This document shows positions 1-43,132 of a stretch of DNA of 43,132 nucleotides, one piece after another. The notes below the pieces were generated by a model. That model was not told the origin of the DNA, did no database searches, and saw only the letters and a program-made list of their open reading frames with translations. This DNA comes from Leptolyngbya sp. FACHB-261 (lineage in GTDB: Bacteria; Cyanobacteriota; Cyanobacteriia; FACHB-261). The stretch covers positions 1 through 43,132 of the forward strand of contig NZ_JACJPL010000005.1 in assembly GCF_014696065.1 (NCBI RefSeq), in the 5' to 3' direction. Each line of letters starts with the position of its first letter. Positions within the stretch are counted from its first letter, which is position 1. The translations under genes and the position numbers were made by a program.

Positions 1-52
1 TAACGGCTTCGATCGCTTTGGTGCGTAGGTCATAACTGTAAGGCGCAGGCAT
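1..52 (-). CDS. IS630-family transposase, N-terminal fragment (runs off window)
   Basis: Reading the minus strand from 52 downwards gives an ATG followed by MPAPYSYDLRTKAIEAV, a typical N-terminus of cyanobacterial IS630/Tc1-mariner transposases, where the first helix-turn-helix begins. Only 17 codons lie in the window, so completeness cannot be judged. The adjoining stretch up to about 120 probably holds the insertion-sequence end, but I could not define the inverted repeat. The call rests on recognising this short conserved start. Confidence 0.6.
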   Translation of the reverse strand, partial: MPAPYSYDLRTKAIEAV

Positions 53-402
53 GGGTGTATCTCAATGCTTCTCTCTCTAGAATAGCGTCCTAACGTGCGT
101 GCGTAGGGCTATATTTTGTTTCCACTAACTGATACAGCCGCCGCCATAACAACTGGTTTAGACCAACCACAAATAAACACGCAAGGCAAAGTATTTAACC
201 TTAGTGTCTCATTGATGCAGTTGATTACAATTGACCACGATTGTATTTCGCATTACTGTTATGGCTTATTCGTGGCGGTTTGATGACTTGGCCAGCTAGC
301 ATTCCCATAGCATTCTGGCCAACCAGACGCCAAAGAGTCTGGCATCTCAGTCGATCCTGGGCGTGAGTTCTGATGTCGAGATAGGTAATGTGCTGCGGTT
401 AT
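53..402. other. Intergenic, IS end and 3' region of the exporter gene
   Basis: No convincing ORF is present. The part next to 52 is probably the left end of the IS element. At 323-342 there is a small hairpin (CCAGAC/GTCTGG, 8-nt loop) some 60 bp past the stop codon of the ABC exporter. It lacks a U-tract, so a role as a terminator is only possible. Confidence 0.4.
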
Positions 403-2034
403 TCAGGGGTGTAAACGCCTGTCATATTCGACCTTGCCGTAATCCAGCTTTAGGATACGATCTGCTTGATCAAAGTAATGATCGTCATGGCTAATCACTA
501 CGACTGCTTTACCTTGCTGTTTCAAATCGGGTAGCAGCTGAGTGTAAAAGACTTTTTTGAACGCTGGATCTTGATCGGAAGCCCATTCATCAAAAACGAA
601 AATCTCTCGCCCCTCCAAGTAGGCTGTTAGCAGCGCTAGACGCTTTCGTTGTCCTTGAGAAAGCGCCGTCGTAGAAAATGTGCCGTTACTGACCTTAACT
701 TTATGGTCTAAGTGCAGTTGCTCCAGATAGACTTGAGCTTGGCGATCACAGTTGAAATCTTCGAATCCTAAAAGTCGATTGAACAAATAAAAATCTGAGA
801 ACACCACAGAGAATTGTTGGCGATACCAGTCACGATTGTCATTGGTAATTCGTTGACCATCAAACTCGATTGTTCCAGCTTCAGGGACGTACAGCCCAGT
901 CAGGAGTTTCACCAGGGTTGACTTACCACTGCCATTGCCTCCGACAATAAATACTATCTCTCCAGGACATAAAGTTAGATCGAGCGGACCCAAAGTAAAA
1001 TTGCTATCTTCTCGTTCGCCTCTGTAGGCATGAGAGATTCCTCTACATTGCAATGACTGCCAACTTGACTGATTACTGATTTTTGCTACTTGCTCTAGCT
1101 CGTTGGTTTGGGCGGCTAAGGACAGCCCTAAAGAATTGATTTTTTCTAGAGCAATGTTGGCTCGTAGTAGCTCAGGTATGGTGTTCAATAAGCCACGTAT
1201 TGGCGTGAGCATGAAGAGCAGGGTGAAGACATACCCAGAGAGAACTGAACTGGGAACCGTAAACAGAAGCGGCGAGACGAACAGAATTACCCCAATCAAA
1301 ACAAAAAGTGCAACCAGTCCCCAACTTCCACCAACGGCAAACAAATCTGTCGCAGTTATGCGATACTCTCGCGCTTTTTCTGCGGTTGTTCGCAAGTCTT
1401 CTGTCAAGAAGGCTTGCCGTCTCTGTTGATTGAGCTTCAGTTCTTTAATGCCTTCTGTTGCTGTACGGAAATGCTTAAATAGATTGTCTTGCTCTTCGCG
1501 AGCAGACTTTAGAGAATGTCTACCTCGATAAATTAGATACTGATTGCTAACGATACCCAGTGGCATGAGAACCAGGGTTAAAACAAATAGGGGAAGGGAT
1601 AGCCAACTTAGATAGACAAAAGATCCCAACAGCAAAGCCACAAAAACACACAGCAAGGAAATAGGAATGGAGGCATTGGCAATCACCTCAATATCCTGGG
1701 TTAGGGCAGCAAGAAGTCGAGGAATGCCAATTTCTTCTATATGGCGTAATGGACAAGCCAGAATGCGAGATGTTAAAAGCAAGCGCAGATCAGAAATGAT
1801 CTTTTCGGCCACACGGCCAATGCACATTTGGGAAATCGCTGTTGAAATCAGCATCAAGAGACAAAGTCCCAAAAAGCTCAGGGCCAAAACTGCTCGTGGC
1901 AAGCTCGTTCCCTGTAAAGCTGTGTTAATTAAGGCAATGATTCCAGCGCTGCTAGCACCGCTGAGCAGACCTGTGAAAGTAGCGAGAAGAACACTGCTCC
2001 CAGAAGTACTCAGCAGCAACCGAATTAGGTTCAT
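403..2034 (-). CDS. Cyclic-peptide-type ABC exporter (SyrD/PvdE-like), fused permease-ATPase
   Basis: The 543-residue protein has an N-terminal membrane domain with about six hydrophobic segments (residues 1-300) and a C-terminal ATPase domain. Walker A is GGNGSGKST near residue 365, the signature is LSQGQRKRLAL, and Walker B (IFVFDEW) is followed by the ASDQDP loop typical of the SyrD/PvdE subfamily rather than of MsbA exporters. Members of that family move siderophores or nonribosomal cyclic peptides across the inner membrane. No peptide synthetase is nearby, so the substrate is unknown. The start at 2034 gives a hydrophobic N-terminus without an extension. The gene is complete and appears functional. 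Confidence 0.85.
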   Translation of the reverse strand: MNLIRLLLSTSGSSVLLATFTGLLSGASSAGIIALINTALQGTSLPRAVLALSFLGLCLLMLISTAISQMCIGRVAEKIISDLRLLLTSRILACPLRHIEEIGIPRLLAALTQDIEVIANASIPISLLCVFVALLLGSFVYLSWLSLPLFVLTLVLMPLGIVSNQYLIYRGRHSLKSAREEQDNLFKHFRTATEGIKELKLNQQRRQAFLTEDLRTTAEKAREYRITATDLFAVGGSWGLVALFVLIGVILFVSPLLFTVPSSVLSGYVFTLLFMLTPIRGLLNTIPELLRANIALEKINSLGLSLAAQTNELEQVAKISNQSSWQSLQCRGISHAYRGEREDSNFTLGPLDLTLCPGEIVFIVGGNGSGKSTLVKLLTGLYVPEAGTIEFDGQRITNDNRDWYRQQFSVVFSDFYLFNRLLGFEDFNCDRQAQVYLEQLHLDHKVKVSNGTFSTTALSQGQRKRLALLTAYLEGREIFVFDEWASDQDPAFKKVFYTQLLPDLKQQGKAVVVISHDDHYFDQADRILKLDYGKVEYDRRLHP

Positions 2035-2719
2035 TATGAGAATCCTTGAAACGTTCTGTTCAGAGCTAATTGGCTCAAACCTGGGGATACTGGTTCAAGC
2101 CTGACTTGTTATACCAAGATTGCTCAAATACCAGAATCAACCGGTCAGGTGATTGTGGCTGAACTCGGTGGTTTTTGGTGTTTGGTTCATCACCTTCGCA
2201 ACGATGACGAGGTCCCTACAGCTGCTATTTGAAGCCAGCATTCAGGTAAAAGATGAAAAGCTCTGGGGTTGCGAGCTCTGCCTAAAATTGGTAAGTATTT
2301 CTAGGCTAAATTTCTTGGCAAACCAGCGGGAAGTGTTTTTCTTCGATCAACTGCCCTTGACAGGTAGCAGCCTTCAGAAAACGCTCTAAATTGGACTATT
2401 CATGACTGCACTCGTCACATAGTGAGATATAGCACCCTATTTGTTAACTTCCGGTACAGCACATTGTTATGCTGTGCCTTCAAGCCCTCTATACACTGCA
2501 AAATTAGCCGTTGTTTAATTCCATTGATAGGGTCTTTTTACAACTACGGATGCCAAATTTGTGAAGCTTGCACCTTGTTGAGACTGTGCTGAAGTGCCCT
2601 TTTGAGGGGTAAGTACTCATCAGCTACCTGAAACCCATAAGTAGCCTGAAAAGCATCTGCACCCTGAATCAGCGTTTCAAGGTGTCCACCAGACAAGAAA
2701 CATTTTCTACATCAATACA
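2035..2719. other. Intergenic, possible degenerate attC
   Basis: A 78-codon plus-strand frame at 2153-2389 has no recognisable features. A motif resembling the right half of the array's attC sites (GTTATGC at 2466-2472, preceded by GGTACAGCACATT) lies about 80 bp after the TAA of that frame. The left half is poor, so neither a gene nor a recombination site can be asserted. Confidence 0.3.
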
Positions 2720-3502
2720 TTAGATACGGGAATCAGAAAGCTTGCGCCCAAGAATGAGCAGCGTGCGCACTGGGATGCGAAATCCTCCGTTGGCGTCCAG
2801 CGTAATTTCGAGTTCCGATAGCCATTCCGGTGGGACGGCGGCTAATCGAGCGTGGATGGCTTGCAAAGCTTCAGTACCAGAACCGCCCAGCTCACACCAT
2901 CGCTCAACCGTCAGACCGTCGGGAATCTCCCAGCAGCGGTTTTCGCACGCTTCCACCTCCAGGCCACTCGCCGCGAATAGCTCTCGCCAGTGCTTCGCCG
3001 TGTAAGAACGCACATGCGTTGGGTCGTGGAGTAACTCAATCTCATGATTGAGCGCATCGAGCGCAGGGTTCTCGTCACCTTCCATGTCAATGACTGCCAC
3101 GTAGCCGCCCGGCTTCGCCAGACGGGTCATTTCGCTCATCGCTTTGGGAAGGTCGGAGAAATGATGTGCTGCCAACCGGCAAACGACCAGATCGAATGAT
3201 GCTGACGCTAGCGGAATTGACTCCGCAAACGCCTCTACTGTCTCAACGGCAACAGCTCGTTCTGCTGCCAACTGCCGGACCTGCGCGAGCATACTCGGCG
3301 CAGGATCGACCGCGACGATTCGAGAGGCAATTCTTGCAAATCCCAGCCCCGTGTGCCCAGCACCACTGGCCACGTCACAGACGGATTCGACGCGAGGTAA
3401 GAGTGCATGCAAGCGGGCGAGGGTTGGGCTGCTAGTGTGGACCTCACTGACGGCGTAGTTGACGGCTAAAGCGTCGAAGCGTTGGGATGAGGACGAGTTC
3501 AT
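2720..3502 (-). CDS. Class I SAM-dependent methyltransferase
   Basis: The 260-residue protein carries the Rossmann methyltransferase signature: motif I VCDVASGAGHTGLGFA near residue 42, an acidic ribose-binding end of strand 2 (IVAVDPAPSML), and a motif IV-like segment SFDLVVCRLAAHHF with LAKPGGYVAVID after it. This is the Methyltransf_11/UbiE-like arrangement, which usually acts on small molecules. The substrate cannot be deduced. Base composition is more GC-rich than the flanks, and the gene stands alone, which suggests acquisition. Confidence 0.85.
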   Translation of the reverse strand: MNSSSSQRFDALAVNYAVSEVHTSSPTLARLHALLPRVESVCDVASGAGHTGLGFARIASRIVAVDPAPSMLAQVRQLAAERAVAVETVEAFAESIPLASASFDLVVCRLAAHHFSDLPKAMSEMTRLAKPGGYVAVIDMEGDENPALDALNHEIELLHDPTHVRSYTAKHWRELFAASGLEVEACENRCWEIPDGLTVERWCELGGSGTEALQAIHARLAAVPPEWLSELEITLDANGGFRIPVRTLLILGRKLSDSRI

Positions 3503-3656
3503 AGGGATGGACTAAGAGAATAAATGAACCAGTTGGCTAGGGAAGCACGCTGGACTTAACTGTCGGGTTAGGAAGATGGTTAGTGACTAATGTAAGAGAC
3601 TTCCAAATCCAGTGTCGTGTTTGGGTTCTCCCCTCTGTGGAGTTCAAATCTGTAGA

Positions 3657-4019
3657 TCATGGCTTGACATGTTCTACACTCAGAACGTCTAGCTCGGTCA
3701 CGCGCTCCCCGTCACCAATGTCAACAGTTTTGAGATGGCCGCTGACTATGGCCCTTTGGCCGATAGTAGCGTTCGTTACAGTGTCATTGCGGAAGCGTAA
3801 ATATATCTTGTCTACAACAGTATTTGGGTTTCCAAGATAGATTGCGTTGTTGAAATAAGGATTTTCGTATGATGCCGTATCCAGTATGGCCGTTCCATAG
3901 AAACGGACTTCTGGCTGTGTTTTGAAAGTATTGAGGCACCAAAACATTCCGATAGAACTCAATATTATTCCCAACAAGAATGGAATAAGAAATCGAGTAT
4001 TGATTCGTGATTCTGTCAT
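3657..4019 (-). CDS. Small membrane-anchored hypothetical protein
   Basis: From the second in-frame ATG (4019) the protein is 120 residues; an upstream ATG at 4028 would add three residues and no useful site decides between them. It has one hydrophobic N-terminal segment (FLIPFLLGIILSSIGMFW) followed by a soluble, beta-rich domain of about 90 residues containing GQRAIVSGHLKTVD, which is reminiscent of small OB-fold domains. I do not recognise the family. It is probably anchored in the inner membrane with the C-terminal domain outside. Confidence 0.55.
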   Translation of the reverse strand: MTESRINTRFLIPFLLGIILSSIGMFWCLNTFKTQPEVRFYGTAILDTASYENPYFNNAIYLGNPNTVVDKIYLRFRNDTVTNATIGQRAIVSGHLKTVDIGDGERVTELDVLSVEHVKP

Positions 4020-4325
4020 TGGTGCCAAGCTCCAACAGACCTACTGATTATACGAGATTCGCCCGCATAGCATTCCTAATGAGATTGAGTCTTTGATGCT
4101 CTACCTCAAAGAATAATAAATGTTCTAGAAGTCTTTCATATGCCTTCCGCCAACTTGAAGGGGCTCGGCGCTGTCTCTAGACATCTTTAGCACACTAGTA
4201 TCTAAATCAGATCTGTGTTAGAAACTCGCCTTGTGCTGCATCAACACTGAGGCCAGTGCTTTCAGTTGAGGGGGCCTGCTGCGGCACCCCTGATTCTTGC
4301 ACCACCATAGGATGCGCTCCAGACA

Positions 4326-5366
4326 TCAATTCAAGGATGAATTCGTGTCAAGGGCGGGCTTCGAGATGCTGTGCTGATTTTGCTGTTTACGCACCATCGA
4401 AGGAGTGGTACCGAAATGACGCTGCCACAAACGGCGGAAATGCCGTGTGTCCTCAAAGCCACAACGAGCAGCAACGGTCTCGATCGACAGATCAGCGTTG
4501 TTCAATAGAGTAGCAGCCACTTCCAACCGTAAGCGTTGCTGATACTGTACCGGTGTAAGCCCAGTAGCCTCCTTAAATGCACGGCTAAAACTCCGGACGC
4601 TCATTTTTGCCACCACTGCAAGTTCCGCTAGCGAAGCAGACTCCACTGCATGTTCAGCCAACCAGTCTTGCACCCGATGGACTGCTGAATGCAAATGACC
4701 ACGATATTCTAAGTAGGCGCTCTGTTGGTGCTGAGAGCCGTCGCGCCGTAGATAGATAACCATCCATCGGGCAACCTCTGCAGCCAATTTTGATCCATGA
4801 TGCTGCTCCACTAGCGAGAGCGCCATGTCAATGCCCGATGCAATTCCCGCACTGGTCGTAATGTTGCGGTCACTCACATACAAGACCATATCAAGGACAT
4901 GTGCAGCTGGAAAGCTTTGCTGGAGCACCTCAACCAGTGACCAATGCGTGGTGCAGCGCCGACCATTGAGCAATCCTGCCTCACCTAAAGCGATTGCTCC
5001 AGAGCAGATGGAAGCAATTTCTGCTCCAGCAGCATAAGCATTTGCCAACCAGCGACAGACATCTAAATTTAGTAACGGTCTGTCTGAGCAGTAGTATGCC
5101 GACTTAACCCCTGCTACCATCACCAAGTCACCAGCTTTCACCGGGGGCAATGGCTCAAGCTTTGCGAGTAGAAGTCCTTGAGCTGACTGTATCTCCGGAT
5201 TAGCTGCACAGAAATGCAATGAGTAAGGTACTCCCATTGTTACTGCCGTATCAAAGACCTGGGCAGGTCCCGCAAGATCTAATAGCTCCACCCTTTCCAA
5301 AATCAGAAAAATGACGCGGTGCTTCCTAGTACGGTCAATGGATTGTGGAAAAGTCAGGTCAGTCAC
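4326..5366 (-). CDS. GlxA-family transcriptional regulator (DJ-1/PfpI domain plus AraC HTH)
   Basis: The 346-residue protein begins with a class I glutamine-amidotransferase-like DJ-1/PfpI domain (residues 15-200: ILERVELLDLAGPAQVFD, then EIASICSGAIALGEAGLL with the nucleophile-elbow cysteine). It ends with two AraC helix-turn-helix motifs (residues 230-330: SLAELAVVAKMSVRSFSRAF and IETVAARCGFEDTRHFRRLW). This is the GlxA/FtrA architecture, which senses small metabolites. The target is unknown; the M24 peptidase gene upstream is transcribed in the same direction 85 bp away, so co-transcription is possible. Confidence 0.88.
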   Translation of the reverse strand: MTDLTFPQSIDRTRKHRVIFLILERVELLDLAGPAQVFDTAVTMGVPYSLHFCAANPEIQSAQGLLLAKLEPLPPVKAGDLVMVAGVKSAYYCSDRPLLNLDVCRWLANAYAAGAEIASICSGAIALGEAGLLNGRRCTTHWSLVEVLQQSFPAAHVLDMVLYVSDRNITTSAGIASGIDMALSLVEQHHGSKLAAEVARWMVIYLRRDGSQHQQSAYLEYRGHLHSAVHRVQDWLAEHAVESASLAELAVVAKMSVRSFSRAFKEATGLTPVQYQQRLRLEVAATLLNNADLSIETVAARCGFEDTRHFRRLWQRHFGTTPSMVRKQQNQHSISKPALDTNSSLN

Positions 5367-5451
5367 CCTGTTTCATTGGCTATTATTTCAATTTCAGATT
5401 TCTTAGCAAGAGCTATCAAGTCCCGCCGTTGTTCCAACCCACTGCTTGTGT

Positions 5452-6156
5452 TTAATTATTTTGTTTGCTTTCGTGCTCGTCGATGAACTCAGTCAAAATA
5501 TCCTCATAAAACCCTCCAAAAGGTCTCTCCGGATGCCTGATCTGAATCTCCAGCACCCACAGGTTTGGTGAGGGATGAAATGGAATTCCCGCTAGATTGC
5601 CCGAATGGTAGGCAGTGTGCGGGAAGTCTGACAGACGATGACCTCCCATATTGAGATTCAGCACCCAGCCTAAATCACTTGCAGTCTGTCTTGCAAACTG
5701 GTACAAACCTTCACCACTGAGAGCATCCGTTCTCCACTTGCCGGATACAATCTCAAAAATCTGCTTGGTGTCAAGAGCGCAACGCTTCATCTCTGGGTCA
5801 GATCCAGTGACAAATGTATGTCCTGCATCACCTTCATAGCCTTGCCAAACTGGGGCAATGTCAATGAAGTAAATGTCGTCTTCTCCTAGTTGAACTTCCG
5901 GTTCCGGCGTTTCGAACAAAGTTTTCACTGTGTTAGAACCAAAGTGCACATATGCCTTATGCCACCCTTGGCGAGTACCCATCTCTTGCAAGGTAGATTT
6001 AGCAATTTCATTTGCTTCTTCTTCCCACATCCCTACCTGAATCTGTTCTGATATTCTCCTGATCGCTTCCCAGGTTTGTCTTCTACTTCTAAATAACTCC
6101 TCAGTTAAGAAGTTATCTTTCTGCTTCTCAATGCAAATTTTCTCGTTGCTCAGCAT
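5452..6156 (-). CDS. M24-family metallopeptidase-like protein (Xaa-Pro peptidase fold)
   Basis: The 234-residue protein matches the pita-bread catalytic domain without the N-terminal domain of larger aminopeptidase P enzymes. The two metal-binding aspartates are in YFIDIAPVWQGYEGDAGHTF, a histidine lies in GGHRLSDFPH, and glutamates occur in WVLEIQIRHPE and the final helix. The short form occurs in several cyanobacterial and proteobacterial proteins of unknown substrate. It ends 85 bp before the GlxA-like gene. The ATG at 6156 follows a purine-rich GAAAGGAGCCAAAGCC site, which supports this start. Confidence 0.78.
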   Translation of the reverse strand: MLSNEKICIEKQKDNFLTEELFRSRRQTWEAIRRISEQIQVGMWEEEANEIAKSTLQEMGTRQGWHKAYVHFGSNTVKTLFETPEPEVQLGEDDIYFIDIAPVWQGYEGDAGHTFVTGSDPEMKRCALDTKQIFEIVSGKWRTDALSGEGLYQFARQTASDLGWVLNLNMGGHRLSDFPHTAYHSGNLAGIPFHPSPNLWVLEIQIRHPERPFGGFYEDILTEFIDEHESKQNN

Positions 6157-6365
6157 GGCTTTGGCTCCTTTCTACGTTGACACCCACGAATCACAGCCAG
6201 AGGGAAGGATCAGGGGCTATTGTAGGTTCTCTTGATGAAATGTAGGTTTATCAAACCATTCATACCGATATGTTAAGTTGTTGAATCTTCTTTCTCTAGG
6301 GCTACAGAGGTTTAAAAGCGGACGGATCTAGCCATTATTTCTCTAGTCTGCTTTCGAGCGCTCGT

Positions 6366-6446
6366 TAACAACCAAGCTCACTGGATACAGATGACCTTTT
6401 CTCAGCTGACCATATTGCAGTGTTCTGGTACAGCAGCTTGTTAGGC
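6366..6446 (-). other. attC-like recombination site (cassette of the LysE remnant)
   Basis: The right end is the consensus GTTAGGC (6440-6446), ten bases from the stop codon of the LysE remnant. The left end is TAACAAC (6366-6372). The arms AACAAGCTGCTG and AACAACCAAGCT are partly complementary. The 81-bp length matches the other sites of this array. Confidence 0.55.
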
Positions 6447-6455
6447 ATACTCAAG

Positions 6456-6815
6456 TTAGTCATGTGTTTGAGTTTTTGTCGATAAAAATACCCTAATAGC
6501 AACCATTACACAGCCAGCGGCAATATTTATTCCTTTTCTTATTTTAGAACCAACAAACAATTTAGCTCTATCTGCCATAAATGCATAACCTAGTTTTAAG
6601 CCGCCTACAGCCATTATAGTGATTGCTATAATAATACCAGCATCAAAATAAGATATTTCAGAGATATCAAGAAAAGCTGGGAAAAAGCCAAAAATAAAAC
6701 AAGTGTTGTTTTTTGAGCGCCCGATGCAATAAACAGTCCAGTCAGAAAGCTGGACATTAAAGAGGATTTAATAACCTCATCAGTCTCCACATTATTCGAT
6801 TTTGACCGACTTAAT
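6456..6815 (-). pseudogene. LysE/RhtB-family amino-acid exporter, N-terminally truncated and frameshifted
   Basis: The minus strand encodes the C-terminal half of a LysE translocator in two frames: SFLTGLFIASGAQKTTLVLF, then FFPAFLDISEISYFDAGI and AVGGLKLGYAFMADRAKLF up to STKTQTHD and TAA. The frames join if one T is restored in the T5 run at 6682-6686, so that break could be a base-calling error. An in-frame TGA upstream and the adjacent gene leave no room for the N-terminal half, so the gene is truncated regardless. It precedes an attC-like site, as a cassette gene would. Confidence 0.7.
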
Positions 6816-6854
6816 TGATCTCACAATCAAGCTTAACTCCATAGGAGAATGTTA

Positions 6855-7487
6855 TTAGTTCTCGTTATGGTAAGTTCTCTTAATCTTTTCTATATCTACG
6901 AAATAACGGCCATTCAATTTAACACTGATATTCCGAGAAATCCAGATATGTGCCGGATCATGCCAAACATACTCTAAACATATAGGTGCTTCATGGCCAT
7001 CTCGGAGCCACGAGGGGCCAGCTTGTGTCGCCATCAACTCTGTGAGTTTCTCAAGAGGAGAATTGCCCAATATTAATGGGTCAGATGTATTCCAGAAGTT
7101 GAAGATTCCCATTTCAAAAACAGGTTTTGTATCAGGTAACGTAGGAGGCAGATTAAGTGTTCTGAGACACAGGCTGATCAGCTCACTGAAAGGCTTCTTA
7201 TTCCTCGTTGCCGCTAATGTAGCTAGACGCATCCACATCAGGGTACGGCCAGCGCTTGGAAAGTCTTTGGTGCGTACCCCGAAGAATCCAGAAAGTTCTG
7301 ATGTTTCATCCATAAACAATGTCTCTACGGCAACATCACGAGCTGCATTATCTAACCAGTTGGACAGATCATAAAGATCTTCAAAACTACCTGGATAAAC
7401 AGTCTGAACTTTCTCCCAGGCTCCATTTTGCGCAAACTGAAGATGATTTACGGATAATAAAGAAGACGCAAAAGGATATGCAGTCAT
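6855..7487 (-). CDS. Hypothetical protein
   Basis: The 210-residue soluble protein has no signal peptide or membrane segment and I recognise no family. The region VWHDPAHIWISRNISVKLNGRYFVDIEKI at the C-terminus looks like beta strands; the middle is helical and leucine-rich. It is AT-rich and in the same orientation as the cassette genes around it. A short dyad (TAACTCC with GGAGAATGTTA, 6834-6855) abuts its stop codon but is too short for an attC. The ATG at 7487 is the only good start. Confidence 0.55.
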   Translation of the reverse strand: MTAYPFASSLLSVNHLQFAQNGAWEKVQTVYPGSFEDLYDLSNWLDNAARDVAVETLFMDETSELSGFFGVRTKDFPSAGRTLMWMRLATLAATRNKKPFSELISLCLRTLNLPPTLPDTKPVFEMGIFNFWNTSDPLILGNSPLEKLTELMATQAGPSWLRDGHEAPICLEYVWHDPAHIWISRNISVKLNGRYFVDIEKIKRTYHNEN

Positions 7488-7714
7488 TTACCGGCTGAAA
7501 TTCTAGGCCAATAACACGAATTAATTATCATCTTGAAATAATGCCTGTTGACGAGTACCAAAAAGATTTATTGTCCATCTTGACCAGTGAGTTCCTTCGC
7601 GCGCCCAGACCCTCCGTTAACGGGGCCTGACTGTCGTAGAAATCGCCACAGTGTGAGGGGGCAGTGCCCAGGGCGTGTCAATCCCCTGGGCGACCTTGTC
7701 CGCCACAGCAATCT

Positions 7715-8349
7715 TCATGAAACCTCGCCGATCACGCAAACGACGGGGGGTTGAGCGCAAGCGTGTCCGACCGGACGCCCGTGAAGCCCGCCTCTGTGAG
7801 ACGTGCTGCGATCTCGTGGCCTGCAGCCACTGTCATCTCCGCCGTGGCACCGGGACATCGCGGCTGAGAGACGATCGCGATCCGTCCTCCGGGCCGCATG
7901 AGGCTATGGAGTTCTTTCAGCCGCTCGACTGGATCGTCCTACATGCCCATGTTGTTCACGGCCAAGACCTTGTCAAACGGCTCCTTGAACGCCGGAAGGT
8001 GCTCGGCTGAACCGCAGCGCAGATCTACACGGCCTGCGCGTACGGCGTCTGCGTTACGCCTAGCCGCTTGCCGGACCATGACTTCCGAGTGATCGACGCC
8101 ACACACAAGACCGTGCGTCGCCCGACGGCTCAGCTCCCGGATCGCGATCCCTGGTCCAAAGCCAATCTCAAGGACGCGGTCGGTTGGCTCCACTCCGAGG
8201 AGGCTGACTGCCCATACGTTGCGCTTGCGGTTCGACGACCTCAATGCCATCTCCCACCCGACGAGCCAGCCCGCAAACCCACGAGGCCACATGAACTGAG
8301 ACCGGATCGCTGTCACTAGCTTTTGCTTTCTGTCCATAAGCTCAGTCAA
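7715..8349 (-). pseudogene. Class I SAM-dependent methyltransferase with internal stop
   Basis: The first 136 codons (8349 to 7942) encode a methyltransferase N-terminus with motif I VLEIGFGPGIAIREL and DLRCGSAEHLPAF. An amber codon at 7939-7941 interrupts it, after which the same frame continues as DDPVERLKELHSLMRPGGR and onward to 7732. A tryptophan codon mutated to TAG fits the conservation. Near the end a G6 run (7745-7750) shifts the last residues; one more base would restore an ending at 7715. The gene is strikingly GC-rich compared with both neighbours, so it was probably acquired from a high-GC donor. Whether an amber change inactivates it depends on sequence accuracy. Confidence 0.72.
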
Positions 8350-8604
8350 CTCCCTTTTGAGAGTCTTTCGCCCTTGGTACCTAACTATTATTGAACTGAA
8401 AGTTTCCGTATAACACCTCTATAGTGATCATTAGGCGAATGATTTCCGTATAACGCTTCGAATCAGGTAGATAGGCAAAATTTCTCCGCTTATTTTCAGA
8501 TTCAGCAAACCTGCATCAAGAGGCAAAAAAACTTCTTGCCCCAGGGCGACAGGTGATTCGCTTAAAGCACTGAATCGAGTAGCCGTATTCAGATAAAAGA
8601 ATCT

Positions 8605-8898
8605 TTAGGGCAACGATTCTATAATTTCCTGATACTCATTCTCTGCAAAAGCTCGAAGAGTTTCAGTACGGACGCTACCTTTCGAACCTACGATAAGGAG
8701 CAATTTAGCGATTGTCTCATCGTCCGCTGCGTCAACAATCATAACAAAATCATACTGTCCTAGCACTAAGTAAGCTCCTTTCAATTCAACCCCAAAAGTA
8801 GCAAAGAGTTCTTTATTGGCAGCGAGTCGAGAGGCACTCTCCTTGATATCTCTCATACCCTGTTGTGTCCACTGACCTAACACAATATAAGTTGCCAT
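8605..8898 (-). CDS. GYD-domain protein
   Basis: The 97-residue protein matches the GYD domain (PF08734): it starts MATYIVLGQWTQQGMRDI, then has the central GAYLVLGQYDFVMIVDA and a C-terminal strand with GSVRTETLRAF. These small ferredoxin-like alpha/beta proteins have no firmly known activity. A GAAAGGAGGACTTCT ribosome-binding site directly precedes the ATG and fixes the start. It lies between the methyltransferase pseudogene and an attC-like site and could be a cassette gene. Confidence 0.85.
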   Translation of the reverse strand: MATYIVLGQWTQQGMRDIKESASRLAANKELFATFGVELKGAYLVLGQYDFVMIVDAADDETIAKLLLIVGSKGSVRTETLRAFAENEYQEIIESLP

Positions 8899-8977
8899 AG
8901 AAGTCCTCCTTTCAAATGTGATTTGCTGTTTACTGGCTTAGTTATATCAGAAAAACTTGAGCCTTAAAAGGTGAATG

Positions 8978-9053
8978 AACTAACTGTCTCTTTTTGGGTT
9001 TGAACTGGTGAAAACAACGATTTTCGTCCGTCCGTTGTCTCGACATGTTAGAC
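8978..9053 (-). other. attC-like recombination site (response-regulator cassette)
   Basis: The consensus core GTTAGAC at 9047-9053 overlaps the TAA stop of the response-regulator gene, as is usual for cassette genes. The opposite end is AACTAAC at 8978-8984. The arms share an AAC-TGTC core but otherwise pair weakly. Confidence 0.5.
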
Positions 9054-9706
9054 TCTCCGGCCTAGCGAAGACAGAAGCATCTCAAACAAGGCGCTTGGAT
9101 TATTGATGCAGCCAATAGCTCCTCGTCTCCGCGATTCTGCAACGTGTTCTGAATCTCTTGAACCTGCATAAATAATAAATGGTGTGTGATCACCCGTTGA
9201 CCGTAACTTCTCAAGTAGCATGTACCCTGCTTGTGGGTCAGGAGGTCGTCTCATATCTGAAATAATTGCGTCAAACTGTTGTCGATTTAATCTGTCTAAT
9301 GCTTCTTCTGTTGATGTTGCCAATACAAAACTAATCCCTAATGCCTCCATTGATTGCCGTTCATAGATATTGTTATTAGGATTGTCATCAACCCAAAGAA
9401 TCGTTGTCCTGCCTGCCTGCTTAATTACTCTAGGAGTAACTGCTTCAGCAACTACATTGGCTGTGACTTTAGCACCTCTTACTAAGCTGCCGGAAATCAC
9501 ATTGCCATCATTTCTATAAACTGTTGCTGCTGTTTCAGCTTGCTGGCTTTTGATAGAAGCCTCAGAACCAGCCCCTTCAAGAGTTAACTCTCCCAATTTG
9601 TAAAGAACTCCTGTAGAACTGAACCAAAGCGGATCAAAACAAACAGCAGGATTGCTAGATAGATGAGAGCACTAATTAGCTTTGCAATTGCGTCAAGGAG
9701 CTTAAC
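9048..9706 (-). pseudogene. Membrane-anchored response-regulator-like protein, frame-disrupted near its N-terminus
   Basis: From 9596 (a TTG) to 9048 the frame encodes a linker and a receiver domain: ILWVDDNP (acidic pocket), AIISDMRRP (phospho-acceptor Asp) and FIIYAGSRD (Ser switch). The usual KP lysine is replaced (CINNP). Upstream, the next frame encodes TFDEVVKLLDAIAKLISAL, a hydrophobic helix and SVLQEFFTN; the two join as FTNLGELTLEGAG if one T is added at 9595-9596. I infer a membrane helix plus receiver in the intact protein, an architecture found in other cyanobacterial proteins. No normal start codon is visible in the upstream frame. Downstream sits an attC-like site. Confidence 0.65.
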
Positions 9707-9805
9707 AACTTCATCAAATGTCCCAACGTCTTCACCGACAACTCAAATGACAGTTTAACACCCACAGACAATCTAAAAGTAATATCCCTACAGTTAACTT
9801 AGAAA

Positions 9806-9895
9806 GCCTAACGCACAGCTCACCTGCCGCCTACGCTCCAGTCTTCGTTACTTCGCTTCCTCCGCTCCGGCGGCAGGTGCAGCACCTTGTTGTGC
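9806..9895 (-). other. attC-like recombination site (GNAT cassette)
   Basis: GCCTAAC (9806-9812) and GTTGTGC (9889-9895) bound a 90-bp imperfect dyad. The inner arms are perfect: CACCTGCCGCC on both sides of an unpaired centre. This is one of the clearest sites in the array. Confidence 0.8.
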
Positions 9896-9910
9896 TGCTT
9901 GTTGGTGAGT

Positions 9911-10348
9911 TTAGGTGCGTTTCATCTTGAAGTGCGCGTCATCTTCGCCTTCGACAACGAAATCCAGCCGCTCATAAAGTCGCCGTGCGGGATTCACTTT
10001 CAGCACTTGCAGAGTCACAGGATGCTCCTGCCGTTGAGCTTGTCGGATAATCTTCAAAATAATGAGACTGCCAATGCCCTTGCTTTGGTATTCAGGCAGT
10101 ATTTGGATGTTGCCAATATGCACTCCATCTTCCTTGTAATCCACCTCAACACGCCCAATCTCGTGACCGTTCAGCACGATAATCTGGTTGGCTTCAGGCC
10201 GGAGATGCTGCTTAAAATAGCTTTGCTGCCACACCTCATCCCAGCCCCAAGTCGCTTCGATATAATCATGCATAGTTGTGCAATGTAAGGCATACAAGAA
10301 GCCGTAATCTTCTGGTGTAGCAACGCGAAGTTTGATTACATCTTCCAT
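9911..10348 (-). CDS. GNAT-family N-acetyltransferase (cassette gene)
   Basis: The 145-residue protein starting MEDVIKLRVATPEDY shows the acetyl-CoA-binding core IQILPEYQSKGIGSLIILKII (Q/RxxGxG/A loop) and the C-terminal VNPARRLYERLDF typical of GNAT enzymes. An upstream ATG at 10393 would overlap the next attC-like site, so the start at 10348 is preferred. Substrate is unknown; such enzymes acetylate amines on antibiotics, amino acids or proteins. It lies between two attC-like sites (9806-9895 and 10388-10473), so it is the sole gene of its cassette. Confidence 0.82.
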   Translation of the reverse strand: MEDVIKLRVATPEDYGFLYALHCTTMHDYIEATWGWDEVWQQSYFKQHLRPEANQIIVLNGHEIGRVEVDYKEDGVHIGNIQILPEYQSKGIGSLIILKIIRQAQRQEHPVTLQVLKVNPARRLYERLDFVVEGEDDAHFKMKRT

Positions 10349-10387
10349 ACGCTTTAGTCTCGCCTTCAGCACCGCCACGCGCAAGCA

Positions 10388-10473
10388 GCACAACGGTTCT
10401 TGTCAGCGGCTGCTAGAATTTTGTAGTCAACGCAGGTCGCTTTAACCAGTCCGCTGCATCAGGGTTGTTGTGT
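10388..10473 (-). other. attC-like recombination site (Mph cassette)
   Basis: GCACAAC (10388-10394) pairs with the right end ACACAAC on the other strand (10467-10473). The inner arms are TCAGCGGC and TGCAGCGGAC, the second with extra bases as expected for attC bulges. Length is 86 bp. Confidence 0.75.
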
Positions 10474-10526
10474 GGCTAATAGAGGCTCAGAGGCTTGATA
10501 CTTCGAGCGATTGTTGGTCAATCAAA

Positions 10527-11444
10527 TCACTCCGAGTCACTCACGCCAAGCAATTGTCTAGCCATCTGTTTATATTCATCCAAGCCTGACTTCAGTGCAA
10601 ATTCTGCAATGGCGATGGGATAAGAAGCAGCTAGTTCAATGACGTGTTCTGCCATCTTCGGCCAAACGCATCCACCAGCCTTGGCGTATGCTGATATCAG
10701 CTTGTTCAGAGCGTTTTCGCCAGAAGTGCGGTAGTGGGCAACAAAATCACAGGCTGGGTCAGTGACGGCTGCCTCAGTCCAGTCAATGAAGCCAGTTACC
10801 CGTACTTGGGCATCAATCAAAATATGCCCAGCGTGTAAATCCCCATGAGTTAACACTGTTTCTTTTGGCCAAACCTCATCTTTTTGGAGCCAGGATTGCC
10901 AACGGTTCCACAACTGCTCACCAACACCAAACTCGTTTTTCACTGCATCTACCTTCTGCTTCATCGCCGCACGTGCTTGTTCAGGGGTTTCGACAGGAAG
11001 ACCAATTGCTTGTGCTTCTACAATGCTAACTTGATGAAGAGAGGCAATCCCCTTAGCCAGCGATTCATGAAACTGGTCGGGTGGATTCGCTGCATCAATT
11101 TCCCACACATAAGCTTTTGCCTCTGAGTCGATTGTGCCTGTTGGCACACCGTTTAATGCCCGATAAGCAATGAGTTCATCTGTGCAAACAGTCCATCGTG
11201 GCACTTCCACACTCAGAAGAGGGGCAATTAGTTTCAGCGTGCGCTTTTCCTTATCCACTGATGGTAGAACGTCCTCCCGCCGGGGAAGACGCAAAATCCA
11301 GCGTTCTCCGTCAGCATCCGTTGCTAACACAACTTGGAAGTCAAGCCCCGATTCATTAAATTGCAGTGAATTTTCTTGAATAGTTAAATCATGCTTGTGG
11401 GCTAGCTCAAGCACTTCTTGCTTCGATTTTGTCTCTTTGATCAT
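10527..11444 (-). CDS. mph-like: Macrolide 2'-phosphotransferase homologue (Mph family)
   Basis: The 305-residue protein has the aminoglycoside/macrolide kinase fold: an N-lobe with ERWILRLPRREDV (ATP-site lysine/arginine strand), the Brenner motif LTHGDLHAGHILI with catalytic Asp, and the metal-binding VTGFIDWTEAAVTDPACDF. The WPKETVLTHGDLH, GFIDWTEA and AGGCVWPKM segments resemble Bacillus-type Mph proteins more than Aph enzymes. Those enzymes phosphorylate the 2' hydroxyl of macrolide desosamine using GTP. It is full length for the family and flanked by attC-like sites at 10388-10473 and 11485-11568. Activity against macrolides is inference from family resemblance. Confidence 0.82.
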   Translation of the reverse strand: MIKETKSKQEVLELAHKHDLTIQENSLQFNESGLDFQVVLATDADGERWILRLPRREDVLPSVDKEKRTLKLIAPLLSVEVPRWTVCTDELIAYRALNGVPTGTIDSEAKAYVWEIDAANPPDQFHESLAKGIASLHQVSIVEAQAIGLPVETPEQARAAMKQKVDAVKNEFGVGEQLWNRWQSWLQKDEVWPKETVLTHGDLHAGHILIDAQVRVTGFIDWTEAAVTDPACDFVAHYRTSGENALNKLISAYAKAGGCVWPKMAEHVIELAASYPIAIAEFALKSGLDEYKQMARQLLGVSDSE

Positions 11445-11484
11445 GTCTTTTTACCACTGTGCATCAAGAATGCTAGGGGCTGCC

Positions 11485-11568
11485 GCACAACGCCAGAGGT
11501 GAGTGGCAGCATAGCTTTGAACTTAGCACCTAAATTTCTCAATTGTCCGCTCCACCGCAGTGTTGGGC
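11485..11568 (-). other. attC-like recombination site (serine-hydrolase cassette)
   Basis: GCACAAC (11485-11491) and GTTGGGC (11562-11568) enclose arms GGTGAGTGG and, on the complement, GGTGGAGCGG. The one extra G matches the extrahelical base typical of attC stems. Length is 84 bp. Confidence 0.82.
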
Positions 11569-11598
11569 TGCGATCCCTGCCTATGCATGTCCTTTTTT

Positions 11599-13062
11599 CT
11601 ACTGCCTCTGTGCTCTTATTCGTTGATCTGCTTGTGGTCTCAAACTCGTTATACCTGTTTGGGATAATATCATTGCACTAACATTACCTGCATCGTTCTT
11701 TTCAAAGAAAATGTTTGTGTTTGTAGCTTTGGAAAAGAACTCTAGCTCTGATGTGGGGAAGAACTGTAATGGCGGTTGCTGCCCATATTGTAGGAATAAG
11801 TTTCCATCACGGCTTGTGACGTTAAATTGCAATCCAGTTTCTGTTGAGTAAAGACCTGAGTAGAGGTCAGTCTCTGGCAGGGTAATAGTTATTTTTTCTG
11901 GTGGAAATACATCAGGCCAGTCATACTCAAGTGCGAGCGATCGCATGACTTCCTGCATCAGCTCAAATTCTTCCGAGTTGAGCATGACAACAGCACCTTT
12001 TCCAATATGCGCGTAAACACGCATCAATGATACAAATCCTTTATTTTTACCACTATGAAAAAAGTAGAAACCATCGCCAATTCCACCACCTGCGAAAAAT
12101 CCTAATCCTACAAATAATCCATTCCCTAATCCTATAAATGATTCATCTGTTCCTTGGGTTTGCTCTGGCTGTTGGGGTCGCAGCATTTCTTCTAGCGTTT
12201 TTTTACTCCAAACGGCGGGAGTTGAGCCACGCAATACTCGCATCAGTTCCACTCCGACTTTGGCTAAATCTGATGGAGTTGTCCACAAACCTGCTGCTGC
12301 CATCTCAGGATAAACGTGATGCTTTCCTTCAAGTGGGACCCTAGAAGAGAACAAGTGAGCCGTTGCTGCCCTTGCTAACCAATCGTTCGGGAGCGGCTGT
12401 TGATAAGTGCTATTGGTCATGCCCAAGGGGTCGAGCACCAATTCGCGCATGACTTCTGGAAACGGTTTGCCTAATACATCAACCAATACCTGTTGAGCAA
12501 CGGTTGTGCCGCCGCCCGAATAGCGATGATGTAAGCCAGGAATGATATTGACCTCCACCTTATCTGTATTAGCAGGAGGTTCGCCATTGAGAACTTGAAC
12601 CGTAGTTGGTAATGGCTCTGAGTTTCGATAGCCAGGAAAGCCATGTACCGTTAAGCCAGCAGTATGGCTCAACAGTTGGCGCAGCGTTATCTGAGGTTGC
12701 CAGTCTGCAAGGGGAGGCACAGACCATGAGGTGAGATAAGTGTTAACATCCTCATCAAGATTAAGCCGCCCCTCTTGCACAAGACGCATTACCGCTAAAG
12801 CGAAAACAGGCTTGCTGATTGAGGCAGCTTGAAACAATGTGGATGGTATAACTTCACGGGTTGTTCCAGCCTCGCACACCCCAAATCCGCGCGCCCATTC
12901 AATTTCAAAATCATTAATGACCGCAATGCTTATGCCTGGTGTGCGGTAATGCGCCAATCGCTTGTACAGATTTTTTGGCGAACCGAATTTTCCCTCCAAG
13001 GCTGTTGCTGGCAAAAGATTATTGATAACACGCTCAATACGTTGCTCAACAGATTGCAGCAT
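11599..13062 (-). CDS. Serine hydrolase of the class C beta-lactamase/esterase family
   Basis: The 487-residue protein has the SxxK nucleophile motif in FQAASISKPVFALAVMRL (about residue 85), a YSGGG in the position of the YxN motif, and a late HSGKNKGF box. The C-terminal 80 residues form an accessory domain as in many AmpC-like esterases. There is no signal peptide, so it would be cytoplasmic, which argues against a conventional periplasmic beta-lactamase; an esterase or peptidase role is as likely. The ATG at 13062 has GAGGGGTAAGCC just upstream and is preferred to 13107. The gene is bracketed by attC-like sites at 11485 and 13172. Confidence 0.85.
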   Translation of the reverse strand: MLQSVEQRIERVINNLLPATALEGKFGSPKNLYKRLAHYRTPGISIAVINDFEIEWARGFGVCEAGTTREVIPSTLFQAASISKPVFALAVMRLVQEGRLNLDEDVNTYLTSWSVPPLADWQPQITLRQLLSHTAGLTVHGFPGYRNSEPLPTTVQVLNGEPPANTDKVEVNIIPGLHHRYSGGGTTVAQQVLVDVLGKPFPEVMRELVLDPLGMTNSTYQQPLPNDWLARAATAHLFSSRVPLEGKHHVYPEMAAAGLWTTPSDLAKVGVELMRVLRGSTPAVWSKKTLEEMLRPQQPEQTQGTDESFIGLGNGLFVGLGFFAGGGIGDGFYFFHSGKNKGFVSLMRVYAHIGKGAVVMLNSEEFELMQEVMRSLALEYDWPDVFPPEKITITLPETDLYSGLYSTETGLQFNVTSRDGNLFLQYGQQPPLQFFPTSELEFFSKATNTNIFFEKNDAGNVSAMILSQTGITSLRPQADQRIRAQRQ

Positions 13063-13171
13063 TGGCTTACCCCTCTTTCCTGTTCTGGATCTGTCAGTGC
13101 TATTCAATTTTACTGAAACTTAAAACTTAACTGACAATCCCTAAATTCTGCTCCTACCAGAAATCTAAGCA

Positions 13172-13257
13172 GCCCAACGGCGAAGCTCAACAGCGGCAGA
13201 TAACCTTTGCATCACCACCAAGATCTCTAACTTGTCTATTGCAGCGCAGTGTTAGAC
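13172..13257 (-). other. attC-like recombination site (monooxygenase cassette)
   Basis: The ends GCCCAAC (13172-13178) and GTTAGAC (13251-13257) both match the consensus exactly. Inner arms CAGCGGC and GCGCTGC pair less well. Length is 86 bp, equal to the neighbouring sites. Confidence 0.75.
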
Positions 13258-13274
13258 TGCTGGCAACATTTCAA

Positions 13275-13631
13275 TCATGATTTGTCGTCTTCTTTGACGA
13301 TTACTCGCGCGACACGAAAGAAACCGACTTTCCCTCGCAACGGCTCAGCTCCGTAGCGTTTGATAACTTCAAGAATAGCCGCCGATGCTTCATCGTTGTG
13401 AGGAACACGACCAGATGCAGTCCAGTCTTCTTTTGAACGCCATTGAGCGTAGTTAATCACTCGCTGCCCGTCATCGCTGGCATGGAAACTCGCTGAAATG
13501 AATCCGACATAGCTCTTAAAGTAACGTTCGACTTCATCGGCAATTGCGTCAATGAATGCCTGCTGGTTTTCCGGGGCGACTTCAAATTCAATGATCGGCG
13601 TGAAAAATCGATTTTCTTCAATTGTAGGCAT
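13275..13631 (-). CDS. Antibiotic-biosynthesis-monooxygenase (ABM) domain protein
   Basis: The 118-residue protein fits the ABM dimeric alpha/beta-barrel fold (PF03992): FTPIIEFEVAPENQQAFID begins strand 1, VGFISASFHASDDG forms the central strands, and INYAQWRSKEDW is the most conserved box. Members oxidise polyketides or quinones or act as degrading monooxygenases without cofactor. The substrate is unknown. A GGAAGAGAAATAAAG site precedes the ATG. It sits alone between two attC-like sites. Confidence 0.8.
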   Translation of the reverse strand: MPTIEENRFFTPIIEFEVAPENQQAFIDAIADEVERYFKSYVGFISASFHASDDGQRVINYAQWRSKEDWTASGRVPHNDEASAAILEVIKRYGAEPLRGKVGFFRVARVIVKEDDKS

Positions 13632-13744
13632 CTTTATTTCTCTTCCTATATTAAACTTTGTTTTAGCGTGTACTAGCCTCTTCCGTTAATTCACGCTCGC
13701 ACTCTCCAGACAAACCTTCCATATCCTCGCTGATAACTTAAGCA

Positions 13745-13830
13745 GTCTAACGGTTCGATCAGCGGCGACGATAAAACTAGAACGATAGACGAAAAAACTT
13801 TGCTTGTCCGCTGCAATTGAATTGTTATCT
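13745..13830 (-). other. attC-like recombination site (nucleotidyltransferase cassette)
   Basis: GTCTAAC (13745-13751) and the degenerate end GTTATCT (13824-13830) bound arms TCAGCGGCGAC and TGCAGCGGAC. An R'-like copy of GTTATCTCGC occurs again on the minus strand at 14439-14448, at the head of this cassette. Confidence 0.75.
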
Positions 13831-13852
13831 CGCTGTTGCTTCACTTTCATGA

Positions 13853-14374
13853 CTACTCTAAGTCTGTCACAATACCAACATACTCTTCTGGAAGTGGAAG
13901 ATTAAAGTATTGCTGCAATAGTCGAACGTCATGAATGTCTTTTGCTTGGGGCTTGTATCCTGTGTGAAATAGTATCTGCGCTTCAGGTGTGATGCAAGAA
14001 ATCACATTGCCGTCGATCATGCCCTGTCCAGCTAAACTATCCTGTGGATAATGAAAAGGCATGCCGTCTTGTAGGACTTGAATCAATTGTCCGCTACTAT
14101 CCTGTTGGACAGTGTGAAAGTCAACACTACGACAGTTAGCATCTTTCATCACAAACCGCGTTGGTAACTCATTCAGTATGATAGCGAACTGATAGATAGC
14201 GAGGGTCTGTTCAATCTGACTAGCATCCTCCAACCTAACTACGAGATCGAGATCACTGTGCGATCGTGTTTGTTGACTTAACAGGGCATCGACACCCCAA
14301 CCGCCATCTAACCATACAGGAATCTCTGCCCGCTCTAACCAGGCCACAACCTGCAAAACATCTTCTGATTTCAT
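13853..14374 (-). CDS. lnu-like: Lincosamide nucleotidyltransferase-like protein (LinA/Lnu type)
   Basis: The 173-residue protein has the nucleotidyltransferase core WLDGGWGVDALLSQQTRSHSD and DLDLVV, giving the GGWxxD and DxD metal-binding pattern, a further Asp in SVDFHTV, and the C-terminal CITPEAQILFHTGY with DIHDVRLL. This layout and length agree best with LinA/Lnu(A)-type enzymes (about 161 residues), which adenylylate lincosamides. ANT(2'')-like aminoglycoside enzymes share the fold, so the drug specificity is uncertain. It is the outermost gene of the first cassette run, with its attC-like site on the 3' side. Confidence 0.75.
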   Translation of the reverse strand: MKSEDVLQVVAWLERAEIPVWLDGGWGVDALLSQQTRSHSDLDLVVRLEDASQIEQTLAIYQFAIILNELPTRFVMKDANCRSVDFHTVQQDSSGQLIQVLQDGMPFHYPQDSLAGQGMIDGNVISCITPEAQILFHTGYKPQAKDIHDVRLLQQYFNLPLPEEYVGIVTDLE

Positions 14375-14961
14375 ACAGGCGTGAGAGATTTGAAACCGTG
14401 ATCCAAGTCTACATAAACTTCAACGCGACTGAACGAAGCGAGATAACTATGTATTCAACGTCAGATCTAAAGGATAAGCACCCATTTCTCTCAGGATTAT
14501 TCATTACATTTGCGGGATAATACCTGCTTCTTAAGGAATTAAACAGAAACTTTGCCGTTTAAGTTCGTGCTTTCGGGGTGTTAACCATCAGAACGGATGG
14601 TTAATGCTGGAGTACAGGGTGTTATCCGTCAGTTTTGCTGGATAACACCCTTAATACTGGAATTACCCAGCATTTATCCATGTCAGATCTTCAACCACCT
14701 CGGTTGCTTGACCAGGCTAGGTAGTCCATCCGGCTTAGACATTTCAGTCTCAGAACTGAAAAATCTTACATTTATTACATTCGAGATTTCATTCTGTTTC
14801 AGAATAAGCGCCATCCTAAGGATGTGGGAGCAGATGAAATCAGGAGTTATTTATCTCATCTCGCGCTTGAGCGAAATGTTTCCGCATCCACTGACAATCT
14901 GACAAGCTTGGCTGAAGTCAAATTAAGCTCCAGGTAATAACGAGATTTGGTAACTATCAGG
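14375..14961. other. Head of the cassette run and non-coding spacer with two hairpins
   Basis: A lone core GTTATCTCGC (minus strand, 14439-14448) marks the upstream border of the nucleotidyltransferase cassette, but no second half-site or integrase follows. Two strong dyads lie next to each other: TTAACCATC/GATGGTTAA (14581-14604, 6-nt loop) and GGGTGTTATCC/GGATAACACCC (14617-14650, 12-nt loop). The 101-codon frame across 14597-14902 shows no protein features. Confidence 0.5.
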
Positions 14962-15237
14962 CACAGAAATCCCCTGCTATTCTCTCAAGTGAAAGGCTCT
15001 AGGGCACGGTGCTCTTAATGACCTAATGAATAAGTCTCGTTCCAGCTTTCAAACTGGGTTGAGATGTCCATCCAGCATAGCCGTCGTTTTTCTGACTGAG
15101 TAGGAAGAAAATCAGTGGATTGGAATGGGGCTATTGCTTAAGCTTCGGTGCTTACTTCGCTGGGTTCGCTGCAACACAGAGATCTTTTTTGCGCTGCCTA
15201 CTTGACTTCAATAGGGAGACCCTGCTACTTTCCAACT

Positions 15238-15404
15238 CAGGCAACTGGACCCCTAGGCGTCCCCCAGGGTCTTAGACAAACTCTGGGGAACTAACCGCCA
15301 GGTTGATATGAACAACCTGGCGGCTAGGGGGCAGTTTATCACCTACCTTTCTCGGCCCTAAACGGGGTCAAAGGCTCTATTGCCCTCAAATTTTTGGAGT
15401 TCTT
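15238..15404 (+). ncRNA. Predicted structured RNA / 5' leader, copy 1
   Basis: The sequence folds as a three-way junction. Stem P1 pairs AACTG-CCCCTAG (15243-15256) with CTAGGGG-CAGTT (15324-15336). P2 is CCCCAGGGT/ACTCTGGGG (15262-15288). P3 is CCGCCAGGTTG/CAACCTGGCGG (15295-15323). A hairpin P4, GGCCCT/GGGGTC (15354-15369), follows, then a ribosome-binding site GGAG before the ORF at 15408. In copy 2 the P3 pair 15304-15314 changes from U-A to C-G and P4 changes between G-U and A-U or U-A pairs, so pairing is kept while sequence varies. It matches no riboswitch or RNA family I know. Whether it is a cis-leader or a free RNA is open. Confidence 0.6.
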
Positions 15405-15407
15405 GTC

Positions 15408-15779
15408 ATGCACCTGACCCAGGTGTTGCAGCCGCAGCTTTGCATTCCCTTATCTCAAGTCGCCCGTTTTTTGGGCATCCCTGAATCGCTCATTTGCCGC
15501 ATGGAGCATTGGCTGCATGTGCTGTTTGTCCATCGTGCTGATCGGGGTGGGCAGTTCCTCAGCTATCGCAAATTCAACCAGTGGCTTGCCGCCTGTGCCC
15601 TGACCATCCAAGCCTGCAACGACCTGCACCTGCTCGACTGGGTTGGCGAAGTGATCAAAACCGAAATCCAGCGCTATGCCTACCCCGAAGACGTGCTGAG
15701 CTATTGGCGGCAGCTATGGCGACAGCGACATACCCAACTGCGCAATGCCAAGAACGCTGTTACCCAAGGCACCCGTTGA
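15408..15779 (+). CDS. Conserved hypothetical protein, paralogue A of the leader-associated family
   Basis: The 123-residue protein starts MHLTQVLQPQLCIPL after GGAGTTCTTGTC. Residues 15-35 (SQVARFLGIPESLICRMEHW) look like a helix-turn-helix, followed by a tryptophan-rich helical part ending YWRQLWRQRH. It is closely similar to the 120-residue protein at 37158-37520, including the unusual ends. Its stop overlaps an ATG (TGATG at 15777-15781), which suggests translational coupling to a downstream frame across the 21-bp repeats. No known family; DNA or RNA binding is inference from the motif. Confidence 0.6.
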   Translation: MHLTQVLQPQLCIPLSQVARFLGIPESLICRMEHWLHVLFVHRADRGGQFLSYRKFNQWLAACALTIQACNDLHLLDWVGEVIKTEIQRYAYPEDVLSYWRQLWRQRHTQLRNAKNAVTQGTR

Positions 15780-15988
15780 TGCCTTGCCCATCGACTGCAT
15801 GCAGGGCCCCATTGCTCGATGCCATCCGTAAATCCACCTTCCAAACCGCATTGATGGACCCAAAGACCCCATTAACGGACTGGTTGACTCCGTTAACGGA
15901 CCCATTCAGTCCATCAACGGACCCATTCACTCCATCAACCAACCGTTTCACTCCGATAACGGACCCATTCACTCCATCGACCGACTGA
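15779..15988 (+). CDS. Short ORF overlapping the preceding stop, enters the 21-bp repeats
   Basis: An ATG at 15779 overlaps the TGA of the small ORF and opens a 69-codon frame that begins MPCPSTACRAPLLDAIRK and then reads PSTDPFT-type heptads before stopping in the seventh repeat. Coupled translation is plausible, but no ribosome-binding site or homology supports it. A one-base shift within the repeats would connect it to the open frame that continues into the ORF at 16162, giving a protein of about 230 residues. Confidence 0.3.
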   Translation: MPCPSTACRAPLLDAIRKSTFQTALMDPKTPLTDWLTPLTDPFSPSTDPFTPSTNRFTPITDPFTPSTD

Positions 15989-16099
15989 TTCACTCCGTTA
16001 ACGGACTCGCTGACCCCGTTAATCGACCTCTAGACTCCGTCAACGGACCCATTCACTCCATCAATGGACTGGTTGACCCCATCAACGCTCCGCGTCGGC
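15848..16099 (+). repeat. Twelve 21-bp tandem repeats
   Basis: Units with consensus near CCRTYAACGGACCCATTCACT recur at an exact 21-bp period, at 15848, 15869, 15890 and so on to 16079. Many contain the palindrome CCGTTAACGG or its near copy. One frame stays open from 15832 through every repeat into the ORF at 16162, reading as the heptad INGPIHS; the minus strand reads as VNGSVDG. The length is compatible either with plasmid-like iterons or with a coding heptad repeat. Confidence 0.85.
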
Positions 16100-16161
16100 C
16101 CGATTTACCAGCCCCAGAGTCAGAATGCCGCAGTTTACACGATCCTTCTACTCTCAAACTC

Positions 16162-16473
16162 ATGAGCCCCACGCTTCGACTCGCTCTCTGGGACCACATT
16201 GTCCGCAGTCTCAATTTGGCTGCACCGCTCAAGCTGATTCTGCTCGTGATCGCTAATTACATCGAACCGAATGGGGACTTGTCCCGTATTCCCCTCAACC
16301 TGCTCAGCCGAGACAGCAATCTGGAAACCTCAGAACTCCACCTCTTACTGCTCAGCCTCGAAGCCCGCGATTTAGTTCGCAAAGTCACTGTCCACCCCGA
16401 AGGTGGCGGTCCCACTGTTTCGCTCTACAGTCTTTCGCCTAGCCTGCTGCGAACTGTGCAAAAGCCCAAATGA
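16162..16473 (+). CDS. Winged-helix/HTH hypothetical protein
   Basis: The 103-residue protein MSPTLRLALWDHIVRSLN then has PLKLILLVIANYIEPNGDLS, LNLLSRDSNLETSELHLLL and ARDLVRKVTVHPEGGGPTV. This resembles the HTH_36 type of winged helix found in replication and phage proteins: a helix, a recognition helix and a beta wing. The same frame is open upstream through all 21-bp repeats but contains no ATG before 16162, so the protein may be the C-terminal domain of a longer product. The arrangement repeats followed by a DNA-binding protein recalls plasmid replication modules, which is only analogy. Confidence 0.5.
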   Translation: MSPTLRLALWDHIVRSLNLAAPLKLILLVIANYIEPNGDLSRIPLNLLSRDSNLETSELHLLLLSLEARDLVRKVTVHPEGGGPTVSLYSLSPSLLRTVQKPK

Positions 16474-16512
16474 AGCCAGTTCCTAAGATCAGAAATTCCA
16501 TCGCCTCAAATA

Positions 16513-16628
16513 ATACCAATTCTCTAAATGAGAGCTACAAATCAAAACCCCACCGCCTACGGCTCCTCCCCTTATCAAGGGGAGATTGGGAGAGGTCGAT
16601 ATGTAGCGATTGAAAAGTGAGTTGGTAT
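16513..16628. mobile_element. MITE-like palindromic element, copy 1
   Basis: The ends ATACCAATTCTC and GTGAGTTGGTAT are inverted repeats of one another, and the interior contains a GGGGAG-type dyad. Similar elements occur at 37591-37699 and 39507-39586. It is non-coding, 116 bp, and lies just past the winged-helix ORF. Confidence 0.7.
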
Positions 16629-16662
16629 AACAGCTTTGGGATTAGCTTCAGACCGATGCAAT

Positions 16663-17157
16663 TCAACCGCCACTTGCTTTTCTAACTTTCAAAACCTGTT
16701 CATTGCACTCGACAATAATCAACTGATAGCTAGCTTGCTGACCCGGTAGATCAATCTCAACTACCCCTGGCTGCTTAAGCGTCCATCGTCCAGAAGACGC
16801 TTGCCTGCGGTCAGTTGGGCCAATTCCAAGGTTAATAAACTCGCCATTCTCACGAAACTCAAAGCCCTCTCTACCTCGGGCTGGCGGAAAGGCAAAATCG
16901 ATAGGCCGGTAGACCATCACCCCTCCCTCATCTTCCTCCCGAGAATGCAGCCATTGTTTAAAAATTGGTTTTGGCAAAGTCATATTGAATGCCTGACTGA
17001 AATAGAGTTCTGAAATCATCGCCTGATTGGTAGGCAACATATAGGGCAACACATAGGGGTTAATCGCCTGGGCAAAAGCAAGATCGCAATGCAAAACAGA
17101 CAACCCAGCAAAGCACAGCAGTGACAGAAGAACCCTTCCTAACCTCAAACGCTCCAT
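16663..17157 (-). CDS. Exported hypothetical protein
   Basis: The 164-residue protein from the ATG at 17157 begins MERLRLGRVLLSLLCF and has a signal peptide ending near LAFAQA. The mature part contains a beta-rich C-terminal domain with FEFRENGEFINLGIGP, GRWTLKQPGVVEIDL and QLIIVECNEQVLKV, similar in style to small lipocalin-like or META-like periplasmic proteins, though I cannot name the family. The longer upstream reading frame is excluded because it overlaps the protease gene. It follows the M43 protease gene by 106 bp on the same strand, so the two may be co-expressed. Confidence 0.7.
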   Translation of the reverse strand: MERLRLGRVLLSLLCFAGLSVLHCDLAFAQAINPYVLPYMLPTNQAMISELYFSQAFNMTLPKPIFKQWLHSREEDEGGVMVYRPIDFAFPPARGREGFEFRENGEFINLGIGPTDRRQASSGRWTLKQPGVVEIDLPGQQASYQLIIVECNEQVLKVRKASGG

Positions 17158-17263
17158 CTGTTTGTGCCTCTCACTTGAATAGACATGAGGAAGCTCTAAC
17201 CCTGCTCGTTTGATTCTCACTGCTGTGCCACCAACGCGCCAGAACCACTGGTTCAACCCGCTT

Positions 17264-19273
17264 CTATTCTCCGATCGGCCACCAGCCATGCCACCAATCG
17301 GTGAAGCCCGGTTCCCACGCTGCTGTCCACACCCGACCATCGACCCCCGCCACAAAGACATCCAGCTTATCTTTGCTGCGTGAAACCGCCGTTACTGGCG
17401 CACCTGGCGCAGATCGGCCTCCCTTGAGTTCCCACCAGCCTTTCCAACCATTGAAACTGGGTTCCCAAGCTGCCGTCTGAACCACGCCATTAACATCAGT
17501 GACAAAGATATCCAGCTTGTCTTTGCTGCGCGACACCGCATGTACAGGCGCTCCGGCAGGCGCAACAACATCGCCAATCGGCCACCAGCCATGCCACCAA
17601 TCGGTGAAGCCCGGTTCCCACGCTGCCGTCCACACCCGACCATCCACGCCCGTCACAAAGACATCCAGCTTATCCTCGCTGCGAGAGACAGCCGTCACTG
17701 GCGCACCTGGCGCAGATCGGCCTCCCTTGAGTTCCCACCAGCCTTTCCAACCATTGAAACTGGGTTCCCAAGCTGCCGTCTGAACCACGCCATTAACATC
17801 GGTGACGAAGATATCCAGCTTGTCTTTGCTACGCGACACGGCATGAATGGCGGCACCAGCAGGCACACGGATATCCCCAATCGGCCACCAGCCATGCCAC
17901 CAATCGGTGAAGCCCGGTTCCCAGGCTGCCGTCCACACCCGGCCATCAGTACCCACAACAAAGACATCTAGCTTGTCAGGCGCACGCGAGACAGCCGTGA
18001 CATGTGCCCCCGGTGCCGCGGCCCCACCATTGAGTTTCCACCAGCCATGCCACCAGTCGGTGAACTCCGGTTCCCAGGCAGCGGTGTAGACATGGTTGTC
18101 GGTGCCAGTCACGAACACATCCAACTTGTCCTTGCTGCGCGATACGCCATGCACCGGCGCACCTGGCGCTGCCCGACCCCCATTGAGTTCCCACCAGCCA
18201 TGCCACCAATCGGTGAACTTGGGTTCCCAAGCAGCAGTCCAGATCACGCCGTTGTTGTCGGTGACAAAAATATCAAGCTTGTCTTGGCTGCGAGAAATCG
18301 GCGTAATCTGAGCCTTAGCAGGAACGCGGGGACTCTTGAGCGCAGGACGGCTACTGCCAAGCGACTTCCGCTCGGAGTCCAGCGTCGCCTGCATGCGGGT
18401 GATTTGTTCATTGGTGAACATGAACATGGCGGCGTCATCGGTGTAGTCCATGTAGTTCATGAACATGTCGCCGTTAGGGCCATTGCCACAGGTAACGCTC
18501 GGGAAAGCTGGCTTGCCATAGTTGGGTCCAGCCTGGTTAGGCGTGTCACCGACAAGGTCGCTGCCGCTGCATTGGTTGGCCTCGTCTTGGTCGTCCCCCC
18601 AGATGTGGCGCAGGTTGAGCCAGTGTCCAACTTCGTGGGTTGTGGTTCTGCCTAAGTTAAAAGGGGCCGCTGCCGTACCCGTGGTGCCAAAGCCGGTATG
18701 GGTAATCACCACGCCATCGGTTGCCGCAGGGCCACCCGGAAACTGAGCGTAGCCCAGCAGACCGCCTCCCAACTGGCAGACCCAAATGTTCAGGTAGCGG
18801 TCGGTTGACCAAGGATCAGCACCGCCAGTGGCTGCCGATTTCACCTGGTCATCCTGGGTAAATGCGGTTGCGGCGGTTGCAGTTCTGGTAATCCCATTGG
18901 TCGGGTTGCCGTTAGGGTCGGTGCTGGCTAATTCAAATTCGATGCGAGCATCGCCAGCTAAGGATTTAAAGGCATCAGGAATCGAAGCGATATCTGGATT
19001 CTGTTTACGAAAATCACGATTTAAAACATCAATCTGACTTTTAATTTGAGCCTCAGAAATATTCTGTTCCAGCTGACCCGAGTTATAAACAACATGAACT
19101 ACAACTGGAATTGTCGTGACGCCGCTTCTAGCAACATCTTCTCGCCTAGCAAAGTCAAGCGCACGGTTCTCAATTTCCTGTCTAGTTCTCGCGTAAGTCA
19201 GGTCAGTCGTTAACAATCTGTAGTGAACACTCATCGTGCCACAACTGCGCCGCTGGGGTAAGCCAACAGTCAT
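17264..19273 (-). CDS. M43-family zinc metalloprotease with seven-bladed PLL-like propeller
   Basis: The 669-residue protein starts with a propeptide containing RSCGTM, which resembles a cysteine switch, then a metzincin domain: VVVHVVYNSGQ, the zinc motif HEVGHWLNLRH (about residue 215) and the Met-turn region MNYMDYTDDAAMFMF, as in ulilysin/pappalysin-type M43 enzymes. Residues 320-669 are exactly seven repeats of about 49 residues (SRSKDKLDVFV...TAAWEP.FTDWWHGWW), which is the blade pattern of PLL-type fucose lectins. It would cleave extracellular proteins near glycans. No signal peptide is visible from this start, which is odd. Blades 4-5 and 6-7 are nearly identical at the DNA level. Confidence 0.88.
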   Translation of the reverse strand: MTVGLPQRRSCGTMSVHYRLLTTDLTYARTRQEIENRALDFARREDVARSGVTTIPVVVHVVYNSGQLEQNISEAQIKSQIDVLNRDFRKQNPDIASIPDAFKSLAGDARIEFELASTDPNGNPTNGITRTATAATAFTQDDQVKSAATGGADPWSTDRYLNIWVCQLGGGLLGYAQFPGGPAATDGVVITHTGFGTTGTAAAPFNLGRTTTHEVGHWLNLRHIWGDDQDEANQCSGSDLVGDTPNQAGPNYGKPAFPSVTCGNGPNGDMFMNYMDYTDDAAMFMFTNEQITRMQATLDSERKSLGSSRPALKSPRVPAKAQITPISRSQDKLDIFVTDNNGVIWTAAWEPKFTDWWHGWWELNGGRAAPGAPVHGVSRSKDKLDVFVTGTDNHVYTAAWEPEFTDWWHGWWKLNGGAAAPGAHVTAVSRAPDKLDVFVVGTDGRVWTAAWEPGFTDWWHGWWPIGDIRVPAGAAIHAVSRSKDKLDIFVTDVNGVVQTAAWEPSFNGWKGWWELKGGRSAPGAPVTAVSRSEDKLDVFVTGVDGRVWTAAWEPGFTDWWHGWWPIGDVVAPAGAPVHAVSRSKDKLDIFVTDVNGVVQTAAWEPSFNGWKGWWELKGGRSAPGAPVTAVSRSKDKLDVFVAGVDGRVWTAAWEPGFTDWWHGWWPIGE

Positions 19274-19868
19274 TTGTCCAAATCCCTTTGATAGTAGTGG
19301 TTAAAGCCAACGAGAACAATGGCTCTACCTTCATTGTTAGAGACACAAATGACTTTGAGTAGTACCCGCTCAGGGTACTATTTGAACCTCGCGTCGGTGG
19401 GGACGTAAAGAAATAAGCCGGGAAGCAATTCACAGCCAGAACAATTACGCTTATCAGGCAATCAGATGGCCTCAGAGGGAGCGGCAATGGAAGTGAACTG
19501 CGCTTTTGTTTGGGTTAACTGATTCTGTGAATTTATATAGACGGTTGGGCGGAGTAATTGGAGGGTTATCTGTGTTCCCACCGCTGCGGGTGTTGCAGTT
19601 TATTGCTTTGGCGTAACTAGAATCGGAAATAACATCTGAGGCCGCTGAAACAGCTTTTAAATACGCGAAGGTAATGAGTAAACAAGCAGCTCAACAAAAC
19701 TTACCCAATTGAACCTGCAACACCTTCTCAAATTCCAACAGACATGGCTGCCGAGGGTGTCGCCGAGTAGGCCCCATCCCAGGTGTCGGATGTACCGGAG
19801 CCGCGAGGAGCCGCTGTAATCCCCGGCCACCCCCTCAAAGCACACGATCAGCTCCGTGGGCTGGCCCG
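19274..19868. other. Intergenic
   Basis: No gene can be supported. A short hairpin AGTACCC/GGGTACT lies near 19360-19380. From about 19740 the composition becomes as GC-rich as the following phosphotransferase gene, so this is probably the edge of that imported segment. Confidence 0.4.
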
Positions 19869-22481
19869 TTAGGGCAGGCTCTCGACGTAACCGTCCGTTC
19901 CGTGCACGCGGATTCGCTGCCCATCCCGGATCAGCCGGGTGGCCTGCTCCACCCCTACGACGGCTGGCAGGCCATACTCCCGTGCGATCACCGCGCCATG
20001 CGTCATCAGGCCCCCCACCTCCGTCACCAGGCCCTTGATCGCAATGAACAGGGGCGTCCAGCTTGGGTCCGTGAAGGCGGTGACTAAGATGTCGCCCGGT
20101 TCGAGGTCGGCCTCCGCCATGTCCAGGATGACGCGAGCCCGCCCCTCAACGGTCCCGGCGGACACCGGCAGGCCGACCAGCGCACCGGCTGGCACATCGT
20201 CGCGTCGGTAGGCCCCGGTGATGGCCTCACCATCCGATGTGATCACTCGGGGCGGCGTGAGCGCTCTGTACGACCTGAGCGCATCCTTGCGCTGGCGGAT
20301 GAGCCCGTCATCCACCAGGTTCGTGCGCACGACGTCGTGGAGTTCCTGGACGGTGAGATAGAAGATGTCTTCCTTCTCACCAAGCACCCGGGCCTGCACG
20401 AGGCGCTCGGCTTCTTCCATCAAGGCCTGCTTGTAAACAAAGTAGCGGCTGACCATGCCGTACTTCGGATACTCCCGGTACCCCGCGAAGGTCCGGACCC
20501 GGTCGATCATCCGCTTCGTCTCTTCGGCCTTCTGCTCTCCGTCCGGCAAGGTCCGCAAGCGCTCCAGCAGCTCCTGCTCCTTCTTCAGCGCCTCCTGCCG
20601 CCCTTGCTCAAAGCGCCGATTGCCAGCGCCGGGCTCGAAGTTCTTAATGTTGCCGAGGATCAAGGGCACGAGCGTAGTGGGGTGTTCGCTCCAACGCGGC
20701 CTCGTGATGTCAATCTCGCCGACGCAGCGCATACCGTATTTGTCGAGCCAGGACTGGATGGCGTCGCGTGCTTTCTGACCGCCCACGAGTCTGGGCAGCT
20801 CCTCTAAGAAGCTTTCGTCCTCAACGTGCTGCAGGAACGCCACTACGTCCGGGTACGGGCGGATCACGTCCGCAACCTCCAGAAGCGCCAGCCCCATCTC
20901 CGATGTGACGTTGTTGGGGACGGACTGCGCGAGCGTGTCGGCCGCGCTCTTCTCGCCCAGCCACGCCTGGAGCTGGTCGTTGAGCCACCAGGTGGCCTCC
21001 ATCCCCGCCATGATCGCCTGGAGACTCTGCGGATCGTGCAAGATGCGCTTCAGCTCCTGGACGTCCGCCAGGATGAAGTCGAGGAGCGCCAGACCGGACT
21101 TCGTCCGGATGTCGCGCTTGGCTGTGGCGATGGACGCCTGGCTACGCCCGATCAGCTCGCCGACGATGGCCGGGTCGATCTCGCTCGGGGCGGAGGGGAC
21201 GACGGGCGGCGGCCCACCGGGTCCCTCGTCCGGGAGCGGACGGATGAAGTCGCCGCGATCAAGGACGCGCTGCAGACCGTCCTTGATCAGCGGGTCGGAT
21301 TTCCCCAGGACATTGAAGAGGCCAGCGCGGCCCGCTGGCGAAGCCAACCTCCGGGTGACGTCCACGAACAGCCTACCGCCGGCCTCGGACATCGGCGCGC
21401 GGGTCGTCAACTGCCAGAAGGAGAGGCCCAGCGGCTTCATCGGATCGGTCATCATCTGCTGATGGCCAACGGAGATGTAAACGTGGTTCTCTCCATCGGC
21501 ACCCTCGGGGATGGGGAACAGCGTGGTGATCGGCCGGCTCTGGACAATCTGGAAGCCATCGTCGACTAGGCACCATTCGATGTCCTGGGGGCGGCCAAAG
21601 TGCGCTTCGATCCGCCGGCCCAGCTGCGCGAGCCGCACGACCTGCACATCCGTCAGCGCTGGCTGCTCCTGCCGCTCGGGCTCAATCGCTTGTTCCTGCG
21701 TCCCGCCAGCCGACGAGGCCTGGATGGCAAGCCGCTTGGCAGCCACCGCCTTGGCGATGACCTCGCCATCTCGCACCTTGTAGACATCGGCATTCACTAA
21801 GCCGGAGACCAGGGCCTCGCCGAGACCAAAGCTGGCCTCCACGGAGGAGACCTTCCGGTTGCCTGTAACGGGGTCAGCGGTGAACAGGATGCCAGCCGCC
21901 TCCGGGAAGACCATCTGCTGCACGACCACGGCCATGTGGACCTTCCGGTGGTCCACGTCGTTCCGCAAGCGGTAGGTCACAGCCCGCTCGGTAAACAGCG
22001 AGGCCCAGCAGCGGCTGACGTGCTGGAGAATCGCCGCCGACCCCATCACGTTTAGGTACGTATCTTGCTGGCCTGCGAAGGAGGCCGTTGGCAAGTCCTC
22101 CGCCGTTGCACTGGATCGGATGGCGTAAGCAGCTTGCTCGCCGAGCCTGGCAAGCGGGCGAGTAATCGCTGCCGCTAGATCGTCGGGGATGGCGATCGCT
22201 TCAATGGTCTGGCGGATCTCTGCGCTAAGCGTGCGGATCGCCTCCCGATCGTCCGGCTTCAAGCGCGACAGCCGATCGAGCCGAGCGTCGATCGTCGGCG
22301 TTGCCGCCATGATCCGCCGGAAGGCGTCCGTGGTCACGCAAAAGCCAGCCGGCACGCAAAAGCCAGCCGGCACGCGAATGCCCTCGATCCGCGAAAGCTC
22401 CCCCAGGTGCGCGCCCTTGCCGCCAACGACTGCGACCTGCGTCTGGTCGATCTCCTGGAAGCCCAACACGTAGCAGTCCAT
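19869..22481 (-). CDS. rph-like: Rifamycin phosphotransferase homologue (Rph; PEP-synthase-like)
   Basis: The 870-residue protein has the three-part Rph order: an ATP-grasp domain (VVGGKGAHLGELS, IRSSATAEDLPTASFAGQQD, GILFTADPVTGNRKV), a middle drug-binding region (NHVYISVGHQQMMTDP near residue 330) and a C-terminal swivelling domain with catalytic His in LMTHGAVIAREYGLPAVVG. NHVYxSVGHQQMMTDPMKP is shared with rifampin phosphotransferases and not with PEP synthase, which makes this call favoured. Such enzymes phosphorylate rifamycin at C21. The gene is GC-rich against AT-richer neighbours, consistent with transfer. Residues PAGFCV are duplicated in tandem near the N-terminus (18-bp repeat near 22335-22370). 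Confidence 0.85.
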   Translation of the reverse strand: MDCYVLGFQEIDQTQVAVVGGKGAHLGELSRIEGIRVPAGFCVPAGFCVTTDAFRRIMAATPTIDARLDRLSRLKPDDREAIRTLSAEIRQTIEAIAIPDDLAAAITRPLARLGEQAAYAIRSSATAEDLPTASFAGQQDTYLNVMGSAAILQHVSRCWASLFTERAVTYRLRNDVDHRKVHMAVVVQQMVFPEAAGILFTADPVTGNRKVSSVEASFGLGEALVSGLVNADVYKVRDGEVIAKAVAAKRLAIQASSAGGTQEQAIEPERQEQPALTDVQVVRLAQLGRRIEAHFGRPQDIEWCLVDDGFQIVQSRPITTLFPIPEGADGENHVYISVGHQQMMTDPMKPLGLSFWQLTTRAPMSEAGGRLFVDVTRRLASPAGRAGLFNVLGKSDPLIKDGLQRVLDRGDFIRPLPDEGPGGPPPVVPSAPSEIDPAIVGELIGRSQASIATAKRDIRTKSGLALLDFILADVQELKRILHDPQSLQAIMAGMEATWWLNDQLQAWLGEKSAADTLAQSVPNNVTSEMGLALLEVADVIRPYPDVVAFLQHVEDESFLEELPRLVGGQKARDAIQSWLDKYGMRCVGEIDITRPRWSEHPTTLVPLILGNIKNFEPGAGNRRFEQGRQEALKKEQELLERLRTLPDGEQKAEETKRMIDRVRTFAGYREYPKYGMVSRYFVYKQALMEEAERLVQARVLGEKEDIFYLTVQELHDVVRTNLVDDGLIRQRKDALRSYRALTPPRVITSDGEAITGAYRRDDVPAGALVGLPVSAGTVEGRARVILDMAEADLEPGDILVTAFTDPSWTPLFIAIKGLVTEVGGLMTHGAVIAREYGLPAVVGVEQATRLIRDGQRIRVHGTDGYVESLP

Positions 22482-22508
22482 CCGCTCCTCCCTTAATATG
22501 AGCGAACA

Positions 22509-22886
22509 TTAGGCCTCGGATTTTTGGCAAACCACTTCGATGTTGTGCCCGTCCGGACCAATGACGAAAGCTGCATAGTAGTTCGCATGATAGTGCGGGC
22601 GCAGACCAGGCGCACCATTGTCTTTGCCACCCGACTCCAGAGCCGCGCGATAGAAAGCTTCGACTTGCTGGCGATTTTCGGCCCTGAACGCCAGGTGAAG
22701 ATGCGCCGGCTTCTCCTCGGTTTGGTACAGGCACAATGAAGCCTTACCCTCAGGTGAGCTAAGCTCGACCCCGTACGTCGGAGGCCCCTCCGAGACAACA
22801 GCCACGCCAAGCGGTTCGAGCGCCTTGAGGAAGAACGCTTTGCTCACTGCATAGTCACTGACTCCGAATTTGACGTGGTCAAACAT
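22509..22886 (-). CDS. VOC-family (glyoxalase-fold) protein
   Basis: The 125-residue protein is one two-module VOC domain: MFDHVKFGVSDYAVSKAFFL with the first metal-ligand-like His, HLHLAFRAENRQQVEAFYRA, HYHANYYAAFVIGPDGHNIE with a late Glu. Members include glyoxalase-like isomerases and drug-binding proteins; specificity is not deducible. Its TAA is part of GCCTAATGTTCGCTC, which looks like the first half of an attC cut off by the phosphotransferase gene. That makes it a likely cassette gene. The start follows CTTCAGGAGAACC. Confidence 0.82.
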   Translation of the reverse strand: MFDHVKFGVSDYAVSKAFFLKALEPLGVAVVSEGPPTYGVELSSPEGKASLCLYQTEEKPAHLHLAFRAENRQQVEAFYRAALESGGKDNGAPGLRPHYHANYYAAFVIGPDGHNIEVVCQKSEA

Positions 22887-22918
22887 TGGTTCTCCTGAAG
22901 TGTCTGGGCCTGCGGGCG

Positions 22919-22999
22919 GCCTAACGGCTCAAATCAGCGGCAGTCAGTAATCTTGAACTCAGCAGCTTGATTCCGTCCGTTGCCTTACGATGGTTATGC
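22919..22999 (-). other. attC-like recombination site (GNAT cassette)
   Basis: GCCTAAC (22919-22925) and GTTATGC (22993-22999) bound an 81-bp dyad with arms AGCGGCAG and CAACGGAC. It is homologous over its length, and for some bases beyond into a GCGATCGCGCAC flank, to the site at 24306-24389. Confidence 0.72.
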
Positions 23000-23044
23000 A
23001 GCGATCGCGCACTAACGATCGCGACCGGCGCATCACATTCACAC

Positions 23045-23578
23045 TCATCGGCAAGAATTTCTATCCGCGCAGTAGCGCCAGCCGAAGACTTGTGTGTAGC
23101 TGCCATCATCGTTCAGGCGAAGCTCCTCGCGGGCCATGCCTGCCTTGAGCAGGACTTTGTGCGAGGCGATGTTTTCTGGAGCAGTAGTTGCTATGACGCG
23201 GTGTAGGCCCACAACCGTAGCTGCAAACGTAAGCATGGCAGTAGCAGCTTCGGTAGCTAGACCCAAACCCCAGTAGCGACGTGCGAGCGCGTACTTGATC
23301 TCGGCCTCGTTCTGACCACCGGGGTGTACCAGCCCGCAAAACCCTATGACGCCCTGAGAACTGCGCTCCACGAGCGCGAACATTCCGTAGCCGCGCACAC
23401 GATAGTTGTTCTCGGTAACCTCGAGCCATTTCACGCACTGTTCCTCCGTGATAGGTTGGCCATCACCGACCCATCGCATAGCCTCCGCGTCGCCGTATAT
23501 GGCGAGCATGGGTGTCAGGTCGTCAGGTTCAAGGCGTCGACCAACTAGACGCTCGGTTTCGAAGATGATTTGAGACAT
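23045..23578 (-). CDS. GNAT-family N-acetyltransferase (RimJ/RimL type)
   Basis: The 177-residue protein shows the RimJ/RimL-like start FETERLVGRRLEPDDL, the strand VIGFCGLVHPG, the acetyl-CoA loop ARRYWGLGLATEAATAML and the C-terminal ENIASHKVLLKAGM. These enzymes acetylate N-terminal amines or small amines. Start is the ATG at 23578. The attC-like site at 22919 lies 3' of the gene, and a GTTAGAG core at its 5' side near 23605 fits a cassette border. Confidence 0.83.
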   Translation of the reverse strand: MSQIIFETERLVGRRLEPDDLTPMLAIYGDAEAMRWVGDGQPITEEQCVKWLEVTENNYRVRGYGMFALVERSSQGVIGFCGLVHPGGQNEAEIKYALARRYWGLGLATEAATAMLTFAATVVGLHRVIATTAPENIASHKVLLKAGMAREELRLNDDGSYTQVFGWRYCADRNSCR

Positions 23579-23836
23579 GGCGACCGGTGCATTTGATGCG
23601 CTCTAACGCCGGAGTTTAGCTGCGAAGGCGCGAGCGTGATCTATGCCACCGGTCAGGGATGCTGCACACCTTCGTCAGCTGCAACGATTCATTAAACGAT
23701 TCATTAGCTGATGCGGTCGGATTGAGGCAGCGTATACGTCAGCAGGGCAACGCGCGCGTCAGCTTACGAAAACATCCGCGGTTATCTCGGCCACGATGCG
23801 TCCTCCAGTGCTGGGTAGTAGTACATCAATGCGTCC

Positions 23837-23885
23837 AGCTAACGCTCCGGTTGCAGCGCTGTCCGCCGCAACCGGAGCGTTAGAC
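23837..23885 (-). other. Short attC-like inverted repeat
   Basis: CTAACGCTCCGGTTGC and GCAACCGGAGCGTTAG are perfectly complementary over 16 bp around a short centre, with AGCTAAC and GTTAGAC at the ends. At 49 bp it is shorter than usual attC sites, so it may be a decayed or unusual one. Confidence 0.55.
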
Positions 23886-23894
23886 CGTTCGATC

Positions 23895-24271
23895 TCAGGT
23901 AGTCGCCAATAGCAGTTCCTCTGAATTATTGGGCGGACGAAGGCCATCTGCCCAGCCCGTGAAGTAGCGTTGAGCAAGCGTAGCAGCCGATATAGGCTGG
24001 ACTTCTCGAAAGCCGGGATCTCCGGTCAGCGCCAGCATCTCTGACGGCGTGAAGAAGCTGATGAAGCGCGCACCGTTGGCTTGTGCCTCCATTGCCGCTT
24101 GCTTGACGCCGGGACGGACCTCGCAGCCGTCCGGCGTCTAGAGCTGCTAGCTTCAAGCCGACTTCGTCTTCGAACACGTGCGGCGCAAATCGATTTCTAC
24201 ATGCAACGCCCGCCAAAAGCAACCCGCACGGCTGTGTTGTCTGGCACCACCACTTGCTGGTCATGCATGAA
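23895..24271 (-). pseudogene. SAM-dependent methyltransferase (TIGR00027 type), internally deleted
   Basis: The N-terminus MHDQQVVVPDNTAVRVA occurs after the ATG near 24270, and the C-terminus FISFFTPSEMLALTGDPGF with QRYFTGWADGLRPP at the other end. Both belong to the Ppm1/LCM-like bacterial methyltransferase family. Roughly 150 residues between them are missing and the frame changes at least twice (for example at the A4 run 24215-24218). The deletion shows real decay, not only sequence error. It is positioned as a cassette gene beside the short inverted repeat. Confidence 0.68.
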
Positions 24272-24305
24272 GTTCTCTCTATCTGGTGGTTTTTGGCTGC
24301 TGTCG

Positions 24306-24389
24306 GTCTAACGGCTTAAATCCGCGTCAGTAAGTAATCTTGAACTCAGCAGCAGCTTGATTCCGTTCGTTGCCTCGCGATGGTCATGC
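24306..24389 (-). other. attC-like recombination site (second GNAT cassette)
   Basis: GTCTAAC (24306-24312) and GGTCATGC (24382-24389) flank a dyad closely similar to 22919-22999, with the same CTTGAACTCAGCAG centre. The shared sequence indicates a lineage-specific attC family. Confidence 0.7.
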
Positions 24390-24420
24390 AGCGATCGCGC
24401 ACGAACTTAGTCCCCATAGT

Positions 24421-25182
24421 CTATTTTGTGGGACGCGATATGTGTAGAATCTCACCGACTTCAGCAAAGCCTGCACGAGCGTAAATCCTTTTCTCTGCTT
24501 CCTGTGCAGCCATCAGAAAAGGTAAAGAGACACCCGCAGCAAAAGCTTCCTGCACCAATCGGGTTGTCAGCGACCCTGCCACACCCCGACGACGGAAAGC
24601 AGCACGTACCCCGATCGCTGCAATCTCTGTCGTTTGGTGACTGGGTACAGTACACACGCCCGCGCCTACAGGTTCACCCGTTGCCATAATTCGGGCTAAA
24701 ACAGCGATTCCACCTGCTTCGAGGCTGTTTCGGAGTCGGGCCATCGAGGCAGAGTCGGGCGGAGGAGCGCCGTAAGCTTCGTTCTGAACCGAGACTGTGG
24801 CAAGCAGATCGGCATCAGAAACTGGCAAAATCAATTCGATCCCTGGGGGAACTGGAAGACTTTGCGCCGATTCAGGAGTGCAGGTCATGAGCGGCAGATG
24901 TCCTTCAACGCAAAAGCCTGCATCAATCAACACTGGTTTAACAGCAGGCGCTAACTGCGGGATATATTCTAAACGCGGCTTCCGCGATCGCTTTTCGTAG
25001 GCAGCGATGAGAGCAGCCACATCGGCGCGTGATGGTGTGGCATTGTCATCGGGAATAGCATAGTTGAGGAAAGGAGTATCGTTGGAACGAGAGAAGGTAG
25101 CGAGAAATGAACCAATTTGTTCTGTATCGCGTTGATGGCTGGTTGCGACACGCAAATATGACTGAATAGTTTCGATCAGCAT
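24421..25182 (-). CDS. GNAT-family N-acetyltransferase, 253 residues
   Basis: The C-terminal GNAT domain has AAIGVRAAFRRRGVAGSLTT as its acetyl-CoA pyrophosphate-binding loop and EKRIYARAGFAEVGEILH at the end. The first 120 residues form an N-terminal GNAT-like half without the loop motif, so this is probably a two-domain member. Substrate unknown. The ATG at 25182 lies four bases after the stop of the DUF1697 remnant, suggesting that both once formed one transcript or cassette. The attC-like site at 24306 follows it. Confidence 0.8.
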   Translation of the reverse strand: MLIETIQSYLRVATSHQRDTEQIGSFLATFSRSNDTPFLNYAIPDDNATPSRADVAALIAAYEKRSRKPRLEYIPQLAPAVKPVLIDAGFCVEGHLPLMTCTPESAQSLPVPPGIELILPVSDADLLATVSVQNEAYGAPPPDSASMARLRNSLEAGGIAVLARIMATGEPVGAGVCTVPSHQTTEIAAIGVRAAFRRRGVAGSLTTRLVQEAFAAGVSLPFLMAAQEAEKRIYARAGFAEVGEILHISRPTK

Positions 25183-25186
25183 TCAA

Positions 25187-25656
25187 TTATTTCACTAGTT
25201 CCCTAATTTTACGAACAGTTCGCCAGTTGCGAGTGGTTACAGCAACTCCAAGCGTCTTCTCAACTTTCATTGCAAGTGTGGATCGACCAACTCCTTCAGA
25301 TGCATAGAGATAAAACACCTTGTCAATCAGCCTAAACTACTCACTATCTTTCTTCACCCTGTCCAGAGCTTTCAAATCAGGATTCTCTGGCAACGATGAT
25401 AGGAAAAAGCAATGTAGTGCGTTCGGTTCGGCTTCAATCTCTACGAAAGGGTTCGCTGCGATCGCGCTCTGTAGCTCATCTACATCGAGGATCAAGACTT
25501 GAATCGCAAAACCATAACGTTTCTCGATAGCAGCGCCTATTTTTTGTGAAAGTTCTACATTGTTTATTTTTTGCTTTGAAAAACAACGTTGCCACTTTGG
25601 ATGTAGGTTCTAATTTTGCTCAAACCTAATTCCTCAAGCATTACCTCAGTGGTCAT
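25187..25656 (-). pseudogene. DUF1697-family protein with frameshift and nonsense codon
   Basis: The frame begins MTTEVMLEELGLSKIRTYI and QSGNVVFQSKK, a hallmark of DUF1697, then stops; the next frame carries NNVELSQKIGAAIEKRYGF and later DKVFYLYASEGVGRSTLAM with VTTRNWRTVRKIREL. The first break is repaired by one base in the A/T6 run at 25567-25572. A TAG at 25337-25339 (SE-stop-FRL) is a substitution and not a homopolymer error. The first 20 or so residues of the family are also missing. Four bases separate its stop from the GNAT start. Confidence 0.72.
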
Positions 25657-25939
25657 CGCTTCCAGTGCCAACCAACGCAATCTATCCCAGTCGTAAATAT
25701 GTCCCTCAGAAGGTCAAAGTCTTTTTAGAGTTTCTAGAACAAATTATCGGGAAGATAGAGGGCGATCGCTTGGTATCGCCCTTGGCAAAATGAACGTTTC
25801 CTTTGAGGTGTACTTGGCACCAGTTGCCTATAGAATTTGAGCATCCATTCATTCCTACCATATCGCTTCACTTAGAGGAAATGATGAACGATTTGCAACA
25901 CAGAATTGTGACACAATAATGGCATTCTCGCTAACTTAA
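25657..25939. other. Intergenic
   Basis: Nothing that I can call as a gene. One clear hairpin is present (GGGCGAT with ATCGCCC near 25760, containing a HIP1 octamer). Confidence 0.4.
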
Positions 25940-26061
25940 CGGTCGTGACCCAGCAAAAAGCGGCGATTAGCGCAGAGCGCAACTCCGTAGGGACTGATCT
26001 TTACCAATCGCTTGGCTTCCGCATCTATGAAACTGAGCAAGAGACATTCTCACGCATCTAG
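25940..26061 (+). pseudogene. C-terminal remnant of a GNAT acetyltransferase
   Basis: The plus strand reads AAISAERNSVGTDLYQSLGF then RIYETEQETFSRI and TAG. LYQSLGFRIYE is the standard last motif of GNAT enzymes. Nothing of the acetyl-CoA loop precedes it, so only about 35 codons survive. It is on the strand opposite to the neighbouring genes. Confidence 0.5.
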
Positions 26062-26254
26062 GCGTTTCTATGACGAACATCTAATGATGCTAAAACTCCT
26101 CGACCAACCCGTGTGATGTTCAGAATAATGCTCCTCCTGTCAGTCCAATTCGTTCAGGTTGACAATGTTAAGAATGTCAGACATATAGCCTCTTCATGAG
26201 TTGGGAATGGATAACTCGATCGACAGCCGGTTAACGATAGTGGCTGATCACCCT

Positions 26255-26698
26255 TTAGTGCTGTTGTGCTAAAAAGTCTGCTTCCCGCTTCACTAATTCC
26301 TCTGATGGTAAGTCTTCGGTATGGGTGGCGATATACCAGTGATTGCCAACTGGATCTTTTACAGCAGCGCTACACTCTCCGTAATACATGTCCGTTGGCT
26401 TCTGGAGGGAGGTTGCACCTGCCTGGAGCGAGCGCTCATAAACAACATCAGTGTCACCTACATATAGATGAATTGCTCCCGGCATCGGTGTCCACTCTCC
26501 CTTCGCCTCAGACATCTCCACCATCGAGTCACCAATTCTCACGGCTGCACGTCTGATAAAACCATCGGGTTGTTTCACGAAGAGAACTTCCTCAGCATCA
26601 AATGCTGTTTTGACAAACTCAAGCAGTTGATTTACTCCTTGAACAATGAGATAAGGAGTCACGCTATGAAATCCAGCCGGAATGAATTTAGTGTGCAT
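26255..26698 (-). CDS. VOC-family protein (PhnB-like)
   Basis: The 147-residue protein has the PhnB/YdhR-style arrangement: FHSVTPYLIVQGVNQLLEF, DGFIRRAAVRIGDSMVEMSE, GAIHLYVGDTDVVYERSL and the terminal VKDPVGNHWYIATHTED. The fold is a two-module glyoxalase-like barrel; enzymatic role is unknown and several relatives bind antibiotics or act as demethylubiquinone-like enzymes. Start at 26698 follows CGTAAGAGAGGAATCAGCC. No attC-like site adjoins it. Confidence 0.85.
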   Translation of the reverse strand: MHTKFIPAGFHSVTPYLIVQGVNQLLEFVKTAFDAEEVLFVKQPDGFIRRAAVRIGDSMVEMSEAKGEWTPMPGAIHLYVGDTDVVYERSLQAGATSLQKPTDMYYGECSAAVKDPVGNHWYIATHTEDLPSEELVKREADFLAQQH

Positions 26699-26746
26699 GG
26701 CTGATTCCTCTCTTACGAAATCGATAAAACGTTTCGATCGTTCAGC

Positions 26747-27181
26747 TTACGTAGGCTTACCCTGATTGAGTTCTTGCTCAAGCTGCTCATCCCAAAAAGC
26801 AGCTTCTACCTTGTGTCCGTCTAAATCACGTACAAAGCAACCGTAATACAGCTCACTGTAGTCAGGTCTGCCACCGGGCGCACCTTCGTCTCTACCACCT
26901 GCTGCTAGTGCTGCTTCGTAGAAAGCATGAACGGCTGCTTTCGTAGGAGCGATAAAGCCGATATGCGAACCATTGCCAACAGTCGCGAGCTGTCCATCAA
27001 ATGGGGTTCCCACCCAAAATTCAGGGTACTGTTTGCCATAGGCAATCGCGCCTGGATGTTCCATCAATCGCTTGCAGCCCAAAGGAGCTAATACAGCGTC
27101 GTAAAAAGCAACAGCCCGTTCAAAATCATTGGTGCCAATCGAGACATGTGAGAGAACGCTGGGATTATTGTCCATGTCCAA
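26747..27181 (-). CDS. VOC-family protein
   Basis: The 144-residue protein is a glyoxalase-fold domain with LSHVSIGTNDFERAVAFYD at the start, the HIGFIAPTKAAVHAFYEAAL middle and the GRPDYSELYYGCFVRDLDGH end, a subgroup close to that of the gene at 22509 (both have the GAPG.RP.Y segment). It is probably a lactoylglutathione-lyase-like isomerase or binding protein. It lies 48 bp upstream of the other VOC gene on the same strand, so they may be transcribed together. Confidence 0.85.
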   Translation of the reverse strand: MDMDNNPSVLSHVSIGTNDFERAVAFYDAVLAPLGCKRLMEHPGAIAYGKQYPEFWVGTPFDGQLATVGNGSHIGFIAPTKAAVHAFYEAALAAGGRDEGAPGGRPDYSELYYGCFVRDLDGHKVEAAFWDEQLEQELNQGKPT

Positions 27182-27318
27182 AGCCCCTATTTATTTGGAT
27201 TGAAAGTTCTACTTTGATATCCGCAACAACTATCTAACCTTGTCAGCCAAATTAGCCTAATGAGGCGTACCAGGCTGCTAGTTCTTTAGATCGGGAGCAA
27301 TGCAACGTCCCTGATTCG

Positions 27319-27429
27319 TCAAAACAGAATTGGGTTGCTCTGCCCCTTGTCAATGTAGCGGATCTGATGCCCATGCACATCAACAAAATGGGTTGTGAAG
27401 GAAAGTTCACTCAGTATTGCTGTTGCCAT
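27319..27429 (-). pseudogene. N-terminal remnant of haloalkane-dehalogenase-like alpha/beta hydrolase
   Basis: The frame MATAILSELSFTTHFVDV continues VHGHQIRYIDKGQSNPILF and stops just before the oxyanion-hole HGNPTSS expected next. This is the strongly conserved beginning of haloalkane dehalogenases. Only 36 codons remain. A palindrome upstream (27462-27477) probably belonged to its promoter. Confidence 0.62.
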
Positions 27430-27461
27430 AGGGGTTGCACCTGAAATGATCGAAGCAATAA

Positions 27462-27477
27462 TAGTACAGAAGTACTA
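27462..27477. promoter_or_regulatory. Perfect palindrome TAGTACAGAAGTACTA, likely repressor operator
   Basis: The 16-bp sequence has perfect 6-bp arms TAGTAC/GTACTA and lies about 33 bp upstream of the hydrolase remnant start. TetR-type repressors often control dehalogenase-like genes through such dyads. It is a leftover if the gene is dead. Confidence 0.4.
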
Positions 27478-27824
27478 TACACTTAATCACCTGACTGGGT
27501 GATTTTGAACTCACCTCAGCAACGAGTGTCTTAAACATTTGTTTACAAATATCCATTCGGCCTTTCATAGATCGATCTACTGTCTATTAGTAAGTATTCA
27601 CTCATTAGACGAAACAGGACTACGGTTTACGACAGGGGCACTCATCTCGATTGCCCGTTTTGCCAGAGATAGGCCAAGAGCTTATATCAAACTCTCTCGG
27701 CATAAGCAGCGTAGTCATTTAATTCCTGTCTCAAGAATTGTTCTTCAAACAGAACTTGCACCGTGAGAACGACAATTGGCACGGCCGCAAACAAGGTAGC
27801 TGCCTAGAATGCAAATCACAGCGG
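27478..27824. other. Intergenic
   Basis: The 75-codon plus-strand frame at 27539-27766 shows no conserved feature and I do not treat it as a gene. I see nothing else in this stretch. Confidence 0.35.
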
Positions 27825-27886
27825 ATAATAACCTCCGCTTCTCAGCCATAATTTGGCTTCATTCCAGTACAGAGGAATTGTTAGCC
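27825..27886 (-). other. attC-like recombination site (degraded)
   Basis: The right end GTTAGCC (27880-27886) follows the GNAT remnant's stop by 23 bases, and the left end is ATAATAAC (27825-27832). The arms AATTCCTC and AACCTCCGC pair only partly; 62 bp. Confidence 0.4.
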
Positions 27887-27909
27887 AGCACCTCTCACGC
27901 TTCAATTCC

Positions 27910-28350
27910 TTATACTGATTGCCTCCAAGCATGTGCTTCCAGCTGATACATTTCAAGCTCCGTTTTGTAATGTTGATTAGTGTGACCAGCCCAGTTCATT
28001 CCCAGCCTCTTTACGACACGCGCTGAGGAAATATCTTCTGGATGCATGATTGAGTAAACCACTGGTAGTTTCAGGCGATCGAAGCCATATTCAAGAACTG
28101 CCCTTGCTGCTTCTGTTGCGTATCCCTGTCCCCATGCTGTCTGTTTCAAATGCCATCCAATCTCATAGTCCTACGTCAGCTCCTCTCCTTCTCTTAATTG
28201 CATCAGCGCAATCATCCCAATCACTTCTTGAGTTTTTTGAGCGTGATTGCCCACTGTCCGCTGCCATCGTTGCGATTTGCAAAAATACTAACCCACCGTT
28301 CAAACAGCTTTTCTGCCTCTTCTATATTGCTACTTTGGCTGCTGACGCCT
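27910..28350 (-). pseudogene. GNAT acetyltransferase with frameshift and amber codon
   Basis: The pieces EEAEKLFERWVSIFANRND with GQWAITLKK, then TQEVIGMIALMQLREGEEL, then DYEIGWHLKQTAWGQGYAT and VVYSIMHPEDISSARVVKR follow each other in order as a RimJ-like GNAT. The first break is repaired by one base in the T6 run at 28233-28238. A TAG at 28171-28173 interrupts it again and is a substitution. The N-terminal 30 residues are replaced by the pstA fragment, on the opposite strand. Confidence 0.7.
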
Positions 28351-28961
28351 GGTTTCTTAACTGAGATGCCTTCTCGTTTTTCAGACGAAGGAGGGATACG
28401 CCCTGCTATCTTTGGCAGCATTCTTCTAGGGCTATTAGTGACGAAGGAGGGATACGCCCTGCTATCTTTGGCAGCATTCTTCTAGGGCTATTAGTCATGC
28501 TAATTTTCGTGCCGATCGGAGTAGGGGCGGCTTTATATCTTGAAGAATACGCACCCAAAGCTTGGTGGACCGATATTATTGAAGTTAATATTGCCAACTT
28601 GGCTGGAATCCCTTCGATCGTCTATGGGCTACTAGGGTTAGGCGTTTTCTATTATCTTTTAGGTTTTGGTCCATCATTGATTACCGGCGCATTAACCTTA
28701 TCTCTGCTGTCTTTACCCGTCATTATTGTGACTTCGAGAGAGGCAATTCGAGCTGTTCCTGATGCCCTGCGTGAAGCATCCTACGGCTTGGGAACAACTA
28801 AATGGCAAACGGTATGGAATCATGTTCACAGTTACATTACTCGTCCTGAGCCTGGTTTTGCCAACGCTGCTGCCGCAACCATCATTGTCTTATTGTTTGT
28901 CATTCTGGTTCTCAATGGGATAGCAATCTACCTGCGAAATCGCTTCTCACTGCTGAAATAA
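28350..28961 (+). pseudogene. pstA: Phosphate ABC transporter permease PstA, truncated, deleted and with a 56-bp tandem duplication
   Basis: Recognisable parts are FLTEMPSRFSDEGGIRPAI, then from 28497 FVPIGVGAALYLEEYAP, NLAGIPSIVYGLLGLGVFY, ALREASYGLGTTKWQTVWN and a tail AAAATIIVLLFVILVLNGI with YLRNRF. The first 80 or so residues are absent. About 60 residues that normally follow QTVWNHV, including part of the EAA loop region, are missing in frame. A 55-bp segment at 28384-28438 is repeated at 28440-28494, which shifts the frame. The result cannot form a normal permease. Confidence 0.82.
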
Positions 28962-29093
28962 AACATCTGCTTTTTACCTCTACTTAAGCGAGTTCGTTGG
29001 TAGAACTTGTATTGCACAAATAGTTTGCTTACACGTGCCTCTACGACCTCTAACTATTCATCCAACTGTAACGCAACACTAGGAACTATACGT

Positions 29094-29903
29094 ATGCGAT
29101 CGAACAATGCAGCTGTGGACACGCTCAACACAACAACTTTTGCAGTTAGAGGTGTCAAGGTTTACTACGGTGACTTTATGGCACTTCAGGAAGTCAATGT
29201 GGAAATTCCTGAACGAAAGATCATTGCTTTTATTGGACCTTCGGGCTGTGGTAAAAGCACCCTACTGCGCTGCTTTAACCGGATGAATGATCTCATTCCT
29301 AGAGCCAGGGTTGAGGGTAAGATCAACTACCAGGGCAAAAACATCTATGACCCCAAAATCAATCCAGTAAAAGTCCGACGGCAAGTTGGGATGGTATTCC
29401 AACGACCCAATCCTTTTCCTAAGTCAATCTACGAAAATATTGCCTTTGGTCCACGAGCCAACGGTTACAAAGGGAATATGGACGAATTGGTGGAGCAATC
29501 GCTGCGGCGGGCTGCACTTTGGGATGAGGTGAAAGACAAGCTGAAAGCAAAAGGGACAGATTTATCGGGAGGGCAGCAACAACGGCTTTGCATCGCCCAA
29601 GCAATTGCTATGAAGCCAGATGTGATCTTGATGGATGAACCTGCATCGGCTCTCGATCCAATTTCAACAAAGCAGGTTGAAGAGCTTTGTATGGAACTGA
29701 AGGGGCAATACACCATCATCATCGTGACCCACAATATGCAGCAAGCATCGCGAATCTCAAATTTGACCGCATTTTTTAATACGGAGACAGATTCTAGCGG
29801 CAAGCGGCGGGGAAGATTGGTTGAGTTCAGTCCTACCGAACAGATCTTTAATTCTCCAAAGACTGAGGAAGCTCAGGAGTATATCAGCGGGCGTTTTGGT
29901 TAA
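29094..29903 (+). CDS. pstB: Phosphate ABC transporter ATP-binding protein PstB
   Basis: From the ATG at 29094 (after AGGAACTATACGT) the protein is 269 residues, the normal PstB length. It has Walker [21 protein letters not shown], the Q-loop [20 protein letters not shown], signature [14 protein letters not shown] and Walker [14 protein letters not shown], followed by the H-loop THNM. PstB hydrolyses ATP to drive high-affinity phosphate uptake with PstSCA. Only a broken pstA lies upstream and no pstC or pstS is present, so a function here needs partners encoded elsewhere. The upstream ATG at 29007 gives an unnatural extension and is rejected. Confidence 0.93.
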
Positions 29904-29921
29904 GGCAGATAAGGAAACAAA

Positions 29922-30131
29922 ATGAGCCAGCCAAACCATTCAACCAATAGTAGTCCTGCTGTCACTAATCATGTAGCGCCAGCAGAATCTTCCAAGACTC
30001 AACAAGCGGCAGCGAAGGCAACAACTGAATCTGCCGAGGAGATGGCACCTGAAAAAATCGTAGTAGAGAAGTCGCCCCCTAAACCAGACTATCCTCGCTA
30101 CCGAGTCCATCCTGGGCAGCCCATTCCTTAG
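29922..30131 (+). CDS. Small low-complexity hypothetical protein
   Basis: The 69-residue protein follows pstB by 18 bp after AAGGAAACAAA. It is rich in Ser, Ala, Glu and Pro (for example AKATTESAEEMAPEKIVVE) and ends YPRYRVHPGQPIP, with no hydrophobic segment. Composition predicts disorder. Position suggests co-transcription with pstB. Family unknown; it may be an authentic short gene or a leftover. Confidence 0.45.
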   Translation: MSQPNHSTNSSPAVTNHVAPAESSKTQQAAAKATTESAEEMAPEKIVVEKSPPKPDYPRYRVHPGQPIP

Positions 30132-30262
30132 CTCATCTTGATCCAAATGCTTCCGAAGACTGAGGCAATGCATCCGCAATATCCACCAGCAGAAGTAGGC
30201 TTAGAAAATATTGTGGTTCCAGATTAAGACCCTCATACCTTATCAACTTAGTGCATAGGACG

Positions 30263-31381
30263 ATGTATTGGATTACGCAAGTTCAAACTTATATTTTCAA
30301 AGCTTTACAGACGATTAGACGGTGGGGTAAACAGCTCACGGGAACTTGGTTCAACCAACGTTCACTGTGGAGTTCTGTCTGTCTATTTCTGATAGGAATT
30401 AGCTTAAGCGTAACGATCGCTGCCTGCGAAAGCAGCTCTGCTACCAAACTAGATGTCGAGCTAAAGTTAGTCTCCTACTCAGTGACGAAAGCCGCTCACG
30501 ATCGGATTATTCCAAAATTTGTTGAAAAGTGGAAGAACGAACATCACCAAAATGTCAGCTTCGTGCAGAGCTATGGGGGTCTGGTTCTCAAGCTCAGGCT
30601 GTCATCGAAAACTCGCAAGAAGCAGATATAGTACACCTGGCACTCGCTCTAGATATCAATAAAATTCAGCAAGCCGGGTTGATTAAACCGGGTTGGGAAA
30701 AAAAGCTCCCAAAAATGGAGTTGTGACTCAATCGGTGGCTGCTATTGTCACACGTCCTGGCAATCCTAAAGGCATTAAGACTTGGGCAGACCTGGCAAAA
30801 GACGATATTAGGTTGATTGCAGCTAACCCCAAAACGTCTGGTATCGCGATTTGGGAGTTTTTGGCTTTGTGGGGTTCTACAACCCAAACTGGGGGGATGA
30901 ACAGCAAGCGCTGGAGTATGTAACTAAAGTCTATAAAAACGCTCCCACTTTAACAAAAGATGCGCGTGAGGCTAGTGATCTATTTTTCCAACAAAGGCAG
31001 GGAGATGTCTTGATCAACTATGAAAACGAGATCATTCTGTCTGCAACGAATGGGCAGAAGTTGCCTTACACAATTCCTGAAGTTAACATTTCTATCGACA
31101 GTACTGTTGCCGTAGTAGACAAAAACGTTGAGCAGCACAGAACTGAAGAAGTGGCAAAAGCGTTTGTCGATTTTCTTTACTCAACAGAAGCCCAACAAGA
31201 ATTTGCTAAGCTAGGCTACCGTCCCGTTAACCCTAGTGTGGTTGCAGAGGTAGCATCAAAGTATCCTCCAGTCAAAACCTTGTTCACTGTTCAGGATTTA
31301 GGAGGTTGGGATATTGTACAGAAGCAGTTCTTCGGAGACGGGGCAACGTTTGACAAAGTTCAGGCTGCCAGTAAAACATAA
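30263..31381 (+). pseudogene. Sulfate-binding protein (Sbp/CysP type) with three single-base frameshifts
   Basis: A signal/lipobox-like N-terminus (ISLSVTIAACESSS) is followed by LVSYSVTKAAHDRIIPKFV, VSFVQSYGG, then in other frames SGSQAQAVIENSQEADIVH, GVVTQSVAAIVTRPGNPKG, DIRLIAANPKTSGIAIWEF and EYVTKVYKN up to KLGYRPVNPSVV and VQDLGGWDIVQKQFFGDG. These are signatures of periplasmic sulfate-binding lipoproteins, not phosphate PstS. The three frame changes fall at G5 (30575-30579), A7 (30698-30704) and G6 (30891-30896), and each is repaired by one added base. The gene may therefore be intact in the real genome. The first ATG (30251) or the second (30263) could start it. Confidence 0.78.
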
Positions 31382-31385
31382 GAAG

Positions 31386-31531
31386 CCCTAACATTGCTGC
31401 AACATGTTTATTTAATTAAGCCAAGCTACTTGATCCTACCGATCGTGTGAGGCAAAGCGCAATGTTTGCCCCATACTGAGTGTTTTGTCTTGAGTAGAGA
31501 AGATGATGCAAGGGCATGGCGGTTGTTAGCC
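31386..31531. other. attC-like recombination site, long form
   Basis: CCCTAAC (31386-31392), directly after the sulfate-binding gene stop, and GTTAGCC (31525-31531) bound a 146-bp segment with arms CTAACATTGCTGC and CTAACAACCGCC. The central part is longer than at other sites. Confidence 0.5.
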
Positions 31532-31550
31532 TGCACCGCCCTCACGATAA

Positions 31551-31886
31551 TCAACACGTTTGACCTATGTCTGCAATGAATGCTTCAAGCTCACTGATAG
31601 AATATTGCTTCACTTCTCTATTGTACAAATAGTTAACAAATGCACCCGAAACATAAGCAAAGCAGAATCTTGGCTTATATCGACGTTCCAAATCTTTCCG
31701 CTTCTTTTTACGTTCTGTCCTTGGTAGTTCATTCTCCTCACTCCAAAATTTCAGTAACTGATACTCGTACTCTGCTTCTGAGCGAACATGAATGTTGAAA
31801 TCTTTCAGATTGAAGAAGTGTGTTGATAGTATTGCAGAGTTCTGGTGAGGGTACTGAAGTAACGATCGCAGCCAAGTAATCAACAT
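31551..31886 (-). CDS. Hypothetical protein (possibly longer in another frame)
   Basis: The 111-residue frame contains FNLKDFNIHVRSEAEYEYQL and KPRFCFAYVSGAFVNYLYN and ends in the cassette between the attC-like sites at 31386 and 32045. An overlapping frame upstream (to 31998: SRAEIKVLTSSILQYLGHL and DVDYLAAIVTSVPSPEL) looks like its natural N-terminus, which would need a +1 shift near 31830. Unknown family. The coding potential is supported by its cassette position and its strongly charged, soluble composition. Confidence 0.5.
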   Translation of the reverse strand: MLITWLRSLLQYPHQNSAILSTHFFNLKDFNIHVRSEAEYEYQLLKFWSEENELPRTERKKKRKDLERRYKPRFCFAYVSGAFVNYLYNREVKQYSISELEAFIADIGQTC

Positions 31887-32044
31887 CTTGAAGATGTCCT
31901 AAATATTGCAGAATGCTGGATGTTAACACTTTTATTTCAGCTCTTGAACTGTCAACACCAGATAGACTATCTTGACACAGCCCACTATACTGTGTCACAA
32001 ACCAACGGAGCTTCGGACTACTGCTACACCCCGAAACCTAAGCA

Positions 32045-32130
32045 GGCTAACGTTCCTGCTCACCGGACGCAGCAAATGTTGCATCTCAACGAGAGCTTAG
32101 ATCCATCCTGGTGCAGCAAGGTTGTTATGT
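32045..32130 (-). other. attC-like recombination site (AraC cassette)
   Basis: GGCTAAC (32045-32051) and GTTATGT (32124-32130) enclose arms GCTCACCGGACG and GCTGCACCAGG with a typical extra base. At 86 bp it equals the sites of the first array. Confidence 0.72.
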
Positions 32131-32183
32131 GCCGAGTCACTCAGTTTAACGTTAATCTCCAACGATAACTGAACAGCCAATAC

Positions 32184-33140
32184 TCAGGCAATTCGTAAAC
32201 GCCCAACATCCTTCTTGGGCGGGGTGCCAAACATGCGGGAATATTCGCGACTGAACTGAGAAGGACTCTCATAACCAACCCGATACGCCGCATAGGTTGC
32301 ATCCGCATTTTCAGCCAGCATTAGGCGACGGGCTTCCAATAACCTCAACTGCTTTTGATATTGCAGCGGGCTCATTGAGGTCACTGCCTTAAAGTGCCGA
32401 TGAAATGATGCAGAAGACATACTCGCTTGCTTTGCTAAATCATCCATGCTCAATGGTTTTGTAAACTCAGCTTTGATCTGTTTAATCACCTCTGCAATGC
32501 GCTGCATATAGCTGCCGGAGGTCGCAATCTGCCAAACCGCCTCGTTCTGGTCGCCCATTAATAGACGGTAATAGATTTCGCGAATTATCATCGGTGCTAG
32601 GAATGGAATATCCTCGGGCGTCTCCAGAAGCCGTGTGAGCCGGGTGGCACAATCAATCAATTGGGTATTGGCATCGCTTACGAACAAGCCTCTCACTGAA
32701 CTTTCTTTTTGAGCTGGAGTGCGCTGGAGTTGGTCGATAATATGCCAAAGCTGAGTCGCGTCCAGGCTTAACTTAAAGCATAGATATGGTTTATCCAGTG
32801 TCGCTTCGACAATATTGCCACTGAGTGGCAAATCTACAGTGACAACAATATATTGAGCTGCACCATAGTGATAGGTTTCCTGTCCCAGTAAGGTTTCTTT
32901 TTTACCCTGAAGAATAATGCAAAGCGTCGGTTCATACACAGCGCGGAGTGCCGTAGGAGCCACAGATTCTCGCATCAATTCCAACTGAGCGATCGCTGTT
33001 GCATGGATACCGTTCCCCATGCCATCCGTGTGGCGGGCCACTAATTCCGCCAGTTCTTGACAAGCATCAATTGTGGTCTCGCGCTTTAAGGATTCATCTG
33101 CCATACCGGGTTCTCTGCTTAGCGGCGTATCGTTAGACAT
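32184..33140 (-). CDS. AraC-family transcriptional regulator
   Basis: From the ATG at 33140 the protein is 318 residues. It has the AraC-type N-terminal domain of the PF06719 group (AVYEPTLCIILQGKKETLL, YHYGAAQYIVVTVDLPLSG) and two C-terminal helix-turn-helix motifs (MDDLAKQASMSSASFHRHF and AAYRVGYESPSQFSREYSRM). Regulators of this group usually control an adjacent oxidoreductase gene. Here it is divergent from the FAD oxidase at 33436, with a 96-bp repeated leader in between. The upstream extension to 33362 is low-complexity and unlikely. An attC-like site lies on its 3' side. Confidence 0.88.
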   Translation of the reverse strand: MSNDTPLSREPGMADESLKRETTIDACQELAELVARHTDGMGNGIHATAIAQLELMRESVAPTALRAVYEPTLCIILQGKKETLLGQETYHYGAAQYIVVTVDLPLSGNIVEATLDKPYLCFKLSLDATQLWHIIDQLQRTPAQKESSVRGLFVSDANTQLIDCATRLTRLLETPEDIPFLAPMIIREIYYRLLMGDQNEAVWQIATSGSYMQRIAEVIKQIKAEFTKPLSMDDLAKQASMSSASFHRHFKAVTSMSPLQYQKQLRLLEARRLMLAENADATYAAYRVGYESPSQFSREYSRMFGTPPKKDVGRLRIA

Positions 33141-33208
33141 CCCTCTTATCGTTTTACTGCGCCTATTATAGAGGGTTCTTTTGAGCACTATACTCCTGCT
33201 TGATAACT

Positions 33209-33304
33209 TTAGGCAATAACCTGAGAAGTTTATGTATTTAGAACCTTGTGTCCAAAGCCTATGATGAACCCATGCCGGAAGAGCAATGAAAGGATAAGGC
33301 AATA
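33209..33304 (+). repeat. 96-bp direct repeat, copy A (divergent promoter region)
   Basis: Starts TTAGGCAATAACC and ends GGATAAGGCAATA. Nearly identical to 35516-35611, with the same length and orientation. It contains a TATGAT element. It lies between the AraC gene and the FAD oxidase and may carry the regulator's binding site. Confidence 0.82.
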
Positions 33305-33435
33305 AAGTTAACTGCGTCCTAGCAAGAGATGGTGAATGGCGGAGTGTGTTGGTGTTCATCAATTACTGTTCATGAGACAGCGCATTGATGAACAGAAGTA
33401 TTCTCATGTCTTCAAACAATGAAAGGAAGTAACTA

Positions 33436-34914
33436 ATGTCACAAAATCAAGGAACTGCTCAATACGAGAGAAATGGGCAAACTCATGTTCAAATAACTTC
33501 TTCCCAAGAGCAGCATAACTACGAAGAAGCAATCGAGATACTCGCCTCAAAGATCCAAGGTGAACTGATCCTGCCTGATAACCCTGCTTATGAAGCAGAA
33601 CGAAAAGTCTGGAACGGTAGCTTTGATGGCTACCCGGCTGCGATCGTACGCTGTGCTGATGCGGAAGATGTTAAAGTCGCCGTCAATTTTGCGCGTGAGC
33701 AGGCAATGACGCTCTCTGTGCGCAGCGGGGGGCATAGTGCAGCCGGACATGGCACCAATACCGATGGACTGGTGATCGATCTTTCCCAGATGAAGACGAT
33801 TACGATTGACCCGATATGCCACACAGCCCGTCTCGAACCTGGTCTTACCTGGGGTGAAGTCGCCGAAAAGCTTCAGCCCTTTGGATTGGCATTGACAGCA
33901 GGCGACGTTGCCTCTGTGGGTGTAGGTGGTTTGCTGCTCAGCGGCGGCATCGGTTGGATGGTTCGCACCTACGGTTTAACGATTGATCGCTTGCAAGCAG
34001 TGGAGCTGGTTACAGCGGATGGACAACTGCTGCGTGCCAGTGCTGACGAAAATCCCGAACTGTTTTGGGGACTGCGCGGTGGCGGTGGCAACTTCGGCGT
34101 GGCGACCGCTTTCGAGGTAAACCTTCATCCAGGCGGAACTGTTCTGGGGGGTGCCGTCTTTTATGAGGCAACGGAGTCCGAGCGTATCCTGCGAGAGTAC
34201 ACCCGTCTGGCAGCGGCAGCACCGGATGAACTCTCCACTGAAGTTTTGTTCATGCTGGCACCTCCCGCTCCTTTCATTCCACCCGATAAGCAGGGAACCC
34301 CAGTCATCGTGATTATGGTCTGCTACACCGGTGACATCAACGAGGGTGAGCGGGTTGTGGCTCCTCTGCGTCAGCTTGCCACCCCGATTGCCGACCTGAT
34401 TGCGCCTATGCCCTATTCGGCTATTTTTGCATTCACAGCAGTTGGTGAAATCCCTGGCTTTCAGCATCATTCTCGATCGCAGTTTTTCGAGACTTTCTCA
34501 GACGAGATGATCCACGCATTAGTTGAATCCGCTCAATCCATCCTGTCTCCTGAAACGCTGATCACCCTGCGGGTACTGGGTGGCGCGATGAGTCGGATCG
34601 CACCTGATGCAACAGCCTTTGCTCACCGCGATAAACAGGGCATGGTGTTGGTCACTCATTTCGCACCGCTATCGGCTGATGCTGCCAGTCTCGATGCCCG
34701 CACCCAGCAAGTCTTTCGGACACTCTTACCCTACGCTAACGGTGCTTATGTCGGTTTTCTGGCAGACGAGGGAGAGCGGATTCGTGAGGTCTACCCACCT
34801 GCTACCTATGCACGACTCGTGGCGCTCAAGAACCAGTATGACCCGACCAATCTGTTTCATCGCAACCAGAATATCAAACCCACCGTTGCTCCTGCGACGC
34901 TTGCTGCCCAGTGA
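33436..34914 (+). CDS. FAD-binding oxidoreductase of the berberine-bridge/PCMH type
   Basis: The 492-residue protein has the PCMH FAD-binding domain: SVRSGGHSAAGHGTNTDGLV, where the His of SGGHS carries FAD covalently, GVGGLLLSGGIGWM, and LFWGLRGGGGNFGVATAFE. The BBE C-terminus (YDPTNLFHRNQNI) closes it. The second covalent-attachment cysteine found in bicovalent members is not present (VASVGVGG). Such enzymes oxidise sugars, alkaloids or phenolic compounds in the cytoplasm. AAAGGAAGTAACTA precedes the ATG. It is followed by the cupin gene in the same direction. Confidence 0.9.
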   Translation: MSQNQGTAQYERNGQTHVQITSSQEQHNYEEAIEILASKIQGELILPDNPAYEAERKVWNGSFDGYPAAIVRCADAEDVKVAVNFAREQAMTLSVRSGGHSAAGHGTNTDGLVIDLSQMKTITIDPICHTARLEPGLTWGEVAEKLQPFGLALTAGDVASVGVGGLLLSGGIGWMVRTYGLTIDRLQAVELVTADGQLLRASADENPELFWGLRGGGGNFGVATAFEVNLHPGGTVLGGAVFYEATESERILREYTRLAAAAPDELSTEVLFMLAPPAPFIPPDKQGTPVIVIMVCYTGDINEGERVVAPLRQLATPIADLIAPMPYSAIFAFTAVGEIPGFQHHSRSQFFETFSDEMIHALVESAQSILSPETLITLRVLGGAMSRIAPDATAFAHRDKQGMVLVTHFAPLSADAASLDARTQQVFRTLLPYANGAYVGFLADEGERIREVYPPATYARLVALKNQYDPTNLFHRNQNIKPTVAPATLAAQ

Positions 34915-34944
34915 ATGCACAGCGTTACCTTTACCTCTAAAACA

Positions 34945-35410
34945 ATGAGTAATCAATTCAGTCAAAGCAAAGTTGCAATCGTCGGACGAAGCGAGGATCT
35001 CGACTGGTTCGATACAGTGCCTGGTGAGCAGATGGCTATCCGCGTCCATAACTAAAGATGTCGGTGGAGCTTTCACAATTATTGAGGTGGATGTTCCACC
35101 GTTCATCGGACCGCCACTCCACTATCACGAAGATAGGGAAGAAATCTTTGAAGTCCTTGAAGGCAGATTTCGCTTTCACTGCGCGGGCGAAGAGTTTGAG
35201 GTCGCGCCCGGAACATCGGTTGTGGTACCCCGTAACACCGTGCATGGATGGGTGAATCTTGGACCCGGAAGGGCTCGATTGCTCGGCACCTTTGTCCCTG
35301 GTGGAATCGACGAATTCTTCCCCCAAATCGGTCAAACACCGCCCGAAGGTTGGACAGATCTTGCCCGTCAGCACGACACTTGGATTGTTGGAGCGCCCCT
35401 TTCCGTTTAA
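34945..35410 (+). pseudogene. Cupin-domain protein with a +1 frameshift
   Basis: The first frame reads SNQFSQSKVAIVGRSEDLDW and FDTVPGEQMAIRVH, then stops; the next continues KDVGGAFTIIEVDVPPFIG and PLHYHEDREEIFEVLEGRFR, GTSVVVPRNTVHGWVNLG. The two cupin motifs carry the metal-binding HYH and the late His. The frame is restored by removing one base in CATAACTAAAG near 35048-35052. Unlike other breaks in the window this is an insertion. The gene follows the oxidase by 30 bp, so an oxidase-cupin operon is likely if the frame is intact in reality. Confidence 0.75.
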
Positions 35411-35418
35411 GCTCTATC

Positions 35419-35521
35419 TTCTAACGCCGCTCAATGATCCTGCACTCTTCTTACGGCAGAGCAAGTATTTGAATAACGGGATTGAGCAGGATCATCGAGC
35501 GGCTGCTTGAGAAAATTAGGC
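35419..35521. other. attC-like or terminator-like inverted repeat
   Basis: Arms GCCGCTCAATGATCCTGC and GCAGGATCATCGAGCGGC match at 17 of 18 positions. TTCTAAC precedes and ATTAGGC follows, resembling attC ends, but the spacing is uneven. It sits just after the cupin gene and directly abuts repeat copy B. Confidence 0.45.
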
Positions 35522-35611
35522 AAGAACCTGCAAAGTTTATGTATTTAGAACCTTGCGTCGAAAACCTATGATGAACCCATGCCAGAAAAGCAATGAAAGG
35601 ATAAGGCAATA
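35516..35611 (+). promoter_or_regulatory. 96-bp direct repeat, copy B, leader of the SDR gene
   Basis: Near-identical copy of 33209-33304, beginning at TTAGGC as copy A does. It ends 14 bp before the SDR start codon and contains the TATGAT element. It is probably the SDR promoter and may respond to the nearby AraC regulator. Confidence 0.6.
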
Positions 35612-35625
35612 GAGGAGATAGACCA

Positions 35626-36456
35626 ATGACTCAGAAAACATGGTTCATTACAGGTGCTTCCCGTGGAATTGGAGCCGAAATCGCGAAAGCCGTTTTGGCA
35701 GCAGGAGACCAATTAATTGCGACCGCCCGCAAAAAGACCGATCTGGATCAATTTGAGTCGAACCCCAATGTATTGACGCTTAGCCTAGATATTACCGACG
35801 AGACTCAGGTGCAAGCGGCAGTTGCAGCAGGGCTGGAACGCTTTGGGCAGATCGATGTATTAGTTAACAACGCGGGATTTGGTGTACTGGGCGGCATCGA
35901 AGAAACCAGTGCAGAAGAGGTTGAGCGGGTCTATCGCACGAATGTCTTTGGGCTGTTGAATGTGATCCGTGCCGTATTGCCCAGCATGCGCCAGCGCCGC
36001 TCTGGACACATTATTAACCTATCGTCAATCGGGGGCTATCGCTCTACTCCAGGCTGGGGCGTCTACTCCTCAACCAAGTTTGCGGTTGAAGGTATTACCG
36101 AAGCTTTGCATGATGAAGTAGCTCCTTTGGGCATCCATGCGACTGTGGTTGAGCCGGGCTACTTCCGGACTGGTTTTCTCGATGGCAGCTCGCTCCAGCG
36201 CACTGCAATGGAAATTGAGGATTACGCGGAGACGGTCGGCAAAGTTCGTAAAATCGCCTCTGACTTGAGCTATCAACAGCCGGGAGACCCCACCAAGCTT
36301 GCCCAAGCGATGCTTCAACTCGCGAATGCTGATACTCCACCTCTCCGGTTGCCTCTCGGTACAGACACCCTTAAAGCCATTGCCCAGAAGAACGCTTACG
36401 TCGAGCAAGAAACGGCACAATGGCGCGCTCTGGCTGAATCTACTGATTACAGATAG
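35626..36456 (+). CDS. Short-chain dehydrogenase/reductase (SDR)
   Basis: The 276-residue protein is a classical SDR: TGASRGIGAEIAKAVL for NAD(P) binding, NNAGFGVLGG, catalytic Ser in INLSSIGGYRS and YxxxK in YSSTKFAVEG. The R in GASRGIG and the ATARKK after strand 2 suggest NADPH preference. Many AraC-linked SDRs of this subgroup are carbonyl reductases. GAGGAGATAGACC precedes the ATG. It is the last gene of the FAD oxidase/cupin/SDR group and has its own duplicated leader. Confidence 0.92.
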   Translation: MTQKTWFITGASRGIGAEIAKAVLAAGDQLIATARKKTDLDQFESNPNVLTLSLDITDETQVQAAVAAGLERFGQIDVLVNNAGFGVLGGIEETSAEEVERVYRTNVFGLLNVIRAVLPSMRQRRSGHIINLSSIGGYRSTPGWGVYSSTKFAVEGITEALHDEVAPLGIHATVVEPGYFRTGFLDGSSLQRTAMEIEDYAETVGKVRKIASDLSYQQPGDPTKLAQAMLQLANADTPPLRLPLGTDTLKAIAQKNAYVEQETAQWRALAESTDYR

Positions 36457-36712
36457 TCGGTGCAGGAGAGTGAAGGAAAAATAGCGAATGAATGCTTTTA
36501 AGTTCTCATAGCGGCGTTACATCCTACCGAGGACTTGAGGCACATAACACTTGTTCTACGGAGTTTAGCTGTAGAGCTTCGGATTTGAGATGGATCAACG
36601 GCTACTCTGCTGTTGATCCATCTCAAATTCAGGTGGATCAACAGCACCTTTGCTATATATTCGCCAGTACGAGGTGGCTCAATTAGAAACATGGGAACGT
36701 AGACGTCTAATA
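36457..36712. other. Intergenic with strong hairpin (36583-36628)
   Basis: ATTTGAGATGGATCAAC (36583-36599) is the perfect inverse complement of GTTGATCCATCTCAAAT (36612-36628), 17 bp around a 12-nt loop, with a further partial copy GTGGATCAACAG just after. No U-tract follows. No gene is present. Confidence 0.6.
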
Positions 36713-36986
36713 TGCACAGAAACTCCTTTTTCTTCAGGTGAAAGACTCCTGGGTGCGGTGCTCTTAATTACTTAATAAACAAATCTCGTTCCAGGTTCCA
36801 AACTAGTCTGAGATGTCCATTTAGCATAGCCATCGTTTTTCTAGCTGAGTAGGAAGAAAAGACAGTGGGTTGGAAGGGGGCCGTCGCTTAAGTTTCAGTG
36901 CTCACAATGCTTGGTTAACTGCAACACGCAGATCTTTTTTGGGTTACCCCCTTGACTCCGGAATCCAGTCCCTGCTAACTTCCACA

Positions 36987-37154
36987 CAGGCAACTGGACC
37001 CCTAGGCGTCCCCCAGGGTCTTAGACAAACTCTGGGGAACTAACCGCTCAGGTCGTCACTCACGACCTGGCGGCTAGGGGGCAGTTTAGCACCTGCCTTT
37101 CTCGACCCTGAATAGGGTCAAAGGCTCTATTGCCCTCAAATTTTTGGAGTTCTT
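36987..37154 (+). ncRNA. Predicted structured RNA / 5' leader, copy 2
   Basis: Folds as copy 1. P1 and P2 are identical in sequence. P3 (37044-37073) has the C-G pair 37054-37064 where copy 1 has U-A, plus one bulged base. P4 is a perfect GACCCT/AGGGTC hairpin (37104-37119) with a GAAT loop. It ends in the GGAG ribosome-binding site of the ORF at 37158. Confidence 0.6.
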
Positions 37155-37157
37155 ACC

Positions 37158-37520
37158 ATGCACCTTACCCAGGTGTTACAGCCGCAGCTTTGCATTTCTC
37201 TCGCTCAAGTCGCGCAGTTCCTTGGCATTCCTCCCTCGCTCATCTGCCGCATTGAACACTGGGCGCAAATCCTCTTCGTTCACCGCCTTGACCGAGGGGG
37301 CATCTTCCTCAGCTATCGCAAGTTTGCAGCCTGGGTAGAAGCTTGCGCTCTAACCATCCGTGCCGCCTGTACCGACTTGCATTTGCTCGAATGGCTCGGC
37401 GAAGTGATCAAGGCCGAGACTCAGCGCTTCAAATACCCGGAAACCGTGCTCGACTACTGGCGCCAACTCTGGCGATTGCAACATTACCAACTGCGGCGGT
37501 ATGGGCAAGAGACAGCTTGA
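37158..37520 (+). CDS. Conserved hypothetical protein, paralogue B of the leader-associated family
   Basis: The 120-residue protein starts MHLTQVLQPQLCISLAQVAQ and shares most residues with the 123-residue product at 15408, including LGIPPSLICRIEHW, FLSYRKFAAW, EACALTI and YWRQLW. The HTH-like segment at residues 15-35 is conserved. Differences are spread throughout, many at third codon positions, so the copy is under selection. Function unknown; the constant association with the structured leader suggests that the RNA and protein act together or that the leader controls the ORF. Confidence 0.6.
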   Translation: MHLTQVLQPQLCISLAQVAQFLGIPPSLICRIEHWAQILFVHRLDRGGIFLSYRKFAAWVEACALTIRAACTDLHLLEWLGEVIKAETQRFKYPETVLDYWRQLWRLQHYQLRRYGQETA

Positions 37521-37590
37521 ACTGTTGCGTTCCGCTCCTGAACCTCTGCATTGCGGTCGCGGACCACTTCATTTCACTCCTGGACCCCTT

Positions 37591-37699
37591 ATACCAATTC
37601 TCTAAATGAGCACTACCAATCAAAACCCCTCCCAACTTCCCCTTGGCAAGAGGAGGTTGAAAGGGGTCAATCTGTAGAAGTTCAAAAGTGAGTGGGTAT
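37591..37699. mobile_element. MITE-like palindromic element, copy 2
   Basis: Ends ATACCAATTCTC and GTGAGTGGGTAT are inverted repeats. The interior has CCTCCCAACTTCCCCTTGGC and its partial inverse. Same family as 16513-16628 and 39507-39586. Confidence 0.7.
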
Positions 37700-37749
37700 C
37701 ATTCCCAATGGCGAAGCGGGACGAGCTACGCCAATTTCTGCACTGCCAA

Positions 37750-38307
37750 TTACGGGTCCTTTAAAGCCGCAAGGCTGCCATAATCCTCTATGTGAGCAAG
37801 GCTTAGGGTTGAAGCTAGGCCATCCTTATGTTCCCCAGAATGGAGTTGCTTTTGAGGTTCGGGACCGGATACATGCATGAGCCGAGCCATTCCAGCTCGA
37901 ATGAGTAATAGGCTCCCAAGTACCAGCAGAAAAAGACAAGTTGAGGTGATTTGGGCTGAGGGAATTTCCAGCACGCCTTTCACAATGACCTCTCGCAGCA
38001 CCGAGACAATCGCAACTTCCACAGCCACACTCACTGAGATCCGGTGCTCCCGCAAATAGATAATCAGCAGGCGGAATAGCTCTACCAGAATCAGAATGAA
38101 CAGAATCTCTGAAGAAATGGCTTGAAAATTGACCGGATGTAGCAAGGATACAAACACCGCCCACAATTTCAACACCATTGTGCTGAATAGACCAACACAG
38201 AGAGAAATCACAATCAGATCCTGAAAATTTTCCAAACTATCAATAATTTGGACCCTGCCTAACCAGTTGCGATCAGGGGCTGCTTTCTCTTTTAATTGCC
38301 TGCTCAT
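37750..38307 (-). CDS. PsiE-like membrane protein
   Basis: The 185-residue protein has four predicted membrane segments: LIVISLCVGLFSTMVLKLWAV region, ILFILILVELFRLLIIYL, the VAIVSVLREVIV helix and TCLFLLVLGSLLLIRAGM. The conserved LREVIVKGVLE and the ELFRLLIIYLREH motif are typical of the phosphate-starvation PsiE family (PF06146). Its biochemical role is not known. The C-terminal tail of about 40 residues is polar. Transcription diverges from the small-ORF module. Confidence 0.8.
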   Translation of the reverse strand: MSRQLKEKAAPDRNWLGRVQIIDSLENFQDLIVISLCVGLFSTMVLKLWAVFVSLLHPVNFQAISSEILFILILVELFRLLIIYLREHRISVSVAVEVAIVSVLREVIVKGVLEIPSAQITSTCLFLLVLGSLLLIRAGMARLMHVSGPEPQKQLHSGEHKDGLASTLSLAHIEDYGSLAALKDP

Positions 38308-38781
38308 AGAATAATTCTCTCCGTGAGTATCAGCATTCAGCAGCTATTTACAAAGCGCTTCATTTGGTTCTACTCCACTTTTAGTTGGAGTGAGATAAGC
38401 GATTCATAGGAATTCTCTATATCAAAAATCACTATTAAGCGAGTATTGAGTCGCACTCACCGCTAGCTCAGTGACGCCAAGCTCCTGCAAGACAGTGATT
38501 AGCTATCAAGGTAGAACTACCTAGCTCAACTTCATCTGAACTGACCTAAGGCCTGAGCACTTGAGAGACGCTGCCGCTTGAGCCACTTGATTGCTAACAG
38601 CCTCAGTCGATCGAGATAAACCAGATCTGTGGCCGTTTTTCCTGTTCACTGACTGAGCCGATGAACTGCGTAGCTCCAGGGACTGACCTCATAGCTACAG
38701 ATCTCTGTAATTAGACAGACTTCAGCCTGTTATCACCTCGTTAGCATGATCAGTGCCACGATACAAAAGGTAACAATATTA
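38308..38781. other. Intergenic
   Basis: I see no gene, repeat or strong hairpin here beyond a short ACTCCA/TGGAGT dyad near 38380. It should hold the promoters of the PsiE-like gene and of the DUF2267 gene. Confidence 0.4.
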
Positions 38782-39231
38782 ATGACTGGCTTAAACGTGT
38801 TCGATAGAACCACTGAATTGACTTATCAGTGGGTTAATGAAGTCGCAAAAGAATTGGGCTTGGATGACAAGCACAAAGCCTTCCAAGGACTACGTGCAAC
38901 CCTGCATGTCTTACGCGATCGTTTGACGATTGGCGAAGCAGCAAACTTAGGAGCAGAACTACCCATTCTGCTGTCGGGATTCTATTACGAAAGTTGGAAA
39001 CCTGAGCGCACCCCCAGCCCCGCTCGCTCCAAAGCGGAATTCCTCAACCTGCTGCGCGAGCACCTACACAGCTACTCTCCCAAAAGCGAGCCAGACCTTG
39101 ATATCGAACAGTTGGCCCGGGCAGTATTTCGAGTCATGACTAACCACATTCCAGCCGGTGAAATGGAGGATATTACTGGCATTCTCTCTGCTGAAGTCAA
39201 AGAACTATTTCCAGAGGCCGTGCGCACTTAA
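38782..39231 (+). CDS. DUF2267-domain protein
   Basis: The 149-residue protein from the ATG at 38782 (AAAAGGTAACAATATT upstream) starts MTGLNVFDRTTELTYQWVN and has the DUF2267 core: ELGLDDKHKAFQGLRATLHV, LRDRLTIGEAANLGAELPIL, SGFYYESWKPERTP, FRVMTNHIPAGEMEDI. It is all-helical and cytoplasmic. Function is not established, but relatives are often near stress genes. An ATG 36 bp further upstream is rejected for lack of conserved residues. Confidence 0.85.
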   Translation: MTGLNVFDRTTELTYQWVNEVAKELGLDDKHKAFQGLRATLHVLRDRLTIGEAANLGAELPILLSGFYYESWKPERTPSPARSKAEFLNLLREHLHSYSPKSEPDLDIEQLARAVFRVMTNHIPAGEMEDITGILSAEVKELFPEAVRT

Positions 39232-39506
39232 TCGCGCAGCCAATTACGCATCTGGTTAAGACAGCATCTTAAAAGAGCAAATATCTGTGCTGGCATTGCC
39301 AAGTTAAGGTCTAGCTTAAGTTTTTATTGAGAAGATTGCTATTTAATAGCCAAAAAGCAATAGCAGAAATGTTGCTTTTCTGACTGCTAAGAGCAGCTGT
39401 ATGTATTCTCAATGATTATCCTTAAGCGATTTGACTTAGCAGTGTCAGCACAGAATTAGTGTTTTGCTAATTTCTCAATAAATTTCCAAGATCTATCAAC
39501 CTGCTA
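39232..39506. other. Intergenic
   Basis: AT-rich region between the DUF2267 gene and the MITE-like element. Nothing recognisable. Confidence 0.4.
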
Positions 39507-39586
39507 ATACCAATTCTCTCAATAAGAGCTATCTATCAAAACCCCTCCTAACCTCCCCTTGCCAAGGGGAGGTTAGGAGGGGGCAA
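39507..39586. mobile_element. MITE-like element, copy 3, right end missing
   Basis: Begins ATACCAATTCTC like the other copies but lacks the matching right end. Its interior is a perfect 19-bp inverted repeat (39542-39560 with 39564-39582, loop GCC). Confidence 0.65.
39542..39582 (-). terminator. Strong hairpin downstream of mutS
   Basis: The 19-bp perfect stem CCCCTCCTAACCTCCCCTT with a 3-nt loop begins 15 bp after the mutS stop codon. Such a GC-rich stem would stall transcription in either direction, although no U-tract is present. It is supplied by the MITE-like element. Confidence 0.5.
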
Positions 39587-39596
39587 CCCATTCGCC

Positions 39597-42221
39597 TTAG
39601 TCTAGTTGAGCTTCAAAAATACTCAGTTGATCCTTAGGCTTAGCAGCCGGTTTGCGCGGGCGTTCATTGCAGGAGCGCAAGCCCACCACAATCGTGCTGT
39701 TGGCATCGATTTGGGCCATCACTTGCTTGGCACGATTAATCACCGAAGCGGGCAAGCCCGCCAGCCGCCCCACCTCAATGCCATAGGAACGGTCCGCGCC
39801 GCCTGGTTGCACCGAATGCAGAAACACAATCTCGTCCTCCAGTTCCTTCACGGTCACCTGGAAGTTGGCCACATTGGGCAGCAGGCTCGCTAGTTCATTG
39901 AGTTCGTGGTAGTGCGTAGCAAAGACCGTGCGACAGCCGATTTGGCTCGCCAGATGTTCAGCTACCGCCCAGGCAATCGACAGCCCATCAAAGGTCGCCG
40001 TCCCCCGCCCGATCTCATCCAGCAGCACCAGCGATCTGGGCGTGGCATGGTTGAGGATATTCGCTGTCTCGTTCATCTCGACCATGAACGTCGATTGCCC
40101 CGTTGCCAGGTCATCAACGGCGCCAACCCGAGTAAAGATGCGGTCGCACAAGCCCAAAGTTGCCTGGTCAGCAGGCACAAAGCTGCCAATTTGCGCCATC
40201 AGCTGAATCAGCCCAGTCTGACGCAAAAACGTGCTCTTGCCGCTCATGTTGGGACCGGTCAGCACCATCAGGTCCGGGTGCTCAACCCCCAGATGCACCG
40301 AGTTAGGCACGAAGAAGCCTGCAGGCAACGACTGCTCAACTACCGGGTGTCGCCCTGCCTCAATGGCCAGGGTGCGGTCCTCCCTGATTTGAGGGCAGCA
40401 GTAGCTGCGATACACCGCCTGTTCCGCCAGTCCAGCCAGCACATCTGCCGTAGACAGGCCCGTTGCCACTTCCCGAATCGCCGTCACCTGCTGGCCCACC
40501 TCAGTGCGCAGGTTACTGAAGATCTCGTACTCCAGGGTTTGCAGTTCGCGCTGGGTGGTGAGGATGCGTGTTTCTCGCTCCTTCAGTTCTGGCGTGATGT
40601 AGCGCTCTTCATTGACCAGGGTTTGCTTGCGAATGTATTCGTCAGGTGCCTGCGCCGAACGGGCCCGCGAGATGCTGATGTAGTAGCCAAAGGTGCTGTT
40701 GTAGCCAACTTTAAGCGTGTTGATGCCGGTGCGAACTTTCTCGGTTTCCTCCAAGTTTTTGATCCATTCCACATCGCCCTCGACTGCCGCCCGCAGCGAG
40801 TCCAACTGCGTATCCACACCCTCACGGATCAGGTTGCCTTCGGTGAGATGGAGCGGCGGCGTTGCCACCAGCGTGCGCTTGAGCTTCTGACCCAACTGCT
40901 CTAGGTCCGGTGGCACCTGTTGCAAGGGTTTGAGCAGGGGCGAATGGGCTTTGCTCACGCAGGCTGTGACTTCTGGCAGTTTGCCTAAAGAGGTCGCTAG
41001 CGCAATCAGATCACGCGCATTCGCAGTGCCGGATCCGGCCCGACCCGCCAAACGCTCCAGGTCGTAAATGCTGTCTAGCAGAGTTTGCAAATCAGTGCGC
41101 AGGTGACCGTCATCCACCAGTTCCTGGATCGTGGCCTGCCGCTGCCGAATCTCCTCGGCATTTAACAGCGGTTGCAAGAGCCAGCGGCGCAGCAGGCGAC
41201 CGCCCATCGAGGTGCGGGTGCGGTCCAGAGCCCAGAGCAAGGAACCATGGAAGGTGCCATCGCGCACGGTCTGGGTGAGTTCCAGATTGCGGCGGGTTTG
41301 GGGGTCAAGGCTGAGATAGGCCGAGACGGTATAGGTGCTGAGCCGCTGCAACGGCAGTTTGGTGCTCTTTTGCGTATCGCTGAGATACTCCAGCAAGCCA
41401 CCACTGGCTCGCACGGCCAGCGGCAAATGTTCGCAGCCATAACCTTCTAATGAGCGCACACCAAAGGCTTCTAAAATCCGGCTTCTAGCTTCGGTCAGGG
41501 CAAAAGGCCGTTGAGGGCGCAAGGTGTAGCAGAACTGCCGGGGCAAGCCCTCGGGCAACTGCCCAGCCCCTTCACCGGGACGCAGCAAACCCACCAGGTC
41601 CGGTTCATCCACCGGCAACAGAATTTCAGACGGTCCCAGGCGCAGCAGTTCTTGCGTGAGCTGCTCGGTGCTCTCCAACTGCGTGGTGTAAAACTCGCCC
41701 GTAGACACATCGGCATAAGCCAGCCCCCAATGCTTGCCTGAGGGCACCATTGCCACCAAGAAGTTGTTCTTGCGGGCATTGAGCATGCCCTCTTCCAACA
41801 CCGTACCGGGGGTGATCACGCGGGTGACTTCCCGTTTCACCAATCCTTGCGCCGCAGCCGGGTCTTCCATCTGGTCGCAAATGGCAACGGCGTAGCCCTT
41901 CTCTACCAGTTGCGTGCAGTAGCGGTCTAGCGCATGGTGCGGAATCCCTGCCATCGGCACCCGCCCAATCTTCTTGCCCGACTCCCGCCCGGTGAGCACG
42001 ATTTCCAGTTCACGGGAGAGGAGAGCCGCGTCTTGGAAAAAGGTTTCGTAGAAGTCGCCCATGCGGTAGAGCAGGATCGCCTGAGGGTGCAGCTCTTTCA
42101 TGGCGATGTAGTGCTGCATCATCGGCGTGAGGTCAGCCCGCTCTACCGCCCGGTAGTCGTGGTTCTTGGGGGCGCTGGAGGGGGGGGCGTGGGAGATGCT
42201 GGGGGAGGTAGAGTCGCTCAT
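39597..42221 (-). CDS. mutS: DNA mismatch repair protein MutS
   Basis: The 874-residue protein has all MutS parts: the mismatch-recognition domain with [11 protein letters not shown] (the Phe-x-Glu that inserts at mismatches, about residue 60), the connector and lever regions, and the ATPase domain with [13 protein letters not shown] (about residue 665), Walker [17 protein letters not shown] and [10 protein letters not shown]. It recognises mispairs and recruits MutL. The N-terminus is low-complexity serine/proline-rich, as in other cyanobacterial MutS. The start at 42221 is upstream of the conserved [12 protein letters not shown]. It is a core chromosomal gene, which indicates that the right part of the window is not plasmid. 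Confidence 0.97.
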
Positions 42222-42448
42222 TTCTACAGGCTACCAAACCGTCCCTGCACTAGGAGGCAAGTCTTGCTCAGTGTGGAGCTGAGCTATTGATGCGGGGAGT
42301 CTTGCAAGTTTTGTGTGGTGGTTAGAGGTTCTATCTGAAAGCGCCGCAACTCCCCAAAACTCCGTCTCTAAGTGTTTGTCTGTACAGGCAACGGACACAC
42401 TGCTCTACTCTGATAGCCAAGAGCGGTTATTTACCAGAGGGCATGGCT
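42222..42448. promoter_or_regulatory. Divergent promoter region between mutS and the TPR gene
   Basis: A 227-bp gap between divergently transcribed genes must contain both promoters. I cannot pick out a convincing pair of -35/-10 boxes. Confidence 0.4.
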
Positions 42449-43132
42449 ATGGTTCAGAGAATCAGTCGGAACTCAATCTTGTGGTATCTCTCCCATAGCC
42501 TGCTTCTCTCTGCCTGTCTTCTGCTTTTGCCGGGAATCACAACTGCGGTGCACGGTCAGGATGTAGCGAGGCTTAAGCAATCGCCAACAACGACACAAGA
42601 CGGGAGACGCGCTGCCGCCCAACGAGCGTTTGCAGAGGGACAGCGACTGCGGCAGCAAGGGACAGCGGAAGCTTTGCGGCAGGCAATTGTCAAATATGAG
42701 GAGGCCCTGCTGTTGTGGCGAGCCGTAGGCGACCGCTCTGGGGAAGCAGCTACCCTCAACAGCATTGGCTTGGTCTACGACTCTCTCGGCGACAAGCAGC
42801 AAGCCCTCTCCTACTACAACCAAGCTTTGCCACTAAGGAGAGCAGTAGGCGACCGCTCTGGAGAAGCAACGACCCTCAACAATATTGGCTTGGTCTACGA
42901 CTCTCTCGGCGACAAGCAGCAAGCCCTCTCCTACTACAACCAAGCTTTGCCACTAAGGAGAGCAGTAGGCGACCGCTCTGGGGAAGCAACGACCCTCAAC
43001 AATATTGGCTTGGTCTACAACTCTCTCGGCGACAAGCAGCAAGCCCTCTCCTACTACAACCAAGCTTTGCCACTAAGGAGAGCAGTAGGCGACCGCTCTG
43101 GGGAAGCAACGACCCTTAACAATATTGGCTTG
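42449..43132 (+). CDS. Exported TPR-repeat protein, N-terminal part (runs off window)
   Basis: The open frame starts ATG at 42449 (after AGAGGGCATGGCT) and begins MVQRISRNSILWYLSHSLLL, a signal peptide that ends near TTAVHGQD. From residue 80 it has kinesin-light-chain-type tetratricopeptide repeats (NNIGLVYDSLGDKQQALSYY with YNQALPLRRAVGDRSGEATT), each 40 residues. Three full copies and part of a fourth are nearly identical at the DNA level, period 120 bp. In cyanobacteria such repeats often precede a CHAT protease domain, but that part lies outside the window. The frame is open to the window end. Confidence 0.85.
   Translation, partial: MVQRISRNSILWYLSHSLLLSACLLLLPGITTAVHGQDVARLKQSPTTTQDGRRAAAQRAFAEGQRLRQQGTAEALRQAIVKYEEALLLWRAVGDRSGEAATLNSIGLVYDSLGDKQQALSYYNQALPLRRAVGDRSGEATTLNNIGLVYDSLGDKQQALSYYNQALPLRRAVGDRSGEATTLNNIGLVYNSLGDKQQALSYYNQALPLRRAVGDRSGEATTLNNIGL

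Follow-up and report, generated by a model that had tools for sequence, protein, structure and literature searches.

The direct repeat that flanks a FAD-linked oxidase gene and a cupin gene in Leptolyngbya sp. FACHB-261 is probably an operator copied by insertion-duplication: the oxidase-cupin segment would have entered an AraC-leader-SDR pair, and both leaders would have been kept under one AraC regulator. The repeat is most likely the operator recognised by the adjacent AraC regulator, and this one protein is predicted to control both leaders. The window referred to below is the whole stretch of DNA analysed, which is a complete contig of 43132 bp. The coordinates of its relevant features are summarized in Table 1.

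Table 1. Genes and predicted regulatory features of the AraC-oxidase-cupin-SDR locus of the window.
Feature	Position	Strand	Evidence or remark
AraC_N-type regulator	32184..33140	-	Pfam AraC_N E=2.4e-50, HTH_18 E=3.8e-21
Predicted araC promoter -10 box TATAAT	33165..33170	-	sequence check
Leader copy A: operator, promoter and start of 5'UTR before FAD oxidase-cupin	33196..33307	+	repeat comparison
Predicted AraC half-site 1, copy A	33201..33217	+	21-bp lag signal
Predicted AraC half-site 2, copy A	33222..33238	+	overlaps -35 TTTAGA (33237-33242)
Predicted -10 box TATGAT, copy A	33260..33265	+	TANNNT at same offset in 103/106 distinct sites
FAD-linked oxidase (FAD_binding_4 + BBE)	33436..34914	+	closest solved relative EncM
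Cupin_2 gene	34945..35410	+	frame interrupted near 35050 in the window
Leader copy B: operator, promoter and 5'UTR before SDR	35503..35614	+	repeat comparison
Predicted AraC half-site 1, copy B	35508..35524	+	21-bp lag signal
Predicted AraC half-site 2, copy B	35529..35545	+	overlaps -35 TTTAGA (35544-35549)
Predicted -10 box TATGAT, copy B	35567..35572	+	fixed-offset TANNNT
SDR-family oxidoreductase	35626..36456	+	adh_short E=1.5e-51; NF004824 333 bits, cut-off 298

The regulator belongs to the AraC/XylS family, with an AraC_N sensor domain (PF06719) and a C-terminal helix-turn-helix domain (PF12833), whose E values are those given in Table 1. Its start is more likely the ATG at 33104 (MADES...) than position 33140, since the former matches the ATG that lies about 109 nt before the leader core in the simple loci described below. 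The matches of AraC homologs begin at residues 1–12. In line with the predicted -10 box of araC, a TTATAG block stands beside AraC in many rows of the leader alignment. The SDR is predicted to be the original target gene of the regulator. Concerning the oxidase, its relationship to the EncM-type FAD oxygenases of solved structure extends over residues 37–483 (E about 1e-106), the difference being that the window oxidase is accompanied by a cupin and an SDR. The best-matching NCBIfam models, BagK/FevA1 and BagG/FevA2, gave scores below their cut-offs (269 of 800 and 259 of 850 bits, respectively). The interruption of the cupin frame could be due to decay or to a sequencing error; the homolog is uninterrupted in relatives such as L161. 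Elsewhere in the window, at 30251-31381, a solute-binding-protein-like gene is split over two reading frames, with the domain found in the second part, so the contig may carry more than one interrupted gene.

The two leaders are direct repeats of 112 nt, in one orientation, with 89% identity and an offset of 2307 nt. This confirmed the original prediction that there were near-identical copies of the same length and orientation. The positions it had proposed for them, 33209-33304 and 35516-35611, were right as to location and too short as to extent, the homology beginning 13 nt before the TTAGGC motif, at CTGCTTGA..., and continuing a few nucleotides beyond 33304. Also borne out was its statement that copy B stops 14 bp short of the SDR start (from 35611 to the ATG at 35626). 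In several relatives the homology of the repeat reaches much further on one or both sides. A DNA search of the whole 6.9-Mb genome returned the second copy with E = 1.1e-36 and the next-best place with only E = 0.68, and no DNA-level copies other than A and B were found in the window's own genome. By the protein route, two more AraC paralogs were found in this genome, L217 (G000:C12:18915-19829; 66% identity) and L223 (G000:C13:166655-167557; 64%), each with its own, more diverged leader and an SDR nearby.

Two inverted repeats accompany the leaders. One of 18 nt (94%; 35426-35443 and 35486-35503) lies just 5' of leader B, with its right arm stopping at the beginning of the direct repeat, and a similar sequence occurs at the equivalent place in G053. 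The other one, perfect and of 11 bp (33353-33363 and 33384-33394; TGTTCATCAAT / ATTGATGAACA), is found in the stretch from leader A to the oxidase start, within a region that is common to the relatives as the oxidase's own upstream DNA; it is possibly a second operator or a hairpin.

Leader copies were also found in other families of the class, single or several per genome, when 96 genomes were searched. The aligned leaders share a common core, roughly GAGGATTAGGCAATAACCTGCGAGGTTTGTGTATTTAG, and most of them also have a downstream TATGAT-like box. A degenerate core pattern was scanned over the genome_contigs collection, which yielded 108 loci: 98 with cyanobacterial titles, one in a Chloroflexi-labelled MAG (L077) and 9 unrelated. 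The 98 cyanobacterial-titled loci and L077 make up the 99-locus set considered below. Concerning L077 (MAG AL-N1), its AraC-leader-SDR locus looks genuine, and either misbinning or horizontal transfer would account for it. In the 99 loci, 103 sites had 500 nt or more of upstream sequence, and 80 of these had a divergent AraC homolog starting at most 400 nt away, while in the same pattern scan none of the 9 sites in unrelated taxa had one within 400 nt. The 23 remaining sites comprise 9 SDR-side copies in oxidase-cupin loci (L140 with the cupin alone) and 14 others. These 14 sites, outside insert loci and with no adjacent divergent AraC detected (L044, L047, L059, L065, L066, L070, L089, L090, L119, L121, L131, L134, L139 and L141), may be scattered members of the regulon, or loci whose AraC has decayed. 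Three positions outside the searched pattern, G-5, A-4 and A-1, were fixed in all 106 distinct sites, and a TANNNT -10 box was located at +51 in 103 of them.

The association between core and regulator was also examined starting from the protein. The AraC protein gave 33 matches at E ≤ 1e-60 in the 96 genomes, and loci were built for 30 of them. Using a core profile built from the pattern sites, whose genomes partly overlap with this protein-first set, the core was found in the adjacent intergenic region of 24/24 AraC homologs with 59–100% identity and beside 0/6 of the remoter homologs (42–46% identity), always among the 30 of 33 matches examined. These results tie the core to one AraC subfamily: as judged from sequence comparison, it belongs to a single subfamily of AraC_N-type regulators that is found across cyanobacteria.

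It was also considered whether the repeat could be where a mobile cassette or an insertion sequence ends, with TTAGGC as its border, the role that the original prediction had proposed for this motif. It is true that near-identical copies in the same orientation flank two genes, and that simple loci occur on plasmids, one of them typed as conjugative. However, 91 of the 99 loci have a single pattern site, mostly beside AraC, conservation is centred on the operator and -10 columns, and in several relatives the copies sit inside a longer duplicated segment of host genes. The TTAGGC border was rejected because the homology starts 13 nt before it and extends further in relatives, and a mobile cassette is very improbable as the origin of the repeat.

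Equally improbable is that the leader acts in cis as RNA, as a riboswitch or an attenuator would, and was copied together with its genes. The 5'UTR part is conserved too, and a 4-bp stem TGCC/GGCA with a few compensating changes could be drawn. However, the most conserved columns are upstream of the -10 box, in DNA that is predicted to be untranscribed, and the TGCC/GGCA pairing was no better than in column shuffles (841 of 5000 reached it). A looser stem scan was positive in 23 of 106 sites, to be compared with a mean of 14 and a maximum of 26 after shuffling, and the window gave 0 Rfam matches at the gathering threshold. With no Rfam match and the stem at background, a cis-regulatory RNA was rejected.

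The internal structure of the core may be that of an AraC-type operator. Self-similarity peaked at a lag of 21 bp, where the expected matches were 8.7 of 17. This value was reached at lag 21 by 24 of 5000 column shuffles, and at some lag by 626 of 5000. This modestly suggests that the core consists of two half-sites 21 bp apart, with the second one over the -35. In class II activation by AraC proteins the second half-site overlaps the -35, and in the araI1-I2 operator of Escherichia coli AraC two direct half-sites of 17 bp lie 21 bp apart, with the second one over the -35. The likeness to araI1-I2 concerns the layout, and the half-site reading of the window is a statistical one. The repeated leader would be an operator-promoter-5'UTR unit recognised by the adjacent AraC_N regulator, in which two 17-bp half-sites, upstream of and over the -35, are followed by a fixed TATGAT in a class II-like arrangement. 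Transcription is predicted to start about 7 nt after both TATGAT boxes (33265 and 35572).

The overlap of predicted site 2 with the -35 could also serve to block the polymerase, and the AraC protein would then bind the repeat as a repressor, not as an activator. This was considered unlikely. The -35 TTTAGA resembles the sigma-70 consensus only weakly, which is typical of activator-dependent promoters. Besides, YqhC, an AraC-family protein encoded divergently from its target, is described as an activator (PMC5297802). Activation was thus preferred over repression, and it is predicted, by analogy, that the regulator activates both units and also itself through the divergent promoter.

The original prediction held that the oxidase and cupin genes had come between a regulator and its target promoter, and proposed looking for genomes in which AraC directly adjoins the SDR. 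Such loci exist, and they bear out this view. AraC and SDR are directly divergent, with one leader between them, in G076 (L033; SDR 75% identical), G096 (FACHB-502; SDR 93%), G098 (M33_DOE_097; SDR 92%, followed by a cupin) and G102 (Calothrix brevissima plasmid 2; SDR 87%), and the same order occurs in G103, with a partial AraC, and in G108, with a truncated SDR. It is also found, leader included, on Aulosira laxa NIES-50 plasmid 2, which is closed and typed as conjugative, so that the simple arrangement is carried by two closed plasmids, this one and that of C. brevissima. The oxidase, searched at E ≤ 1e-60, was absent from all six genomes G076, G096, G098, G102, G103 and G108. Thus, the oxidase and cupin are not always at the same place in relatives, as simple loci without them exist. 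Oxidase homologs with E ≤ 1e-180 were present in 12 of the 388 genomes of the class. L140 and L145 were left out of the genome-wide searches.

The oxidase-cupin pair with two leaders was found in the window and in G065, G104, G105, G101, G106, G133, G146 and G222, the contig of the latter ending within the second leader. The same arrangement with extra genes occurs in Nostoc G097, G099 and G107, with a split or partial oxidase in G099 and G107, and it is split over two contigs in G100. In G053 the contig ends near the cupin, and only the SDR-side leader copy was considered.

Remnants of the neighbouring genes were found beside the leaders of these loci. On the oxidase side, a decayed SDR 5' end follows the leader, contiguously or nearly so, in 9 of 15 copies, those of G104, G105 (two loci), G106, G101, WJT8, G133, G146 and G222; at G105:C85 an internal piece of the SDR, 39 nt further on, gave the best match. 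On the SDR side, decayed araC-side sequence precedes the leader, in the opposite strand, in 10 of 16 copies. This remnant passes the araC ATG in eight of them (G104, G106, G101, WJT8, LEGE 06152, G133, G146 and G222), and covers the araC promoter side only in G065 (81 nt) and G105 (about 50 nt). With one reference or more, each SDR or araC remnant outscored every one of its shuffles, while the wrong pairings, oxidase side against AraC and SDR side against SDR, which were run for 17 of the 19 remnants, stayed at background. No SDR or AraC remnant was detectable in the window, in G053 (SDR-side copy only) or in four Nostoc loci, and G065 has a remnant on the araC side only. The decayed SDR 5' ends and araC-side sequences, each at the expected side, indicate that a segment of about 0.5 kb with the AraC start, the leader and the SDR start is duplicated around oxidase-cupin, the window keeping only the leader in both copies. 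The insertion history of the window is thus one that we infer from its relatives; in the window itself, the leader seems to have come next to the oxidase upstream region through a deletion.

The same duplicated segment could have arisen without any insert from outside. A preexisting AraC-leader-SDR-oxidase-cupin array may have been duplicated in tandem, with later loss of the SDR from the first copy and of AraC and oxidase-cupin from the second one. The order AraC-leader-SDR-cupin of G098, with the cupin 3' of an intact SDR, is in line with this possibility, which also predicts the decayed SDR seen between leader and oxidase. However, no convincing oxidase or cupin remnant was found 3' of the SDR-side copy in the loci examined. 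A cupin-like score after the SDR of G104 (45, shuffle maximum 34; 37, maximum 35, against another cupin) was read as chance similarity of the SDR 3' flank, since the same cupin position recurs in the simple locus G102 (34, maximum 32). Moreover, insert loci and simple loci agree in this flank, which suggests that the SDR has kept its original position. Also against tandem duplication, the SDR remnant stops, by eye, at one point in G133, G146, G222, G101, WJT8 and G106, and is followed by shared oxidase-upstream DNA, which looks like a single breakpoint and not like gradual loss. The AraC-side junction is, also by eye, alike in WJT8, G101, G133 and G104. So, tandem duplication appears as a rather unlikely origin, although a far less remote one than a cassette or an RNA element.

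Under the preferred reading, insertion-duplication, the ancestral arrangement would be AraC and SDR as a divergent pair with the leader in between. DNA carrying oxidase and cupin would have entered this pair, leaving on both sides a direct repeat of about 0.5 kb that contained the AraC 5' end, the intergenic region, the leader and the SDR 5' end, as could result, for example, from a single crossover with a circular molecule sharing that segment. The truncated SDR beside the oxidase and the truncated AraC beside the SDR would then have decayed, while both leaders would have been kept because each one drives a transcription unit. Binding and activation by AraC, a single crossover as the route, and a history of the window equal to that of its relatives are predicted elements of this scheme.

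The order of events was also examined by phylogenetic analysis. The SDR alone was too conserved for dating the insertion, with 14 of 21 inner branches open. In the AraC+SDR tree rooted on G076, G102 falls outside a clade (100/99) formed by 12 insert loci together with G096 and G098. The position of G076 and G102 outside the insert clade means that the simple arrangement is probably ancestral. A single clade of insert loci was not rejected (p-AU 0.233, AraC+SDR), and the simple loci G096 and G098, inside the insert clade, are either secondary losses or poorly placed.

In the leader tree, the A and B copies group by position, imperfectly. The column of 33239 has C in the 14/14 other A copies, and T in the 15/15 other B copies and the 6/6 simple copies. 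Copy A of the window has T at 33239 and is also B-like at 33270, which suggests a partial conversion of A by B in the genome of the window; at 33251, a third, weaker diagnostic column, both window copies have the A-majority letter. Partial conversion may help to explain the high A-B identity in the window.

A broader possibility, on the whole doubtful, is that the leader is a recurrent docking site guided by homology, where DNA sharing AraC-leader-SDR integrates by crossover. In Nostoc (L153, L155 and L166), the cluster contains three consecutive leaders, a second AraC and additional genes, SnoaL-like in the case of L153, and the leader of the second AraC is followed, by eye, by what appears to be the decayed start of another SDR family. 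With three leaders, a second regulator and an apparent second SDR start, it is as if the event had occurred twice. If docking were true, the operator would be duplicated automatically and the incoming genes would come under the resident regulator, leaving the original target unbroken.

A divergent AraC regulator with its operator is of a known kind. The spread of control by a copied promoter segment also has a general precedent in horizontal regulatory transfer, or promoter propagation, where such a segment brings new genes under existing control. The difference here is that the route can be read, in relatives, from the truncated neighbouring genes next to the copies. The closest parallel in arrangement is E. 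coli YqhC/yqhD-dkgA, in which a regulator of the AraC family is encoded divergently from an oxidoreductase gene, binds the intergenic region that they share and activates that gene (PMC5297802, PMC8249747). There, YqhC activates the aldehyde reductase gene yqhD with glyoxal and furfural as inducers, and a single target, with one site, is reported for it (PMC5297802, PMC8249747). Compared to that description, in the present locus the same predicted operator precedes two separate transcription units, and the genes under control would be those of an SDR and a BBE-type oxidase. By analogy with YqhC, it may be guessed that the inducer is a reactive carbonyl or a quinone-like compound. In related loci there are, in addition, alpha/beta hydrolases and SnoaL-like proteins, as would fit a pathway of detoxification or modification.

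No description of the operator of this subfamily, or of the recorded route of regulon growth, was found in searches of the open-licence literature. The results provide a predicted operator and a target set for a regulator subfamily that extends across cyanobacteria. They also offer a simple prediction that can be tested at the bench, namely that one protein binds both copies. As regulon growth, the case would be unusually legible: the decayed neighbour genes record how new enzymes would have joined an existing regulator, with the old target keeping its promoter.
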